A DNA stretch of 64,000 nt, from the NCBI GenBank assembly GCA_023664625.1, contig JAMPFD010000013.1:24762-88761 (forward strand). The letters run 5' to 3'. The stretch's first letter is position 1. The number at the start of each line of letters is the position of its first letter. The stretch is from Bacillota bacterium. Its GTDB lineage: Bacteria > Bacteroidota > Bacteroidia > Bacteroidales > Bacteroidaceae. The notes beneath the pieces were generated by a model. It was given only the letters and a program-made list of their open reading frames with translations, did not search any database and had not been told where the DNA came from. A program made the position numbers and the translations under genes. Below, in pieces: positions 1-64,000 of this stretch.

Positions 1-963
1 GTCATAGAGATCAGCGTAGCCGAGGCAGTGGGAGAATTCATGACACGCCGTGCCAATGCCGTCGATTGTAGATGCGTTGCCAAGTTCGCAGGAGACAGCA
101 TATGTATCGATTTTTACACCATCAAGAATCTGTGCTCCGCTGCCGTCGCCTTCTGAGGCACCTTCAGATAGTGCCCATTCGTGTGGCCAGATGTCATTCT
201 CAATTTCACTGGCAGCTTCGCCTGTGCCGGCGTATATTACGAATACTTGGTCAACCTCGCCGTCACCATCCCAGTCATAGTCGGCAAAATTGACAGTTTT
301 ATCAGTGAGCTTCAATGCTTCAATGACAAGTTCGCAAGGATGCAGGTCGTTGCCATAGTAGTCGTTTCCACCGTAATAACCGTAGTTCTTGCTGACGGTG
401 ACAGGTCCGACGACATCGAAGGTCAGGTCAAACTTTCCGTACGACTGGTCATGGAAATAGTCATGAACGGAGCCGATATATCCGGGAGCGTTGTAGCCCT
501 CCTTGTTAAAGCGTTCGTCAAAGACTGATTGTGTGTTCTTTGCAAGGAACGCTTTGTCAGAAAAGTTAACGAGAATGACGAGGCCTTTCTTTGAACCGGA
601 GAATGGTGTAGGGACACCGAATGTTTTCTTCCTGCCGGCAGTGGCTTTTGCCATGGCAGTTTCCATGCGGCTTAATCTCCGCTCATTGTTCTTGCGTGCA
701 CGCCGGAGGCGTGCGTTCTTCTTCGTTTCAGCCTGCTCAGGAGTGAGATAGTAGAGATAACCCTTTTCGTCCTTGGCAAGTGCATTGCCGTTTTTATCAA
801 CATACCAGTGACCGTTTTCGTCACCTACAAGCATAATTTCTACGGTAGTACCGTTGGTAAGCTGTGCCGTTTTCCAAACCCGTTTGGCAGGAACGGAAAA
901 AGCCGTCGCTGCCATCAGTGATATGATGGCAGTGACGGCGGTTTTTATATAAGAATGTCTCAT
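1..963 (-). CDS. M6-family secreted metalloprotease, N-terminal part (cut by window edge)
   Basis: The first 321 codons are visible and the reading frame runs off the left edge. The protein opens with an export signal (MRHSYIKTAVTAIISLMAAT) and, at the end of what is visible, the zinc-binding sequence HEFSHCLGYADLYD. This HExxH followed by GxxDLYD is the hallmark of the M6 (immune inhibitor A type) metallopeptidases, in which the two histidines and the aspartate bind zinc and the glutamate is catalytic. It is expected to be exported and to cleave proteins outside the cell; substrates cannot be told from sequence. A propeptide-like region lies between signal and catalytic domain. The C-terminal part, which in this group often carries a sorting domain, is not in the window. 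The start ATG at 963 is the first one after the AT-rich upstream gap. Confidence 0.9.
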   Translation of the reverse strand, partial: MRHSYIKTAVTAIISLMAATAFSVPAKRVWKTAQLTNGTTVEIMLVGDENGHWYVDKNGNALAKDEKGYLYYLTPEQAETKKNARLRRARKNNERRLSRMETAMAKATAGRKKTFGVPTPFSGSKKGLVILVNFSDKAFLAKNTQSVFDERFNKEGYNAPGYIGSVHDYFHDQSYGKFDLTFDVVGPVTVSKNYGYYGGNDYYGNDLHPCELVIEALKLTDKTVNFADYDWDGDGEVDQVFVIYAGTGEAASEIENDIWPHEWALSEGASEGDGSGAQILDGVKIDTYAVSCELGNASTIDGIGTACHEFSHCLGYADLYD

Positions 964-1019
964 AGTATGAATTTCCCGTATAGATTCAGCAGGAAATGTG
1001 TTTGTTATAGTGTGTAAAA

Positions 1020-1730
1020 TCAGTTATGCACAAGTGTGCCGATGTCCTCGCCGTCGATTACTTTTTTCAGATTGCCGAGGATGTCCATGTTGAAGACGTA
1101 GATAGGGAGGTCGTTCTGCATGCACATTGCTGTGGCTGTAATGTCCATGACTTTAAGGCCCTTTGCAATGACATCGGAATATGTGATGTCGTGGAACTTC
1201 GTTGCCGTCGGGTCTTTCTCCGGGTCTGCGGTGTAGATGCCGTCCACACGTGTGCCTTTAAGCATTACGTCTGCCTCTATCTCTATGCCGCGGAGGGAAG
1301 AACCGGTGTCGGTTGTGAAGTATGGGGAACCGGTGCCGCCGGACATTATAACCACCTCACCGTTTTCCATTGCTTCGATTGCCTTCCATTTTGAATAAAA
1401 TTCACCGATAGGCTCCATGCGGATGGCTGTGAGAACTCGGTTCTTCTGACCTATGGCACCGAGCGCGCTGGAGAGTGCGAGTGAGTTGATGACCGTAGCG
1501 CACATGCCCATCTGGTCTCCTTTGACGCGGTCGAAGCCTTTTCCTGCTCCGGAAAGTCCGCGGAAGATGTTGCCGCCGCCGATGACTATTCCTATCTGTA
1601 CGCCCATTCCTGCGATTTCCTTAATCTGGCGTGCGTAGTCGTTGAGACGTTCAACATTAATTCCTTGCTTTTGCTCTCCGGCGAGACTTTCGCCTGAGAG
1701 TTTAAGTAAAATGCGTTTGAATCTTGCCAT
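1020..1730 (-). CDS. pyrH: UMP kinase
   Basis: Uridylate kinase of the amino-acid kinase fold phosphorylates UMP to UDP with ATP in pyrimidine nucleotide synthesis; it acts in the cytosol, as a hexamer in studied bacteria. The 236-residue protein starts MARFKRILLKLSGESLAG, carries the IGGGNIFRG glycine loop, and MSGGTGSPYFTTDT, all typical of PyrH. The open frame extends 43 codons further upstream, but that extension reads through the 22-bp repeat cluster and has no family similarity, so the start at 1730 is chosen. The length fits the family exactly. A 22-bp repeat cluster lies just upstream (1790-1877). Confidence 0.96.
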   Translation of the reverse strand: MARFKRILLKLSGESLAGEQKQGINVERLNDYARQIKEIAGMGVQIGIVIGGGNIFRGLSGAGKGFDRVKGDQMGMCATVINSLALSSALGAIGQKNRVLTAIRMEPIGEFYSKWKAIEAMENGEVVIMSGGTGSPYFTTDTGSSLRGIEIEADVMLKGTRVDGIYTADPEKDPTATKFHDITYSDVIAKGLKVMDITATAMCMQNDLPIYVFNMDILGNLKKVIDGEDIGTLVHN

Positions 1731-1900
1731 TTGAATCTTATGTTTTTTTATTGTGATATTTCTGATATTGTTTTTATTGTATGCGAAAGGTAACCTTTTG
1801 CATAATGAAAGGTTACTTTTCGCAGTGGAAAACGTTACCCTTTGCAACATAAAAGGCAACCCTTTTTCCGTAAACTAATAAAGTGCTGACATTCAAAACT
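1731..1900. repeat. Cluster of four 22-bp units (1790-1877) in the pyrH-birA gap
   Basis: Four contiguous units begin at 1790, 1812, 1834 and 1856, each exactly 22 bp, opening with GTAACC, GTTACT, GTTACC and GCAACC. A consensus of GTTACCTTTTGCA followed by four variable bases and AAAAG describes them. The unit is partly self-complementary (CTTTT/AAAAG). The same arrangement of four 22-bp units recurs at 27107-27194. Being two helical turns per unit, the array could place a DNA-binding protein on one face of the helix, but that is inference. The units lie upstream of pyrH. Confidence 0.75.
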
Positions 1901-2644
1901 TTATTCATCAAGGAACTCAACTTCCTTGCAGGCGTATGTCCTGAGCATGCCGTCATCGTCCCTGAGGTTGATATGTCCTGTAGGATCGACTGAGATGAAG
2001 CGAGCCATGAAAGTGCCGTTAATGTCGCAGTACTTATGGTATCCGCGGCTTCTGTACAGGGACTGCTCATATTCGGCAAGGATAAAGTCATACTGCTTAT
2101 GTTCTATTCTGTAGAGGTACTCGTGGAGGTTATGGATGATGTCATGGAGCAGGACTTCACGGTTTGTCTTGCGGTGTATGATATGGATGAGCGAGAGCGG
2201 GTGTTTCTCCACAGTTGTGAACTGTTCCTGATTGACATTGATGCCTACGCCCATGATACAGTCTTTTACCATGCCCCCGGAGAGGGTGCACTCAATGAGT
2301 ATTCCGCCCATTTTGTGGCCATGCCAATAGATGTCATTAGGCCATTTGATCTGTATGTCCCCAACGATATGGTGGAGAGTGTCCTTTACAGCGAGAGCTA
2401 TTGCCATCGAGAGGATGAACTGCCTGTTGGCAGGAACGGTGGTGGGATGGGAGAGCACGCTGAACAAAAGGTTCTTTCCTGCCTCGCTTTCCCACATGCT
2501 CTTGCCTTGCCCTTTGCCGGCAGTCTGGTACTCGGTTTTGACAACTGTCATCTCCTTTCCTTTCTCGTTGGAATACTTACGTAGGTAGTTGTTGGTGGAA
2601 TCCGTCTCCTTGAGATGGATATATTTGACAGAAGAGCTCAGCAT
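1901..2644 (-). CDS. birA: Biotin--[acetyl-CoA-carboxylase] ligase
   Basis: This enzyme activates biotin as biotinyl-5'-AMP and attaches it to a lysine of biotin carboxyl carrier proteins. The 247-residue protein has the catalytic GKGQGKSMW loop at residues 43-51 (a variant of GRGRxGRxW), KWPNDI at 100-105 that contacts biotin, and KMGGILIE at 111-118. It lacks the N-terminal helix-turn-helix of the E. coli protein, so it is a ligase only and not a biotin-operon repressor. It lies upstream of pyrH on the same strand, separated by 170 bp that hold the 22-bp repeats, so the two may not share a transcript. Confidence 0.93.
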   Translation of the reverse strand: MLSSSVKYIHLKETDSTNNYLRKYSNEKGKEMTVVKTEYQTAGKGQGKSMWESEAGKNLLFSVLSHPTTVPANRQFILSMAIALAVKDTLHHIVGDIQIKWPNDIYWHGHKMGGILIECTLSGGMVKDCIMGVGINVNQEQFTTVEKHPLSLIHIIHRKTNREVLLHDIIHNLHEYLYRIEHKQYDFILAEYEQSLYRSRGYHKYCDINGTFMARFISVDPTGHINLRDDDGMLRTYACKEVEFLDE

Positions 2645-2785
2645 AGTGTTAAAGTTTTTAAGGTGTTTTCGAGATTATGTGATTTTCATAAGTGGCTGTT
2701 GAAAAGTAGTTTGGTAAGAAAATATTCCATTATAAATAGTTTTCAATAGTTACTTGTCATGCCCGTTGGACAGTCTTTGGGTGTA

Positions 2786-3196
2786 TCAGAAAGATACTGT
2801 GCGTGTGCCGTCGGGATTTTCCTCTATGGTGATGCGCAAAGCATCTTCGGGAAGGATGTCTTCAATGAGTTCCGGCCATTCCATGATGCAGAGACAGCCA
2901 CTGTAGAAGTAGTCCTCATAGCCCATGTCGTAAACTTCCTCGAGTTTCTTTATGCGGTAGAAATCGAAATGGAAAATCGGCTCTCCGTTGCCGTCGGTAT
3001 ATTCATTGACTATGGCGAACGTAGGGGAGGTTATGACATCTTCCACTCCGAGCTCTTCGCAGACGGCTTTTGTGAAGGTTGTCTTTCCGGCTCCCATCTT
3101 GCCGTAGAAAGCAAGGACACGGTGCTCGCCGATGCTGTTGATAAATTCACGTGCCGTATCGTGGATTGTATCGATGCTTTTTATTGTAAGATTCAT
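2786..3196 (-). CDS. tsaE: tRNA threonylcarbamoyladenosine biosynthesis ATPase TsaE
   Basis: TsaE is the small P-loop ATPase that works with TsaB and TsaD to make N6-threonylcarbamoyladenosine at position 37 of ANN-decoding tRNAs. The 136-residue protein has a Walker A motif, GKMGAGKTT, at residues 32-40, followed by TFAIVNEY and HFDFYRI, the usual order for the family. It starts 12 bp after the stop of the upstream phospholipase-D-like gene on the same strand, so it is probably the last gene of a transcript that begins with the MscS channel. No tsaB or tsaD is nearby. Confidence 0.93.
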   Translation of the reverse strand: MNLTIKSIDTIHDTAREFINSIGEHRVLAFYGKMGAGKTTFTKAVCEELGVEDVITSPTFAIVNEYTDGNGEPIFHFDFYRIKKLEEVYDMGYEDYFYSGCLCIMEWPELIEDILPEDALRITIEENPDGTRTVSF

Positions 3197-3208
3197 AATA
3201 TAAGGTTT

Positions 3209-4468
3209 TTATAGTAAAGGACTCAGCAGATGGGCGAACCATCCGCGGAATCTTTGCCATGGGGTTCTCCATTTTTTATATACCCCTTTTGTCAACCGGA
3301 AGGATTCTTTTTTGTCGCTGTCAAACATGTCGGAGAGCTGTTTTGTGATACTCTTGTCAATGATGGCGACATTCTCTTCATAATCGCATTTCAGACTGCG
3401 GGCGTCAAGGTTCGTGGAACCTACGGTGCAGAATTCTCCGTCAACCATAATGATTTTAGTATGATGGAATCCTGGTTGATAGACCCATACCTGACATCCT
3501 TTTTTCTGAAGTTTGTTGACATTATAGAATACGCAGTCAGGTGTCAGCGGTATGTCGCTTGGCTCCGCAACCATGATTTGTACCACGACACCTCTCTTCA
3601 CAGCCCTTAGTATGGCTTTCCTGATTTTTGGAATAAGGGTGAAGTAGGGGTTTATGAGGCGTATCGTGTCCTGCGCTGCGTCCATGGAGTGCAGATAAAA
3701 CTGCCGCACGGCTTTCGGTGACAGGTGCGGTTCGCGGTTTACAATGCCGCACATCATGTCGCCTTTCAGGGCAATGCCGCCGTCAGAATATTCTCTTTTC
3801 GTGGCATTGAAGTATTTCCTGTCGACAATAATCTCGCCGGTGACCTTATGCCATGCACGGAGGAATATTTTCTGCAGTGTGTTGACTTCAGAGCCTACGA
3901 GACGACAGTGCATATCTCTCCATGCACCTACGACTGGAGTGCCTTTTATGTAATAATCGGCTACATTCATGCCGCCGGTATAGGCTATTTCACCGTCAAT
4001 GACGACAATCTTGCGGTGGTCTCTGCCGAAGATATGGTTCAGCCATGGGAACTTTATAGGGTCGAATTCATAAATTTGTATTCCACGCTCACGTAGTTTT
4101 TTTACATGCTCGCTTTTCAGCGGCTGATTATTGGAGGAGTTTCCGAATGCGTCATAAAGTGCCCGTATCTCTACGCCTTCCTTTGCCTTTTCTGCCAGAA
4201 TGTCAAAGAGAAGCATTGCGATGGAGTCATTGCGGAAGTTAAAGTATTCGAGATGGACGGATTGTCTGGCGTTCCGGATTGCCTCAAACATGTCGTCAAA
4301 CTTCTCCTGTCCTGTCATCAGCAGTTTTACATCATTGTCGTGGGTGAAGGTTATGCCCTCCTTACGCAGTTCGCTGACGACGATGCTGTCGGATGTGATG
4401 TCTGTGTCGTCGGCATACAGTGCCAGCGAGGAAATGCATATGAGTAAGATTGAAACAAAATATCTCAT
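3209..4468 (-). CDS. cls: Phospholipase D-family protein, cardiolipin synthase-like, exported
   Basis: The 419-residue protein has two HxK(x)4D active-site motifs: HRKIVVID beginning near residue 151 and HTKIIMVD near residue 336, each followed by a glycine- and asparagine-rich GGMN or GSTNLD. Two such motifs in one chain define the phospholipase D superfamily, including bacterial cardiolipin synthases, which condense phosphatidylglycerol into cardiolipin. Unlike classical Cls, which has two N-terminal membrane segments, this one begins with a single hydrophobic stretch ending LALYADD that looks like a cleavable signal, so it may act in the periplasm; a nuclease or phospholipase role is possible. 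Its ATG overlaps the stop of the upstream MscS gene in an ATGA, indicating translational coupling. Confidence 0.85.
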   Translation of the reverse strand: MRYFVSILLICISSLALYADDTDITSDSIVVSELRKEGITFTHDNDVKLLMTGQEKFDDMFEAIRNARQSVHLEYFNFRNDSIAMLLFDILAEKAKEGVEIRALYDAFGNSSNNQPLKSEHVKKLRERGIQIYEFDPIKFPWLNHIFGRDHRKIVVIDGEIAYTGGMNVADYYIKGTPVVGAWRDMHCRLVGSEVNTLQKIFLRAWHKVTGEIIVDRKYFNATKREYSDGGIALKGDMMCGIVNREPHLSPKAVRQFYLHSMDAAQDTIRLINPYFTLIPKIRKAILRAVKRGVVVQIMVAEPSDIPLTPDCVFYNVNKLQKKGCQVWVYQPGFHHTKIIMVDGEFCTVGSTNLDARSLKCDYEENVAIIDKSITKQLSDMFDSDKKESFRLTKGVYKKWRTPWQRFRGWFAHLLSPLL

Positions 4469-6831
4469 TCTGTAGGAATAATATGGATATCGCGTTGTGG
4501 GAACGGTATCTCGATGTTGTTCTTGTTAAGGGTATTGTAAACACATTCAAGGATTGTACAGCTGTCTGCTGCTGCAGTCTGAGCGTGAACCCAGCTGACA
4601 ATTTTCAGTGTCACGCAGCTGTCGGACAGTTCTTTGAGCAATACGCTGACGGTATGGCCGTTGGTCTTGTCAACGCACGGAAGTGCCGAAACAGCTTCGA
4701 CAATGAGTTTTCGGGCAAGTTCAACGCTTGTGCCATAGGCAATGCCTGCTTCTACCACAGAGACTTCGAATCCATGATTATGGGTGAGGTTCTTGTAGTT
4801 TTTCGTGAACAGTTGTGAGTTGGTGAAGGCTATGACTGAGCCGTCGACGGCTTCAATCATTGTGGAGGTATAGGAGATGCTCTTTACCTTTCCACGTGTT
4901 CCGTCGCAGACGATGAGGTCACCGATACGTATGCGTCCGGCCATGAGGGATATGCCGTAATAGATATTCTCGATGATGTCCTTGGATGCGAAGCCTATAC
5001 CTGTGGAGAAGCCTCCTGAAATGACAACAATCCATTCGTTGGAGACATGGAAAATGGCGAGGGAGATGAGAAACCATGCACCGAGGATGAATACCTGAAT
5101 TACGTTTACGACCATCACGGAGCGGCTCTCTGCATTCAGGCGGTCTATCTTGTCGTAATGGTAGCGTACCAGGGACTTCATCATAAAGTTGAGGTAGCTG
5201 AAGGCAAACCACAGGATTATGACGATGGAGATACTGTTGAGGGATACAACGAAATTTTCGGAGTTGATGAATTTCTCAAGGAATATCTTCCGTGTCATGT
5301 CTGTGAGGTTGAACACCTCGGCTGCCCAATAGATGCTGAGCAGGAATGAGGCCACGGCTGCTGTAGGCGTTATGACCTTAGTGAAGAAATAGTAGAACCA
5401 TGTCTTTGTTATCGGCATGGTGCCTATATCCTTACGTTTCGCGAATCCTGAGTACCAGTCGCGCAGGCAGGTGATGGAAAGTACGCATGTCAGCTGCATT
5501 ATCCACCAGATGAGTATCTGCACGGACATCAGTGTGTAGCCTATCCATGAGCAGAAGACTGATATGATGAAGACCGTCTGTGAGATAAGCGCAAAATAGC
5601 TGTCGTTTTTTTGAACGAGCTTGCGATATCTGTGTATCGTATATCCTTGCCATACCATGCAGGCAAGGAGCAGCGGCGGGAGAAACAGGTTTACGAGGTC
5701 ATTCGGAATCAGCACTATGCGGAATGCGATGACAATGAATCCCATAAACAGCAATGGGAGGTAGATGAAGAATGTCTTCATCGTGCGCTCGCTCTCTACC
5801 CTGATGAGGATAGAGATGAGGATTACGCTCATGAGCCATGCGAACTGTGTCAGCAGATTGCTTGCCATGAGAATGAAGTTCTGCTCCATCACCGCACTGA
5901 CTATATTCAGGATCACGGCGAAGGTTACGACTGTTGTCGTCATTATGATGCAGGCGCGTTTTGCAAAGAACTTCTTCTTGATATTCTCATTGAACAATCC
6001 TCTGTGCATGAGGCGTGTTACAATGAGTCTCATCACTATCTGATTGAGTATGACGGCAATAATACCGTAGATTACGATGGCTCCGAAAAGGAATCCGATG
6101 ACTCCCGCATCCCATTGTGAGCGTACTTTCTTGTCTGTGGTGTATTTATCTTCGACAGTAAGTTTTGTGCTTGAAATATGGGTGCCGAGATTCTTTATGA
6201 TTGTAAGGTAGTTCTCGTCTCCGTTCCTGAAGATGTTGTTCTGAATGTCACTGTAGCGCTTTTGGGCATAATCATTGAGATTCTTCAGATGTGTCTCGGA
6301 CATCTGGTAATATCTCATGTACTCTTGCAGGGTCTGTGAGTTCTCAAGTACCATACGGCGTATGTTGACGGCAAGCGTAAGACATACGTTGCGGTCAATT
6401 TTCCCTCTTTCGTCAAGCATCATTACAGGCATTGTCGAGAGGCTTTGGATGAGGGAGTCATAGCGTGCCACTTCCACATTGGATTTTTTTACCCATTGGC
6501 GGAATGGCAGGACGTCGTTGTGGAATTTATTGTATTGGTCAGTAGCTTCGTGGCAGGCATAGGTAAGGTCAAATACGAAATCCGGTTTTTGAGAATAGAG
6601 CATCAGGGCATTCTGATTGGCACGGCTCATTGTCTCTACAATCTGTGTCCTCATCTTGTCACTGATCTCTGTCAGACGTTTCTGCTCCTCTCCAAGGTCG
6701 TTGTGAGCCTTTTCAAGTTCGCTTCGCAGAATAGAAAGTGTCTGTGTGAGGTCTTTTTCTTTGAGGACAGCACCGGAGGGCAGTGCCATTGCCGTCAATA
6801 TTGTTATCAGTATGAAGAAACGTATTTTCAT
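4465..6831 (-). CDS. Large MscS-family mechanosensitive ion channel
   Basis: A 788-residue inner-membrane protein with a signal-like start (MKIRFFILITILTAMALPSG), a long polar, helix-rich periplasmic region to about residue 230, then many hydrophobic segments. The C-terminal third has the MscS pore and beta domain: GGFSTGIGFASKDIIENIYYG is close to the conserved pore-lining helix, followed by MAGRIRIGDLI and GKVKSISYTSTMIEAVDGS. Such large members open under membrane tension to release solutes during hypo-osmotic shock. It resembles the extended MscK/MscM architecture rather than the minimal 286-residue MscS. It overlaps the downstream cls-like gene by four bases. A minus-strand TAACTTTG promoter box is present at 6929-6936. 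Confidence 0.9.
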   Translation of the reverse strand: MKIRFFILITILTAMALPSGAVLKEKDLTQTLSILRSELEKAHNDLGEEQKRLTEISDKMRTQIVETMSRANQNALMLYSQKPDFVFDLTYACHEATDQYNKFHNDVLPFRQWVKKSNVEVARYDSLIQSLSTMPVMMLDERGKIDRNVCLTLAVNIRRMVLENSQTLQEYMRYYQMSETHLKNLNDYAQKRYSDIQNNIFRNGDENYLTIIKNLGTHISSTKLTVEDKYTTDKKVRSQWDAGVIGFLFGAIVIYGIIAVILNQIVMRLIVTRLMHRGLFNENIKKKFFAKRACIIMTTTVVTFAVILNIVSAVMEQNFILMASNLLTQFAWLMSVILISILIRVESERTMKTFFIYLPLLFMGFIVIAFRIVLIPNDLVNLFLPPLLLACMVWQGYTIHRYRKLVQKNDSYFALISQTVFIISVFCSWIGYTLMSVQILIWWIMQLTCVLSITCLRDWYSGFAKRKDIGTMPITKTWFYYFFTKVITPTAAVASFLLSIYWAAEVFNLTDMTRKIFLEKFINSENFVVSLNSISIVIILWFAFSYLNFMMKSLVRYHYDKIDRLNAESRSVMVVNVIQVFILGAWFLISLAIFHVSNEWIVVISGGFSTGIGFASKDIIENIYYGISLMAGRIRIGDLIVCDGTRGKVKSISYTSTMIEAVDGSVIAFTNSQLFTKNYKNLTHNHGFEVSVVEAGIAYGTSVELARKLIVEAVSALPCVDKTNGHTVSVLLKELSDSCVTLKIVSWVHAQTAAADSCTILECVYNTLNKNNIEIPFPQRDIHIIPTE

Positions 6832-6928
6832 GTCTTTTATTTGCCTTTGATGTCTTTGTGTATTTCCTGTTATATTGTGTTGTCGGTTGTTATATGTAAC
6901 TAAAATAGTTTAACATCTGAATATTTTG

Positions 6929-6936
6929 CAAAGTTA
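6929..6936 (-). promoter_or_regulatory. Bacteroidetes -7 box for the mscS-cls-tsaE transcript
   Basis: On the minus strand this reads TAACTTTG, matching TAnnTTTG, about 95 bp upstream of the MscS start. No clear TTTG element at the expected -33 distance was found, so only the -7 box is claimed. Confidence 0.5.
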
Positions 6937-6957
6937 CAAAAAAATATTTGTAATCTA

Positions 6958-6989
6958 TTGTGACTTATATGGATTTTTTTGTATTTTTG
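6958..6989 (+). promoter_or_regulatory. Bacteroidetes-type promoter for the BadF kinase gene
   Basis: TTG at 6958-6960, 21 nt, then TATTTTTG at 6982-6989, which fits the Bacteroidetes primary-sigma pattern. The start codon follows 34 bp after the -7 box. Confidence 0.55.
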
Positions 6990-7023
6990 CAGAAATAACG
7001 ATGGTAAAATCTATAAACGAAGA

Positions 7024-7833
7024 ATGATATTATTGGCAGATGGCGGCAGCACCAAAGTAGAGTGGGTGCTGCGTGATGGAAAAGACTGTGTTGACAGATG
7101 TACGACTGTGGGGTTAAATCCTGTTCATGTGTCTGAGCAGGATATAGTGTCTGTTCTTCAGGCATTGCTTTCGGAGCATCCTTTCATGAGGGATGTCATG
7201 GCTGTGGAATTTTATGGCAGTGGTTGCATCCCTTCTGTGGTGCCAAAAATGGAGAGGTGTCTGATGAGCGTCTTTGGTGATGATGCTGACATAATTGTCG
7301 GCAGTGATATCATAGGTGCGGCAAAAGCTGTTTGTGGAAGTAATGAGGGCATCGCATGCATTTTGGGAACGGGGGCAAATTCTTGTCTTTGGAATGGCCG
7401 GAAGATTGTTTCCCAAACACCTGCGTTGGGCTATGTACTTGGAGACGAAGGCTCCGGTGCCGTGCTTGGCAAATTATTTCTGAATGCTTTGTACAAGAAT
7501 CCTTTGTTGGTTGATTTACGGGCTGAATTTGAGAGGGAGTTCCGTATTGATATGATGGGTGTGATAGAGAGAGTTTATCGTCAGCCTCTTCCTAACAGAT
7601 GGCTTGCCTCGTTGTCTCCGTTTATCCATAACCATATGGATAACAGCTTTGTAGAGAATGTCGTAATAGAGAGTCTTTCAGCTTTCTTTGAAAAAAACAT
7701 TCTGCCATATAATCGTCCTGATTTATCTGTCTCTTTTGTCGGGAGTATTGCATTCCATTATGAGCAACAGTTACGTTATGTTGCGGAGAAGTATGACATG
7801 AGGATTGGTAGGGTGTTAAAGACTCCTCTATAG
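7024..7833 (+). CDS. BadF/BadG/BcrA/BcrD-type ATPase, probable N-acetylhexosamine kinase
   Basis: A 269-residue ASKHA-fold kinase. The N-terminus MILLADGGSTKVEWVL has the phosphate-1 loop DGGSTK; GIACILGTGANSC supplies the phosphate-2 loop; and LGYVLGDEGSGAVLGK is the signature shared with mammalian-type N-acetylglucosamine kinases and their bacterial relatives. It probably phosphorylates an amino sugar released from cell wall or glycan turnover, but the substrate is not fixed by sequence. The frame is open 15 codons upstream, but that stretch contains the promoter -7 box, so the start at 7024 is preferred. It is a single-gene transcript facing a convergent rpiB, with a terminator between. 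Confidence 0.85.
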   Translation: MILLADGGSTKVEWVLRDGKDCVDRCTTVGLNPVHVSEQDIVSVLQALLSEHPFMRDVMAVEFYGSGCIPSVVPKMERCLMSVFGDDADIIVGSDIIGAAKAVCGSNEGIACILGTGANSCLWNGRKIVSQTPALGYVLGDEGSGAVLGKLFLNALYKNPLLVDLRAEFEREFRIDMMGVIERVYRQPLPNRWLASLSPFIHNHMDNSFVENVVIESLSAFFEKNILPYNRPDLSVSFVGSIAFHYEQQLRYVAEKYDMRIGRVLKTPL

Positions 7834-7926
7834 TATATGGTATCTATGGTGTGGTTAGTAGAATAATGTTACAGTATAGTTTTACTGCATATATTCGTGA
7901 AAGACTTTATGTCAGAATATAATGAA

Positions 7927-7965
7927 AAAGTCCACAATGTCTTGTAGGCAGGCATTGTGGACTTT
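7927..7965. terminator. Bidirectional hairpin terminator between BadF kinase and rpiB
   Basis: Perfect 13-bp stem (AAAGTCCACAATG at 7927-7939 with its complement at 7953-7965) and a 13-nt loop, with A-rich and T-rich flanks. It lies between convergent genes and can serve both. Confidence 0.85.
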
Positions 7966-8040
7966 ACTTATGTGTTCAATGTGATGTCCTCACCGTTTTT
8001 TCTCCATATAGAATGAGGCAGATCTCGGTTGGTGAGAGGA

Positions 8041-8502
8041 TTACTTCTCAAATACGAGCTTGAATTTGCCGGAGATCTTTTCTACACGGCGCTGATGGCG
8101 GCCTGCTTCAAAATTGGTTTTGAAGAATGTATCAAGAATCTTCTCTGCTTCACTGTTATTGAGGAAACGTCCCGGTAGTACAATTACATTTGCGTCATTG
8201 TGCTGACGGCACAATCCCGCAACTTCCGGACACCAAGCGAGACCTGCGCGCACAGCCTGATGTTTGTTGAGTGCGATAGCCATGCCTTCACCAGAACCGC
8301 AGATGCCGATGCCGACATTGCAGATTCCATCCTCAATGCCTTCAGCGAGGGCGTGGGCATAGTCAGGGTAGTCAACACTTGTATCGCTCCAGCAGCCGTA
8401 GTCCTGTACAGGATAGCCTTTTTCTTCGAGATACTGCTCAACGAATTTCTTCAATGGGTAGCCGGCATGGTCGCTTGCGAGTCCTACTTTCTTAATTTCC
8501 AT
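8041..8502 (-). CDS. rpiB: Ribose-5-phosphate isomerase B
   Basis: RpiB interconverts ribose-5-phosphate and ribulose-5-phosphate. The 153-residue protein shows SDHAGYPLK near the N-terminus, GICGSGEGMAIALNK with the active-site cysteine (about residue 67), and RQHNDANVIVLPGRF, all typical of the RpiB/LacAB family and distinct from RpiA. It is the last gene of the arabinose/pentose unit and follows tkt by 73 bp, placing it where it can help balance the pentose phosphates made from arabinose. The protein length is standard. Confidence 0.95.
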   Translation of the reverse strand: MEIKKVGLASDHAGYPLKKFVEQYLEEKGYPVQDYGCWSDTSVDYPDYAHALAEGIEDGICNVGIGICGSGEGMAIALNKHQAVRAGLAWCPEVAGLCRQHNDANVIVLPGRFLNNSEAEKILDTFFKTNFEAGRHQRRVEKISGKFKLVFEK

Positions 8503-8575
8503 AGTTGTAAGTATTTAGTATTAGGGGATGTGCTCTGAGGCGCATGGCCTCAGAGCGCGGAATTGTTTGTGGATT

Positions 8576-10600
8576 TTAAAGAATGGCTTTTACCTGGTTG
8601 TAGACATTCTCTGCTGTATATCCGAGTTTTTCGTCAAGTACCTTGTAAGGGGCTGAGAAACCGAAGCTGTTAAGACCCCATACTGTTGATTTCGGGTCGG
8701 CACCAATGAGGAACGCCTGAAGATTAACAGGGAGACCGGCTGTCAGGCCGAATACCTTTGCACCTGCCGGAACAACGGACTGCTGATATTCCATTGGCTG
8801 TGAACGGAAGACACCCTCAGAAGGAACACTGACGATACGGCACTTGATTCCATCTTTACGGAGCAGTTCTGCACCGCTGATGAGTGTTGAGACCTCAGAG
8901 CCTGATGCGACCATTACAACATCAGGGTTCTCATCTGAACCTTTAACGATATATGCGCCCTTGCGAGCCTGCTCGTAGTCATTGCCTTCTGGTAGGTCAT
9001 TGATATTCTGGCGTGAGAAGATGAGTGCTGTCGGAGTTTCTGTGTTCTCCATTGCCATTGCCCATGCTACTGTAGTCTCTTTTGCCTCTGCCGGACGGAG
9101 GACAAGTACTGAGTTTTTGCCGGCGTGGTTCTTTAGTTTCTCCATGAGACGTATCTGTGCTTCCTGCTCTACAGGCTCATGAGTCGGGCCATCCTCACCT
9201 ACGCGGAATGCGTCGTGTGTCCAAATGAACTTGACAGGAAGCTGCATGAGGGCTGCCATACGTACTGCAGGTTTCATGTAGTCTGAGAACACGAAGAATG
9301 TTCCGCAAGCCGGAATGACACCGCCATGGAGGGACATGCCGATGCAGCAGCATGCCATGGTGAGCTCAGCTACGCCAGCCTGGAAGAATGCTCCGGAGAA
9401 ATCGTCCTTTGTAAGTGCCTGTGTCTTTTTAAGGAATCCGTCGGTCTTGTCCGAGTTGGAGAGGTCTGCGGAAGCGCAAATCATGTTTGGCACTTGCTCT
9501 GCGAGTGCAGAGAGGCAAGCCGCTGATGCTGAACGTGTGGAGTCATTGGCTTTCTGGCAGACCTTTGTCCAGTCAATTTGCGGAGCTTTGTTTGAGAACC
9601 AGTCATCCTGTTGTTTTGCTTTCTCAGGATTGGCTTCTGCCCATGCTTTCTCTTCTGCATAACGCTCTGTTACGATTGCTTTGAGTTCTTCTGTGCGTGC
9701 AGCATACATTTCCTGTACTTCAGGGAAGATTACGAATGGATTTTCTGGGTCTCCGCCGAGATTTTTGATAGTATTGATGTAGGCATCTCCGCCGAGAGGA
9801 GCTCCGTGGGTTTTGCAGTTTGACTCATAAGATGTGCCGTCAGCTTTCAGGGCACCCTTGCCCATGATGCATTTGCCGATTATGAGAGTAGGTTTCCCTT
9901 CGACTTTCTTTGCTGTCTCAATAGCTTTGCGAATCTGGTCAATATCATTGCCGTTGATTTCTATTACCTCCCAACCGAATGCCTTGTACTTTGCAGCTGT
10001 ATCCTCACACATTACTTCCTTTGTTTCTGTGGAGAGCTGTATGTCGTTGGAGTCATAGAACATGATGAGGTTATCCAGGCCAAGAACGGCTGCTATACGT
10101 GCACCGCCCTGTGATATTTCTTCCTGAATGCCTCCGTCAGAGATATAGGCGTAGATAGTCTCTTTCTTGAAAGTAGGATTGCCTGTGTGCTCAGCAAGGA
10201 ACTTTGCAGCAATGGCTGCGCCGATGGCAAACACATGACCTTGTCCGAGTGGACCGGAGGTGTTCTCTACACCACGGGCAATCTCAAACTCCGGGTGTCC
10301 TGTTGTAGGAGAGCCCCACTGACGGAGCTGTGCGAGTTCGTCAAGAGTGTATTTTCCTGTCAGGGCAAGTTGTGAATATAGCATTGGTGCCATGTGGCCA
10401 GGGTCGAGGAAGAAACGGTCACGGCCAACCCACTCAGGGTTCTGTGGGTCATAGTTCAGGTATTCTGAATAGAGAACATTTATAAAGTCTGCGCCGCCCA
10501 TGGCTCCTCCCGGGTGACCGGATTTTGCTTTTTCTACCATAGATGCTGCAAGAATACGGATATTATCAGCAGCAAGTTTCATTGTCTTGTTGTCGTTCAT
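8576..10600 (-). CDS. tkt: Transketolase
   Basis: The 674-residue thiamine-diphosphate enzyme moves two-carbon units between sugar phosphates (xylulose-5-P with ribose-5-P or erythrose-4-P). SGHPGGAMGGADF near residue 27 and GPLGQGHVFAIGAA near 117 are transketolase signatures. The ThDP/Mg site is SDGGIQEEISQ with the later SNDIQL; the pyrimidine domain contains the EDGPTHEPVEQ loop. All three domains are present at full length. Its position 24 bp after the ribulokinase gene and before rpiB makes it the outlet of the arabinose pathway: L-arabinose gives xylulose-5-phosphate, transketolase's donor. Confidence 0.96.
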   Translation of the reverse strand: MNDNKTMKLAADNIRILAASMVEKAKSGHPGGAMGGADFINVLYSEYLNYDPQNPEWVGRDRFFLDPGHMAPMLYSQLALTGKYTLDELAQLRQWGSPTTGHPEFEIARGVENTSGPLGQGHVFAIGAAIAAKFLAEHTGNPTFKKETIYAYISDGGIQEEISQGGARIAAVLGLDNLIMFYDSNDIQLSTETKEVMCEDTAAKYKAFGWEVIEINGNDIDQIRKAIETAKKVEGKPTLIIGKCIMGKGALKADGTSYESNCKTHGAPLGGDAYINTIKNLGGDPENPFVIFPEVQEMYAARTEELKAIVTERYAEEKAWAEANPEKAKQQDDWFSNKAPQIDWTKVCQKANDSTRSASAACLSALAEQVPNMICASADLSNSDKTDGFLKKTQALTKDDFSGAFFQAGVAELTMACCCIGMSLHGGVIPACGTFFVFSDYMKPAVRMAALMQLPVKFIWTHDAFRVGEDGPTHEPVEQEAQIRLMEKLKNHAGKNSVLVLRPAEAKETTVAWAMAMENTETPTALIFSRQNINDLPEGNDYEQARKGAYIVKGSDENPDVVMVASGSEVSTLISGAELLRKDGIKCRIVSVPSEGVFRSQPMEYQQSVVPAGAKVFGLTAGLPVNLQAFLIGADPKSTVWGLNSFGFSAPYKVLDEKLGYTAENVYNQVKAIL

Positions 10601-10624
10601 GGTTTTATTTTCCTTTTTATATGA

Positions 10625-12214
10625 TTATTTCTTATAGTTTACAGCTGCCTGCTCGATGGCAAGTCCGGCTTTGTATGTCTCAATGTATTTATTGAAACCT
10701 TCAATGTCTTCTTGTGTCGGAGAGATGGCAACGCCGTTGTTCCCGTCAAATACGACATATTCAAGATAATCGGCGAGGGATTTTGACTCTTTATTGATAA
10801 GGTATCCGGCAAGGAGTGCTATGCCCCATGCTCCACCTTCTCCGGCTGTCTCCATAACGGAGATAGGAGAGTTGAGAGCTGCTGCAAGGATACGCTGACC
10901 GACACCTTTTGTCTTGAACAGTCCGCCATGACCTGTTATGCGGTCAACTTTAACCTTCTCTTCGTTGAACAGAATGTCGTTGCCAAGCTTAAGTACGGCT
11001 ACGGTTGCATAAAGGTGGGAACGGAAGAGGTTGGCAAGATTGAACTTGTCGTTGGCTGACCTTACCAGCATAGGGCGTCCTTCTGCAAGTCCGGTAACAG
11101 GCTCTCCTGATATGTAGTTGTATGCCAGCACGCCTCCGCAGTCTGCATCACCGTTCAAGGCATTATTGTAAAGCTTTCCGTAGATTTCGTTCATGTCAAC
11201 GGGAATGCCAAGGAGTTCTTGGTATTCTTTGAACAGCTTTACCCATGCGTTAATGTCTGAGGTACAGTTATTACAGTGAACCATTGCCACGAGTGAACCG
11301 TCAGGCGTCGTAACCATGTCGATCATTTCTGACGGCTTGCTGAGGTCTTTTTCCAGTACTATCATGGAAAAAGAGGAAGTTCCTGCGGAGACATTTCCCG
11401 TGCGTTGCTTTACTGCATTTGTTGCCACCATTCCTGTTCCGGCATCACCTTCCGGCGGGCAGAGTGGAATGCCGCCTTTCAGATTGCCAGAAACATCAAG
11501 GCGTTTCGCGCCGTCATCGGTAAGTGTTCCTGCATGTTCTCCCGCACATAGCACTTTTGGCAGTATGTCCATCAGTGTCCATGGGTATCCTTTCGGCTGT
11601 ATGAGATTGTCGAATTTCTCAACCATCTCACTATTGTAGTCCTTTGTTTCAGGATCAATAGGGAGCATGCCGGATGCATCTCCGACACCAAGGACTTTCT
11701 CACCTGTCAGCTGCCAGTGTATGTATCCGGCCAATGTTGTCAGATATTTGATGTTCCTGACGTGGTCATTGTCTTCGAGTATGCACTGGTAAAGGTGTGA
11801 GATGCTCCAGCGCAGCGGGATGTTGTAGACGAAAAGTTCAGAAAGTATGGAAGCTGCCTTGCCTGTGTTCGTGTTACGCCAGGTACGGAAAGGGACGAGT
11901 ATCTTGTCATTCTCGTCAAATGCCATATATCCATGCATCATCGCAGAGATGCCGATAGCGGCAAGGTTCGTGATGACACAGTCGTATTTCGCCTTTACAT
12001 CTTTCAGCAGGCTTGCGTAGCAGTCTTGCAGGCCGTACCATATTTCTTCTGTTGAATATGTCCAAAGACCGTCAACGAGGGAGTTTTCCCATTCATGGCA
12101 GCCTTGTGCAACAGGTTTGTTATTCTCGTCAATGAGAACAGCTTTAATGCGGGTAGAGCCAAACTCTATACCGAGAATGGCTTTGCCTGCAATTATAGTT
12201 TCTTTTGCGTTCAT
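10625..12214 (-). CDS. araB: FGGY-family pentulose kinase, probable L-ribulokinase
   Basis: The 529-residue FGGY kinase opens with GIEFGSTRIKAVLID, the N-terminal nucleotide/sugar loop of the family, and ends its second domain with TGHGGLFKTKG and ETAGEGGAWGIALLAGY. In this cluster the expected reaction is ATP-dependent phosphorylation of L-ribulose to L-ribulose-5-phosphate. The sequence resembles the Bacteroides ribulokinase group rather than the enterobacterial AraB, so a xylulokinase label could be given by a similarity search; the flanking araA, araD and araR support the ribulokinase call. It starts 32 bp after araA on the same strand. Confidence 0.85.
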   Translation of the reverse strand: MNAKETIIAGKAILGIEFGSTRIKAVLIDENNKPVAQGCHEWENSLVDGLWTYSTEEIWYGLQDCYASLLKDVKAKYDCVITNLAAIGISAMMHGYMAFDENDKILVPFRTWRNTNTGKAASILSELFVYNIPLRWSISHLYQCILEDNDHVRNIKYLTTLAGYIHWQLTGEKVLGVGDASGMLPIDPETKDYNSEMVEKFDNLIQPKGYPWTLMDILPKVLCAGEHAGTLTDDGAKRLDVSGNLKGGIPLCPPEGDAGTGMVATNAVKQRTGNVSAGTSSFSMIVLEKDLSKPSEMIDMVTTPDGSLVAMVHCNNCTSDINAWVKLFKEYQELLGIPVDMNEIYGKLYNNALNGDADCGGVLAYNYISGEPVTGLAEGRPMLVRSANDKFNLANLFRSHLYATVAVLKLGNDILFNEEKVKVDRITGHGGLFKTKGVGQRILAAALNSPISVMETAGEGGAWGIALLAGYLINKESKSLADYLEYVVFDGNNGVAISPTQEDIEGFNKYIETYKAGLAIEQAAVNYKK

Positions 12215-12246
12215 AGTTGTATTGACTTTCAGCGTTTTACTTCTGA

Positions 12247-13794
12247 TTACATCAATGCCTTGTTAAGCATGTAATATACTTCATTGATGCGGAGGTCGCG
12301 CTTTACGGACTCGAATGTAGAGTTCTTGTCAATGTGCAGGTACTCAATGTTGAGCATTTCTGCGTAATCTTCCCAATATTCAGGAGTTATGTCATAGGAG
12401 AAGCATGAATGATGTGTTCCACCAGCGAGAATCCATGAGCCTGCTCCTATTTCGAAATTGGGCTGTGGAACCCAAAGGGCATTTGCCACAGGGAGTTTTG
12501 GCAGTGGTTTCGGCTGTATGCAGTGTACATCATTTACGATAAGACGGAATCTGTTGCCCATGTCTACAACGGTTGCCGTAACGCCGTCGCCGACTTTTGA
12601 GTTGAACACGAGGCGCGCTGTCTGTTGCTTACGTACACCAATGCCAAGATGGTGGACTTCGAGGCGTACCGGTTCGTCTTCCACAGCGATGAGCGGACAT
12701 ACCTCAAGCATGTGGCTCTGGAGGAGGGAAGAGTTCTCGCCATCAAAGTTCAGTGTATAGTCTTCGAGGAAAGAGCAGCCTGTCGGAAGTCCCTGAGTCA
12801 TATACCACAGTGTGCGGTACAGAGCTGCAGATTTCCAGTCTCCCTCTGCGCCGAAGCCATAGCCTTCTGCCATGAGACGCTGTGAGGCAAGGCCGGGAAT
12901 CTGGTCGAAGCCTACGAAACCTTCCGAGTCAGGATCGTCCCATGATCCAAGGTCGTCAAAGTTTGTCGTGAAGCCTTTGGCACCTTTTGCCTTGAGGATG
13001 GCACGGAGAGCAAGCTCTGCACGTGCGGCGTTCCATATTTTCTTGTTGCCGATTTCCTCGCCGGCCTCGCAAGGAACGATCTTGTACAATTTCTTGTATT
13101 CTTCGACAAGTGCGTCAACGTCTTCAGGATTAACTTTCTTCCAGTAGTCCATAAGTTCCGATACGCAGCAGTAGTCGACATGGTATCCGAGGACTTGTTC
13201 TGCAGAAACCTTGTCACCGTCTGTTACGGCAACATTATTCATCTGGTCGCCGAAGCGTATGATAAGCATGTCCTTTGCGTCTGCCACGGCAGCGGCGACA
13301 CGCGCCCAGACTGCAATGTGTTCCTGTGTCTTTTTCTCTTTCCAGTATCCTACGACAACCTTGCGTGGCTTGCGGAGACGTGAGCAGATGTGTCCGAATT
13401 CACGGTCACCGTGTGCGGACTGGTTCAGGTTCATAAAGTCCATGTCCATGGTGTCCCAAGGAATTTCCCGGTTGTATTGGGTATGCAGGTGGAGGAGAGG
13501 CTTGTTCAGTGCCTGCAGGCCATGAATCCACATTTTTGCAGGAGAGAATGTGTGCATCCAGGTGATGACACCGACGCACTTGTCCTCATTGTTGGCTGCT
13601 TTCATGACAGCGGCAACCTCTTTGTCGGAGTTTGCTGTGCCTTTGTATACTACTTTTATGGGGATGATGCCTGTTGCGTTGAGTCCGTCGACCATTTCCT
13701 GTGAGTGGCCGTCTACGACTTTAACAGTCTCGCCTCCGTAAAGGAGCTGTGCTCCGGTTATCCACCAAAGCTCTAAGTTCTCAAATGGTTTCAT
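12247..13794 (-). CDS. araA: L-arabinose isomerase
   Basis: AraA converts L-arabinose to L-ribulose using a divalent metal. The 515-residue protein begins MKPFENLELWWITGAQLLYG, has the VITWMHTFSPAKMWI stretch and HTQYNREIPW near residue 120, and ends with GGTHHSCFSYD containing a metal-site histidine. Length matches the roughly 500-residue family. The frame is open 21 codons upstream, but those residues have no family similarity, so the start at 13794 is chosen. It is the first gene after the palindromic operator at 13996-14023 and probably heads an araA-araB-tkt-rpiB transcript. Confidence 0.96.
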   Translation of the reverse strand: MKPFENLELWWITGAQLLYGGETVKVVDGHSQEMVDGLNATGIIPIKVVYKGTANSDKEVAAVMKAANNEDKCVGVITWMHTFSPAKMWIHGLQALNKPLLHLHTQYNREIPWDTMDMDFMNLNQSAHGDREFGHICSRLRKPRKVVVGYWKEKKTQEHIAVWARVAAAVADAKDMLIIRFGDQMNNVAVTDGDKVSAEQVLGYHVDYCCVSELMDYWKKVNPEDVDALVEEYKKLYKIVPCEAGEEIGNKKIWNAARAELALRAILKAKGAKGFTTNFDDLGSWDDPDSEGFVGFDQIPGLASQRLMAEGYGFGAEGDWKSAALYRTLWYMTQGLPTGCSFLEDYTLNFDGENSSLLQSHMLEVCPLIAVEDEPVRLEVHHLGIGVRKQQTARLVFNSKVGDGVTATVVDMGNRFRLIVNDVHCIQPKPLPKLPVANALWVPQPNFEIGAGSWILAGGTHHSCFSYDITPEYWEDYAEMLNIEYLHIDKNSTFESVKRDLRINEVYYMLNKALM

Positions 13795-13995
13795 ATTGGT
13801 TAGTTTTTTTGTATAATCTGAGTAATCTGCTGTAGCAGTTATTGTCATTGACGTCAATTATGAATTGTGCATGAATAATGGATACTCATATTTTCCAATT
13901 GGCTGTGGCAGACATTTTAGTGTTCTCAGAATATATTCTTGTTGATATTAATTCCTGCTGTCTTGATATGCAAATTTTCAGAATGGAATTCATAT

Positions 13996-14023
13996 TATAA
14001 TATGTACGTGCGTACATATTATA
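13996..14023. promoter_or_regulatory. Palindromic operator, probable AraR binding site
   Basis: A perfect inverted repeat with 13-bp arms (core ATAATATGTACG, two central bases TG, CGTACATATTAT) lies in the 240-bp gap between araD and araA. It has no T-run and is AT-rich with a GTAC core, so it looks like a dimer binding site rather than a terminator. The neighbouring Nudix regulator AraR is the obvious candidate ligand. About 200 bp separate it from the araA start. I see no second exact copy elsewhere in the arabinose locus. Confidence 0.65.
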
Positions 14024-14034
14024 TTATGAATGCA

Positions 14035-14733
14035 TCAGTGTTTCTGTCCCGGCTGTCCGTAATAGGCGTTGGGGCCGTGTTTGCGTAAGTAGTGTTTCTC
14101 TATGAGCAGGGGATTCATTTTTGTATCAGGATTGAGTGTGAGTGAGATGAATGCCATTTTCGCACACTGTTCCATTACTTTTGCATTATATACGGCGTTT
14201 GCCGGTGATGTTCCCCAAGAGAAAGGGCCGTGACATTTTACGAGGACTCCCGGGGTATGGTCAGGATTAATGTCTTTGAAGGCATCGATGATAACCGTGC
14301 CTGTTTCTTTCTCATATTCAGCCATCTCGCTTTCGGCCATGTCACGTGTGCACGGGATGTCCTTGTAGAAATAATCTGCGTGCGTCGTGCCGATATTTGG
14401 TATGCTGAGTCCTGCCTGTGCAAAGGCTGTCGCATAGGTTGAATGTGTATGTACGACGCCGGCTATGTTAGGGAAAGCCTTATAAAGCTCGATATGTGTC
14501 GGGGTGTCAGAAGAAGGATTCATTGTGCCCTCGACAACTTTTCCTGTGGCAATCTCTACGACGACCATGTCTTCTGCTTTCATGTCATCGTATGATACTC
14601 CTGACGGCTTTATGACCATAAGTCCTTTCTCACGGTCTATTCCGCTGACATTTCCCCAAGTGAAGATTACGAGATTTTGCTTCACAAGGTCAAGGTTAGC
14701 CCGGAATACTTGTTCTTTTAGTTCTTCCAACAT
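14035..14733 (-). CDS. araD: L-ribulose-5-phosphate 4-epimerase
   Basis: AraD, a class II aldolase-fold zinc enzyme, turns L-ribulose-5-phosphate into D-xylulose-5-phosphate. The 232-residue protein shows [21 protein letters not shown] near the N-terminus, [14 protein letters not shown], the zinc histidines in [20 protein letters not shown], and KCHGPFSWG. Length matches E. coli AraD (231). It is 29 bp downstream of araR on the same strand and is followed by the palindrome at 13996-14023. Confidence 0.95.
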
Positions 14734-14762
14734 AGTTCTTTATTTTTTTAAGGTGGTTTTCT

Positions 14763-15428
14763 TTAGAGTCTGAAATCTGCTTCGTTGCCGTTGTATCGGT
14801 ACATGACGGCTCCGCGCTTTGATGTGAGTTTGTCTATGATATTTGTTTCCTCAATGACATTGCTCTGCTTTGCCCGTTTTCGGAAATTGCGCTTGTCTAT
14901 TTCCTTTCCGATGATAGCTTCAAAGACATTCTGCAATTGCGTCAGGGTGAACAGTTCCGGTAGGAGCGAGAAGCATATAGGTTCGTTGTAGATGCGTCTT
15001 CTCAGCATTACGAGCGCATCCTCGACCATGTCGCTGTGGTCAGAGAAGAGTGGTGGGATGTCGTTCAGGCTGACCCATTCGAGTCCGTATTGCCTGCGCA
15101 GGTCTTCGTCATAATCCTTTACATTGATGAGTGCGCAATATGCCACTGATATTACTCGTGAGCCCGGGTCACGGTTTACAGCTCCGTATGCGCCGACCTG
15201 GCGCATGAATATGTCCTTCAGTCCGGTGAGGCTTGTCAGAACTCTTTCCGCGGCATTCTCAAGGTTCTCCGTCTGTGAGACAAAGCCGCCGTACAGTGCC
15301 CATTCTCCACGTCCCGGGTCTATTGTCCTGCGGCCCAGAAGCATTTTTAATTTTCCATTGTCGAAACCGAATACTATACAGTCCACAGAAATGTATGCCT
15401 GTGAGTATTCTCTGTAATAGTCAATCAT
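14763..15428 (-). CDS. araR: Nudix-related transcriptional regulator of arabinose use
   Basis: The 221-residue protein has an N-terminal Nudix-like fold (about residues 10-140) in which the catalytic REx2EE of a true Nudix box is replaced: the corresponding stretch GGFVSQTENLENAAERVLTSLTG keeps little of it, so hydrolase activity is unlikely. The C-terminal part (about 145-220, with FTLTQLQNVFEAIIGKEI and NFRKRAKQ) fits a winged helix DNA-binding domain. This is the architecture of the Bacteroides AraR/NrtR-like regulators, which sense L-arabinose. Its place between the transporter and araD supports this. The probable operator is at 13996-14023. Confidence 0.88.
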   Translation of the reverse strand: MIDYYREYSQAYISVDCIVFGFDNGKLKMLLGRRTIDPGRGEWALYGGFVSQTENLENAAERVLTSLTGLKDIFMRQVGAYGAVNRDPGSRVISVAYCALINVKDYDEDLRRQYGLEWVSLNDIPPLFSDHSDMVEDALVMLRRRIYNEPICFSLLPELFTLTQLQNVFEAIIGKEIDKRNFRKRAKQSNVIEETNIIDKLTSKRGAVMYRYNGNEADFRL

Positions 15429-15513
15429 TTGGATTTATGTTTTTTACAAACAGATTCTGGTTGAAGGTGCAGCTTATGGACAGAGCCAAAAGCTACACCT
15501 TTATGTTTATGTA

Positions 15514-17496
15514 TTACCAGAGTACAATATACAGTACTGCAAGGATGATGATCACTCCTGCTGCTCCAAGGTTGAATGCCCTGTCGGTCTTGAATATGTC
15601 AAGGTCTATGGCAACGAGTTTCGGATCCTGGACAGTGTCCAGCGCATTTGAGCGGAGGTAGAAGCCTATTGTCGCCGTGATGGCTGCGAAGAATATCATT
15701 GCGCCTTGTACTCCGTGTATTGCGAGTGTGGTGTTGAAGAACGACATTACCAGGCATATCACGGAAAGGACGGAGATTGTGTACAGCACCTTGCTCCAGA
15801 ACAGCTGTGTCTTCACGGTATTCTCCGTGAGTCTGTCAGCTTTCACGGCTTTGCTGCTGTAGAGGGATATTGTGACAAACATGATGATGAGCACGATGAA
15901 CACATATCCTGAGCGGACCAGGAACGGGACGTCCGGCATGGTGAACTTGAACAGTATGGAGAAGAAGAATGTTCCGAATGCGGCGGCTACGGCGGCGGCA
16001 CCGGATGCACGTTTCCATAGAAGTCCGAGTCCGAAGATTACGACGACGCCTGGGTATACGAATGCGGAATATTCCTGGATGAACTGGAATGCCTGGTCAA
16101 TGCCTCCCATCAGCGGGTAAACGGCAACGAGGGCGATGAGGAGTGCGCTCACGGATGTCAGGCGGCCTACGTTCACGAGCTGCTTCTCGCTGGCATTCTT
16201 GTTGATGAACTGCTTGTAGATATCCATTGTGAACAATGTCGAGGTAGAGTTGAACATTGACGCAAGTGATGATATTACGGCTGCGGCGAGTGCTGCGAAG
16301 GAGAGGCCTTTGACGAATGTCGGGGTGAAGTTGCGTATGAGGAAAGGATAAGCGTCGTCAGAGCGTTCGATTCCTCCGGCGAGAGTTTGGCGGAGGGTTT
16401 CCAGAGCCTGACCGTCGCCGTTCATGATGTAGAATGCGCATACGCCGGGGATGCAGACGATGAACGGTATGAGAATCTTGAGGAATGCTGCGAAAATCAT
16501 GCCTTTCTTTGCTTCGGCAAGAGACTTTGCTGCGAGACCTTTCTGTATGATGTACTGGTTGAAGCCCCAGTATCCGAGGTTTGTGAGCCACAGTGCGCCG
16601 AAGATAAGCACGATGCCCGAGTTTGTGAAGTAAGGGTCTTCTTTCTGTACTGTCACACCGTTCTCGACTACGCCGTTGATGACAGGATACAGTTCTTCGT
16701 TTCTGGTTACGATAAGGTTGAAATGCTTGTCTCCCGCCTGGTCGATGCACCAGCTGTAGATGTTTCCGAGAGCCTCCAAGGCTCCGCAGCCCCATACCTC
16801 GGCTCCGATTACGGAGAGTGCGGCGTATGCCGTTATGAGTCCGCCGCCGACGAGGAATGTTACCTGCATCACGTCGGTCCATGCCACGGATGCGAGTCCG
16901 CCGTAGATGGAGTAGAGTCCTGCGATGACGAAGAGTATGACGATGATGACCATGCGCACCTGGTCAATCTCCATTCCTCCGAGGTTTATGACCATGTCTG
17001 TCGGGAGTCCGAGAATCTGCTGGATGGCGAGTGCGCCGAGCCATGCAACGGAAGTCAGGTTGACGAAGACATAGAGGAAGAGCCACAGAAGTGAGAATGC
17101 GAGTCCCACGCCCCAGTTGTAGCGTTCGCGGAGGAACTGCGGGATGGTGAAGATCTTCTTCTCGATCATGAGAGGAAGGAGGAATTTTCCCACGACAAGG
17201 AGTGTTGCGGCGGCCATGAGTTCGTATGCTGCCTGTGCTATTCCTGACGCGAATGCCGAGCCTGACATGCCGATAAACTGTTCGGCGGAGATGTTTGCCG
17301 CGATAAGCGATGCGCCGACTGCCCACCATGTCAGTGTGTTGCCGGCAAGGAAATAGTCGGTCGATGATTTCTCTTCGCCCTTCTTGCCGCGGCTCAGGAA
17401 TATTCCGAGGCCTACGAGCAGGACGATGTAGGCGGCAAATACGACGTAGTCGATAGTCGCAAAGCCGTTGTTCTGTAATGCTTCAATTACGCTCAT
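15514..17496 (-). CDS. araP: Sodium:solute symporter, probable L-arabinose transporter
   Basis: A 660-residue multispanning inner-membrane protein of the sodium/solute symporter (SSS, SGLT-like) family. SSTDYFLAGNTLTWWAVGASLIAANISAEQFIGMSGSAF near residues 44-82 is the conserved beginning of the transport core, and GGLASVAWTDVMQ near residue 200 is another SSS landmark. It carries extra C-terminal hydrophobic segments. Position in the arabinose cluster makes L-arabinose the likely substrate, taken up with Na+; the Na+-NQR encoded later in the window would help supply the sodium gradient. It is followed 85 bp later by araR. Confidence 0.88.
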   Translation of the reverse strand: MSVIEALQNNGFATIDYVVFAAYIVLLVGLGIFLSRGKKGEEKSSTDYFLAGNTLTWWAVGASLIAANISAEQFIGMSGSAFASGIAQAAYELMAAATLLVVGKFLLPLMIEKKIFTIPQFLRERYNWGVGLAFSLLWLFLYVFVNLTSVAWLGALAIQQILGLPTDMVINLGGMEIDQVRMVIIVILFVIAGLYSIYGGLASVAWTDVMQVTFLVGGGLITAYAALSVIGAEVWGCGALEALGNIYSWCIDQAGDKHFNLIVTRNEELYPVINGVVENGVTVQKEDPYFTNSGIVLIFGALWLTNLGYWGFNQYIIQKGLAAKSLAEAKKGMIFAAFLKILIPFIVCIPGVCAFYIMNGDGQALETLRQTLAGGIERSDDAYPFLIRNFTPTFVKGLSFAALAAAVISSLASMFNSTSTLFTMDIYKQFINKNASEKQLVNVGRLTSVSALLIALVAVYPLMGGIDQAFQFIQEYSAFVYPGVVVIFGLGLLWKRASGAAAVAAAFGTFFFSILFKFTMPDVPFLVRSGYVFIVLIIMFVTISLYSSKAVKADRLTENTVKTQLFWSKVLYTISVLSVICLVMSFFNTTLAIHGVQGAMIFFAAITATIGFYLRSNALDTVQDPKLVAIDLDIFKTDRAFNLGAAGVIIILAVLYIVLW

Positions 17497-17710
17497 TGGA
17501 TTTTAGTGTTTATTTATTAGTTGTTAGTTGTTTCGCCATTTCTTCTCCGCCGCCGTCCCGTTTTCCGGTTCTGTGGGCGGCCGTTGTGGCCTGTCTGCCG
17601 TCAGCCTGCCGGCGTCCGGTTCCGGAAGGCCGCGGCGGGGTCTTTCCCTGCCGTCTTTCCGGCGGGAGGCAGCGGCGTGGCGCCGTTTCGGGGCGTGCGC
17701 CGTCCTTCAA
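17497..17710. other. GC-rich gap between galM and araP
   Basis: This 214-bp gap is far richer in G and C than most gaps in the window and contains several overlapping CCGG/GCCGG inverted repeats (around 17600-17690). No promoter box of the Bacteroidetes type was seen. The open frames across it in other directions are shadows of galM and of the GC-rich sequence. Confidence 0.5.
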
Positions 17711-18883
17711 TTATTTTGTCGAGAATCTGTAGGCGGCGTGGCTGTGGTATTTCTCTCCCGGTTTCAGAGCAGGCTGTACCCATTCCTTCTTGTTCGGGGA
17801 GTCGGGGTATTTCTGGCTTTCGAGGCATACGCTGACATGCTTGGGGTATTTCACGCCGTGCTTGCGTATGATGTCCGCGTCTTTGCCGACGCCCTGGAAG
17901 TTTGCGCTGTAGACCTGCACGCCCGGCTCGTTGGTGAACATTTCCATGAATATTCCGGTTTTCGGGGAATAGAGCGAGGCGCATACCGTCGTGTCGTCGC
18001 CTTTGCCGTCCTGGTAGGTGTTCAGACAGTAGTTGTGGTCGTATCCTCCGGCGTTCTTCACTTGCGTGTACCGGGAGTTTATGGAGTCGGCTATGGCGTG
18101 CGGTGTCCTGAAGTCCATCGGCGTGCCTTCCACGGGAGCAATCTCGCCGGTTGTCATGAAGGTCTCGTCGGAAGGAGTGAAGCTGTCGGCGTTGACATAG
18201 AGGATCATGTCCGTTCCGGGCTGTGAGAGGTCGCCGTTGAGGTTATAGTAGTTGTGGTTTGTCTGGTTTATGATTGTTTCCTTGTCCGTCGTGGCCTCCC
18301 AGACGATGTCCAGCGTGTTGTCCGCCGTGATCTTGTATGTCGTGGTTGCGGTCACCGTTCCAGGGAATCCGTTCTCGCCGTCTTCGGCCACGATTGTCAG
18401 TTTCAGGATGGAGTCGCCCGTCTGTTCGGCGTCGTAGACCCTGTTCATCCATCCCGTCGTGCCTCCGCCGTGCAGGCAGTGCTTTCCGTCGTTCTGCCGG
18501 AGTTGGTATTCTTTTCCGCCGATGGTGAATTTTCCGTTGTTGATGCGGTTTGCGTAGCGTCCCACGGAGGAACCGTAGTCGCTTGGGGAGTTCAGGGTGT
18601 CGGTGTACTGCCTGAGGTTGTCGAATCCGAGCACCACGTCCGTCGGCCTGCCGTCTTTGTCCGGCACGACGAGGGATACGACGCGTCCGCCGTAGTTTGT
18701 GATGCATGCTTCCATGCCGTTGCTGTTTTTGAGTGTATACAGCTTTACGGGTTTTCCGTTGATTATGGAATCAAACGCCGCCGGGTCCAGGCCGGAGGCT
18801 GTCAGGGCATTATCGTTTGACGTACAGGCCGTTATGGCCATTGCCGCCGTCGCGGAAAGCAGGATTGTTTTTAGGAAATTCAT
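17711..18883 (-). CDS. galM: Aldose 1-epimerase (mutarotase), lipoprotein
   Basis: Mutarotases interconvert alpha and beta anomers of free sugars. The 390-residue protein has an N-terminal lipobox (ITAC after a short hydrophobic segment), so it is probably a lipid-anchored periplasmic protein. Downstream are NYGGRVVSLVVPDKDG, RYANRINNGKFTIGGKEYQL, GGTTGWMNRVYDAE, NQTNHNYYNLNGD with the catalytic histidine, and YSANFQG, all in the GalM order. As the first gene of the arabinose cluster it would present the correct arabinose anomer to the transporter or isomerase. A minus-strand promoter (TTG, 18 nt, TAACTTTG) lies at 18918-18946. Codon use is markedly GC-rich. Confidence 0.92.
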   Translation of the reverse strand: MNFLKTILLSATAAMAITACTSNDNALTASGLDPAAFDSIINGKPVKLYTLKNSNGMEACITNYGGRVVSLVVPDKDGRPTDVVLGFDNLRQYTDTLNSPSDYGSSVGRYANRINNGKFTIGGKEYQLRQNDGKHCLHGGGTTGWMNRVYDAEQTGDSILKLTIVAEDGENGFPGTVTATTTYKITADNTLDIVWEATTDKETIINQTNHNYYNLNGDLSQPGTDMILYVNADSFTPSDETFMTTGEIAPVEGTPMDFRTPHAIADSINSRYTQVKNAGGYDHNYCLNTYQDGKGDDTTVCASLYSPKTGIFMEMFTNEPGVQVYSANFQGVGKDADIIRKHGVKYPKHVSVCLESQKYPDSPNKKEWVQPALKPGEKYHSHAAYRFSTK

Positions 18884-18917
18884 TTTGAAGTATGTGTTAG
18901 TTTAATTATTTTGGGTT

Positions 18918-18946
18918 CAAAGTTACAAAAAATTATTATAAATCAA
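18918..18946 (-). promoter_or_regulatory. Promoter of the galM-araP-araR-araD transcript
   Basis: On the minus strand TTG, 18 nt and TAACTTTG (CAAAGTTA at 18918-18925) lie about 35 bp upstream of galM. The spacing is one or two short of the commonest Bacteroidetes value. No copy of the GTAC palindrome was found here. Confidence 0.5.
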
Positions 18947-19154
18947 GACAAAAAATATTGTTTTTTGCTTGTTTGTGCAAAAAAATGTCATTAAATGCAT
19001 ATAAACGAGAGTATTTTCCTGTCGTGCGGCAGCTTTTTCCTTTCTGGTTTCCCTGTTCCGGAAGTGGTCTCCGTGCGCCGGCGGTGTTCCGCGGGCTTCC
19101 GCGCGTCAGTTCCGCGGGAGAATTTCCGTGAGGGTTAATCCTTTTTAAGGAACG

Positions 19155-19850
19155 CGCGTTATTTTTATATAAAATCAGTGCTTTTTCCCGCTGTTTTCTT
19201 TTGTTTTTCCGTTAAATTCCTGCGATGTTTCCGCATTCCCCGCCGTTTCTCGGGAGGAGCGCATGGATTTTTCTCCGGCGGCAGGCTTCTGTTTCCCGCC
19301 GCCGGAGGTTCCGTCCCGCTCTTCGGGCGGAAATTCCGTGTCCCTGTTGTTTCCCGGAAAACATCAGGGCATTTTTTCCGCCGTGATGCGCCGGTGTTGC
19401 CGTGATGTGTCCTTTTTCCTGAAAACACCGTCGGAATTTTTTGAAACACCGTTGGAAATTTCTGAAAAGGCCTTTGAAATTTCCGAAACCATCCGCGGAT
19501 TTTCTGAAACCGTCTGCGGATTTTCTGAAAATCCCGCTGTTTTTTCCGGAGATGCAGGAGATTTTTCTGTGAACCCATGCTTTTTCAGGCGCATTTCCCG
19601 TCCTTTCGGGTGTGGAATCCGCCGTGTTTTTTGAGAAATGCGGCGGATTTTCTTGAGAAATCAGTCCGTTCCGGGCATGATCAGGGCCGTTTTTTTCATG
19701 AAAATCACGGAATCCCTTCCGCAAAACCGCCGCCGTGCCGGCGGAAAGCCTGCTTTTCGTGCGGGAATGACGTTATGGAATGTGAAAAGCCGCGGTTTTG
19801 AATGTCAACGGCATTGTTACGGGATGCAAAATAAATTACATTATTTTAAG
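19155..19850. repeat. Repeat element A: gene-free element with 21-bp internal tandem units
   Basis: This 0.7-kb stretch has no convincing gene. Its first 80 bases align with 48466 onward: both contain TTTTTATATAAAAT, then CTGTTT, TTTTCCGT, AAAT and TGCG at matching spacing. The interior (19410-19577) is eight degenerate 21-bp units with a core like GGATTTTCTGAAA. The last 100 bases (from 19755) align with the end of element B: TTTTCGTGCGGGAATGAC, then GTTATGGAATGTGAAAA, then a GTTACGGGATGCAAAA and AAATTACAT...TTAAG, on a 22-bp period. Both strands have open frames because stop codons are scarce, but none resembles a known protein. The whole gap from 18884 to 20104 otherwise holds only the galM promoter and the proS leader. 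Confidence 0.75.
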
Positions 19851-20066
19851 CCATGGCCTCATGGCCGCCGCAGCGGACTTCTGCCGTGTGCCGTGTGCCG
19901 TGCGGAGCCGTAGGGCGGGAATTCCTGCCGTCTTGTCCCCGCGGAGGGTTCCGGAAGTCAGGCCTTCACCTCCCGGGAGCGGGTGCGGGGAAGCCGCGGA
20001 ACGGCGATAATTGCCTAAACCTTAATATTATTTTGCTTAAAGGGCGCGTTATTCAAGTTTTTTTTG

Positions 20067-20074
20067 TAATTTTG
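20067..20074 (+). promoter_or_regulatory. -7 box of the proS transcript
   Basis: TAATTTTG, 30 bp upstream of the proS ATG, matches TAnnTTTG. No TTTG at the expected -33 position was found. Confidence 0.55.
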
Positions 20075-20104
20075 CAACCAAATGCGAATAAAAATCACAA
20101 AGAT

Positions 20105-21586
20105 ATGGCAAAAGAACTGAAAGAACTCACCAAGCGAGCAGAAAATTACAGCCAGTGGTACAATGACCTCATTGTCAAGGCTGACCTCGCGGAGCAGAGC
20201 GCGGTGCGCGGCTGCATGGTCATCAAACCTTACGGATATGCAGTCTGGGAGAAGATGCAGGCGGAGCTTGACCGCATGTTCAAGGAGACAGGCGTGCAGA
20301 ACGCCTATTTCCCGCTGCTCATCCCGAAATCATTCCTTTCCCGCGAGGCGGAGCATGTGAAGGGCTTTGCGAAGGAGTGCGCCGTCGTGACCCATTACCG
20401 CCTGAAATCCTCCGAGGACGGCAATTCCGTCGTCGTGGATCCCGAGGCCCGTCTCGAGGAGGAGCTTATCGTCCGTCCTACGTCGGAGACAATCATCTGG
20501 AACACGTACAAGAACTGGATTCATTCCTACCGCGACCTGCCTCTCATGTGCAACCAGTGGTGCAACGTGATGCGCTGGGAGATGCGCACCCGTCCGTTCC
20601 TCCGCACTTCGGAGTTCCTGTGGCAGGAAGGCCATACGGCTCACGCCACCCGCGAGGAGGCGGAGGCGGAGGCTCAGAAGATGCTGAAGGTCTACGCTGA
20701 TTTCGCCGAGAACTTCATGGCCGTTCCCGTGCTCCAGGGCGTCAAGTCGGAGACGGAACGCTTCGCCGGTGCGCTGGACACGTACACCATCGAGGCGATG
20801 ATGCAGGACGGAAAGGCGCTGCAGAGCGGCACGTCCCACTTCCTCGGGCAGAACTTCGCGAAGTCCTTTGACGTCACGTTCCTCAACAAGGAGAACAAGC
20901 CGGAATATGTATGGGCGACTTCGTGGGGCGTGTCAACCAGGCTCATCGGTGCGCTTATCATGACCCACTCCGACGACAACGGCCTCGTTCTTCCTCCGAA
21001 ACTCGCTCCGATCCAGGTTGTTATTATTCCTATAGCCAACAAGCCTGAGCAGCGTGTCGCAGTTACGGAAAAGATACAGCCGGTAATTGATGCGCTTCGC
21101 CGGAAGGGAATCTCCGTCAAGTATGACGACGCCGACAACAAGCGTCCGGGCTTCAAGTTCGCGGACTACGAGCTGAAAGGCGTGCCGGTGCGCCTCGCCA
21201 TGGGCGCGCGTGACATCGAGAACGGCACTATAGAGATCATGCGCCGCGACACTCTCGAGAAGGAGTCCGTCCCGTTCGACGGAATAGCGGAGCGCGTGGA
21301 GGCGCTTCTCGCCGACATTCAGAAGAACATCTTCGAGAAGGCCCGCAAGTACCGTGACGAGCACGTCTACGAGTGTGACAATTATGAGGAATTCAAGGAA
21401 CGCGTGAAAGACGGCGGCTTCTTCCTCTGCCATTGGGACGGCACGGAAGAGACGGAGGCGAAGATCAAGGAGGACACGCAGGCGACAATCCGCTGTGTGC
21501 CTTTCGCCTACGAGCAGACGCCGGGCGTGGACATGGTCTCCGGGAAGCCGGCAAAATGCCGCGTGATTATCGCCCGCTCATATTAA
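20105..21586 (+). CDS. proS: Prolyl-tRNA synthetase (short, archaeal/eukaryote-like type)
   Basis: Class II aminoacyl-tRNA synthetase that charges tRNA-Pro. The 493-residue protein is the short form lacking the large editing insertion of E. coli ProS. Landmarks are [18 protein letters not shown], the [16 protein letters not shown] class II motif region, [32 protein letters not shown] (motif 2), the anticodon-binding domain after [12 protein letters not shown], and a C-terminal zinc-binding-like tail. The frame is open 84 codons further upstream, but that stretch includes the promoter and has no family similarity. The gene is strikingly GC-rich in third positions compared with thrS later in the window. 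Confidence 0.96.
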
Positions 21587-21625
21587 GTGTGTCTCTTGCG
21601 CCGAAGCCGGCGATTTCCAATTATC

Positions 21626-21964
21626 ATGAAGGTAGTCATATCATTAGGTTCGAACAAGAACCGGACAGAGAACATCGGAATTGCAGAGAAGGAACTTTCG
21701 GGTTTCTTCTCTGCAATCCGTTTCTCCTGCACACGGTACACGGGCGGCGGATACTGCAACGCCGTCGGAGTAGGGGATACTTCTCTGCCATACGCAACGC
21801 TGCGGGAGAATTTCAAGAGGCTGGAGCAGCGCCTCGGACGGACGGAGGACAGGAAATGCATTCCCATAGACATCGACATCCTGGAATACGGCGGACACTG
21901 CCATAAGCCGGAAGACATTGCCCGCGGCTATAATGTGGAATTAATGAAAGAACTTGGACTATGA
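21626..21964 (+). CDS. HPPK (FolK)-like protein, short and divergent
   Basis: The 112-residue protein starts MKVVISLGSNKNRTENI, the ALGSNxG-like opening of 6-hydroxymethyl-7,8-dihydropterin pyrophosphokinase, and has LEQRLGRTEDRKCIPIDIDILEYGG, matching the family's GR...DxDIL segment with the two metal-binding aspartates. It is shorter than usual (130-160), and the arginine that normally precedes the DxD by three residues is isoleucine here, so catalytic competence is uncertain. Folate synthesis is the conservative guess. It lies 39 bp after proS and overlaps the M64 peptidase start by four bases (ATGA), implying coupled translation. Confidence 0.65.
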   Translation: MKVVISLGSNKNRTENIGIAEKELSGFFSAIRFSCTRYTGGGYCNAVGVGDTSLPYATLRENFKRLEQRLGRTEDRKCIPIDIDILEYGGHCHKPEDIARGYNVELMKELGL

Positions 21965-23196
21965 GGAATGTGGCCATGACATTGCTTTTCCTTTGCTCCT
22001 GTATCGCAGGCGCACAGGACTTTGAGGACAACTTTACGGACAGGACGCTGCGTGCCGACTATACGTTCTCGGGAAATTCCTCCGTCCGGATGGTCTCCCT
22101 GGACGGGCTCTCCGTCTCAGAGGGATGGTACGGGAAGCGCAGGAACCTCCCCGCGGTGCCGGTGGAGGGCAACGGACAGATAATCGTCAGGAAACACAGG
22201 GGAGGGGACGTCATATACCGCAACTCCTTCTCCACGCTGTTCCAGGAATGGCTGAGCTATGACGAGGCAAAGGAGAAAAGCCGCTCCTTCGAGAATGTCT
22301 TCCTCATGCCCATGCCGAAGGATACGGTGGATGTCACCGTAAGGCTCATGGACAGCCGCCGTGAGGTGATGGCGGAGATGACCCATACGGTCGTGCCGGA
22401 CGACATACTCATCCGCCGCCTTGCCGTGGCAGGGACTACGCCGTACGAGACGCTGCAGCATCCTGCGGACACGTCACGGTGTATCCGCATAGCGTTTGTC
22501 GCCGAAGGGTACAGGGAGGAGGAGATGCCTGTGTTCATCGATGACGCGAACGCCGCCGCCGAGGCCTTGTTCGCCCATGAGCCGTTCAAGTCCCGCCGCA
22601 GGGATTTCGGAATCGTCGCCGTCAAGTCTCCGTCCGCCGACAGCGGGACCAGCGAGCCCGGCAAGGGAAAATGGCTGAATACGGCCCTGCACTCCGGCTT
22701 CGACACGTTCTACAGCGAAAGGTATCTCACGACGCTGCATCTGAAAGACCTGCACGACTGGCTTGCCGGCATTCCCTACGAGCATATCATCGTCCTTGTC
22801 AATACGGACAGGTATGGCGGCGGCGGTATACTGAATTCGTATAATCTCGCCGCGACCCGCCATCCGCAGTTCCGGCCCGTGGCCGTCCATGAGTTCGGCC
22901 ACAGTTTTGCCGGCCTGGCGGATGAGTATGCGTACGAGACGGAAGATATTCCGATGTATCCTCTGGATGTCGAACCGTGGGAGAAGAATATCACCACTGA
23001 TGTGGATTTCTCGGGAAAGTGGGAGAATCTTATAGGAAAAGTTCCCGGTGTGGGGAAGTTCGAGGGCGCCGGCTATTCACTAAAAGGCGTCTATCGCGCC
23101 AGCCGTGACTGCCGCATGCGCACGAACGAGAATCCTGAGTTCTGCCCGGCCTGCCGGCAGGCCATCGAAGGAGTGATAAAATTCTATACGGAGTGA
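21961..23196 (+). CDS. M64-family (IgA peptidase-like) secreted metallopeptidase
   Basis: The 411-residue exported protein begins with a signal peptide ending IAGAQ. An N-terminal beta-rich domain (about 20-160) precedes the catalytic domain, where HEFGHSFAGLADEYAYE (about residue 310) supplies HExxH plus a downstream GLADEY, the M64 signature. M64 takes its name from Clostridium ramosum IgA peptidase; homologues are common in gut Bacteroidales, and their substrates are mostly unknown. Paired cysteines near the C-terminus (CRMRTNENPEFCPAC) may form disulfides or a metal site. It is translationally coupled to the HPPK-like gene. Confidence 0.88.
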   Translation: MRNVAMTLLFLCSCIAGAQDFEDNFTDRTLRADYTFSGNSSVRMVSLDGLSVSEGWYGKRRNLPAVPVEGNGQIIVRKHRGGDVIYRNSFSTLFQEWLSYDEAKEKSRSFENVFLMPMPKDTVDVTVRLMDSRREVMAEMTHTVVPDDILIRRLAVAGTTPYETLQHPADTSRCIRIAFVAEGYREEEMPVFIDDANAAAEALFAHEPFKSRRRDFGIVAVKSPSADSGTSEPGKGKWLNTALHSGFDTFYSERYLTTLHLKDLHDWLAGIPYEHIIVLVNTDRYGGGGILNSYNLAATRHPQFRPVAVHEFGHSFAGLADEYAYETEDIPMYPLDVEPWEKNITTDVDFSGKWENLIGKVPGVGKFEGAGYSLKGVYRASRDCRMRTNENPEFCPACRQAIEGVIKFYTE

Positions 23197-23309
23197 TACC
23201 CTCTCTCTCCTGTATGGACATCGCTTTTGTGGAAGTGCCGCCGAAAATCAGTCCTGGCCGGAACCTGTCCGCCGGAACCTGTTTCCCGGCAGCCGGCTAT
23301 GGCAGCCGG

Positions 23310-23379
23310 AAAGCAAGGGCAGGCAGAGGCTCATTCCGAAACAATGGTTTCAGCGGAGCTTTCTGCCTGCCCTTGCTTT
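23310..23379. terminator. Hairpin between M64 peptidase and queF
   Basis: A perfect 17-bp stem (AAAGCAAGGGCAGGCAG at 23310-23326 with its complement at 23363-23379) lies between convergent genes. It is followed by TTTTCCTG on the plus strand. The 36-nt loop is long but can fold further. Confidence 0.75.
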
Positions 23380-23384
23380 TCCTG

Positions 23385-23852
23385 TCACACAATGCCGTGA
23401 GCCATAAGGCGCTGCTCGGCAAGTTTCTCGTATTTCGTGCCGGGACGGCCGTGGTTCGCGAACGGATAGATGCTTATTCCGCCGCGCGGAGTGAAGATTC
23501 CGGTGACTTCTATGTATTTCGGGTCCATGAGGCGGACAAGGTCTTTCATGATCTTGTTGATGCAGTCCTCGTGGAAATCCCCGTGATTGCGGAAACTGAA
23601 CAGATAGAGTTTTAGGCTTTTGCTCTCCACCATCTTTTCGCCCGGCATGTACATTATCTTTATCTCTGCGAAGTCAGGCTGCCCGGTGATGGGGCACAGA
23701 GATGTGAACTCAGGGCAGTTGAACTGCACCCAATAGTCGTTTTCCGGATGTTTGTTCATGAAGGTCTCCAGGACCTCCGGCGCATAGTCGCTCTTGTATT
23801 CCGTCTTTCGGCCTAACTGTCTCAGGCCTTCCTTTTCTCTTTCGTTGTTCAT
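23385..23852 (-). CDS. queF: NADPH-dependent 7-cyano-7-deazaguanine reductase
   Basis: QueF reduces the nitrile of preQ0 to preQ1 in queuosine tRNA modification. The 155-residue protein is the short single-domain (YkvM) type. [20 protein letters not shown] contains the nucleophilic cysteine, and [23 protein letters not shown] is the QueF signature. An upstream in-frame GTG at 23876 would overlap the preceding cupin gene, but the ATG at 23852 gives [10 protein letters not shown], which fits family N-termini better. No other queuosine gene is in the window. Confidence 0.94.
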
Positions 23853-23872
23853 ATATATGTTTTTAGTGATGT

Positions 23873-24202
23873 TCACTGATTAGGCACGGCCGCGTAGAAT
23901 TCCAGATCCTCGTCTCCTGTGTTGACGAGGCTGTGGGTGTGTCCCTTCGGGCAGTAGGCGCATTGTCCCTCCCTGACGGCGGAAGCCACGCCGTCGTCAA
24001 TGATGGTTCCCTCTCCTTTTATTATAAAGAGCATCTCCGAACTTGTATCATGGGTATGCTCGCCGATGCTTGCGCCCGGAACGAGCAAGCCTCTCATGAT
24101 TCGGTTTGCGCCGTCCCGGAACATTTTCGCATGGATTTCCTTTTCGCCGCCTTTGAAATTGGGAATGGTGGAAGTTTCCATCGTGCTGAAGTCTATGATC
24201 AT
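23873..24202 (-). CDS. Small cupin-domain protein
   Basis: A 109-residue single cupin barrel. [19 protein letters not shown] is cupin motif 1 with two histidines and a glutamate, and [13 protein letters not shown] is motif 2 with a further histidine, so the metal site looks intact. Small proteins of this form include isomerases, sugar-binding sensors and dioxygenases; the substrate cannot be told. It is probably co-transcribed with queF, which starts 20 bp after it, and with the upstream membrane-protein gene, though nothing indicates a shared pathway. Confidence 0.85.
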
Positions 24203-24235
24203 GGCTATTGTCCGTATGTTGTTGTTTATGTATGC

Positions 24236-24970
24236 TTATTTATAAATGTGCCGTGCAAGTCCGTATATATAACGCCTGAATCCCGGCTTGTATGCAAGGA
24301 GGGTGTCAAACCATCCGATGTGCCGTCCGGCCATGCGCACGACGATGCCGACATAGAACATGGCAAACAATGTTCCCACTCCGATGATGTGCCACATCCA
24401 TCTGTGGAAGAAGAAGAAGCTTGCCGCCACTCCGAGGACGACGAGCATCGTGTCAACCATGATCTTTACTTTTGGAAAAGGCTTTCCCGAGACTTTGCTT
24501 ATTGCGACAGGGAAGCCCTCGCCCGGCATCGTCACACTCCCGCATCTCACCTCAAAGGCGATGCCGAAGCCGAGAATCGTACATCCGGCAAACTGTGCCG
24601 CGGCTTTCTGCCATGCCGCGACAGGCGTGAGCCATGCCGTGCAGGCCATGTTCACGTCTATGAGAAACCCGAAAACTGTGCCGACTACAAGCTGGAAAAG
24701 CTGCACCCATTCAAATCTTCCGCGCAGGACGGCCATCTGTCCAAGGACGAGTACGCCGTTCATGATATATGTATATTGCCCGATGGTCAGTGCGGGAATG
24801 TTCTCAAGCACCTTGCCGGCACTTTCAAAGACATAGGGCAGTACGCTTATGACGCTTGAGCCGACACCGGAGCGTACGCATACCGCAACGCCGAACGTCA
24901 TGATGTAAAGGGAAACAAGCAGCAGGATATGCTGCCAGATGAAAGAAACTGTTCTGTCTTTTCTATTCAT
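24236..24970 (-). CDS. YczE/YitT-like integral membrane protein
   Basis: A 244-residue protein with several hydrophobic segments and glycine-rich turns such as VRSGVGSSVISVLPYVF and VRCGSVTMPGEGFPVAI, the pattern of the YczE/YyaS/YitT group of membrane proteins of unknown function. It probably sits in the inner membrane. Starting at 24970, it is preceded by a 49-bp direct duplication that repeats its own first codons and leader (24952-25046). The function is unassigned. Confidence 0.75.
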   Translation of the reverse strand: MNRKDRTVSFIWQHILLLVSLYIMTFGVAVCVRSGVGSSVISVLPYVFESAGKVLENIPALTIGQYTYIMNGVLVLGQMAVLRGRFEWVQLFQLVVGTVFGFLIDVNMACTAWLTPVAAWQKAAAQFAGCTILGFGIAFEVRCGSVTMPGEGFPVAISKVSGKPFPKVKIMVDTMLVVLGVAASFFFFHRWMWHIIGVGTLFAMFYVGIVVRMAGRHIGWFDTLLAYKPGFRRYIYGLARHIYK

Positions 24971-25046
24971 GGATTTATGTATTTTGTTAAAGGATATTAT
25001 TCCGTCTTTTTCTATTCACGGATTTATGTGTTTTACTAGAGGATAT
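24952..25046. repeat. 49-bp direct duplication spanning the YczE-like gene start
   Basis: Two copies about 49 bp apart share TCTATTCA, GGATTTATGT and GGATAT at equal spacing. In the left copy CAT provides the start codon (minus strand); in the right copy it is CAC. The right copy therefore looks like a decayed duplicate of the gene's 5' end and leader. Confidence 0.7.
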
Positions 25047-25070
25047 GCTTCGCAATTGACATCATCGGGG

Positions 25071-25754
25071 TCAGTGTCCTCTGACAAACTGGCCTTCAGG
25101 CATTTCGGGGAAGCACCGCTCTTCGTCAAATTCCTCTTCCTGCTGTAATGCCTGTTCCCGGCAATAGCGTTCGTATTCCGTCATGTCTGCTTCTTTCATT
25201 AACCGGCTGATGACTTTGGGGAAATGTTCCTTTTCCAAGATGCGGACTTTCTTCTCTATGTCCTCGACACTGTCATCCTCCTGCAACATGACCCTGAACT
25301 GTGCGATATGGCTGCCCTTGTCAATCTCAGGAGTGACATAATGTACCGTGATTCCCGTCTCTGTCTCTCCGGCTTCTTTCACGGCTTCATGGACATGACG
25401 GCCCCACATGCCCTTTCCTCCGAATTTCGGCAGAAGGGACGGGTGGATGTTTATGATTTTCCTTGGAAATCTCTCTGTCAGATAGTCAGGGATGCGGAGA
25501 AGAAAGCCGGCAAGTATGATATAGTCACATCCTGCCACCGTCTTCAATACAAAGTCCTGCTCTTCCTCAAGCTGTTGTTTGGATATGATGACAGACGGGA
25601 TGCCGTGGCTCATGGCACGTTGCAGTACGAAGGCATCTTTTCTGTTGCTTACGACGACAGCGACGTCTGCGCTCCTGTCATCCCTGAAATGCTGTATGAT
25701 ATTTTCGCAGTTCGTGCCGTTGCCGCTTGCAAAGATGGCTATTTTCTTCTTCAT
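25071..25754 (-). CDS. purN: Phosphoribosylglycinamide formyltransferase
   Basis: PurN transfers a formyl group from 10-formyl-tetrahydrofolate to GAR in purine synthesis. The protein starts MKKKIAIFASGNGTNCENI with the GNGTN phosphate loop. The active-site region is IINIHPSLLPKFGGKG with the catalytic histidine, and ETETGITVHYVTPEIDKGSHIAQF has the conserved aspartate. At 227 residues it has an acidic C-terminal tail of some 25 residues (EEEFDEERCFPEMPEG) beyond the usual family end. It is followed by the YczE-like gene on the same strand across the duplicated leader. Confidence 0.94.
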   Translation of the reverse strand: MKKKIAIFASGNGTNCENIIQHFRDDRSADVAVVVSNRKDAFVLQRAMSHGIPSVIISKQQLEEEQDFVLKTVAGCDYIILAGFLLRIPDYLTERFPRKIINIHPSLLPKFGGKGMWGRHVHEAVKEAGETETGITVHYVTPEIDKGSHIAQFRVMLQEDDSVEDIEKKVRILEKEHFPKVISRLMKEADMTEYERYCREQALQQEEEFDEERCFPEMPEGQFVRGH

Positions 25755-25781
25755 TGCACTCTTGTTGTATTTTGTTTGCCC

Positions 25782-26177
25782 TCAGATTGTTTCTGCTGTC
25801 TTAAGTTCATTCTTTTTGCGTGATATGGACATGTTCCTGCCGTACTGAGTGTTGATGGCTTTCATCATTTTCCTGAACAGCGGTCCGTGGGCGCTTTTGT
25901 CTTTCAGCTTGTTGACTATTATATAATAATGTATCATCTCATGAATTATGACGTCGTCAAGCTCGTCCTCAGGAAGGTCAAACCGTACGCTTATGCGTAG
26001 CCGGAAGTCGTAATGCACAACTCTGCCGTACCATGTCCTTTTACGCTTGAACGCAAGCTGTCCGAGCAAGGTCCGCGCCTTGCTCAGTCTTATTGTCAGT
26101 TCCGGTAACTTACCGTTGAACATTAGTGTGTTGTATTCTTGAAACTTCTGCTGTATATACGGAACGGTGGCTATCAT
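25782..26177 (-). CDS. SprT-like zinc metallopeptidase-domain protein
   Basis: A 131-residue protein with HEMIHYYI near residue 80, which is the HExxH of the SprT/SprT-like family, plus a downstream HGPLFRKMM that supplies a further histidine. Members range from bacterial SprT to the DNA-protein crosslink protease Spartan; bacterial functions are mostly unproven. The separate zinc-ribbon seen in SprT proper is absent. It lies 27 bp upstream of purN and is probably co-transcribed. Confidence 0.82.
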   Translation of the reverse strand: MIATVPYIQQKFQEYNTLMFNGKLPELTIRLSKARTLLGQLAFKRKRTWYGRVVHYDFRLRISVRFDLPEDELDDVIIHEMIHYYIIVNKLKDKSAHGPLFRKMMKAINTQYGRNMSISRKKNELKTAETI

Positions 26178-26323
26178 TTTTCGGCTTATCCTGTAATTCT
26201 ATGGCAGGAAAGAACCTGCCGTACCTGTTGGAATCGGAATGCAAATGTACTAAATAATGAGCAAATAATGAAATTATTTCTAAAAAAATAGTTGTTCCTT
26301 ATTAGGATGATAATGTTTTTTTA

Positions 26324-26331
26324 TACTTTTG
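26324..26331 (+). promoter_or_regulatory. -7 box for the acetyltransferase gene
   Basis: TACTTTTG, 29 bp upstream of the ATG at 26361, matches TAnnTTTG. Confidence 0.5.
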
Positions 26332-26360
26332 TATTATAAAACCTAAAAGAATGCAGAATT

Positions 26361-26927
26361 ATGGAAAAGATGACAGAACTCGAGAAAATGCATGCGGGAA
26401 TGCTTTATGACGCCAATTTTGATCAGGAGCTGAACAAGATGAGGATGGAAGCGAAGGAACTTTGCCATGACTATAACCATACACGTCCTTCTGACGAGAA
26501 GACGCGTGCGGAAATATTGAGAAAACTTCTTGGCAGTACCGGTGAGCGTATAACCGTAGAACAGCCGTTCGTCTGTGACTACGGATGCAATATAAATGTT
26601 GGTGAAGGCTTCTTTGCAAATTATAACCTTGTCATACTTGACGCTGCTCCTGTGACTTTCGGAGACAACTGTTTCGTTGCGCCGAACTGCTGCTTTACCA
26701 CGGCGGCTCATCCTTTGGATGTTGAGCAGAGAAATGCCGGTCTTGAGACTTGCAAGCCAATCCGTGTGGGCAATAATGTTTGGATAGGTGCAAATGTCGT
26801 AGTGTTGCCGGGCGTGACAATTGGCGACGGTGCTGTCATCGGTGCAGGAAGTGTGGTGACAAGGGATATTCCTGCCGGTGTCGTTGCATACGGGAATCCA
26901 TACAAGCCGCACAGAAAGGCCGAATGA
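26361..26927 (+). CDS. maa: Sugar O-acetyltransferase, maltose/galactoside acetyltransferase family
   Basis: The 188-residue protein begins with the Maa domain (MTELEKMHAGMLYDANFD) and continues into left-handed beta-helix hexapeptide repeats. DYGCNINVGEGFFANYN, TAAHPLDVEQRN with the catalytic histidine, GNNVWIGANVVVLPGVTIGDGAVIGAGSVV and AYGNPYK follow the family order. These enzymes acetylate sugars from acetyl-CoA, perhaps to detoxify non-metabolised sugars; the exact acceptor is unknown. It is a single-gene transcript ending in the strong hairpin at 27000-27059. Confidence 0.92.
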   Translation: MEKMTELEKMHAGMLYDANFDQELNKMRMEAKELCHDYNHTRPSDEKTRAEILRKLLGSTGERITVEQPFVCDYGCNINVGEGFFANYNLVILDAAPVTFGDNCFVAPNCCFTTAAHPLDVEQRNAGLETCKPIRVGNNVWIGANVVVLPGVTIGDGAVIGAGSVVTRDIPAGVVAYGNPYKPHRKAE

Positions 26928-26999
26928 CAATTGCCTGACATGTGGCTGTCATGAGAAAAGCTGGTATTCCGGAGAGATGGCAGACGCTATTATTGCATG

Positions 27000-27059
27000 G
27001 CAAAAAGAGAGCAATGGAAGTGAGATTTGACAGCCTTACTTCCATTGCTCTCTTTTTGC
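27000..27059. terminator. 22-bp perfect hairpin after the acetyltransferase gene
   Basis: Left arm 27000-27021 (GCAAAAAGAGAGCAATGGAA...) and right arm 27038-27059 are exact complements, with a 16-nt loop. A-rich and T-rich ends make it work as a bidirectional terminator between the convergent acetyltransferase and SGNH genes. Confidence 0.85.
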
Positions 27060-27106
27060 AGGCTTACGGGACTTTGGCAGAGCAGGCGCTGCTGCTTTGG
27101 CCAATG

Positions 27107-27194
27107 GTTACCTTTCGCATGGTCAACCGTTACGTTTTACAATGTAAAGTGTTACCTTTTATCATACAAAAGGTAACACTTTGTTTTCCGCTTC
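27107..27194. repeat. Second cluster of four 22-bp units
   Basis: Units begin at 27107, 27129, 27151 and 27173, opening GTTACC, GTTACG, GTTACC and GTAACA, each exactly 22 bp. It repeats the layout of 1790-1877, including the ending TTTTCCG or TTTTTCCG. With the hairpin at 27000-27059 it fills the 355-bp gap from 26928 to 27282, which otherwise has nothing. Confidence 0.75.
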
Positions 27195-27282
27195 TAAAGA
27201 CAATGGATTCATGCCCGTCAGCATTACATTTAAGGAGTGTCGCAAACTTTGCGGAATAAGACTGTTGTCTTATCTTTGTCCT

Positions 27283-28416
27283 CTACATTAATAAGTCGCT
27301 CATAACTTCGTCAGCCATAGCTATATATGCAGTTTCGCTCGGGTGCAGGTGGTCACCGGAGTCAAAGCCTGTGTTGAATGCCTCCGGCTTTGCAGGGTTA
27401 CGGACTGCTTTGTCGAAATCGATACAGCCGTCAAACAGTGATGATGTTCTGAGCCATTCGTTGAACTCGCAGCGCATACTCTCACGCTCCGCATTATATG
27501 TACGCCATCCGGAAATAGGAAGCAATGTGCCGCTCCATACCCTTAGTCCAAGCTTCCTTGCATGCTTTACATAGAGCCGTTCCACACCTTCCTTCATCTC
27601 CTGTACGGTAGGCATGTCGCTCCATGGACGGAAGATGTTTACTTCTTCTCCTACCGGATGGATTATGTCGTTTATGCCATGCTGTATGATGACATCGGTG
27701 GCACCGTTAACGTTCAGCTCTATCGGGAATCGCGTTTCACCTTTTAATCCGTATGCCTGATACGTGATGCAGTCATATTGCCGGAGTATGCGCGTGCCGC
27801 TTACGGCACGTCTTATTATTGCAACATTCCTGAATCCGTTGTCCCAGGCACGCATGGCAAGATAGTCCGGCCAGCTCTGCGCCGTAATGGAGTCCCCGTA
27901 ACAGACAAGAGCATGATTTTTCTCTTCTGTGAGTATGTCTATCGTGTTGAGGAAATAAAACCAGTTGGTATTTCGTGACAGTTCCACAGGAAAGCTTTCA
28001 TCATCCGCAAAATTCCCGTATGCATATTTCCCTTTTGACAGCGGGCCGGTTATGAGTGTGCCAGCATTCATTTGGGTACATTCGGCAAGATAGATGCTGA
28101 CGTTTATGGTTTCTCCGGCGGTGACCTGGAACGGAATCTCGTCACTTTCCGCCTCTTTTCCCGGCTTGATGGTTACGCTTTCCGAAGTGTTGAATGTGAT
28201 TCGCGCATGATTGACCCTGGCGGCGGAGATAGTGACTGGTTCCGTACCGGTAAGGTTTGAAAACCTGAAGCGTAGTCTGCTGCCGGAAAAGACTATTCTT
28301 ATCGGGTAGCGCAGCGTGATGTCCTTTGCATAGATGCACTCTTTTCTATCTGTAAATGACGTGGCGTTGCCCCAACAGGCAACCCATTTTGTGAAGTTGT
28401 TGGAAGGGTCTGACAT
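27283..28416 (-). CDS. SGNH/GDSL-family hydrolase
   Basis: The 377-residue protein has an N-terminal beta-sandwich-like region (about 1-160) and then an SGNH hydrolase domain: CYGDSITAQSWPDYL carries the nucleophile serine, IIQHGINDI the oxyanion asparagine, and DSGDHLHPSETAYIAMA the catalytic aspartate and histidine. Enzymes of this two-domain type are often carbohydrate or acyl esterases. No signal peptide is evident, so it may be cytosolic. The substrate is unknown. A minus-strand TAGTTTTG box lies at 28441-28448. Confidence 0.85.
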   Translation of the reverse strand: MSDPSNNFTKWVACWGNATSFTDRKECIYAKDITLRYPIRIVFSGSRLRFRFSNLTGTEPVTISAARVNHARITFNTSESVTIKPGKEAESDEIPFQVTAGETINVSIYLAECTQMNAGTLITGPLSKGKYAYGNFADDESFPVELSRNTNWFYFLNTIDILTEEKNHALVCYGDSITAQSWPDYLAMRAWDNGFRNVAIIRRAVSGTRILRQYDCITYQAYGLKGETRFPIELNVNGATDVIIQHGINDIIHPVGEEVNIFRPWSDMPTVQEMKEGVERLYVKHARKLGLRVWSGTLLPISGWRTYNAERESMRCEFNEWLRTSSLFDGCIDFDKAVRNPAKPEAFNTGFDSGDHLHPSETAYIAMADEVMSDLLM

Positions 28417-28491
28417 TGTATTATGAAAAAAATATTTTTACAAAACTATGAATAATTTTTGAAATAATAAATAAATATCAAATATTTTTTT

Positions 28492-28499
28492 TATCTTTG
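28492..28499 (+). promoter_or_regulatory. -7 box for the UDP-sugar dehydrogenase gene
   Basis: TATCTTTG, 104 bp upstream of the ATG, matches TAnnTTTG. This predicts a leader near 100 nt. Confidence 0.55.
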
Positions 28500-28603
28500 C
28501 ACAAAATACAGTGTGACTTTTTCTGTGCTTCTGTGCCGTGTCTTGTGTTTGGAAGCATGATTTCATGAAGAGGTTCTATTGTATGTATCCATAATTTAAT
28601 ACT

Positions 28604-29950
28604 ATGCGAGAATTCAAAGATATAAAGATAGCTGTAGCCGGTACGGGCTATGTCGGCTTGAGCATAGCCACTCTGCTTGCTCAAAACCATGATGTCGTTG
28701 CTGTCGATGTCATAAAGGAGAAAGTTGACCTCATCAATCAGAGGAAAAGTCCGATAAAGGATGACTATATAGAAGATTATCTTGCAGCCAAGGAATTGAG
28801 GCTTACAGCTACGCTTGATGGCAGGAGTGCTTATGCCGATGCGGACTTTGTGGTAATTGCCGCACCTACTAATTATGATCCGGTGAAGAATTATTTCGAC
28901 ACTTCCCGTGTTGAGGAGGTGATTGATCTCGTCTTAGACGTCAATCCGGAAGCTGTGATGGTTATAAAGTCAACGATACCTGTTGGCTATACGCGTTCTC
29001 TTTATGTGAAATATGCGAAGCGTTTCAAGGCGGAGAACCGTCCTGTCAACCAAAAGTTGAAATTGCTTTTCTCTCCGGAGTTCCTGCGTGAGTCAAAAGC
29101 TCTATATGACAATCTTTATCCTTCTCGCATCATAGTCGGATACCCGAAGATGATAAAGGAGGCCGGTGAGGAGAATGATGCCATCATTGCTGTCGGAAGC
29201 AATCATGCCGGAACATATGCGGAGACTTTTGCGAGACTTTTGCAGGAAGGCGCAAAAAAGCAAGACATTGCAGTTCTTTACATGGGACTGAAGGAGGCTG
29301 AAGCAGTAAAACTGTTTGCCAATACGTATTTGGCACTGCGTGTCTCTTACTTCAATGAGCTTGACACGTATGCGGAAATGAAGGGGCTTGACACGCAGGC
29401 CATAATTGACGGCGTTGGACTTGACCCGCGTATAGGTACGCATTATAACAATCCTTCTTTCGGTTACGGAGGATATTGCCTGCCAAAGGATACGAAACAG
29501 CTGCTTGCCAACTACCAGGCTGTGCCTCAGCAGATGATGACGGCCATAGTGGAAAGTAACCGTACCAGAAAGGACTATATTGCCGACGCTGTCTTGCAGA
29601 AAGCGGGGTGGTATGGGTATTCTCATAATAATCAGTTTGATGTCAATGGGAATGTTCAGCAGGAGGCTCCTACAATCGGTGTGTACCGTCTTACGATGAA
29701 GAGCAATTCTGACAATTTCCGCCAAAGTGCCATTCAAGGCATAATGAAACGTATAAAGGCAAAAGGTGCGAACGTAATCATTTACGAGGAGACATTGGAA
29801 GACGGTACTCTGTTCTTCGGAAGTAAGGTTGTCAATGATATTGATGAGTTCAAGTCTGTGTCGCAAGTGATTATAGCTAATCGCTACGATGGGATTTTGG
29901 ATGACGTAAGGGAGAAAGTTTACACCCGTGATATTTTCCGGCGTGACTGA
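28604..29950 (+). CDS. ugd: UDP-glucose/nucleotide-sugar 6-dehydrogenase
   Basis: The 448-residue protein starts [20 protein letters not shown], the Rossmann NAD site of the UDP-glucose dehydrogenase family. [48 protein letters not shown], and [19 protein letters not shown] with the catalytic cysteine are all in place. It oxidises a UDP-hexose to the uronic acid for capsule, exopolysaccharide or lipid glycans. It is slightly longer than the 388-residue short bacterial form. The neighbouring kdsB also serves surface glycans. Confidence 0.93.
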
Positions 29951-30078
29951 TTTGAGTATGTTAGGACAATCATTATTATGGGAATGCTTAAAAATGACAG
30001 TTTGCCTCTGCATGTGTTATGGATATAAGCTGTGTGGAAGCTTTCTTATTTATTGCGGCAAATAGAAAAAATAGACTT

Positions 30079-30840
30079 ATGAAATTCATAGCGGTAATTC
30101 CTGCGAGATATGCGTCAACAAGATTCCCAGGCAAGCCTTTGGCAATGCTTGGCGGAAAGACTGTCATAGAGCGTGTTTATACACAGACAAAAAAGGTTAT
30201 AGAAAATGTGTTCGTCGCCACAGACGATGAACGGATACGGGATGCAGTCATGCAGTTTGGCGGAGAAGTCGTAATGACACGGGCAGATCATAAGAGCGGC
30301 ACGGACAGGATTGAGGAAGCTGTTTCGTTGCTGGATTCACGTCTTGGCCTTTCTCCTGACGATATTGTGATAAATGTTCAGGGTGACGAGCCTTTTATCC
30401 AGCCTTCGCAGATAGAGTCTGTAATGAAATGTTTTGAGGATGGAAATACTCAGATAGCCACTCTTGGTAAGCCGTTCTGCAAGGATATTGCTGCAATAGG
30501 CAATCCTAATTCTCCCAAGATTGCAGTGTCACAGCAAGGATATGCACTGTATTTCTCACGTTCTGTGATACCTTTCTGCCGGGGAAAGGGAAAGGAGGAG
30601 TGGGCTGAGGCTTATCCTTATCTCAAGCATATAGGACTGTATGCTTACAGAAGATGTGTGCTCCACGAGGTTACTTGTCTGCCGCAGTCTCCACTCGAAA
30701 TTGCTGAAAGTCTTGAACAGTTGCGATGGCTTGAGAACGGCTACAGGATAAAAGTCGGCCTGACTGAGGTGGAGACAATAGGTATTGACACGCCTGCTGA
30801 TTTGGAGAATGCGGAGAAGTTCATTGCTTCAATGCGTTAA
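30079..30840 (+). CDS. kdsB: 3-deoxy-manno-octulosonate cytidylyltransferase
   Basis: KdsB activates Kdo as CMP-Kdo for lipopolysaccharide. The 253-residue protein begins MKFIAVIPARYASTRFPGKPL, followed by VVMTRADHKSGTDRIEE and INVQGDEPFIQP, the nucleotide and metal-binding segments of the family, and KHIGLYAYRR. The start at 30079 is used because the 20 upstream codons have no family similarity. It is on the same strand as the UDP-sugar dehydrogenase, 128 bp downstream. Confidence 0.96.
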   Translation: MKFIAVIPARYASTRFPGKPLAMLGGKTVIERVYTQTKKVIENVFVATDDERIRDAVMQFGGEVVMTRADHKSGTDRIEEAVSLLDSRLGLSPDDIVINVQGDEPFIQPSQIESVMKCFEDGNTQIATLGKPFCKDIAAIGNPNSPKIAVSQQGYALYFSRSVIPFCRGKGKEEWAEAYPYLKHIGLYAYRRCVLHEVTCLPQSPLEIAESLEQLRWLENGYRIKVGLTEVETIGIDTPADLENAEKFIASMR

Positions 30841-30933
30841 TTGTCATATCCTTTATTTCGGCAGATGATAATGAAGCGGAACTTCCGTGTGATATTAATG
30901 TACATATAATAGATGTTTCTCAATTAGGTATTT

Positions 30934-31434
30934 ATGGATTGGCACGAAGAGACTGAACGTATGGTGGAGCGTGGAGTGGGATATTTTAGGCAAGGATACA
31001 ACTGTTCCCAAAGCGTAGCGATGGCATTTGCCGGTTGGTATGATGTCCCGTTGCCGCTTATGACACGTATGTCTGCGAGTTATGGAGGAGGAATAGGGCG
31101 CATGCGTGAGACTTGCGGCTCAGCTCTTGGCATGTTTATGCTCGCCGGACTTGAGATAGCCGGAGAGAAAGCGGACAGAGAGGTGAAAAAAAAGAATTAT
31201 GAGGCCGTTCAGAAACTTGCGGCAGATTTCAAGGAACAGACCGGAAGCATCTGCTGTAGGGAGTTGCTCGGATTAAACAAGAAGCGTGCCGATAGAACCA
31301 TTCCTGAGATTGCTGTCACTGCAACTCCTGATGAGAGGACGGATGAATATTATAAAAAACGTCCGTGCGTAAGGATGGTGGAGACCGCCATAAGAATATA
31401 CATGCGTTTTCTGGAAGAACGTGCGGAAAAGTGA
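30934..31434 (+). CDS. C_GCAxxG_C_C family redox-like protein
   Basis: A 166-residue protein with the spaced cysteine pattern of this family: NCSQSVAMAF near the N-terminus, RETCGSALGMFMLAG in the middle, and SICCREL further on. The C-G-[SC]-A-x-G segment followed by CC gives the family its name, and it is thought to bind a metal or carry out redox chemistry, but no function is established. No signal peptide is present. Its neighbours suggest nothing specific. Confidence 0.85.
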   Translation: MDWHEETERMVERGVGYFRQGYNCSQSVAMAFAGWYDVPLPLMTRMSASYGGGIGRMRETCGSALGMFMLAGLEIAGEKADREVKKKNYEAVQKLAADFKEQTGSICCRELLGLNKKRADRTIPEIAVTATPDERTDEYYKKRPCVRMVETAIRIYMRFLEERAEK

Positions 31435-31484
31435 AAAAAGTTGAAATAATAGGCAGTGATGTCCGTACTTAAATAAAAATTAGG

Positions 31485-31492
31485 TATCTTTG
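31485..31492 (+). promoter_or_regulatory. -7 box for the MORN-repeat gene
   Basis: TATCTTTG, 34 bp upstream of the GTG start at 31527. Confidence 0.5.
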
Positions 31493-31526
31493 TGGAAACG
31501 AATTTCGAAACTAAGGAATTATTACA

Positions 31527-32633
31527 GTGAAGAATAGAATATATACGATACTATTGTCATTTGCGTTGGGTACGGTGGCTTTTGACGGCTCAGCTCTTGC
31601 GCAGAAAATAACCCTTGGCTCCTATACGCTGAAAGATGGAGGACTCTACAAAGGAGAGATGGTTTCAGGAAAGGCTAACGGCAAGGGCTCGGCAACATAT
31701 AAGAACGGTGATATTTACGAAGGTGACTATATAAAGGGTAAACGTCAGGGGTATGGAGTCTATTCTTTCTCTGACGGAGAAAAATATGAAGGTCAGTGGT
31801 TCCAGGACCAGCAGCATGGCAGGGGCGTATTTTATTTTGCCAACAATAATAAATATGACGGCCTGTGGTTCCGTGACTATCAGCAGGGACATGGCGTGAT
31901 GTATTATTACAATGGTGATAGATATGATGGTAACTGGCTTCAGGATAAGCGTTCCGGCAAGGGACGTTATACTTTTGCTTCCGGCGCATATTATGACGGC
32001 GAATGGGAAAATGACATGAAAAATGGCAAGGGCAAGTATGACTGGGGTGACGGTTCTGTATATGACGGTCAGTGGCTGAACAACCAGCGTTCCGGAAAAG
32101 GCATTTACCGCTATGCTGACGGTGATGTCTATAATGGCATGTGGCTGAATGACATACAGCATGGCAAGGGAATCTACCGTTATGCCAACAAGGACGTTTA
32201 TGAAGGTAATTACGTTCAGGGCGAACGTGATGGTGAGGGTATTTTCCGTTATGCCAATGGTGATGTATATACTGGTCACTTTAAGGCTGGTGAGAAGGAA
32301 GGACAAGGAACTCTCGTCTGGAGAAACGGTGATTCTTATACAGGACAATGGAAAGCAGATAAATATGACGGCAAGGGGGTGCTGAGGAAAAAGACTGGCG
32401 ATACCTTTGACGGATATTTCAAGAATGGTAAAATGAATGGGGAAATGATAATTCATTTTGCTGATGGCAGCAAATTCAAGGGTACATATAAAGACGGATA
32501 CCCACATGGAAAAGCTATAGAAGAAGACAAGGACGGTAACCGTTTTGAAGGCTCTTACCGTGACGGGGAGCGTGACGGCTCTTATGTCATGAAAGACCGC
32601 AACGGACGTGTCACCAAAAAAGGAAAATATTAA
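31527..32633 (+). CDS. Exported MORN-repeat protein, 14 repeats
   Basis: A 368-residue protein beginning at a GTG codon, with a signal peptide (up to about SALAQ) and then about fourteen consecutive 23-residue MORN repeats of the form (Y/F)xGxWxxxxxxGxGxYxxxxGxx from about residue 40 almost to the end. MORN repeats form an elongated beta-hairpin sheet and bind proteins or, as proposed in some eukaryotic cases, phospholipids. Here the domain is the whole mature protein and it is exported, so a periplasmic or outer-membrane-associated scaffold is plausible. No partner is apparent from the neighbours. The function is unknown. Confidence 0.88.
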   Translation: MKNRIYTILLSFALGTVAFDGSALAQKITLGSYTLKDGGLYKGEMVSGKANGKGSATYKNGDIYEGDYIKGKRQGYGVYSFSDGEKYEGQWFQDQQHGRGVFYFANNNKYDGLWFRDYQQGHGVMYYYNGDRYDGNWLQDKRSGKGRYTFASGAYYDGEWENDMKNGKGKYDWGDGSVYDGQWLNNQRSGKGIYRYADGDVYNGMWLNDIQHGKGIYRYANKDVYEGNYVQGERDGEGIFRYANGDVYTGHFKAGEKEGQGTLVWRNGDSYTGQWKADKYDGKGVLRKKTGDTFDGYFKNGKMNGEMIIHFADGSKFKGTYKDGYPHGKAIEEDKDGNRFEGSYRDGERDGSYVMKDRNGRVTKKGKY

Positions 32634-32689
32634 TACGACGGAATATAAAGCCTAATTATAGAGTAACTAATCATAAATTTTTAATTATT

Positions 32690-33133
32690 ATGGTAATTGA
32701 CAAAATTGAGAATCTACAGCACTATGCAACGCTGAATCCTTATTTCCCACAGATTATAGAGTTCCTGAAGAACACAGACCTTAACAAACTGGAAAACGGT
32801 AAGCATGAGATTGACGGTAAAAATTGTTTCGTCAATATTATGGACACGGCAGGAAAGACAAAGGAGGGTGCCGTGATGGAGACACATAAGAATATGCTTG
32901 ATATCCAGATTCCGTTGAATAATGATGAAACTTATGGATATACTCCGATGGAACTGCTTCCGGATTGTGAATATAATGCAGAGAAGGATGCTACGAAATA
33001 TCCAGGTGTGATGGCAGAGGGATTCTGCACATGTCATCCTGGAATGATGGCTATTTTCTGGCCACAGGACGGACACCAGCCTTGTATAGGAACCGGAACG
33101 ATACATAAGGCTGTCTTCAAGGTGAAGTGCTGA
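32690..33133 (+). CDS. YhcH/YjgK/YiaL-family protein
   Basis: The 147-residue protein has HEIDGKNCFVNIM, METHKNMLDIQIPL, MAEGFCTCHPGMMAIFWPQDGHQPCI and IHKAVFKV. These match the single-domain beta-barrel family that includes YhcH (sialic acid), YiaL (2,3-diketogulonate operon) and the EbgC beta subunit; the conserved histidines and glutamates bind a metal. It probably acts as a sugar anomerase or epimerase, as proposed for relatives. It lies 42 bp before glgB, so possibly co-transcribed. Confidence 0.88.
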   Translation: MVIDKIENLQHYATLNPYFPQIIEFLKNTDLNKLENGKHEIDGKNCFVNIMDTAGKTKEGAVMETHKNMLDIQIPLNNDETYGYTPMELLPDCEYNAEKDATKYPGVMAEGFCTCHPGMMAIFWPQDGHQPCIGTGTIHKAVFKVKC

Positions 33134-33175
33134 GAGCGTTCCTGACATAAACCTTAACAAACAATTGAAAATACT

Positions 33176-35257
33176 ATGACTTGCGCAAAGAAGACTGCCA
33201 CAAAGAAGACTGTCACCCCCAAGGCCTCTAAAGCCCCTAAAAAAACACAACATATAGGGTTGGTTAAGAATGATCCATGGCTTGAGCCTTATGAGGCTGC
33301 GATACGTGGACGTCATGATCATGCAGAATGGATGATAAATGAACTTACAAAAGGCGGAAGGCAGACTCTTTCTGATTTTGCGAGTGGGTATCTTTATTTT
33401 GGTCTCCATCGTGATGCTAAAGGTGGATGGGTGTTTCGAGAATGGGCACCTAATGCCACGGAAATATATCTGATAGGCGATTTTAATGGTTGGAAAGAAC
33501 AGAAAAAGTATGCCTGCAAGAGGGTAAAAGGTACAGGAAACTGGGAACTGAAACTTCCTGCAACAGCAATGAAGCACGGAGACCTGTATAAACTCAAAAT
33601 CAAATGGGACGGTGGAGAAGGCGAGCGCCTGCCTGCATGGGTGCGCCGTGTGGTGCAAGATGAAACCACAAAGATATTCTCTGCTCAGGTTTGGGCTCCT
33701 GCCGAGGAATATAAATGGAAGAAAAAAACTTTCAGAGCAAAGAAAGACCCTCTTTTTATCTATGAGTGTCACATCGGTATGGGACAGGACGAGGAAAAAG
33801 TTGGAACATATACAGAGTTTAAGGACAAAGTATTGCCTCGTGTGATTAAAGGTGGTTATAACTGCATCCAGATTATGGCTATTCAGGAACATCCTTATTA
33901 TGGCTCTTTTGGATACCATGTGTCAAATTTCTTTGCAAGTTCAAGTCGCTTCGGAACTCCGGAAGAGTTGAAGGCTCTTATAGATGCAGCCCACCAAAAA
34001 GGTATATCGGTTATCATGGATCTTGTTCACTCACATGCTGTGAAGAATGAGATAGAGGGACTTGGTAATTTTTGCGGTGATCCTAATCAGTATTTCTATT
34101 CAGGTGCCCGTCGTGAGCATAATCAGTGGGATTCTCTCTGTTTCGACTATGGCAAGGGAGAGGTTATGCATTTCCTTCTTTCAAACTGTAAGTATTGGCT
34201 TGATGAATTCCATTTTGACGGCTTCCGTTTTGATGGTGTAACATCAATGCTTTACTATAATCATGGTTTGGGTGTTGATTTCGGTGGTTATGGTGACTAT
34301 TTTAACGGAGGGCAGGATGATAATGCCATCTGTTATCTTGCTTTGGCAAATAAACTTATCCATGATGTTAACAAGAATGCTATTACCATTGCTGAGGAAA
34401 TGTCCGGTATGCCAGGACTTGCCGCAAAATTTGATGATGGAGGACTTGGCTTTGATTACCGTCTTGCCATGGGCATCCCTGATTACTGGATAAAGATGAT
34501 TAAGGAAAAACGGGATGAAGATTGGGGCGTATTTGACATATTTTGGAAGATGACAGATCGCCGCTCTGATGAAAAGACGATATCTTATGCAGAGTCTCAT
34601 GATCAGGCTCTTGTTGGTGACAAGACAATAATTTTCCGTCTGATAGACAGCGATATGTACTGGCACTTCAAGAAAGGGGATGAGAATGATGTTGCAACAC
34701 GTGGCATTGCTCTGCACAAGATGATTCGTCTTGTAACGGCATCTACCATCAATGGTGGTTACCTGAACTTTATGGGAAATGAATGGGGACATCCGGAGTG
34801 GATTGATTTTCCTCGTGAAGGTAACGGCTGGAGTCATAAATATGCGCGTCGTCAGTGGGGATTGGTTGATAATAAGGAACTGTGCTACCATTGGCTCGGT
34901 GATTTCGATGCAAAGATGCTTGAAGTCCTGAAGTCGGAAAAAGGATTCAACAAGACTCCTGTTCAGGAAATCTGGCACAATGATGGTGATCAGATTCTTG
35001 CTTTTTCTCGCGGAGAACTGATTTTTGTTTTCAATTTTAACCCTACAAAGTCATTTACAGACTATGGATTCCTGGTTCCGACAGGCTCATATAATGTCGT
35101 GCTGAACTCTGACAGTCCAGATTTCGGAGGCTTTGGAAGTTGTGATGATGCCGTTACGCATATGACGAATTATGATCCTATGTACGTGGAAGAGCACAAG
35201 GAGTGGCTGAAACTATATATTCCAGCGCGTTCTGCCATGGTACTGAAAAAGAATTAA
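33176..35257 (+). CDS. glgB: 1,4-alpha-glucan branching enzyme
   Basis: The 693-residue GH13 enzyme cuts alpha-1,4 glucan and re-attaches chains by alpha-1,6 links, building glycogen. A lysine/threonine-rich tail of about 25 residues precedes a carbohydrate-binding (CBM48) domain with LIGDFNGWKE. The catalytic barrel shows FRFDGVTSM (nucleophile aspartate), ITIAEEMSGMP (acid/base glutamate) and YAESHDQALVGD. NFMGNEWGHPEW is typical of the eukaryote-like GH13_8 branching enzymes, which is the expected type in Bacteroidales. No other glycogen gene lies in the window. Confidence 0.95.
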   Translation: MTCAKKTATKKTVTPKASKAPKKTQHIGLVKNDPWLEPYEAAIRGRHDHAEWMINELTKGGRQTLSDFASGYLYFGLHRDAKGGWVFREWAPNATEIYLIGDFNGWKEQKKYACKRVKGTGNWELKLPATAMKHGDLYKLKIKWDGGEGERLPAWVRRVVQDETTKIFSAQVWAPAEEYKWKKKTFRAKKDPLFIYECHIGMGQDEEKVGTYTEFKDKVLPRVIKGGYNCIQIMAIQEHPYYGSFGYHVSNFFASSSRFGTPEELKALIDAAHQKGISVIMDLVHSHAVKNEIEGLGNFCGDPNQYFYSGARREHNQWDSLCFDYGKGEVMHFLLSNCKYWLDEFHFDGFRFDGVTSMLYYNHGLGVDFGGYGDYFNGGQDDNAICYLALANKLIHDVNKNAITIAEEMSGMPGLAAKFDDGGLGFDYRLAMGIPDYWIKMIKEKRDEDWGVFDIFWKMTDRRSDEKTISYAESHDQALVGDKTIIFRLIDSDMYWHFKKGDENDVATRGIALHKMIRLVTASTINGGYLNFMGNEWGHPEWIDFPREGNGWSHKYARRQWGLVDNKELCYHWLGDFDAKMLEVLKSEKGFNKTPVQEIWHNDGDQILAFSRGELIFVFNFNPTKSFTDYGFLVPTGSYNVVLNSDSPDFGGFGSCDDAVTHMTNYDPMYVEEHKEWLKLYIPARSAMVLKKN

Positions 35258-35329
35258 TATAGACCACGTTTTGCATGGTCTATTTAGAACAATGCAGATT
35301 GATAACGTTATTCTCAGAATTATTCTTAA

Positions 35330-36418
35330 ATGACTAATAATAGAAAAGATAGCACCACTGCGATAAGGGCTGTGTGTGCTATCGTTTTTATACTGTTCTC
35401 ATTTTTGTATATATATTTCTATCAGACACCGACATTGACTTATGAGCAGCATGTCCTGTCTGGTGGGGTTACTGTTTACCGTCCATTGATAAGTGCTATA
35501 ATTATAACCGCTGTCGGATGGATGGGGCAGATGTTTATATCTGGTGTCTGTGGATTTGCGAAAGGATTCTATGCTTTGACATTCTTTCCCTCCATGGCTT
35601 TACTTGCTTTTCTTACTTGTGGAGAGTCTGACGGTAATGGAGGGCTGACTGTAGGAAATTCGATATGGATGATAGGCATCTCTCTTATTATATATCTTGC
35701 ATGTATGACTGCTCTGCAGAAATTGCATTTTTTTGCATTTTCCAAAGATTCATTGTTGTTTTCAAGGCAACTCACGCTTAATCTCTGCATCATGGTGCTT
35801 ATGATGTTATTTGTTGTTAAGAACTCTAATGGTGACAGCCTCTTGCACCGCCAAGTTATTGCTGAGAAGCAACTTGTCAACCAAGATTATGGAAGTCTTG
35901 CCAATGAAGGAAAGAACTGGCATGGAGATGTTTTTATGGATACCAATCCGACATTGACTCTGCTTAGGTATATAGCATTGGATAAGCGTGGGGAATTGGC
36001 AGAGAAATTATTTGCTCAGCCGGTTGTTGGGTCTACTGCGTCATTGTGCCGTTTGGAGGGAATTACTCCTGCAATTTGTAAGAAGAAGATGTTGTCACGG
36101 TATAAAGGTTTTGATTATCATCTGTGTGCTTTTCTTTGTGACAGAGACCTTGACGCTTTTGCACGTTTGTTATCTGACAGTATAGACATTACGAGGACTG
36201 GGATATGTGACTCTCTTCCTGTTCATTATAGAGAGGCTTTGGTCTTGTATCAGCACCAACGGTCAAATCCTGTCGCAGTATATAATGATAGTATCATGGA
36301 AGCGGATTATGATGATTTGCAGCAGTTGGTGCGATCTTGCAAGACGGAGAATTCACGTCTTGATAATTTGCGTAGGAATTATCAAGCGACTTATTGGAAT
36401 TATTACTACACAAAGTAA
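35330..36418 (+). CDS. Integral membrane protein of unknown function (DUF6057-like)
   Basis: I do not recognise an established function. The 362-residue protein has about five hydrophobic segments in the first 165 residues (around 12-31, 50-70, 80-98, 110-128 and 145-160) and then a soluble C-terminal region rich in helices, with QPTLTYEQHVLSGGVTVYRP-like extracytoplasmic loops. The pattern resembles the Bacteroidetes family DUF6057, but that assignment is from memory of the general layout. It follows glgB by 72 bp on the same strand and ends before a bidirectional terminator at 36509-36533. Confidence 0.65.
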   Translation: MTNNRKDSTTAIRAVCAIVFILFSFLYIYFYQTPTLTYEQHVLSGGVTVYRPLISAIIITAVGWMGQMFISGVCGFAKGFYALTFFPSMALLAFLTCGESDGNGGLTVGNSIWMIGISLIIYLACMTALQKLHFFAFSKDSLLFSRQLTLNLCIMVLMMLFVVKNSNGDSLLHRQVIAEKQLVNQDYGSLANEGKNWHGDVFMDTNPTLTLLRYIALDKRGELAEKLFAQPVVGSTASLCRLEGITPAICKKKMLSRYKGFDYHLCAFLCDRDLDAFARLLSDSIDITRTGICDSLPVHYREALVLYQHQRSNPVAVYNDSIMEADYDDLQQLVRSCKTENSRLDNLRRNYQATYWNYYYTK

Positions 36419-36508
36419 GGTTTTGGATAGGGTAATACAAAGGTCTGCAAAGAATAAAGGCTTCCGGTAAATCGGGAGGGTGTAATATTGATGGGGGTAT
36501 ATAAAAAG

Positions 36509-36533
36509 AAAGTGGGCAAATTATGTCCACTTT
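36509..36533. terminator. Bidirectional terminator hairpin
   Basis: AAAGTGGGCA at 36509-36518 pairs with TGTCCACTTT at 36524-36533, with one G-U pair and a 5-nt loop, flanked by A-run and T-run. It separates the membrane-protein gene (+) from the small envelope cassette (-). Confidence 0.8.
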
Positions 36534-36567
36534 TTATAATTATTCAAATAGAATGATATTTTTGCTG

Positions 36568-36795
36568 TTATTTCCTTAACTTGCGATAGAGTTTCCATCC
36601 GAGTAGAGCACCGTCCATAAGTCCAAGCCCAGTATTGGCATATTTTAGAAGACGCTGTGACGGTGTGTTGAAAGAATTATTATCTTTAGGATGGAATGTA
36701 TCATCCCAAAGGATGGAAATTTCTTTTTCTTTTTGTATAATGGCTTTTCGCAGTTCTTCTTTCTTTAGTATTATATCATTAATATTGTTATACAT
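36568..36795 (-). CDS. Small hypothetical protein, third gene of the YtxH-holin-like cassette
   Basis: A 75-residue protein I cannot assign. It has a charged, helix-forming N-terminal half (NDIILKKEELRKAIIQKEKEI) and a short hydrophobic segment near the C-terminus (NTGLGLMDGALLGWKLYRKL) that could touch the membrane. It begins 8 bp after the stop of the holin-like gene and is clearly part of its operon. A role with the two upstream envelope proteins is inferred from position alone. Confidence 0.7.
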   Translation of the reverse strand: MYNNINDIILKKEELRKAIIQKEKEISILWDDTFHPKDNNSFNTPSQRLLKYANTGLGLMDGALLGWKLYRKLRK

Positions 36796-36802
36796 AAAGT
36801 CT

Positions 36803-37150
36803 TTAGTTTGTTAAGATTTCTGCAAAAAGTTTTATTAGCGGCCGCTGTATCCATGCCTTGCGTTTTTTATATACAAGAATGAATAATAAACAATAAAAAC
36901 CGGCAACAGCAAGAAAGGCTAATGTCATAGGCATTATTTCGCTTAGCCCGTATGCTCCGGCAAATGACAAGAAAATTATTATAAGGAGAACAAAGAAAGA
37001 TAATATAATAGAAAGTAGGATTAACGTCAATATTCGTACAATTTTTTCTATTGCATTGAGTTGCAGAAAGTCTTTCTGCAACCCAATGTAATCTTTTAGC
37101 GACTCTATCAGAAGAGCCAGTTTCTCTATGTTCTTGTCGTTACTGAACAT
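36803..37150 (-). CDS. Holin superfamily III-like small membrane protein
   Basis: The 115-residue protein has an amphipathic N-terminal helix, two hydrophobic segments (about 42-66 and 72-94), and a basic C-terminal tail (KKRKAWIQRPLIK). This layout matches the putative phage-holin III family proteins that are widespread in Bacteroidales chromosomes without phage context; there they are generally paired with YtxH proteins. A holin function is not implied. It overlaps the stop of the YtxH-like gene by one base. Confidence 0.75.
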   Translation of the reverse strand: MFSNDKNIEKLALLIESLKDYIGLQKDFLQLNAIEKIVRILTLILLSIILSFFVLLIIIFLSFAGAYGLSEIMPMTLAFLAVAGFYCLLFILVYKKRKAWIQRPLIKLFAEILTN

Positions 37151-37362
37151 TATTCTGCAATATTGATATCCACAAGATCTTCGGCGAGCTCAGCCATTTC
37201 TTTCTTGGAGAGTTCGATGTTGTGCTTGTCACAGAAATCTTTAATTGTTGATGAAATCTTTTTACGTGTATCTTTTCCTGACTCTGGTGCAGCGAGAAGA
37301 CCAATAGCAGCACCTGCAATAGCGCCACCTAAAAATGCGCCAATGTAACCTAATGTTTTCAT
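37150..37362 (-). CDS. YtxH-like small membrane protein
   Basis: The 70-residue protein opens with one glycine-rich membrane segment (GYIGAFLGGAIAGAAIGLLA) followed immediately by APESGKDTRKKI, the YtxH domain signature, and a short helical tail. YtxH proteins are linked to general stress responses in Bacillus, and similar ones are common in Bacteroidetes with a holin-like partner. It is the first gene of a three-gene minus-strand operon driven by the promoter at 37405-37436. Confidence 0.85.
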   Translation of the reverse strand: MKTLGYIGAFLGGAIAGAAIGLLAAPESGKDTRKKISSTIKDFCDKHNIELSKKEMAELAEDLVDINIAE

Positions 37363-37404
37363 ACTTCTTAGTTTTTTAAGTGGATTATAAATGAAAATCT
37401 ATCG

Positions 37405-37436
37405 CAAAAGTAAGAAAGTTTTTATATACGTCCAAA
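37405..37436 (-). promoter_or_regulatory. Consensus promoter of the YtxH-holin-like operon
   Basis: On the minus strand: TTTG, exactly 20 nt, TACTTTTG (CAAA at 37433-37436, CAAAAGTA at 37405-37412). This is the textbook Bacteroidetes primary-sigma spacing. Confidence 0.75.
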
Positions 37437-37505
37437 TATTCCATCTAAAATTTTATTAAAACATGGTAGAATTTGTTGAATTTATTGTTTTTATACAGTT
37501 TTTTG

Positions 37506-37536
37506 TTGGAGATGTCGTGATTTATTATTAATTTTG
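37506..37536 (+). promoter_or_regulatory. Promoter of the SPOR-domain lipoprotein gene
   Basis: TTG at 37506-37508, 20 nt, TAATTTTG at 37529-37536. The ATG at 37579 follows 42 bp later. An in-frame TTG at 37534 lies within the -7 box and is therefore rejected as a start. Confidence 0.7.
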
Positions 37537-37578
37537 TACCCAGACATTAAGGAATTGAGTAATATTTATTTATATATC

Positions 37579-38058
37579 ATGAAGAAGTATATGACTATTT
37601 GCGCAGGTATTTGCGCAGGTTTAGTGTTGACAAGTTGCGGCTCCAGTAAAGAGTCCGCATACCGTAAGGCATATGAGAAAGCACAGTCTCAGGAAAATAC
37701 AACGGTCATTGAACAGCAACCTACAGAACAACAAGTAGTTGCGCCTGTCGTGGAGCGTCAGGTGACGGATACTCAGGTGACGGATAATAATGATAATGTT
37801 TCTGTCCGCTCCGAAAAGGTAGAACTTGTCAGTGGCTCAGGTATAAAGGGGTTCAGTGTGGTTGTTGGATCTTTTGGTCTGAAAGCCAATGCTGAGAATC
37901 TTCAAAGTCGTATCCCTGGTGCACAGATTGTCTTTAACTCTTCTAACAGTATGTATAGAGTTGTTGCTACAACGTTTGACAATAAGAGCGAAGCTGTCCA
38001 GAGTAGAAATAATCTTCGTTCTCAGTACGCGGACGCTTGGTTGCTCTATAGCAAATAA
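37579..38058 (+). CDS. SPOR-domain lipoprotein
   Basis: A 159-residue protein with a lipobox (LVLTSC followed by GSSK), so it is lipid-anchored after export. A glutamine-rich, low-complexity linker (about 30-85) leads to a C-terminal SPOR domain (about 85-159: FSVVVGSFGLKANAENLQSR...YRVVATTFDNKSEAVQSRNNL). SPOR domains bind denuded glycan strands of septal peptidoglycan, so it probably localises at the division site or acts in cell-wall remodelling. It has its own consensus promoter and lies 34 bp before ruvX. Confidence 0.9.
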   Translation: MKKYMTICAGICAGLVLTSCGSSKESAYRKAYEKAQSQENTTVIEQQPTEQQVVAPVVERQVTDTQVTDNNDNVSVRSEKVELVSGSGIKGFSVVVGSFGLKANAENLQSRIPGAQIVFNSSNSMYRVVATTFDNKSEAVQSRNNLRSQYADAWLLYSK

Positions 38059-38092
38059 AATAGATATGAGGTCAAATATTTAGATAATTTAT

Positions 38093-38509
38093 ATGCGAAT
38101 ACTTTCTGTTGATTACGGAAAGAAACGTACGGGCTTGGCAGTCACTGATTCGTTGCAGATAATTGCAAATGGATTGGTGACTGTTGCCACATCTGATTTG
38201 ATGCGGTTTTTGAAAGAGTATTGCGCAAAAGAGGATGTTTCAACGATTGTTGTAGGTGAGCCTTGGCAACCAAATGGACGGCCTAGTGAGAATTTGCAAC
38301 GTGTGCGTTCATTTGTTGAACTTTTGAAAAAAAACTTTCCAGACAAGGAAATCGTACTCTATGATGAGCGTTTTACTTCGGTAATAGCTCACCGTACCAT
38401 GTTGGATGCAGGCTTGCGTAAGAAAGCTCGTCAGAATAAACAGCTTGTGGATGAAATCTCAGCGACGATAATTCTTCAGGATTATATGGAGTCACGTCGT
38501 TTCAAATAA
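38093..38509 (+). CDS. ruvX: RuvX/YqgF RNase H-fold nuclease
   Basis: The 138-residue protein starts MRILSVDYGKKRTGLAVTD with the first RNase H-fold aspartate, contains VVGEPWQPNGRPSE and VLYDERFTSVIAHRTM with further acidic residues, and ends with VDEISATIILQDYM. These are the conserved blocks of YqgF/RuvX, a putative Holliday junction resolvase also shown in E. coli to act in pre-16S rRNA processing. The length is standard. It lies 13 bp upstream of def on the same strand, which is a common arrangement in Bacteroidetes. Confidence 0.95.
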   Translation: MRILSVDYGKKRTGLAVTDSLQIIANGLVTVATSDLMRFLKEYCAKEDVSTIVVGEPWQPNGRPSENLQRVRSFVELLKKNFPDKEIVLYDERFTSVIAHRTMLDAGLRKKARQNKQLVDEISATIILQDYMESRRFK

Positions 38510-38522
38510 AAGATAAATAATT

Positions 38523-39086
38523 ATGATATTGCCAATATATACATATGGACAACCTGTATTGAGAAAGGTTGCCGAAGATATTACCCCAGATTATCCTGAT
38601 TTGAAACAATTTGTTCAGAATATGTGGGAGACACTTGCTTTGAGTGAGGGAATCGGTCTTGCTGCACCTCAGGTCGGAAAGTCGGTTAGAGTTGTTGTTA
38701 TAGATCTTGACCCGGTGTCTGAGGAATTTCCTGAATACAAAGATTTCAAGAAAGTTTATATAAATGCTCACATAGTTGAGGTTGACGATAATGCCAAGAA
38801 AGAGACATTACAGGAGGGATGCTTGTCTTTGCCGGCTATTCATGAGAATGTTACACGTCCGACCCGTATACATGTTCAATATGTGGATGAAGATTTTAAT
38901 CAACATGATGAGTGGGTTGAAGGTTATCTTGCACGTGTCATGCAACACGAATTTGACCATTTGGACGGTCATATGTTTATTGATCGCATATCTCCATTGA
39001 GGAAGCAACTTGTCAAGTCAAAGTTGAAGGCTCTGTTGCAGGGACGTTTCCGCTGTGGATATAAGACAAAGGCTCCAAGAGCATAG
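38523..39086 (+). CDS. def: Peptide deformylase
   Basis: Removes the N-formyl group from new proteins with a metal ion. All three motifs are intact in the 187-residue protein: [10 protein letters not shown] (motif 1), EGCLSLP (motif 2, with the metal-binding cysteine) and QHEFDHLDG (motif 3, with the two histidines and catalytic glutamate). It lies in the ruvX-def-TPR run; the TPR gene may start inside its last codons. Confidence 0.97.
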
Positions 39087-40677
39087 TTGCCGTAGGCTTT
39101 TGTACTATCTGAGGAAATACGGTTTGAATAGAATAGTGACAATCGCAATAGTATTGTGCTTCTCCTTGGTTGGAAAAGCACAGTTTAATACCGATCGCTT
39201 AATGACGACCGGTAAGATTGCGTTGCATTATGAGGATTATGCATTGTCTATTCAATATTTTTCTCAGATAATTACTGCAAAGCCGCATTTATATGAGCCA
39301 TGGTATATGCGCTCCATCGCAAAATTTTATCTTGACGATTACAGTGGTGCGGAACAGGATGCCACGGAAGCCTTACGTCTGAACCCCTATGTGCCGGAGT
39401 TGTATGATCTTAGAGGAATTGTCCGTATCAGGCAGAAAGATTACCATGGTGCAATTGCTGACTATACTCATGCCATAGAGCGTAATCCAAGCAATAGGAA
39501 CTATTGGTATAATCGTGCAGTTTGTCGTATGGAAAATAAAGAGTACGAGAAGGCACATCTTGAACTGGACTCTATTATAGGAAAGTGGAAAACATTCTCC
39601 AATGCATATAATGTTAAGGCGGAAGTTTATATATTGCAAAAGGATACTGTCGCTGCGGCAGAATGTTTGGACAAAAGTATAGAAATAGATCCGTATAATG
39701 CAGATGCATGGATGACACGTGCCGGTATATCGTTAAACAGAAAGGCATGGAAAGATGCTGACAGTCAGTTGTCGAAGGTACTGCATCTTCGTCCGAAATT
39801 GGTTGCAGGTTACATTAACCGTGCACTTGCACGTTGCAATATAAATAATCTCCGTGGTGCAATGTCTGATTATGATATTGCGTTGGACATAGATCCCAAT
39901 AATTTTCTAGCCCATTATAATCGTGGTCTTCTGAGGCAGCAAGTGGGGGATGATAACAGAGCCATAGAAGATTTTGATTATGTATTGCAGATGGAACCTG
40001 GCAATATCATGGCATTATTTAATCGAGCTATTCTTCTTGATGCTACAGGAAATTTACGAGGGGCTATCAGAGATTATTCAAAAGTAATAGAGCAGTTTCC
40101 TAATTTTTGGACAGGATTGTCACGTCGGGCAAGTTGTTACCGTAGACTCGGGATGACAGGAAAGGCAGAAAAGGATGAGTTCCGGATACTCAAGGCACAG
40201 ATGGATAAGCATCTTGGAATTCAGAACCGTTGGAGTAAGTCCAAATTGAAGGAGATGCGCAAGAAAAGCGATATTGACCTAAATAAATACAGTTCTCTTG
40301 TGATTGAAGATGAGGAGCAGAAAGAACATGAGTACCAAAGTGAATATCGTGGACGAATTCAGAACAAAAAGACAAAGATAGAGCTTCTTCCTGAAGATTT
40401 CTCGTCAAGTTTGGAACCAACAGATGCTACGGAACATTATGTTCACGGAACCCGCTTGGCTAAAGTAGGTGATTACAAAGATGCGATAGAGGCATTTACT
40501 GTGGCAATCGAAAAAGACCCTCGCATGCAGGAAGCATATTTTAATCGTGGCCTTTGCTATATTTTCTCTGATATGAGAAAAGAAGGACTGAGTGATTTGA
40601 GTAAGGCTGGGGAACTCGGATTATACAGTGCCTATAGTGTGATGAAAAAGTTTACCAAGGAGAAAAATATGCAATAA
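39055..40677 (+). CDS. Exported TPR-repeat protein
   Basis: Up to 540 residues with about ten tetratricopeptide repeats between residues 50 and 380 and another pair near the C-terminus, for example [20 protein letters not shown] and [18 protein letters not shown] hydrophobic stretch ([17 protein letters not shown]) acts as a signal peptide, so it is exported. The reported GTG start overlaps def by 32 bp; a TTG at 39124, preceded by GAGGA, would put the signal at the very N-terminus and is more natural, so the true start is unsettled. TPRs mediate protein contacts; its partner is unknown. Confidence 0.82.
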
Positions 40678-40713
40678 ACGGAACAATGGAATCAAAAAAA
40701 ATCTTTTGTTTTC

Positions 40714-40743
40714 TTTGAATTATAGAAAAATATATTAATTTTG
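40714..40743 (+). promoter_or_regulatory. Promoter of the thrS-infC-rpmI-rplT run
   Basis: TTTG at 40714-40717, 18 nt, TAATTTTG at 40736-40743, 59 bp before the thrS ATG. Confidence 0.6.
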
Positions 40744-40802
40744 CATTTAAATAATAATTTGGCAGGTCATCCGTACGATTTGCCTGTAAACTCAAAATAC
40801 GA

Positions 40803-42773
40803 ATGATAAAAATAACTTTTCCAGACGGTAGCGTGCGCGAGTATGAGGCAGGCGTTACTGGTTTTCAGATTGCAGAGAGCATTTCTCCGGCTCTCGCACG
40901 CAGCGTTGTATCCTGCGGCGTAAATGGGGAAACAGTTGAACTGAACAGACCAATAGATGCTGATGCACGTATTGCTTTGTATAAGTTTGATGATGAGCAG
41001 GGAAAGCATACGTTCTGGCATACGAGTGCCCATCTTCTTGCTGAGGCTCTTCAGGAGTTGTATCCAGGAATCCAGTTCGGCTTTGGTCCGGCTGTTGAAA
41101 ATGGATTCTTCTATGACGTACTTCTCCCTAATGGTGAGATGATTAAAGAGGGAGATTTCAAGAAAATTGAGGACAAGATGATTGAGCTGGCTCGTAAGAA
41201 TGAGCCTGTTGTTCGTCAGGAAATATCAAAAGCAGACTGTCTGGCACAGTTCAATGCTGCAGGTCAGACATATAAGTGTGAGCATATAGAACAGGATTTG
41301 GATGACGGTTCCATTACAACATATACTCAAGGACAATTTACTGATCTATGTAAAGGACCTCATCTCGTTTCAACAGGTGACATCAAAGCCATAAAGTTGA
41401 CAGCCATTGCCGGCGCATTCTGGCGTGGCGACGCAACCAAAGACCAAATGCAGCGTCTCTATGGCATCTCGTTCCCTAAGAAAAAAATGCTTGACGAGTA
41501 TCTTCTTATGCTTGAGGAAGCCAAGAAGCGTGATCATCGTAAGATTGGCAAGGAAATGGAACTGTTCATGTTCTCAGAAAGAGTTGGCAAGGGACTGCCT
41601 ATTTGGCTGCCTAAAGGTACAGATCTCCGAATCCGTCTTCAGGATATGCTACGTAAAATACAGAAGAATTTCGGTTATCAGGAAGTAATAACCCCACATA
41701 TCGGCTCCAAGAATCTGTATGTCACTTCAGGTCACTATGCACATTATGGCAAAGATTCTTTCCAGCCTATACATACACCGGAAGAGGATGAAGAGTACAT
41801 GCTTAAACCTATGAACTGTCCTCATCACTGTGAGGTGTTCGCATGGAAGCCGCGCTCATATAAGGACTTGCCATTCCGCTGTGCGGAGTTCGGTACAGTT
41901 TATCGTTACGAAAAGTCAGGAGAGCTGCATGGCTTTACTCGCGTTCGTTCATTCACTCAGGATGATGCGCATATTTTCTGCCGTCAAGATCAGGTAAAGG
42001 ATGAGTTCCTTCGTGTTCTTTCGATTATCCAGACTGTATTCAAGATTTTCGGTTTTGGAGAAGAGCAGGTTGAGTTCCAGATTTCACTCCGTGATCCAGA
42101 AGATAAGGAGAAGTATATCGGTTCTGATGAAGTTTGGGCTTCTGCCGAGCAGGCAATCATAGATGCTTGTAAGGAAAAAGGAATTAAAGCACGCTGTGAA
42201 TTAGGTGAAGCTGCCTTCTATGGCCCAAAACTTGACTGCATGGTAAAAGATGCAATCGGACGTCGTTGGCAACTTGGTACAATTCAGGTTGACTACAACC
42301 TCCCTGAGCGTTTCAATTTGGAATACACGGCAGAGGACAACTCTAAGCGTCGTCCGGTGATGATCCACCGAGCTCCATTTGGCTCTTTGGAGCGCTTCAC
42401 TGCTGTTCTCATCGAACATACCGCAGGACATTTCCCGTTATGGCTTGCTCCGGAGCAGGTTGCCATTCTCCCTATCTCTGAAAAATACAATAACTATGCA
42501 ATGGAAGTGTCCAAGTATTTTGATACGGTAGGTGTGCGGGCTACGGTAGATAATCGCAATGAGAAGATTGGCCGGAAGATACGTGACAATGAACTTAAAC
42601 GTGTCCCTTATATGGTTATTGTCGGAGAGAAAGAAGCTGCGGACGGAACTGTTGCAATGCGTCAGCAGGGCGGTGGTGATCAGGCTGTTATGTCCAAGGA
42701 AGCATTTGCACAGCGTATACTTGGAGAAGTCGCAGAAATGCTTGAAGCCACCGATTTGAAACCGGAAAGTTAA
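40803..42773 (+). CDS. thrS: Threonyl-tRNA synthetase
   Basis: The 656-residue class II synthetase has an N-terminal TGS domain (1-60), an editing domain with [11 protein letters not shown] and the KCEHIEQDL region, then the catalytic core: [14 protein letters not shown] with a zinc cysteine, [32 protein letters not shown] (motif 2 and following), and [11 protein letters not shown] (motif 3), and a C-terminal anticodon-binding domain. It edits mischarged serine. Full length for the family. It precedes infC-rpmI-rplT in the order widely conserved in bacteria. Confidence 0.97.
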
Positions 42774-42845
42774 ACTTTATTGTAAATAATGTTAAATATC
42801 GTGGTGCGAAGATACCTTAATACTATGTATTTTTGTAAAAATTAG

Positions 42846-42853
42846 TATCTTTG
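42846..42853 (+). promoter_or_regulatory. -7 box between thrS and infC
   Basis: TATCTTTG, 58 bp upstream of infC; a second candidate TATTTTTG lies at 42828-42835. Either could give infC-rpmI-rplT a promoter of its own. Confidence 0.5.
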
Positions 42854-42910
42854 CACCCGATTTTTGCAAAATCAATATTTAATGGCAACTGCCAAACTAC
42901 AAAGCGTTTA

Positions 42911-43603
42911 ATGAAGATAGACAAGAAGAAAGAACAAAACCAATACCGTATCAACGAGCAGATTCGTTGCAAGGAGGTACGTATTGTAGGCGATGACGGG
43001 GCGATGGTTGTCTCAACTCGTGAGGCTCTCCAGATGGCTCGAAGCCGCGAGGAAGATCTCGTTATGATATCGCCAAATGCAGAGCCGCCGGTATGTCGCA
43101 TCATCGACTACTCCAAGTTCCTTTATCAGCAAAAGAAGAAGGCAAAGGAAATGAAGCAGAAGCAGGTGAAGGTTGAGGTCAAGGAAATCCGTTTTGGACC
43201 TCAGACCGATGAGCATGACTATAATTTCAAGCTCAAGCATGCGAAAGAGTTCCTTGAGGAAGGAAACAAAGTCCGTGCGTATGTCTTCTTCCGTGGACGT
43301 TCCATTCTTTTCAAAGAACAGGGAGAGGTATTACTTCTACGCTTTGCAAATGATTTGGAAGAATATGGGAAAGTAGAGCAGATGCCGAAGCTTGAGGGTA
43401 AGAAAATGTTCCTTTTCATAGCACCGAAGAAATCCGGCGTGGCAAAGAAGTCCCAGCAGAAGATGGACCGTGAGCGCCGTGAGGCAGAAGCGGAAGCAAA
43501 GAAGGCTGTCCAATCAGCTGATGCCGATTCTCCTGCTAATGGAGGGCTTGCTGCCAATGCCAAAGGTGCTGAAGCTCTTGTAAATTTGAAGTTTGAGGAC
43601 TAA
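42911..43603 (+). CDS. infC: Translation initiation factor IF-3
   Basis: IF-3 binds the 30S subunit and prevents premature joining and non-start codon use. The 230-residue protein has [21 protein letters not shown], the usual N-terminal domain, then a lysine-rich linker ([26 protein letters not shown]) and the C-terminal domain with [30 protein letters not shown]. It has an alanine-rich tail of about 45 residues beyond the usual end. It begins with ATG, so the AUU-based self-regulation of E. coli infC is not present here. The start at 42911 matches family N-termini. Confidence 0.97.
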
Positions 43604-43692
43604 GCCTCAGTTGATTTTATGGAAGATACGTGCGTAACGCCCGGTATATGCGTTGCCACAATATAATTAATAATCAATTAAATAACAAAAAA

Positions 43693-43890
43693 ATGCCAAA
43701 AGTAAAGACTAATTCCGCTGCAAAGAAGCGTTTTTCTTTCACCGGATCAGGTAAGATTAAGCGTCGTCACGCTTTTCACAGCCACATTCTGACAAAGAAG
43801 ACAAAGAAGCAGAAGAGAAATCTCCTCGGTTTCGAAATCGTTGATTCTTCAAACACAAAGCAGGTTCGTGACTTGCTGCGTCTACGTTAA
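43693..43890 (+). CDS. rpmI: 50S ribosomal protein L35
   Basis: The 65-residue protein starts [32 protein letters not shown], the canonical L35 opening, and is very basic. The frame extends 21 codons upstream but without family similarity. It lies between infC and rplT, as in most bacteria. Confidence 0.97.
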
Positions 43891-43924
43891 TCTTATTGTC
43901 TAACTTTTTAAAAGTAAGAAAACT

Positions 43925-44269
43925 ATGCCAAGATCAGTAAATCACGTTGCATCTCGCGCAAAGCGCAAGAGAATTCTTAAGCTCACCCGTGGTTATTTCG
44001 GAGCGCGCAAAAATGTTTGGACTGTTGCCAAGAATACTTGGGAGAAAGGTCTCACTTATGCTTACCGTGACCGCAAGAACAAGAAGCGTACATTCCGCGC
44101 ATTGTGGATTCAGCGTATCAATGCTGCAGCTCGCCTCGAGGGTCTCAGCTACTCTCAGTTGATGGGTGCTCTTCATAAGGCTGGTATCGAGATTAACCGT
44201 AAGGTTCTCGCTGACCTCGCCGTTAACCACCCTGAAGCATTCAAGGCGATTGTTGCTAAGGTAAAGTAA
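43925..44269 (+). CDS. rplT: 50S ribosomal protein L20
   Basis: The 114-residue protein starts [32 protein letters not shown] and continues with [15 protein letters not shown], standard L20. L20 helps assemble the large subunit and in several bacteria represses its own operon by binding the mRNA; no leader of that kind could be confirmed here. The operon ends at the hairpin at 44299-44331. Confidence 0.97.
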
Positions 44270-44298
44270 TTTAGTCAGAGAACTACGTTTACCATCAT

Positions 44299-44331
44299 AA
44301 AGTCATAATACCATATTGGTGTTATGACTTT
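44299..44331 (+). terminator. Intrinsic terminator after rplT
   Basis: AAAGTCATAA at 44299-44308 pairs with TTATGACTTT at 44322-44331, with extra inner ACC/GGT pairing, then TTTTTAATTTTTT. Confidence 0.85.
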
Positions 44332-44543
44332 TTAATTTTTTACGGGAGGACTCGGTAATCGGATTACCTTTTGGACTTTTTATTTCCCGCAGTCCATCCT
44401 GGTGAAGCTATGTATCTGAACGATGATGGGCTTATCATGGAATCATTACGGCTATGGTGTTGTCAAAAATATGTTTTGGTTATAAATAATCATGTATCTT
44501 TTTGTTAATTGATATTTATTACAAATAAAATTTTATAATAGGA

Positions 44544-44575
44544 TTTGGGATTGTAAAGATTATTCCGTAATTTTG
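44544..44575 (+). promoter_or_regulatory. Consensus promoter of a candidate small RNA
   Basis: TTTG at 44544-44547, exactly 20 nt, TAATTTTG at 44568-44575. Best-spaced promoter in the window, although no ordinary gene follows. Confidence 0.75.
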
Positions 44576-44581
44576 CAACGT

Positions 44582-44728
44582 GTTTTTCATGGTATTAGAT
44601 ATTAAGGTAATTAAGATGCCTGTCGTGAGACACGCACCGTAAGTTTCTGCCACCTTACTTTCTCTTATGGTGGCAAACAGACAGATAGTTCGTTTGGTAG
44701 AGAAAGCCAAACGAACTATCATTGTTTT
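44582..44728 (+). ncRNA. Candidate small RNA or attenuator with a 17-codon leader ORF
   Basis: A roughly 145-nt transcript is predicted between the promoter at 44544-44575 and a strong terminator (14-bp stem, 44684-44697 with 44707-44720, then a T-run). It contains a short ORF, MVLDIKVIKMPVVRHAP (44589-44642), and an intervening hairpin (GCCACC at 44650 with GGTGGC near 44670). Leader peptide, then hairpin, then terminator is the layout of a transcription attenuator, yet no plus-strand gene follows for more than 1.7 kb. It may be a free-standing small RNA or an orphaned leader. I do not recognise its family. Confidence 0.5.
44684..44726 (+). terminator. Terminator of the candidate small RNA
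   Basis: GATAGTTCGTTTGG and its exact complement at 44707-44720, 9-nt loop, followed by ATTGTTTTTT. Confidence 0.85.
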
Positions 44729-44882
44729 TTGCTTATTTTTTCCGTGTGATGCTGTTCTGTCAGAGACTGTAGGCTGGCATGTTGGGGCGTCTCTAAGATT
44801 TTTACAAAGTTGACCTGTCATGCTCTGACTTTATTATAGCATAATTTTGCTGTTTATCTGAATGTAATTCTTTGAAGTTGGT

Positions 44883-45150
44883 ATGATATTTGGCGTTTTT
44901 TTGCTTTTACGGGCAGTCTTTACCGGTATATGTCATGGCGTTTGTTTTTGTTTGATATTTTTTTTGCTTTTACGGGCAGTCTTTACCGGTATATGTCGTG
45001 GGGTTTGTTTTTGTTTGGTATTTTTTTTGCTTTTACGGGCAGTCTTTACCGGTATATGTCGTGGGGTTTGTTTTTGTTTGGTATTTTTTTGGCTTTTACG
45101 GGCAGTCTTTACCGATATGTCGTGGCGTTTGTTTTTTGTTTGATATTTTT
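44883..45150. repeat. 63-bp tandem repeat, four copies
   Basis: The motif CTTTTACGGGCAGTCTTTAC recurs at 63-bp spacing (its TTTTAC begins at 44905, 44968, 45031 and 45094) with few differences. Because 63 is a multiple of three, a reading frame of 86 codons (44883-45143) stays open and would encode four 21-residue hydrophobic, cysteine-rich units. A TAATTTTG box lies at 44842-44849, but I see no protein-family support, so it is annotated as a repeat and not a gene. From 44270 to 45269 there is otherwise only the terminators and the candidate RNA. Confidence 0.8.
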
Positions 45151-45219
45151 TAGTGATTTCACAGCCATACCTCATTGCCGTGGCCTGGCGATGCATGGGG
45201 ACACGTCGGGTTATGGATG

Positions 45220-45258
45220 GCCTTCAAGCGTGCCGTCGTGGACGGCACGCTTGAAGGC
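45220..45258. other. Perfect 18-bp hairpin with 3-nt loop, no T-run
   Basis: GCCTTCAAGCGTGCCGTC at 45220-45237 pairs exactly with 45241-45258 across GTG. It sits 11 bp beyond the stop of the minus-strand flavoprotein gene. Neither side has a T-run, so a factor-independent terminator is not indicated. Confidence 0.7.
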
Positions 45259-45269
45259 TGTGGTGCAGT

Positions 45270-45890
45270 TTATTTTATGAAGTTGGTCATTTGCGTTTCC
45301 TCTTCAAAGACCGGGTTGCCGAAGTGTTCCTTGCCGAGTCGTATGCTTTTGATAAGGAATGCCATATTTTTCCCGAGCCTTCTCATTGTCTGCAATCCCT
45401 CGGCGTCCAGGGCGGCCTCTCCCGGAGTGCGTCCGTAGACCATGTTCCAGTATTGAGAACTGGCGACGGGCATTCCGCAGATGGTGAAATATTTGTTGAG
45501 GACGTCAAATGTCGAGGACATTCCTCCCCGTCGTGCCACGGTTACGGCGGCACCGACTTTCATTGTCTTGTCAAACTTTGCCGAAAGGAAGAGTCTGTCG
45601 AGAAATGCGAGCAGTGTGCCGTTCGGTGATGCGTAATAGACGGGTGAGCCTATGACAAGTCCGTCTGCCATCCGGAATTTCTCTGCTATTTCGTTGACAT
45701 CATCGTCGAAGACGCATTTTTTCAGTTCTCCGCACTTGTAGCAGCTGATGCATCCGCGGATATTCTTGTGTCCGACATGGACCATCTCTGTGGCGATGCC
45801 CTCTGCCTCGAGTGTTTTCCGTACTTCGTCCAGTGCTATGTATGTATTTCCTTTCTTTTTGGGGCTTCCGTTTATGAGCAGTACTTTCAT
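45270..45890 (-). CDS. NADPH-dependent FMN reductase-like flavoprotein
   Basis: The 206-residue protein begins MKVLLINGSPKKKGNTYIAL, the flavodoxin-like FMN phosphate loop, with CISCYKCGELKKCVFDDDV in the next segment, a cysteine cluster seen in the iron-sulfur flavoprotein/NAD(P)H oxidoreductase branch, and GSPVYYASPNGTLLAFLDR after it. Such proteins shuttle electrons to unknown acceptors. The reading frame is open 17 codons upstream but lacks family similarity there, so 45890 is the chosen start. It shares its strand with the Nudix gene 108 bp upstream. Confidence 0.85.
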   Translation of the reverse strand: MKVLLINGSPKKKGNTYIALDEVRKTLEAEGIATEMVHVGHKNIRGCISCYKCGELKKCVFDDDVNEIAEKFRMADGLVIGSPVYYASPNGTLLAFLDRLFLSAKFDKTMKVGAAVTVARRGGMSSTFDVLNKYFTICGMPVASSQYWNMVYGRTPGEAALDAEGLQTMRRLGKNMAFLIKSIRLGKEHFGNPVFEEETQMTNFIK

Positions 45891-45998
45891 GTTTCTGTAT
45901 TTTAATGTGTCATTATGGATTTCGTATTGATGTTTTGTCATTGAGTTTCCGTTGTCAGGATTTGATGCTGCGGCAGGTTTTCCGCGCGTGTGCTTTCT

Positions 45999-46589
45999 TT
46001 ATGTTTCCGAGTCCGGCATGGCATTTTTTTCCGATGCAAAATATTTCCACAGCGGTGCGGCCATGAGTGCCTGCTTTATCTCGCCGTCCGTCAGCAGTTT
46101 TCTTACATCTTTCTTGTCCATGAGATGGACGGAGATGTCCTCCGTTGCTTCAAGATGCTGTCCGGATATGCGCTCAACGTCTGTTGCGAGGAAGCAGTAT
46201 GTCATGTTTGTCATTGTGCTTGGGTTTGCCGAGACCGTCATCCACAGTTTCCACGTTCCTTTTCCGTATCCGGTTTCCTCGTACAGTTCGCGTTGTGCGG
46301 AGGTGAGCGGTTCCTCTCCTTCGTCGCATACGCCGGCGCACAGTTCGAAGCAGGTTTTTCCGATGCCGTGCCTGTACTGCCGGATGAGCACGAGCTGTCC
46401 TTCCTTGGTGACGGCAATGACATTGATCCAGTCGGGGTATTCAAGGACATAGTACTCCGGGATTTCGGCACCGTTTGGCAGTCTTACGTGGTCTCTCCTT
46501 GCTGTCAGCCACGGTCTTCTGATGAGATATTCGCTTTTAAGGAGTTCCCATTTCTTTTCGTCCTTTGCGTTCTTTTTTATTGTTTTCAT
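45999..46589 (-). CDS. Nudix hydrolase, ADP-ribose pyrophosphatase-like
   Basis: The 196-residue protein has an intact Nudix box: GVCDEGEEPLTSAQRELYEETGYG (about residues 104-127) matches Gx5Ex7REUxEExGU. The preceding IRQYRHGIGKTCFELCAG is typical of ADP-ribose pyrophosphatases, which cleave ADP-ribose to AMP and ribose-5-phosphate. In contrast to AraR in this window, the catalytic glutamates are present, so it is likely an enzyme. The exact substrate is not fixed. Confidence 0.88.
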   Translation of the reverse strand: MKTIKKNAKDEKKWELLKSEYLIRRPWLTARRDHVRLPNGAEIPEYYVLEYPDWINVIAVTKEGQLVLIRQYRHGIGKTCFELCAGVCDEGEEPLTSAQRELYEETGYGKGTWKLWMTVSANPSTMTNMTYCFLATDVERISGQHLEATEDISVHLMDKKDVRKLLTDGEIKQALMAAPLWKYFASEKNAMPDSET

Positions 46590-46825
46590 GATTGGCGTGG
46601 TTCCCGATGTGTATTTGTTTCAGGAATCAGTGCAAAATTAAGATTTTTTCCCGTAATGGCATAATCTTTTCCCGAATAATTTTCTTCTGAGGCTAAAACT
46701 CATGGAAGTTCGGGCAAAGGTGTCGTATGCGTATGATAATCTGCCGCCGTGCCATGGTTTGCCGGAGAATTCTCTTTTTTTTAGCGAAAAAAATGATTTG
46801 CGGATAGTTTCTCGGTAAATTTCAT

Positions 46826-46833
46826 TATTTTTG
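46826..46833 (+). promoter_or_regulatory. -7 box of the DUF2130 transcript
   Basis: TATTTTTG, about 170 bp upstream of the gene start, so a long leader is predicted. No good -33 element at the normal spacing. Confidence 0.45.
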
Positions 46834-46839
46834 TATTTG

Positions 46840-47004
46840 GAAAGAGGAGGAGCTGAGAGTTTTCATGATGGGAAAAGGAACAGGGCATGTCTGCATTTTC
46901 TTCAAAGTGCGAAGAAAGCCTGAAAGGTCCGTGTCTTGCTTCTGTGCCCATGGACAAAAAAGTGACACTGCATACAAGAACAGATTACAGTAACCGTATA
47001 GCTT
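46840..47004 (+). ncRNA. Structured-looking leader or small RNA upstream of the DUF2130 gene
   Basis: Between the -7 box and the ATG at 47005 lies about 165 nt with several complementary stretches: GGGCA with TGCCC, TTCTTC with GAAGAA in a tight hairpin, GGTCC with GGAC, and GTGTC with GACAC. A 42-codon ORF, starting MMGKGTGHVCIFFKV, runs from 46865 to 46993, and the opposite strand is also open for 67 codons. That both strands are open suggests composition constraints rather than coding. I cannot match it to a known riboswitch: it lacks the cobalamin and TPP core sequences. The gap 46590-47004 holds nothing else that I can support. Confidence 0.4.
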
Positions 47005-48381
47005 ATGAAAGAGTTGAAGTGCCCGCACTGCGGGCAGGTGTTCCGGGTTGACGAAGCGGGCTATGCTTCAATCCTCAGTCAGGTGAAGAATGCAGAGCTT
47101 GAAGAGGAGATAGCTCGCAGGCTTGCAGAAATGGCCTCACGGCAAAGGGCTGAGCAGGAGCTTGCGGCGGCAAGGTCGGAGCAGGCTTTCCGCGCCCGTA
47201 TTGCCGGCAAGGATTTGGAGATTGGTGCAAAAGAGGCTGAGATCGGCAGAATCAGGAGTGAGAAGGACTCGGAAATCGCTCTTTTGAAGAGCCGGCTGGA
47301 AAGCATGGCGGCTCAGAAGGAGAGCGAGCTGAGCCTGGCACTTGCAGAGAAGGACAAGACCATTGCGCAGCTTAATTCCGCTATAGAGCAGAGCGACGCC
47401 AGGATGCAGCTTGCCGTCATGGAAGAGCGCAGCAAATCCCGGCAGGCGGTGCAGCGGAAGGAGGCGGAAATTACGGCGCTCCGTTCTTCTGCCGAGCTGG
47501 AGAAGCGCGAGGCGCAGATTCATGAGGCGGCGCTCATAAGGCGTCATGAGTATGAGCTGCGCATGAAGCAGGAGCAGGTCGACTATTACAAGGACCTGAA
47601 GACGCGGATGTCCACCAAGATGGTCGGCGAGACGCTTGAGCAGCATTGCAGCATAGAGTTCGAGCAGTACATCCGTCCTATGATGCCCTGTGCCTGTTTC
47701 GAAAAGGACAATGATGCGAGCGGGGGTTCGAAGGGCGACTTTATATTCCGCGATTCGGAGGACGGCACGGAGTACATTTCCATCATGTTCGAGATGAAGA
47801 ACGAGATGGACACCACGGCTGTGAAGCACAAGAATGACGATTTCCTGAAGAAGCTCGACGAGGACAGGCGTAAGAAAGGCTGTGAGTTTGCCGTGCTCGT
47901 GAGTCTGCTTGAGGCGGACAACGAGTTGTACAACAACGGCATTGTCAACAAGTCCCACGTCTATCCCAAGATGTATGTGATCCGTCCGCAGTTCTTTGTT
48001 CCCTTCATAAATCTTCTTGTGCAGGCTTCCAGGAAGAGCCTGGAGTACAAGAAGCAGCTGATTCTTGCGCAGAGCAAGGAGGTGGACGTCACGAATTTCG
48101 AGAGCAAGATAGAGGATTTCAAGACGAAGTTCGGCCGTCATTATGAGCTTGCCTCCAAGAAATTCGGTGAGGCGGTCAAGGACATTGACGCTACCATTGC
48201 CAGGCTGCAGAAGGTGCGCGAGCTGCTTGTCGGTTCGGAGAAGAATCTCCGTCTTGCCAATCAGGACACGGAGGAGCTTACCATCCGCAAGCTGACGTAC
48301 AGGAATCCGACGATGAAGGCCAAGTTCGACGAGGCAAGGAAGGGCGGCGGAGTTGTTCCGGCCGGCGACGGCGGAGAGTGA
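47005..48381 (+). CDS. DUF2130-domain protein with long coiled coil
   Basis: A 458-residue protein. The N-terminus [19 protein letters not shown] has a CxxC pair resembling half a zinc ribbon. Residues 28 to about 200 are a heptad-rich, charged coiled coil, then the DUF2130 domain (about 200-400; [29 protein letters not shown] and [23 protein letters not shown]), whose acidic and lysine residues suggest a restriction-endonuclease-like fold, and a helical tail. Function is not established; DNA- or nucleoid-related roles have been suggested for relatives. It is a single-gene unit between GC-rich neighbours. Confidence 0.82.
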
Positions 48382-48465
48382 CGGCCCGGTTCTTGCGGAG
48401 GTTGCAGGAAACGGCTGACGTGCGTGGCTTTCATGAGCAATTGTGGCATGGCTGTTAACGTGAGC

Positions 48466-48968
48466 ATGTTGTTTTTATATAAAATTGGCATTATTTCCAC
48501 CTGTTTCCGTGTGGTTTTCCGTGAAATCCGTGCGTTTTTCCGGAGGAATCATGAGACAGGCGGAAATATCGCACGGATTTTTTCCTCTGTTGCGGTACGG
48601 TGGCTGTCTGCCGTCGGACAAACGGTATGCAGATGGCTTGTATTTTTCCGTAAGGCCCTTTGGATTTTTCGTAAAGCCCTTTGGATTTCTTGTAAGGTCC
48701 TTTGGATTTTTTGTAAGGTCCTTTGGATTTCTTGTAAAGCCCTTTGGATTTTTTGTAAAGTCCTTTGAATTTTTGTAGAATCCGATGTTTTTCCCGGAAA
48801 AACTTACTGTTTTGGTGGAATCTGACGGTTGTTTTTCTTATGAAAAGCGTCTGCTGCTTCGTTCCGGAGTGTTTTTCGGGCAAAAATGTCTGATTTTCCG
48901 TGCAGAAACAGTGTTATTTGGTGTGAAAAACAGTGTTATGGAGTGTAAAAAAATTATGATGCGTTAAG
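48466..48968. repeat. Repeat element B: divergent copy of element A
   Basis: A 503-bp element without a convincing gene. Its opening (GTTGTTTTTATATAAAAT, then CTGTTT, TTTTCCGT, AAAT and TGCG) aligns with element A. The interior 48655-48780 holds six clean 21-bp units, such as GCCCTTTGGATTTTTCGTAA, preceded by one decayed unit. The 3' end is two 22-bp units beginning GTTATTTGG and GTTATGGAG (48913 and 48935) with AAATTATGATGCGTTAAG as in A. On the minus strand the 21-bp units would read as basic heptads like YKKSKGL; element A's read as FRKSADG in one frame, but the flanking frames are not alike. The gap 48382-49138 also holds the hairpin at 49083-49118. Confidence 0.75.
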
Positions 48969-49082
48969 GTTCCGTGGAATCGGGGCGGCAGTTGGCGGCG
49001 GTATGTCTCCAGTGCCTTTTGCCGTGCCGTTGTTATTAGGAGCCGTGCTGTTGTTGTGTGGTGTACACGTGGGTATTGACGT

Positions 49083-49118
49083 AAGAATCCCGGAAGTCAT
49101 GGGGCTTCCGGGATTCTT
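49083..49118. terminator. Hairpin between repeat element B and nqrF
   Basis: AAGAATCCCGGAAG at 49083-49096 pairs exactly with 49105-49118 across an 8-nt loop. T-run TTTT on the plus side; on the minus side it lies about 20 bp after the nqrF stop, so it can end the nqr operon. Confidence 0.8.
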
Positions 49119-49138
49119 TTCATGTCTGTGCGACGGTT

Positions 49139-50413
49139 TTATCCGCCGAAGTTGTCGAAGCGTATCATTTCGTCCTCCACGCCGAGTGAGTGGAGAAGGT
49201 CGAGCACTGTCTTTGCCATCATCGGAGGTCCGCAGAGGTAGTATTCGCAATCCTCCGGGTTCTCATGCTGCTTGAGGTATGTGTCGCCCATTACCGGTGC
49301 CACGAATCCCGGTGTGTACTTCACGCCTGCAGCGTCTGCCTTTGGGTCAGGACGGTCGAGTGCGAGATGGAAGTGGAAGTTGTCGAAGTCCTTTTCGAGC
49401 TGTAGGAAGTCGTCGAGGAACGGAATTTCCTCCAGGGCGCGTGCGCCGTAGAAGTAGTGCATTTCGCGGTCGCGTGTGTTCAGCGTCTTGAGCATGTGCA
49501 TGATCTGTGCGCGCAGAGGAGCCATTCCGGCGCCGCCGCCGACCCATATCATCTCGCGTCCCGTTCCGTACTGCGGGCGGAACTCGCCGTAAGGGCCTGA
49601 CATGATTACTTTGTCACCCGGCTTGAGCGAGAATATGTATGACGATGCGATTCCCGGGTTTACGTCCATGAAGCCCGGTCCCTGGTCCTTTGGCTTGAAC
49701 GGCGGGGTTGCGATACGCACGTTGAGGGTGATGATGTCGCCCTCGTCGGGGTAGTTTGCCATGGAGTAGGCGCGGATTGTCGGTGTAGGGTTGCTGCACT
49801 TCAGGCCGAACAGTCCGAACTTCTCCCATGCAGGGAGGTAAGTGTCGCCGATAAGGCTCTTGTCGATGTCCTTGTCGTAGTCCATCTCGAATGCAGGGAT
49901 ACGGATCTGTGCGTAGGAGCCCGGCTCGAAGTCCATGTGTTCTCCCGGAGGGAGTGCCACTTTGTACTCCTTGATGAAGGTTGCGACGTTGCGGTTGCCG
50001 ATCACCGTGCATTCCCATTCCTTTACGCCCATGACGGACTCGTCGACGTGAAGTTTCATGTCACTCTTGACCTTGCACTGGCATCCGAGGCGCCAGCCGG
50101 CCTTTATCTCCTTGCGTGAGAAGTGAGGCTTCTCGGAGTCAAGAATCTCGCCGCCGCCTTCGAGGACCTGCACCTTGCACTGTCCGCAGGATGCCTTGCC
50201 GCCGCAGGCGGAAGGGAGGTAGATTCCGTTCTCGTTGAGGGTTGTCATTACAGAGTTGCCCTGTGGTACGTCAAGGACGGTGTCGTTGTTGATTGTGATC
50301 TTGACGTTGCCGCTTGGCGACAGGTAGTTTTTTGCCACGAGCAGGATGATGACCAGCAGGATGATGACCACCAGGAATACGCCAATGCTCGCTAAGATAA
50401 AATTAATGTCCAT
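49139..50413 (-). CDS. nqrF: Na+-translocating NADH:quinone reductase subunit F
   Basis: NqrF takes electrons from NADH. The 424-residue protein has one N-terminal membrane helix, a 2Fe-2S domain with CGGKASCGQC (residues near 70-79) and a fourth cysteine in GCQCKV, then FAD-binding RAYSMANYP and NAD-binding GGGAGMAPLRAQI with a terminal CGPPMM. All redox sites seem intact. It is the last gene of the nqr operon, 19 bp after nqrE. Confidence 0.97.
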   Translation of the reverse strand: MDINFILASIGVFLVVIILLVIILLVAKNYLSPSGNVKITINNDTVLDVPQGNSVMTTLNENGIYLPSACGGKASCGQCKVQVLEGGGEILDSEKPHFSRKEIKAGWRLGCQCKVKSDMKLHVDESVMGVKEWECTVIGNRNVATFIKEYKVALPPGEHMDFEPGSYAQIRIPAFEMDYDKDIDKSLIGDTYLPAWEKFGLFGLKCSNPTPTIRAYSMANYPDEGDIITLNVRIATPPFKPKDQGPGFMDVNPGIASSYIFSLKPGDKVIMSGPYGEFRPQYGTGREMIWVGGGAGMAPLRAQIMHMLKTLNTRDREMHYFYGARALEEIPFLDDFLQLEKDFDNFHFHLALDRPDPKADAAGVKYTPGFVAPVMGDTYLKQHENPEDCEYYLCGPPMMAKTVLDLLHSLGVEDEMIRFDNFGG

Positions 50414-50432
50414 TGTTTATTCCTTTCCTGTT

Positions 50433-51056
50433 TTAGATTTTTAGACCAGAGAAACACATGAATGCCATTGCCATCAGTCCTACGGTGATGAAGGTTATGC
50501 CGAGTCCGCGCAGCGGCTTTGGCACGTCGGAGTAGGCGAGCTTCTCGCGGATTGCGCCGAGGAGGCATATCGCGAGTGTCCATCCGATGCCGGAGCCGAC
50601 GGCGAATGCGACGGTGTCGGCAACTCCGCCGATGTACTGTGAGTTGGCGGGGGCGAGGTTTATGCGCTGCTGCATGAAGAGCGACGCGCCCATGATTGCG
50701 CAGTTCACGGCAATCAGCGGAAGGAAGATGCCGAGAGCGGCATAGAGTGACGGGGAGAAACGCTCCACGACCATCTCCACAAGCTGCACGATGCCGGCAA
50801 TGACTGCAATGAATAGTATCAGTGAGAGGTAGGAAAGGTCTACGCCGAGGATTCCGTCAGCGGCAAGCACCTTTGTCTGCAGCAGGTAGTCGACAGGCAC
50901 GGTGATGAGAAGTACGAACGTTACGGCGCATCCGAGTCCGAATGATGTCTTTACGCTCTTTGACACGGCGAGGTATGAGCACATGCCGAGGAAGAATGCG
51001 AAGATCATGTTGTCCACAAAGATGCTGCGGAAGAAAAGTGAGATTATATGCTCCAT
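50433..51056 (-). CDS. nqrE: Na+-NQR subunit E
   Basis: A 207-residue protein with six hydrophobic segments. [23 protein letters not shown] near the N-terminus is the NqrE/RnfA hallmark, whose cysteine, together with one in NqrD, holds the intramembrane iron-sulfur centre. [25 protein letters not shown] closes the protein. It starts 2 bp after nqrD. Confidence 0.96.
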
Positions 51057-51058
51057 GA

Positions 51059-51685
51059 TTATGCCTCCTTATAGAAATATGCACGATGAATCCAGATGAC
51101 CGCACCGCAGAGGATGAGGGCCATTGCCGGCATTGTCATCATGCCGTTGTTGATGTAGCCGAGGTCGTAGAGACTTTCCGGAAGGATCTGGAATCCGAGA
51201 AGTGAACCGCGGCCGAAGAACTCGCGCACTGCACCGACGGCGACAAGGATATATGCGTATCCGAGACCGTTGCCGATACCGTCAAGGAATGACGGCCATG
51301 GGGAGTTGATTGAGGCGAATGCCTCGAGGCGTCCCATGAGGATGCAGTTCGTGATGATAAGGCCGACATATACCGACAGCTCCACGCTGACATCGTAGAC
51401 AAATGCCTTGAGTATCTGGTTGACGATTGTCACAAGGGCTGCGACGACAACCAGCTGCACGATGATTCGGATGCGTGAAGGTATCGTCTTGCGGATGAGT
51501 GAGATGATTACGTTGGCGAACGCTGTGATGACTGTCACGGCAAGTCCCATGACGATTGCCGGCTTCAGCTGTGATGTCACGGCGAGGGCTGAGCAGATGC
51601 CTAGCACCTGTACGAGGACAGGGTTGTTGCCGTTGAGAGGAGTCATGAAGACATCCTGATTCTCTTTTGAAAATAATTTAGACAT
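51059..51685 (-). CDS. nqrD: Na+-NQR subunit D
   Basis: A 208-residue six-helix membrane protein. [23 protein letters not shown] carries the conserved cysteine of NqrD/RnfE, and [12 protein letters not shown] and [13 protein letters not shown] follow in order. NqrD pairs with NqrE in the membrane core. It lies 16 bp after nqrC. Confidence 0.96.
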
Positions 51686-51701
51686 GTCTTGTTTCCTCCT
51701 G

Positions 51702-52349
51702 TTATTTGTTTATGTTTAAGAAATCGCTGTATTTCTTCAATGACTCTTTGAACATGTTGTCCACGCCGTTGCATGTGAGGGTCGCTCCGGTGACTCCGTC
51801 AACGGTGAAGTCCTTTTCCTCAGGCTTTATGTCTGTGGCTTTCTTGACGCCGAGCTTGACTTCGCCGTCAATGATGGCTTTCTTGCCCTTGAACTGGTCC
51901 TGCCATGCTTTTGAGTCCTTGATTTCCGCTCCAAGGCCTGCGGTCTCGCTCTCGTGGTTGAAGTAGGCACCGTAGACGGTCTGCTTGTCGGCGTTGAGGG
52001 CTACGTAGCCCCATACCGGTCCCCAGAGTCCCATGCCTTTTACGGAGAGGATGTACTTGTCCTCGCCGTTGTGCTTGCAGGTGTAGATTATGGAGCTGGT
52101 CTCCGCATCAACGGTATCGGTCATTACCACGATGTTCTTGTATTGAGCTTCTGCGTCGGCATCGTCGGCAAACTCACGGATGTCAAGTGCCGCAAGTACC
52201 TGCTTCTTGACGTCGAGAGCTACGTTTTTGTCCTGCTTCTCCTTCAGTGAGGAGTATACGAAAGCAAGGCAGAAGGCAACAACCACTACGAGTACAATAC
52301 TATATATAATAATGTACGAGTTACTGTTTGTATTAAGTTTCTTTGCCAT
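51702..52349 (-). CDS. nqrC: Na+-NQR subunit C
   Basis: A 215-residue protein with one N-terminal membrane helix (SYIIIYSIVLVVVVAFCLAF) and a periplasmic FMN-binding domain. DGVTGATLTCNGVDNM near the C-terminus contains the [ST]GATx[ST] motif, where a threonine carries covalently bound FMN after ApbE acts. No apbE gene lies in the window. It lies 15 bp after nqrB. Confidence 0.95.
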   Translation of the reverse strand: MAKKLNTNSNSYIIIYSIVLVVVVAFCLAFVYSSLKEKQDKNVALDVKKQVLAALDIREFADDADAEAQYKNIVVMTDTVDAETSSIIYTCKHNGEDKYILSVKGMGLWGPVWGYVALNADKQTVYGAYFNHESETAGLGAEIKDSKAWQDQFKGKKAIIDGEVKLGVKKATDIKPEEKDFTVDGVTGATLTCNGVDNMFKESLKKYSDFLNINK

Positions 52350-52364
52350 AATGATTGTCCTCCT

Positions 52365-53537
52365 TTATTTCTTTAAACGGTTAGCACGGCGGGAAATGTT
52401 GCGCTGGACCACGCACCAGTCGATGAGAGGGGCGCAGACGTTCATCAGCAGGATGGCGAGCATCATGCCTTCAGGATAGCCTGGGTTCATGACGCGGACA
52501 ACTACGGCGACAAAGCCGATGAGGAAGCCGTAAATCCATTTGCCGCATTCTGTACGTGCTGCTGTTACAGGGTCGGTCGCCATGAACACTGCGCCGAAGG
52601 CAAAGCCGCCAAGCACAAGCTGGTCATACCATGTCATGGGGGACATGCCGAGGCTGTTGAACATCCATGCTGTCAGACCGCCGCCGACAAATACTGAAAG
52701 CATGATTCTCCATGATGCCACACCTGTAATGAGCAGGAGGAGGGCGCCAAGCAGGATTGCTATGACGGAAGTCTCACCCATAGACCCCGGGATAAGGCCG
52801 ATTACGGCATTCACGGTGTCGACGGAATAGCTTGAATTCTGTGCCTGTGCCACGAGGCCGAGAGGCGTCGCAGCTGTTGTAGCGTCTGCAACTTGGTATC
52901 CCATGCCGAAGATCTGATCTTTTGCCACCCAGCAGTTGTCGCCGGACATTACGGTAGGGTAGGAGAAGAACAGGAATGCGCGTGCGGCAAGTGCAGGATT
53001 TACGAAGTTCATGCCTGTACCTCCGAAAATCTCCTTGCAGAAGATGACAGAGAATGCGCATGCAAGTGCAAGGCACCAAAGCGGGCAGTTAACAGGAATG
53101 ACCATCGGAATAAGGATGCCTGTTGCAAGGTAGCCTTCCTGGATTTCCTCATGTTTCCACTGTGCCCATGCAAATTCTATGGCCAGACCCACAATGTAGC
53201 TGACAAGAATTTTAGGGAGCATCTGCAGGAAACCATAGATGAACATCGTGACATGGCAGGCGTCGGCAGGAAGTGTGCCGCCGTTAGCAAGCAGTGCGTT
53301 CTGGTAGCCGATGTTGTACATGCCGAACAGCAGTGCCGGTACAAGGGCTATGATTACAAAGCTGATGATGCGCTTTGAGTCCACAGCGTCATGGATGTGA
53401 GTTCCGCTCTGTGATGTGGTGTTCGGCACGAAGAGGAAAGATTCAAAGCCCTCGAATACACTTCCGAAAGCCTGAAGTTTTCCGCCCGGCTCAAAGTTTG
53501 GCTTGATAGAGTCGAGATATTTCTTTAATGGATTCAT
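52365..53537 (-). CDS. nqrB: Na+-NQR subunit B
   Basis: NqrB is the large membrane subunit, with riboflavin and covalent FMN and the presumed sodium path. The 390-residue protein has ten or so hydrophobic segments. VADATTAATPLGLV is the place expected for the FMN threonine (the SGAT-like motif is altered but keeps threonines); KEIFGGTGMNFVNPALAARAF and GAVFMATDPVTAARTECGKWIYG are family landmarks. Its start overlaps the nqrA stop by one base (ATG/TAA sharing). Confidence 0.95.
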   Translation of the reverse strand: MNPLKKYLDSIKPNFEPGGKLQAFGSVFEGFESFLFVPNTTSQSGTHIHDAVDSKRIISFVIIALVPALLFGMYNIGYQNALLANGGTLPADACHVTMFIYGFLQMLPKILVSYIVGLAIEFAWAQWKHEEIQEGYLATGILIPMVIPVNCPLWCLALACAFSVIFCKEIFGGTGMNFVNPALAARAFLFFSYPTVMSGDNCWVAKDQIFGMGYQVADATTAATPLGLVAQAQNSSYSVDTVNAVIGLIPGSMGETSVIAILLGALLLLITGVASWRIMLSVFVGGGLTAWMFNSLGMSPMTWYDQLVLGGFAFGAVFMATDPVTAARTECGKWIYGFLIGFVAVVVRVMNPGYPEGMMLAILLMNVCAPLIDWCVVQRNISRRANRLKK

Positions 53538-54883
53538 TATGCATTCTCCTTTCTCAGAATGTCAAGTCCTTCGCGGACAATCTTCTGCAATTCAAGTTTT
53601 GAAGAATCAACAAATTCCGCAACAGCGAAATCCTCAGGGGCGACCTCGTATATGCCGAGAGCTTCCTGACGGTCTATGTCACCGGTGATGATTGCTTTAA
53701 TAAGGTATTCGCCATAGATGTCCATAGGAAGAACCTTGTCGTACTCCCCTGACATGATCATATGACGTTCGCCACCCTTGATTCTCGTGTCGCATTTGTA
53801 CTCTTTGTTCTTTGGCATAAGCCATGAGAAATATGTACGGCTGACAGAGAACTGGTTCGGGCGCGGGAGAATCCAGCCGAGCATCTCGTCAGCATGGTCT
53901 CCTTCAGGAATGACAGTCACCTCACTTATCTGAGGCCCCATGTAGCATTTCGGACATGCTTTCTTGCCCGTAAGTGGGTTTCCGTTGATTATACGGACAT
54001 TGTCCCCTTTGATGCGTCCTTCCGTAAGAGTGCCGACTTTCTGACCTACCAGCACCTCTGAATATGCAGGATTCTTGACTTCCTCTCCGGCGAGAGCCAC
54101 TTTATGGCGGAGGTCAACTTTGCCGGTCAGGAACAGACGGCCGATGAAGACCACCGCCGTAGGGGATACAGTCCACACCACTTCTCCCTTATTGACAGGG
54201 GAGACGTTGTTAACCTGTACACCGACATTCGATGCCGGGCATTTCCCTTCAAAGACATTCAGTTCGCAGTCACGGAGATTGCCCAGTTTGTCCGTCTGCT
54301 GAGGATTGATGCCGACATAAGTCTTCTGCAGCTTGGACAGGGCTGTGATACCAGCCTGGAAAGCTTCTTCATTACCTGCAAGTTCATAGAGGAAGTGGGC
54401 AGAGAGCGGCATGTCGCGGAATGCCGATACGAAGATTGCCTTTGGCTCTGTCTGAGGGTTTGTACTTACTGCGTATGGCAGCTGATTGATGTAGCCGAAG
54501 AGACCTGCTTCAAGCAATGCTTCTTTTACTTGGGTGCCACTGAGGGACTTAACGTCTTTCTTGCCAAAATCTTTGTACTGGATTTCTGCATCAGCGTTAA
54601 CCTTGATAGCTAGTACCTTGCGACGATCGCCACGTTCTACGGCAGACACAGTTCCACTGACAGGAGAAGCGAACTTGACCTCAGGGTACTGTTTGTTTAC
54701 GAACAGCACATCGCCCGCTAAGACCTTGTCTCCCTCCTTTACCACAACTTTCGGTGTTACTCCCTGATAATCATCAGGACACAGAGCGAAGTCATTTCCT
54801 CTCTGAATAGCAACATCTTTCAGTTCTGCGGTTCCCCAGAGCTTGATGTCGAGGCCTTTGCGTAACTTGATAACGTTAACCAT
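53537..54883 (-). CDS. nqrA: Na+-NQR subunit A
   Basis: The first gene of the operon, 448 residues, cytosolic, with the quinone-related function of NqrA. MVNVIKLRKGLDIKLWG and a biotinyl/lipoyl-like segment VVVKEGDKVLAGDVLF open the protein; the C-terminal half has GGERHMIMSGEYDKVLPMD. With NqrB-F it forms the complex that couples NADH oxidation to Na+ export. A minus-strand TAATTTTG box lies at 54948-54955. Confidence 0.96.
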   Translation of the reverse strand: MVNVIKLRKGLDIKLWGTAELKDVAIQRGNDFALCPDDYQGVTPKVVVKEGDKVLAGDVLFVNKQYPEVKFASPVSGTVSAVERGDRRKVLAIKVNADAEIQYKDFGKKDVKSLSGTQVKEALLEAGLFGYINQLPYAVSTNPQTEPKAIFVSAFRDMPLSAHFLYELAGNEEAFQAGITALSKLQKTYVGINPQQTDKLGNLRDCELNVFEGKCPASNVGVQVNNVSPVNKGEVVWTVSPTAVVFIGRLFLTGKVDLRHKVALAGEEVKNPAYSEVLVGQKVGTLTEGRIKGDNVRIINGNPLTGKKACPKCYMGPQISEVTVIPEGDHADEMLGWILPRPNQFSVSRTYFSWLMPKNKEYKCDTRIKGGERHMIMSGEYDKVLPMDIYGEYLIKAIITGDIDRQEALGIYEVAPEDFAVAEFVDSSKLELQKIVREGLDILRKENA

Positions 54884-54947
54884 TTAGTTTGATTTTTGTG
54901 TTATGATTATAAATATAATTGTTTGAACTTTATTCATAAAACGACTG

Positions 54948-54955
54948 CAAAATTA
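54948..54955 (-). promoter_or_regulatory. -7 box of the nqrABCDEF operon
   Basis: TAATTTTG on the minus strand, 65 bp upstream of nqrA; the TTTG partner was not found at normal distance. Confidence 0.55.
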
Positions 54956-55024
54956 ACAAAAAAATCGGTAAAACCGAAGAAAAAGCCATTGAATATTTCA
55001 TTATAAGATAAATTTCTTGTAAAT

Positions 55025-58000
55025 TTGCAACAAAATTTAAAATATATCAAGCGTCTAAGACACATATTCGCTTATACAGTATGGACCGTGGTCGGCATCT
55101 ATGCTGTTGTTGTTGTGCTGTTACATATACCGACGGTACAACGTTTTTCTGCATGTGAAATATCAAAAGCTATTTCCGAAAAATTAGGCACACGTGTAAT
55201 GGTGGGAAATGTGAATATGTGTTTTCTCAACCGTATAATCATTGATGATATCCTGTTGGAAGACCAACAGCTGCATGAGATGTTGGCATGCCATCGTCTT
55301 TCTGCAAAAATTGATATCATACCATTAATCAAAGGCAGGATATGCATCTCCTCTGCCCAAATATTTGGAATGCGGCTTGCATTGTCTCAGGCAAATGAGA
55401 AATCCCCATTGAATTGCCAGTTCGTAATAGATTCTTTGGCTTCCAAAGATACGGCAAAACATACTCCGTTGGATCTCAGGATTAATTCGCTTGTTATTCG
55501 GAATTCTGCTATGAGATATGACCGTAAGGATGTCACACGAAAAGCGGGATTTGATGCGAGGCACATATCTCTTGATAAAATCTCAGGGCATATAATGCTT
55601 TATGCTCTGACAGACGACACTCTGTCTGTCAAGTTGAAAAAGTTGTCCTTTGATGAAACCAATTCAGGATTTTCCTTAAAAAACATGTCATTCCTGGTGA
55701 ATGCAAATGCCCGGCAATGTGATATCCGTGACTTGAATGTATGCACGGATAACAGTAGTGTTAAACTTAATGCTCAGGCAAAATATACAGGTAAGCAAAT
55801 GTTGTCATTTTACCTTGTGACCAAAGACTCTCATGTCGGCTTGAAAGATGTGAGGAAGTTCCTGCGAGAAGGCTTGCCGATGGATGATAAGATATTTGTG
55901 AGCATGGATGTTGCCGGAGATAGTAAAACATTGAATATCCGTAAATTGGATGTAAAATGCTCGGATAATGGTTTTAACTTTGATATAAAGGGAAATATAG
56001 CATCCGAAAGCTCTCTTCTTGCGGAGATAACTAAGCCGGAAGCCCTTGAACTTACTCTTCGTGGTAACGTTCATGCCGGCCATGGGTTTGTAAGAAATGT
56101 TGGATGCGCATCAGGATTGGATAATCCCTTGTTAGAACGGTTAGGCTCCGTAGATTATTCGGGTATATTTGAGGGACATAAGGGGCAGTATCTTCTGACA
56201 GGTAATCTTGATACCGGTGTCGGTGGCTTAAAGCATAGGTTTTCTTATTCCAATAATCTTCTTTCTGCAACTATAAATACTTCTCAACCTGTACAGTTGG
56301 GCTCTCTTCTGAATACGCATGCATTAGGTGATATGAAGTTTACATTGGATACAGATGTAAGAGTTCATGAGAATCCTGCTTCTGGAAGATTTACATTACA
56401 TGCGTTGGATGGTATGGTAGACATTCCGCATGTCACGGCCAATGGATATGAATATCGCAACATCAGAATAGCTTCTGCCTTGCAAGATGATGTTGCAGAA
56501 TTATCCATGAATATTGCAGACATGAATGCGAATGGTGTGGCAAGAATTAAGGCATCAAATATATCCGAATTATTGAATGGCAGACCGGAAAAGATTCGTG
56601 ACATAGAATTTCTGGCTGATGTTGCACGAATCAATCCGTATGCATTGGGATTATTGAAGTCTGACACTGTCATGCAGATGCCGTTATCATTTATCCTTCG
56701 GGCTACTGCCACATCTGTACATGATGGCTATGCCACTGTTGACTTTGAATCGGATTTTGCAAATTGCAGGGCAGAGGGTAATTTTGATCCGTTCACTCTA
56801 CGTCAGACATTTACAAACCTTGTTGCAAAGCGTTTGCCAACTCTTCCGGGAATGCCTAAGTATAAGGCAACAGACAACAGTATAGAGATGAATGCCTGTA
56901 TTAAAGATATGCGGCGCGTGGGAGGGCTTTTGGGTGTGAATGTTTCTTCCGAGCAGCCGTTGACACTCGCCGGACATGTCAATGATAGGATGCGGAGTGC
57001 AGATATCAGCATTGACGCACCACAATTGGAAATAGCCGGCAGAGAGCTTGCCGGGACGAAATTTTATTTATATTCACTTTATGATACGTTACATATAAAT
57101 GGCGAAACCTCACGCATGGAGTCTGATGGCAAAAGGTTCTCATTATCGTTGAAGGGACGGGCTGCAGACAATAAATTGACTACTTCTATTGATTTTGACA
57201 ATGGACGTGAGCGGAGGATGTGTGGCAGTATAAATACCGACAGCCATTTCTTTAACAATATAGAGGGAACACCTGTCGTGAATGTCAGCATACTGCCGTC
57301 AGAGATAATGATGGGGGATTCCTTGTGGCATCTCCACAGTTCAGATGTGACTTATACGGCTTATAACCTTAATGTGGATAATTTTGTTTTGGAGCATGGG
57401 CAACAGCGTATACAGATAGATGGTGCCGCAACACGTTCGATAGAGGACTCAATTGTCGTGGACATGCAGGATGTTGATGTGGCATATATCATGAACCTGG
57501 TTGATTTCCATAGTGTTGAGTTCGGTGGCCTCGTGACAGGCAAGGCTGTCGTAAAGTCCTTGTTCTCAGAACCAAGCGCATATTCTGATATAGATGTCCA
57601 GAATTTCCGTTTTCAATATGGCAGGATGGGGGTGCTTACTTGTCATGCCAAATGGGACAATGAACTTGGACAGATAAATATCAATGCTGTCTGCAATGAT
57701 GACAATGTCACTCCAGAGCTGGACGGAAGGCTTGGTATTGACGGATATGTATCTATAAAGAATAATTATATTGATCTTGGGATGAAAGCGGAAAATACAC
57801 GTTTTGAGTTCTTGCAGTCATTCTGTGAGTCATTCCTGCAAGATGTCAATATCTATGGGACAGGTAACGTGCGTTTGCATGGCCCATTGAACAGAATCAA
57901 CCTTACAGGTGATGCTGTCGTGAATGGTTCTGTTATGATAACAGCCTTGAATACAGAATACACATTGCAGAATGATACTGTACATTTCGTTCCGAATGAC

Positions 58001-59407
58001 ATACGGTTTGCAGATTGTGTATTTTATGATAAATATGGGAAAAAAGGCATTATATCAGGGGCATTGCATCATAAAAATTTAGGAAGAATGACATTCGACC
58101 TTGATGTTAAGGCAGAACATCTTCTATGCTTTGATTTTCCAACACTTGAAGGCTCGACCTTCTGCGGGCGTGTTATTGGAACTGGTGACTGCAAGATAAC
58201 AGGGCGTGCGGGTGAAATAGTCTTTGATATTGATGCCTATCCTGAGGAAACATCCGAATTGACTTACAATGTGTCATCTCCTGATGCATTGCAGAACCAG
58301 TCATTCATAACGTGGACATCGAAAGGAGAACGGGACAGTATTGTTGCGGTTGACAGCATTGCTCCCGTGCATCAGGCAGTTCATCAGCATCAGCTGTCCA
58401 CAAATGTCCGCTTGAATTTCTTGGTACATGTTACACCTGCAAGCACAATCCGATTGCTGATGGATCAGAAAACAGGCGATTATATCAAACTTAACGGTTC
58501 CGGAGATCTTCGGGCTACATACTTTAATAAAGGAGGAATGCAGATTTTCGGAAATTATAATGTGGAATATGGTGAGTATGAGATGACGATACAACAAGTT
58601 CTGTCAAAGAATTTCCGTTTTCTGCCAGGTGGCTCAATCTCCTTCGGTGGTGAGCCGTTCCAAGCTTTAGTCAATCTGAAAGCTCAGTATGTCGTGCCGT
58701 CGGTCCCGTTGTCGGATTTGAACATTGGGAATTCATTTAAAAATAATTCGGTGCGTGTTAATTGCCTGATGAATATCACCGGTACAGCAGAACATCCTGT
58801 AGTGGATTTCGACCTGAATCTTCCACAGGCCAGTGCTGACATTCAGCAGATGATTACATCAATCATTGATTCTGAGCAGGAGCGTAACCAACAAGTGATT
58901 TACCTGCTCTCAATAGGACGCTTTTATTCTGCAAATACCAATGCTGCTGCAGATCCTGCTGCAATGTCCCAGACATCGTTGGCTATGCAGTCATTTCTGT
59001 CCGGTACTGTATCTCAACAGATAAATAATATTATTTCGGATATGGTACTGAAGAATAGCGACTGGAATTTCGGTGCAAATATATCGCCTGGTGATGAAGG
59101 TATGAATAATGCCGAGTACGAGGGACTTGTTTCCGGCAGGATGTTGAATAATCGCCTGCTGATAAACGGCCAGTTCGGTTATCGCGACAACAAGAATGCC
59201 ACGACATCGTTCATAGGAGATTTTGATGTGCGCTATCTTCTATTCCCAAACGGCAATCTTTCTGTGCGGGTTTACAACCAGACTTCAGATAGGTACTTTA
59301 CAAAATCAAGCCTTAACATTCAAGGTTTTGGAATAGAGTTCAAGCATGATTTCAACTCTTTTATTCCTGCATTTTTAAGAAAGAAGAAAAAGACTATTTT
59401 GCAATAA
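55025..59407 (+). CDS. tamB: TamB-like translocation and assembly module protein
   Basis: A 1460-residue protein with one N-terminal membrane segment (about 15-40) and a very long repetitive beta-rich body, ending in the TamB (DUF490) domain: GRFYSANTNAA, FLSGTVSQQINNIISD and GQFGYRDNKNATTSFIGDFDVRYLLFPNGNLSVRVYNQTSDRYFTKS. TamB-like proteins bridge inner and outer membranes and help move lipids or assemble outer-membrane proteins. Start uncertain: the TTG at 55025 lies within TAAATTTG, itself a -7-like sequence, and the next in-frame start-like codon is a GTG at 55088. Its partner tamA is not visible here. Confidence 0.85.
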   Translation: MQQNLKYIKRLRHIFAYTVWTVVGIYAVVVVLLHIPTVQRFSACEISKAISEKLGTRVMVGNVNMCFLNRIIIDDILLEDQQLHEMLACHRLSAKIDIIPLIKGRICISSAQIFGMRLALSQANEKSPLNCQFVIDSLASKDTAKHTPLDLRINSLVIRNSAMRYDRKDVTRKAGFDARHISLDKISGHIMLYALTDDTLSVKLKKLSFDETNSGFSLKNMSFLVNANARQCDIRDLNVCTDNSSVKLNAQAKYTGKQMLSFYLVTKDSHVGLKDVRKFLREGLPMDDKIFVSMDVAGDSKTLNIRKLDVKCSDNGFNFDIKGNIASESSLLAEITKPEALELTLRGNVHAGHGFVRNVGCASGLDNPLLERLGSVDYSGIFEGHKGQYLLTGNLDTGVGGLKHRFSYSNNLLSATINTSQPVQLGSLLNTHALGDMKFTLDTDVRVHENPASGRFTLHALDGMVDIPHVTANGYEYRNIRIASALQDDVAELSMNIADMNANGVARIKASNISELLNGRPEKIRDIEFLADVARINPYALGLLKSDTVMQMPLSFILRATATSVHDGYATVDFESDFANCRAEGNFDPFTLRQTFTNLVAKRLPTLPGMPKYKATDNSIEMNACIKDMRRVGGLLGVNVSSEQPLTLAGHVNDRMRSADISIDAPQLEIAGRELAGTKFYLYSLYDTLHINGETSRMESDGKRFSLSLKGRAADNKLTTSIDFDNGRERRMCGSINTDSHFFNNIEGTPVVNVSILPSEIMMGDSLWHLHSSDVTYTAYNLNVDNFVLEHGQQRIQIDGAATRSIEDSIVVDMQDVDVAYIMNLVDFHSVEFGGLVTGKAVVKSLFSEPSAYSDIDVQNFRFQYGRMGVLTCHAKWDNELGQININAVCNDDNVTPELDGRLGIDGYVSIKNNYIDLGMKAENTRFEFLQSFCESFLQDVNIYGTGNVRLHGPLNRINLTGDAVVNGSVMITALNTEYTLQNDTVHFVPNDIRFADCVFYDKYGKKGIISGALHHKNLGRMTFDLDVKAEHLLCFDFPTLEGSTFCGRVIGTGDCKITGRAGEIVFDIDAYPEETSELTYNVSSPDALQNQSFITWTSKGERDSIVAVDSIAPVHQAVHQHQLSTNVRLNFLVHVTPASTIRLLMDQKTGDYIKLNGSGDLRATYFNKGGMQIFGNYNVEYGEYEMTIQQVLSKNFRFLPGGSISFGGEPFQALVNLKAQYVVPSVPLSDLNIGNSFKNNSVRVNCLMNITGTAEHPVVDFDLNLPQASADIQQMITSIIDSEQERNQQVIYLLSIGRFYSANTNAAADPAAMSQTSLAMQSFLSGTVSQQINNIISDMVLKNSDWNFGANISPGDEGMNNAEYEGLVSGRMLNNRLLINGQFGYRDNKNATTSFIGDFDVRYLLFPNGNLSVRVYNQTSDRYFTKSSLNIQGFGIEFKHDFNSFIPAFLRKKKKTILQ

Positions 59408-59421
59408 AGTGAATTAAAGAT

Positions 59422-61581
59422 ATGATAGATAAAGAGTTTGATCCAATAGATGACGACCGTAATGATGAAGGAGGCGATCCTTCCGAAGAAATGGCGAAAG
59501 AGATGCGTGAGATGTTTCAGCAAGCCTCACGGGCACTACACAACTCTCTTGCAAATGCCGCTCGTCGCGAGCGTGCGGACAGTCCTTTGGTGATGGATCG
59601 TCAGGGAAAGACCAAAACACCATTCCTTGACAAGTACAGTCATGATCTTACAAAATCAGCAACAGAACACAAGTTGGATCCTGTTGTTGGTAGAGATAGT
59701 GAAATTTATCGCCTTACAGAAATTTTGGGAAGGAGAAAAAAGAATAATCCCGTCCTTATCGGTGACCCAGGTGTTGGCAAGAGTGCTATTGTAGAAGGAC
59801 TTGCTCAGCAGATTGCTTATGGGGCAGCGTCACCGGTGTTCCGTGGCAAGCGAATACTTTCGCTGGATCTTACAAGTGTTGTTGCCGGTACACAGTACCG
59901 TGGTGATTTCGAGAAGCGCATGAAAGGCATCATATCTGAATTGGAACAATGTCCGGACGTTATTGTGTTTATTGATGAAATTCATACGTTAATGGGAGCT
60001 GGTTCTGCTTCAGGAACGATGGATGCAGCCAATATCCTGAAGCCGGCACTTGCAAGGGGAACAGTGCAATGCATAGGAGCAACGACGCTTGATGAGTACC
60101 GTAAGTCCATAGAAAAGGACGGTGCTCTGGAGCGGCGTTTCCAAAAGATTATTGTCAATCCGACATCTGCGGAAGAGACAATGAGAATATTGGAGAATAT
60201 TAAGGCACGCTATGAGAATCATCATCATGTTATATATACTCAGGAAGCGTTGCGTGCTTGTGTTATGCAGTCTCAACGTTATATTACAGACCGTGTTTTC
60301 CCTGATAAGGCCATTGACGCTCTTGACGAAGTCGGTTCTCGTATGCATCTCAGGACGGCCGTTATTTCACCAAAGCAGCAACGTCTTGAAGCAGAGCTTG
60401 ATGAAGTACGTCAGAAAAAGAAGTCAGCTGTCGTGCAGCAGAACTTTGAGCTTGCTGCAGCTTTGCGTGACCGTGGTGATGAAATAGAACGCCGACTTTT
60501 GCAACTTCAATCTTCTGGTGATGATACAGACAGGGCCGATTATGTTACAGTTACAGAGAAAGATGTCTGTGAGGTCGTGTCTTTGATTTCCGGCGTACCT
60601 GTGTCTCGGGTAAGTGAGGATGATTCCATACGTTTGCGAAAACTCGGAGAAATTCTTAAAGGCACTGTCATTGGACAAGATAAGGCCGTGGAGACTTGTG
60701 TGCGCGCTATCCGAAGAAACAGTCTTGGATTGCGTTCGCACAATCGTCCTATTGGAGCATTTATGTTCCTTGGCCCTACAGGTGTAGGCAAGACATATCT
60801 TGCCCAGCAATTGGCAAGAGAAGTATTCGGTTCCTCTGACGCACTTATCCGTGTTGATATGTCGGAGTTTAACGAGTCTTTCAATACTTCACGGCTTGTG
60901 GGAGCGCCTCCCGGATATGTAGGATATGATGAAGGTGGTCAGTTGACGGAGCGGGTACGCAGGCATCCTTATTCTGTCGTTCTTCTTGACGAGATAGAAA
61001 AGGCTCATCAGAACATATTCAATTTACTGTTGCAGGTACTTGATGAAGGCAGGTTGACTGATGGTAACGGACGTCTGATAGATTTCCGTAATACTATTGT
61101 CATTATGACCTCCAATGCCGGTACACGGCAGTTAAAAGATTTCTCTCGTGGTATTGGATTCGGTGCTTCAACATCTGACGGGAACATTAATAGTGAATAC
61201 GCACGTTCCATCATAGAAAAAGCATTAAGGAAACAGTTCGCACCTGAATTTCTTAACCGCCTTGACGAGATAGTGATGTTTGAGCAATTGTCTCTTGATT
61301 CAATAAAGCAAATTATTGACATAGAGATGAAAGATTTGTATTCACGTGTCTCGGAACTCGGATATAAACTCAGAATGTCCGATAAGGCAAAGGAGTTTGT
61401 AGCGGAGAGAGGGTATGACGTGCAATATGGTGCACGTCCATTGAAGCGTGCGGTACAGCAATATATTGAGGATGAACTATGTAATCTCCTTCTTGACAGT
61501 ACATTACAATATGGAGCCATAATAAAGGTCGGAAAGCCTAAGGCTTCCGAGAAATTGGTGTTTAGTGTGTCAGATAAATAA
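59422..61581 (+). CDS. Clp ATPase, ClpC/ClpA-like, lacking the Clp N-domain
   Basis: A 719-residue AAA+ unfoldase with two ATPase domains. D1: [15 protein letters not shown] (Walker A) and [11 protein letters not shown] (Walker B) near residues 113-185; a UVR-like segment [20 protein letters not shown] at about 340; D2: [15 protein letters not shown] and [11 protein letters not shown] with [14 protein letters not shown]. The usual double N-terminal Clp_N repeat of about 140 residues is missing; only an acidic 60-residue tail precedes D1. ClpC feeds substrates to ClpP; without the N-domain adaptor binding must differ. It begins 14 bp after tamB. Confidence 0.88.
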
Positions 61582-61592
61582 TAATATCAAAG

Positions 61593-62408
61593 ATGATTAG
61601 TAAAGCAAAGATAAAGTTTATCCGCTCCCTTGAAAACAAGAAAATAAGGAAAGAGGAAGGACTCTTTGTTGCAGAGGGACCCAAGGTCATTGCGGATTTA
61701 ATGAAAGTGAGCTCACCGAAGGTAATCGTTGCTACGGAATCATGGCTGAGAGAACAGGAGAATATCTTTGACCGACAGAATGTGGAAATCTGTTCTGTCA
61801 CGCAGGATGAACTGAAGAAAGTATCTTTCTTGCAACATCCACAACAAGTGCTGGCTGTTTTTAAGCAGAATATTGGTGAAACATTGTCCTTGCGGGATAT
61901 CATATCAGAAACATTGTTGTCAGAAGGCAAGGAAAATCTTTTTATCGGCCTGGATTCAATACAAGATCCTGGAAATCTTGGCACGATTATCCGTATTGCA
62001 GATTGGTTTGGCATTGAACATGTATTCTGCTCCATGGATACTGCTGATGTCTGGAATCCAAAGGTGATTCAGGCAACCATGGGCAGCATAGCAAGAGTGA
62101 AGGTGACGTATTGTAGTCTCCATGACCTTATAGACGAAATAGAGGCTTACAATGATTCGCAGCTTCCATCTGTTATTCCTTTTCCAATATATGGAACATT
62201 TTTGGATGGTACTGATATTACAATGCAACAGTTGGAAAATAGGGGATTGATAATCATGGGCAATGAAGGAAATGGTATATCTCCAGGTATAGCAGCAAGA
62301 ATAAATAAGAAGCTCTTGATACCTAATTACCCCAAGGGACGGGAAACGGCAGATTCTCTTAATGTAGCAATAGCTACAGCAATAACATGTTTCGCTTTAA
62401 GAAGATAA
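61593..62408 (+). CDS. SpoU/TrmH-family 2'-O-methyltransferase
   Basis: The 271-residue protein has an N-terminal substrate-binding domain (ISKAKIKFIRSLENKKIRKEEGLFVAEGPKVI) and a C-terminal knotted methyltransferase domain. LDSIQDPGNLGTIIRIADWFGIEHV is motif 1, IMGNEGNGIS motif 2 and LIPNYPKGRETADSLNVAIATAI motif 3, which bind SAM. It methylates 2'-hydroxyls of rRNA or tRNA, like TsnR or RlmB, but the target nucleotide is not known. It follows the Clp gene by 11 bp. Confidence 0.9.
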   Translation: MISKAKIKFIRSLENKKIRKEEGLFVAEGPKVIADLMKVSSPKVIVATESWLREQENIFDRQNVEICSVTQDELKKVSFLQHPQQVLAVFKQNIGETLSLRDIISETLLSEGKENLFIGLDSIQDPGNLGTIIRIADWFGIEHVFCSMDTADVWNPKVIQATMGSIARVKVTYCSLHDLIDEIEAYNDSQLPSVIPFPIYGTFLDGTDITMQQLENRGLIIMGNEGNGISPGIAARINKKLLIPNYPKGRETADSLNVAIATAITCFALRR

Positions 62409-62537
62409 TTGTATTTTAGTTTTAATCTTCCTTGCACTGACAATCGTGCTAAACTGATTTGTGTGTGGAAAAGTTAAAAAAGTGTATTTCGGGATAAAAT
62501 AAAATTCGTAAATGCCACTTTTTATATAGAAAAGGAG

Positions 62538-62545
62538 TATCTTTG
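62538..62545 (+). promoter_or_regulatory. -7 box in the CRISPR leader
   Basis: TATCTTTG, 41 bp upstream of the first repeat, oriented into the array. It fits transcription of the array on the plus strand. No TTTG at the normal -33 spacing. Confidence 0.5.
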
Positions 62546-62586
62546 TACTCATATTATTCGTTCTTTGAAATATGTATATGGCATTC

Positions 62587-63402
62587 GTTGTGAATTGCTT
62601 AAAAAGTTTCTGCTTCGCAGTATCAATAACAACAGAAGATTTAGTTATAGATATAGCTAATTAGTTGTGAATTGCTTAAAAAGTTTCTGCTTCGCAGTAT
62701 CAATAACAACCCCTCCCGGTGATGCTCTTGAGCCTCAGCCGTTGTGAATTGCTTAAAAAGTTTCTGCTTCGCAGTATCAATAACAACAGTTTCGGCTGTA
62801 ACATTTACAGCCTAATGTTGTGAATTGCTTAAAAAGTTTCTGCTTCGCAGTATCAATAACAACTGTCATTGGAATCATAATAAAGGGCTGGTAAGTTGTG
62901 AATTGCTTAAAAAGTTTCTGCTTCGCAGTATCAATAACAACCTGTAATGTATATATCAAAGATGAAGTGGTGTTGTGAATTGCTTAAAAAGTTTCTGCTT
63001 CGCAGTATCAATAACAACATTCTATGATTACATCCTGCCATCAAAGTAGTTGTGAATTGCTTAAAAAGTTTCTGCTTCGCAGTATCAATAACAACATTAG
63101 ATACATAAATTAAAAGCTCGGAAAGTTGTGAATTGCTTAAAAAGTTTCTGCTTCGCAGTATCAATAACAACAAATTAGTATCATAGGATATACCTTTACC
63201 CGTTGTGAATTGCTTAAAAAGTTTCTGCTTCGCAGTATCAATAACAACCAGCAGGGGGCAAAGAGACTATTCCGCCATGTTGTGAATTGCTTAAAAAGTT
63301 TCTGCTTCGCAGTATCAATAACAACAGCCTGCAAGGCGTTTGCGTTCTGACAGAGGTTGTGAATTGCTTAAAAAGTTTCTGCTTCGCAGTATCAATAACA
63401 AC
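62587..63402 (+). CRISPR. CRISPR array, 11 repeats of 47 nt, 10 spacers
   Basis: Eleven repeats, which look identical by eye, begin at 62587, 62664, 62741, 62817, 62895, 62972, 63049, 63125, 63202, 63279 and 63356. Each starts GTTGTGAATTGCTTAAAAAG, has a central CTGCTTCGCAG hairpin, and ends ATCAATAACAAC, so the termini are complementary (GTTGT/ACAAC). Spacers are 29-31 nt. A 47-nt repeat with 30-nt spacers and the GTTGTGA...ACAAC ends is typical of type II-C arrays in Bacteroidetes; type VI-B repeats are 36 nt. No cas gene or anti-repeat (tracrRNA) was found in the flanking sequence. No spacer matches the rest of the window by eye. Confidence 0.97.
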
Positions 63403-63479
63403 TCAATAGTCGTATAAGATTGAGTAACAGGTATATGTGAAGAAATACAGAAAACAAAAAATGAACTGCGATATTAATG

Positions 63480-63509
63480 AAATCCCACTCTTGTAGTGGG
63501 ATTTTTTTT
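63480..63509 (+). terminator. Terminator after the CRISPR array
   Basis: AAATCCCACT at 63480-63489 pairs with 63495-63504 (loop CTTGT), then a T-run. The 77 nt between the last repeat and this hairpin have no anti-repeat match, so it ends the array transcript rather than a tracrRNA. Confidence 0.85.
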
Positions 63510-63668
63510 GCTGTATACAAAAATTGTAGATTGTTATTCTGCTATTTAATAGAATTATTTTCGATGCCGGATACTGTCCCTAAAAGTTGATAGTGTTGTT
63601 CAGAAGTCTCTGTGCTTTTCTTTTACCCTGCAAATAAAAAGGTATTTGTAAAAAAATATGTCATTTTT

Positions 63669-63699
63669 TTTGCAAATTCATAATATTTTGTTACCTTTG
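63669..63699 (+). promoter_or_regulatory. Consensus promoter upstream of the last gene
   Basis: TTTG at 63669-63672, 19 nt, TACCTTTG at 63692-63699, giving a leader of about 170 nt. Inside it a 13-codon ORF (MIYACLLEDINYQ, 63838-63879) overlaps the gene's start in an ATGA. From 63403 to 63875 nothing else is visible besides the terminator at 63480. Confidence 0.7.
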
Positions 63700-63875
63700 T
63701 GATTATAATAATGTTAACTGGAAATATAAAGAAATAATGAAGTGATGGAGAACATGGAATAGCATACAATACTAATGATTTTTTCATAGAATACCGTATA
63801 AGTGCTTTTCGAACTAATATTATTGTGTTATATTATAATGATATATGCGTGCTTATTAGAAGATATAAACTACCA

Positions 63876-64000
63876 ATGAAACAAAGTATTCTTTTATTTT
63901 TAACATTACTCTGCCTTCCGCTTTGTGCACAGACGGAGCGTAAATTTCCTCTTGCTGAACTTCTTTCGGCGGGAGATGCCGGCAGGTATGCAGGAACTAC
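63876..64000 (+). CDS. Exported protein of unknown family, 5' part (cut by window edge)
   Basis: Only the first 41 codons are visible. MKQSILLFLTLLCLPLCAQ is a clear signal peptide, followed by TERKFPLAELLSAGDAGRYAGT. The start is preceded by an overlapping 13-codon ORF. The mature protein cannot be assigned from so little. Confidence 0.75.
   Translation, partial: MKQSILLFLTLLCLPLCAQTERKFPLAELLSAGDAGRYAGT

Follow-up and report, generated by a model that had tools for sequence, protein, structure and literature searches.

A dispersed non-coding intergenic repeat built of a leader, a 21-bp tandem array and a tail in a genome close to Palleniella intestinalis

Elements A and B, two regions within the 64,000 nucleotides analysed here (the window; G000:C4:24762-88761 of a 2.87-Mb draft genome in 32 contigs), are diverged copies of one non-coding intergenic repeat that is dispersed in this genome. 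The best account of them, to which we assign a probability of roughly 0.6, is a BrickBuilt-like dispersed intergenic element that does not code for protein, that consists of a leader, a 21-bp minisatellite and a tail, and that would have been mobile in the past.

Elements A and B and their relatives in the genome

Element A occupies about 711 bp of the plus strand (about 19142..19852) between a divergent pair of genes, for an aldose epimerase (minus strand) and ProS (plus strand), and its apparent start lies some 13–15 bp upstream of where the original prediction had placed it. A leader (19153..19276) contains TTTTTATATAAAAT followed by an inverted repeat (19214..19273), the latter evident both as predicted base pairs and as a reverse-strand leave-one-out match (19273-19214, E 1e-4). 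Six anchored array units follow, with spacings of 22, 21, 21, 21 and 21 bp (19408..19535), then a degenerate stretch of T-rich and GAAA-like words, read by inspection (19536..19739), and finally a tail of GTTAT- and TGTGAAAA-type words that passes into an A+T-rich end (19740..19852). In whole-genome searches the leader of A was matched at E 1.9e-19 and its tail at E 8e-22. Element B is shorter (519 bp; 48451..48969, plus strand) and lies between a convergent pair, a DUF2130 gene (plus) and an NqrF-like gene (minus). Its leader (48462..48587) also carries an inverted repeat (about 48524-48582, with a reverse-strand match at 48582-48524), its array comprises six anchored units with all five spacings at 21 bp (48637..48783), and its tail spans 48867..48969. 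The flanking genes of both elements were identified with Pfam, the right-hand neighbour of B by its Fer2 domain and its FAD- and NAD-binding domains; the names ProS and NqrF are those we presume from the protein and the domain set.

Local alignment of 19155-19850 with 48466-48968 gave a score of 61, compared with a mean of 24.0 (s.d. 2.8) for dinucleotide shuffles, none of 300 of which scored as high, while the reverse-complement control scored 29 and was equalled by 2/300 shuffles. Aligned by part, the 5' ends scored 61 (0/500 shuffles as high), the interiors 40 (0/300) and the 3' ends 24 (7/500). Since the 5' ends by themselves reach the score of the whole element, most of the pairwise signal lies in the first ~120 bp, with weak evidence at the 3' end. 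Leave-one-out nhmmer searches, in which the models used on each copy were built from the remaining copies only, returned E values of 5e-16 (5') and 6e-8 (3') for element A and of 2e-17 and 6e-11 for element B; the weakest copy, C, reached 1.6e-5 and 0.011. The 3' ends of A and B are thus secure once other copies serve as the reference. TRF reported a 21-bp period in both elements. These data uphold the original prediction that A and B resemble each other in start, interior and end, in the same order, and the landmarks quoted with it are readable in the sequence.

Across the whole genome, a leader covariance model found six full-length copies, together with two reverse-strand matches to their own inverted repeats. 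The copies other than A and B are C (C4:17433), E (C6:39867-39993, minus strand), F (C27:16791) and H (C3:20964), all with leader, array and tail. A three-unit array model found twelve loci, namely the six full copies and six arrays with other flanks: D (C31), G (C29:4.2k), I (C32), J (C3:75k), K (C29:144.6k) and L (C22:278k). The tail model gave seven matches, six of them the tails of the full copies and the seventh a solo tail at C11:32558 that has no neighbouring array. As these models were built from the copies, they would be expected to recover them; independent evidence comes from the leave-one-out searches and from a plain BLAST search with B (E up to 1), whose 16 matches include B and several fragments of a single copy. 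The genome-wide matches remove the possibility that no other copy exists, and the proposed dispersed family, its ends conserved and its tandem interior variable, stands.

The six full copies share one plan. Each begins with a TTA(A)-like start and a variant of TTTTTATATAAAAT, continues with an inverted repeat near AAATCCGTGCG ... CGCACGGATTT and the array, and ends with a degenerate T-rich stretch, a tail of ~22-bp GTGTTAnnnnnTGTGAAAA-type repeats and an A+T-rich end. Five of them measure 519–750 bp; the sixth, E, reaches 1393 bp including an insertion, in which an rve_3 integrase-core ORF lies between its array and its tail. Interruption of the element is thus tolerated. Among the loci with other flanks, I has CRTGAGTTTTCTAA at both ends, and GTTTTC words of a looser kind occur at G, J and K. 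No mutual matches at E 1e-5 were found among the 1.5-kb flanks of the twelve array loci, which indicates that the dispersed units are the elements rather than larger blocks. The highest identity between any two of the twelve elements was 87.1% (matches of 60 bp or more), and there is thus no sign of recent copying.

Intergenic position was judged from Pfam-checked neighbours for A and B, from one or two such neighbours for H (phosphorylase superfamily), J (phosphopantetheinyl transferase superfamily and rRNA adenine dimethylase) and K (T9SS plug), and from ORF coordinates at the remaining loci.

Other repeats were seen in passing. Arrays D and L each have the same 42-bp perfect palindrome, centred on CGCGCG, close by (L033 ~1889-1930; L081 ~2326-2367). 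Its 20-bp core occurs at these two places in G000, once with 2 mismatches in G007, and in none of the other 38 genomes or IMG/VR. We take the palindrome to resemble protelomerase target sites; an explanation by protelomerase was rejected, with PF16684 in 0/40 genomes. The window further holds a CRISPR-like array at 62587-63402 (~47-nt repeat, 77-bp period, 10.6 copies by TRF), preceded by two ORFs for a ClpB-like AAA protein and a SpoU methylase, a 63-bp tandem repeat present four times at 44896-45151 (95% matches) that overlaps two ORFs with no Pfam match, and a tandem duplication of 48–49 bp at 24952-25046.

Restriction to one genome, and other families in related genomes

Among the genomes searched, the family is restricted to this one. 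The leader model found nothing at E 0.1 in any of the other 39 genomes, of which 23 belong to the same genus and 16 to the same order, and the best array-model E value was 5e-18 in the own genome versus 2.1e-4 elsewhere. Array-model matches at E up to 0.1 did occur in 32/40 genomes, but all of those outside the own genome were weak and were taken as chance. A scan of genome and viral contig collections with a two-unit array pattern gave no matches; this is weak evidence of absence, as the pattern fits only four of the nine own arrays then known (C, D, F and G) and the own or very near genomes were perhaps excluded from those collections. A single viral-contig match of the leader word lay in apparently coding sequence, was accompanied by no leader-model match and was judged to be chance.

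Judged by ProS, the closest named relative is Palleniella intestinalis (96%); the other 79 among the best 80 of 585 relatives, labelled as Prevotellaceae and other Bacteroidales, are at most 89% identical. P. intestinalis keeps the genes that flank A, and the alignable flanks there enclose a gap of 622 bp (3298-3919 of L082) compared with 1032 bp here (18993-20024). The P. intestinalis gap holds a member of a different dispersed family. Homology between A and that element was rejected (score 20 against a shuffle mean of 22.8, with 288/300 shuffles as high), and the comparison with B was likewise not significant. A search for this second family in P. intestinalis matched 51 places (E up to 10), a count that includes the query and some copies split in two.

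The second family also occurs in G000 (L213, L215-L234), where, as in P. intestinalis, its members are of the type GAGTTTTC ... CTATTTATCATAA and carry GGTTACC dyads; in both species these dyads stand 21–23 bp, or about twice that, apart. Its left-end pattern (up to 3 mismatches) was found 21 times in G000, nowhere in the 23 other genomes of the genus and a single time among the 16 of the same order; written backward as a control, it occurred once in G000. When the 21 own loci were compared with 30 from P. intestinalis (some overlapping), both flanks were common to the two species in L221/L182, L222/L190 and L225/L178, the element and one flank in L215/L170, and part of the neighbourhood in L230/L164 and L231/L168. 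The second family therefore predates the split of the two species at some sites. Contig C23 opens directly with a left end of this family, and the assembly may therefore be interrupted by the repeat. Upstream of a second-family element, at L198 ~1134-1249, stands a long inverted repeat, nearly perfect, one arm of which also begins C23.

Two further genomes matched the tail model. G017, of the same genus, gave 79 weak matches (best E 5e-6) and contains a high-copy third family in which 42/46 counted spacings between units are 22 bp. G006 gave 6 matches, and two of its loci (L238, L246) show repeats of AAAACCTATGGTTT-like words at ~22–23 bp, a spacing judged by eye. The matches in both genomes are read as similar repeat units, with homology not proven.

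Array units, folding and coding potential

Alignment of 88 units from eleven loci gave the consensus nGAATTTTTTGAAAAGGCCTT; locus H was left out of the unit analysis owing to a run of N. The arrays contain 3 to 14 anchored units set head to tail, and a CRISPR-type layout with unique spacers is absent. Spacing is 21 bp in 74/83 cases, the others being 22 bp (5), 20 bp (3) and 23 bp (1). Identity between units was 0.85 within loci versus 0.70 between loci, a difference reached by none of 2000 label permutations, while neighbouring and distant units of the same locus hardly differed (0.854 versus 0.848). Arrays have therefore been homogenised locally, within loci.

A possible but unlikely alternative to the BrickBuilt-like element is that the arrays are protein-binding sites, iteron-like or nucleoid-organising, in which a putative species-specific protein would read nGAATTTTTTGAAAAGGCCTT on one helix face every two turns, and the leaders and tails would be secondary. 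The exact 21-bp spacing, kept despite an identity of only 70% between units of different loci, would be expected of such sites, as would the presence of the same array inside elements with different flanks and the recurrence of units of 21–23 bp in the second family of both species and of 22 bp in G017. Uneven conservation along the unit points the same way. Anchoring fixes part of the unit core, so that only eleven columns can be used to judge conservation; over these, 63/20000 simulations were as uneven, columns +8 and +10 being constant in 11/11 locus consensuses and column -10 changed in 7. Such unevenness could, however, also come from shared descent of a few founder units, the insertion in copy E is tolerated, and the analysis yielded no candidate for the binding protein. 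Nor do the phased A/T tracts help. Although 10/11 arrays were phased to a degree matched by at most 2/300 dinucleotide shuffles (B by 16/300), run-permuted units were equally phased in 197–847 of 1000 permutations for all nine locus consensuses tested, and phasing was rejected as a special signal: the two-turn length of the unit is what brings the tracts into phase, and the order within it adds nothing.

A wider version of protein binding, which we regard as doubtful, would extend it to this group of Prevotellaceae, where species-specific, genome-wide intergenic arrays of 21–23 bp units might bind a fast-evolving protein that organises or marks the chromosome. Unit sequence would then change from species to species, unit length and dispersal would be kept, and the same array could occur with different ends.

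It is more doubtful still, and on the present data improbable, that the elements are long structured regulatory RNAs. On the plus strand the full elements A, B and F do fold more stably than shuffles (z -5.5, -4.3 and -4.2; minus strand -2.6, -2.8 and -3.9), and the leader inverted repeat is kept in most of the six copies. By contrast, full element C folds like its shuffles (z 0.2 and -0.2 on the two strands), and the eleven arrays, folded on both strands, range from z -4.1 to +4.6 with no consistent fold. Two-sided base-pair changes were found in none of the 18 predicted pairs of the leader inverted repeat, no base pairs were predicted for the tail, and Rfam covariance models at their gathering cut-offs gave no match in the whole window. 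The suggestion of a long RNA is thus not sustained, and the proposed search for covariation in the ends came back negative.

ORFs of 80 aa or more cross all twelve loci as drawn, the longest (358 aa) in H. None of the six over A and B had a Pfam match at E 0.1, in agreement with the prediction that no protein family would fit, and the same was true of six tested elsewhere (two in H and one each in K, L, J and G); one more ORF crossing J is a real gene whose end is merely touched by a generous locus limit. That the 21-bp units code, as seven codons, for heptad-repeat proteins is scarcely credible, for although 21 bp is divisible by three and A and B are crossed by ORFs of 91–170 aa, these ORFs have no Pfam match and the 9/83 spacings other than 21 bp break the frame.

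Mobility and comparison with known systems

The dispersal of the elements, their common layout, their restriction among the genomes searched, the local homogenisation of their arrays and the lack of coding evidence are direct observations. Their past movement is inferred, and several observations speak against it. Comparison of the first with the last 40 nt gave no terminal inverted repeats in any of the six full copies (p 0.144 to 0.98, 500 shuffles), the borders being uncertain by some bases. The longest word shared by the borders was 7 nt in A, 5 in B and 4 in the other four, counts taken without a shuffle control and showing no clear target duplication. Matches to the leader and tail models comprised the known copies, their own inverted repeats and one solo tail, with no parent transposon among them. 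The comparison with P. intestinalis offered no empty site, the gap at A being occupied by another element and synteny at B being broken on one side. Transposition of whole elements does not explain the six loci that have the array without this leader and tail.

Taking the BrickBuilt-like element as the preferred reading, we suggest that some enzyme acting in trans once carried short elements to sites between genes, where the copies then diverged in place. Slippage or unequal crossing-over may have lengthened, shortened and locally homogenised their interiors, as the similarity of units within loci suggests. The elements would be tolerated passengers that may alter the transcription of neighbouring genes, a possibility drawn from the reporter tests of BrickBuilt (PMC4596501).

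We found no paper on such repeats in Palleniella in the open-access library searched. Our results suggest that minisatellite-bearing dispersed elements, described in Porphyromonas, also exist with different units in the Palleniella group. They further suggest that one genome carries two such families side by side, and that a given gap between genes can be filled by different families in sister species. The spread of such elements, and selection on a unit length of 21–23 bp, thereby become testable.

Several known systems share parts of this plan. BOX elements of Streptococcus pneumoniae are dispersed and intergenic, their conserved ends enclosing internal modules (~45 bp) that vary in number; compared by description, their plan is similar to that of the family here, but phylum and module length differ. 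REP, REPIN and BIME sequences, again by description, resemble the family here as dispersed intergenic repeats with dyads; they are characterised by short tagged palindromes and a RAYT transposase.

MITE239 of Porphyromonas gingivalis has terminal repeats that are given in PMC4596501. An end resembling them, ACGTGAGTTCGATATAAGAA, was found at none of the ten own array loci tested nor in the window, and none of the comparisons made links MITE239 to A or B. It was also found in 0/30 P. intestinalis loci, 1/21 own second-family loci and 13/20 loci of the G017 family (L248-L267; up to 5 mismatches), a reversed-pattern control giving 0.

Closest in layout is BrickBuilt of P. gingivalis, made up of a leader, n x 23 nt and a tail, with 19 copies between genes and a range limited to P. 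gingivalis and P. gulae (PMC4596501). Of those copies, 4/19 keep both of the 12-nt IS5-like terminal inverted repeats, GAGACCTTTGCA and its complement, and there are partial copies with the leader only (3), the tail only (2) or neither (3) (PMC4596501). The present elements are multiple, non-coding and intergenic, and lie within 50–1000 bp except for E, which is longer through its insertion; as no terminal inverted repeats were found, we file the family neither as a MITE nor as BrickBuilt. It differs from BrickBuilt in having no terminal inverted repeats in its six full copies and in a unit of 21 rather than 23 nt (units compared by length only). What the two have in common is a leader–tandem array–tail layout, multiple copies (12 array loci here, 19 in BrickBuilt), intergenic position, partial copies, variable array length and a narrow species range.
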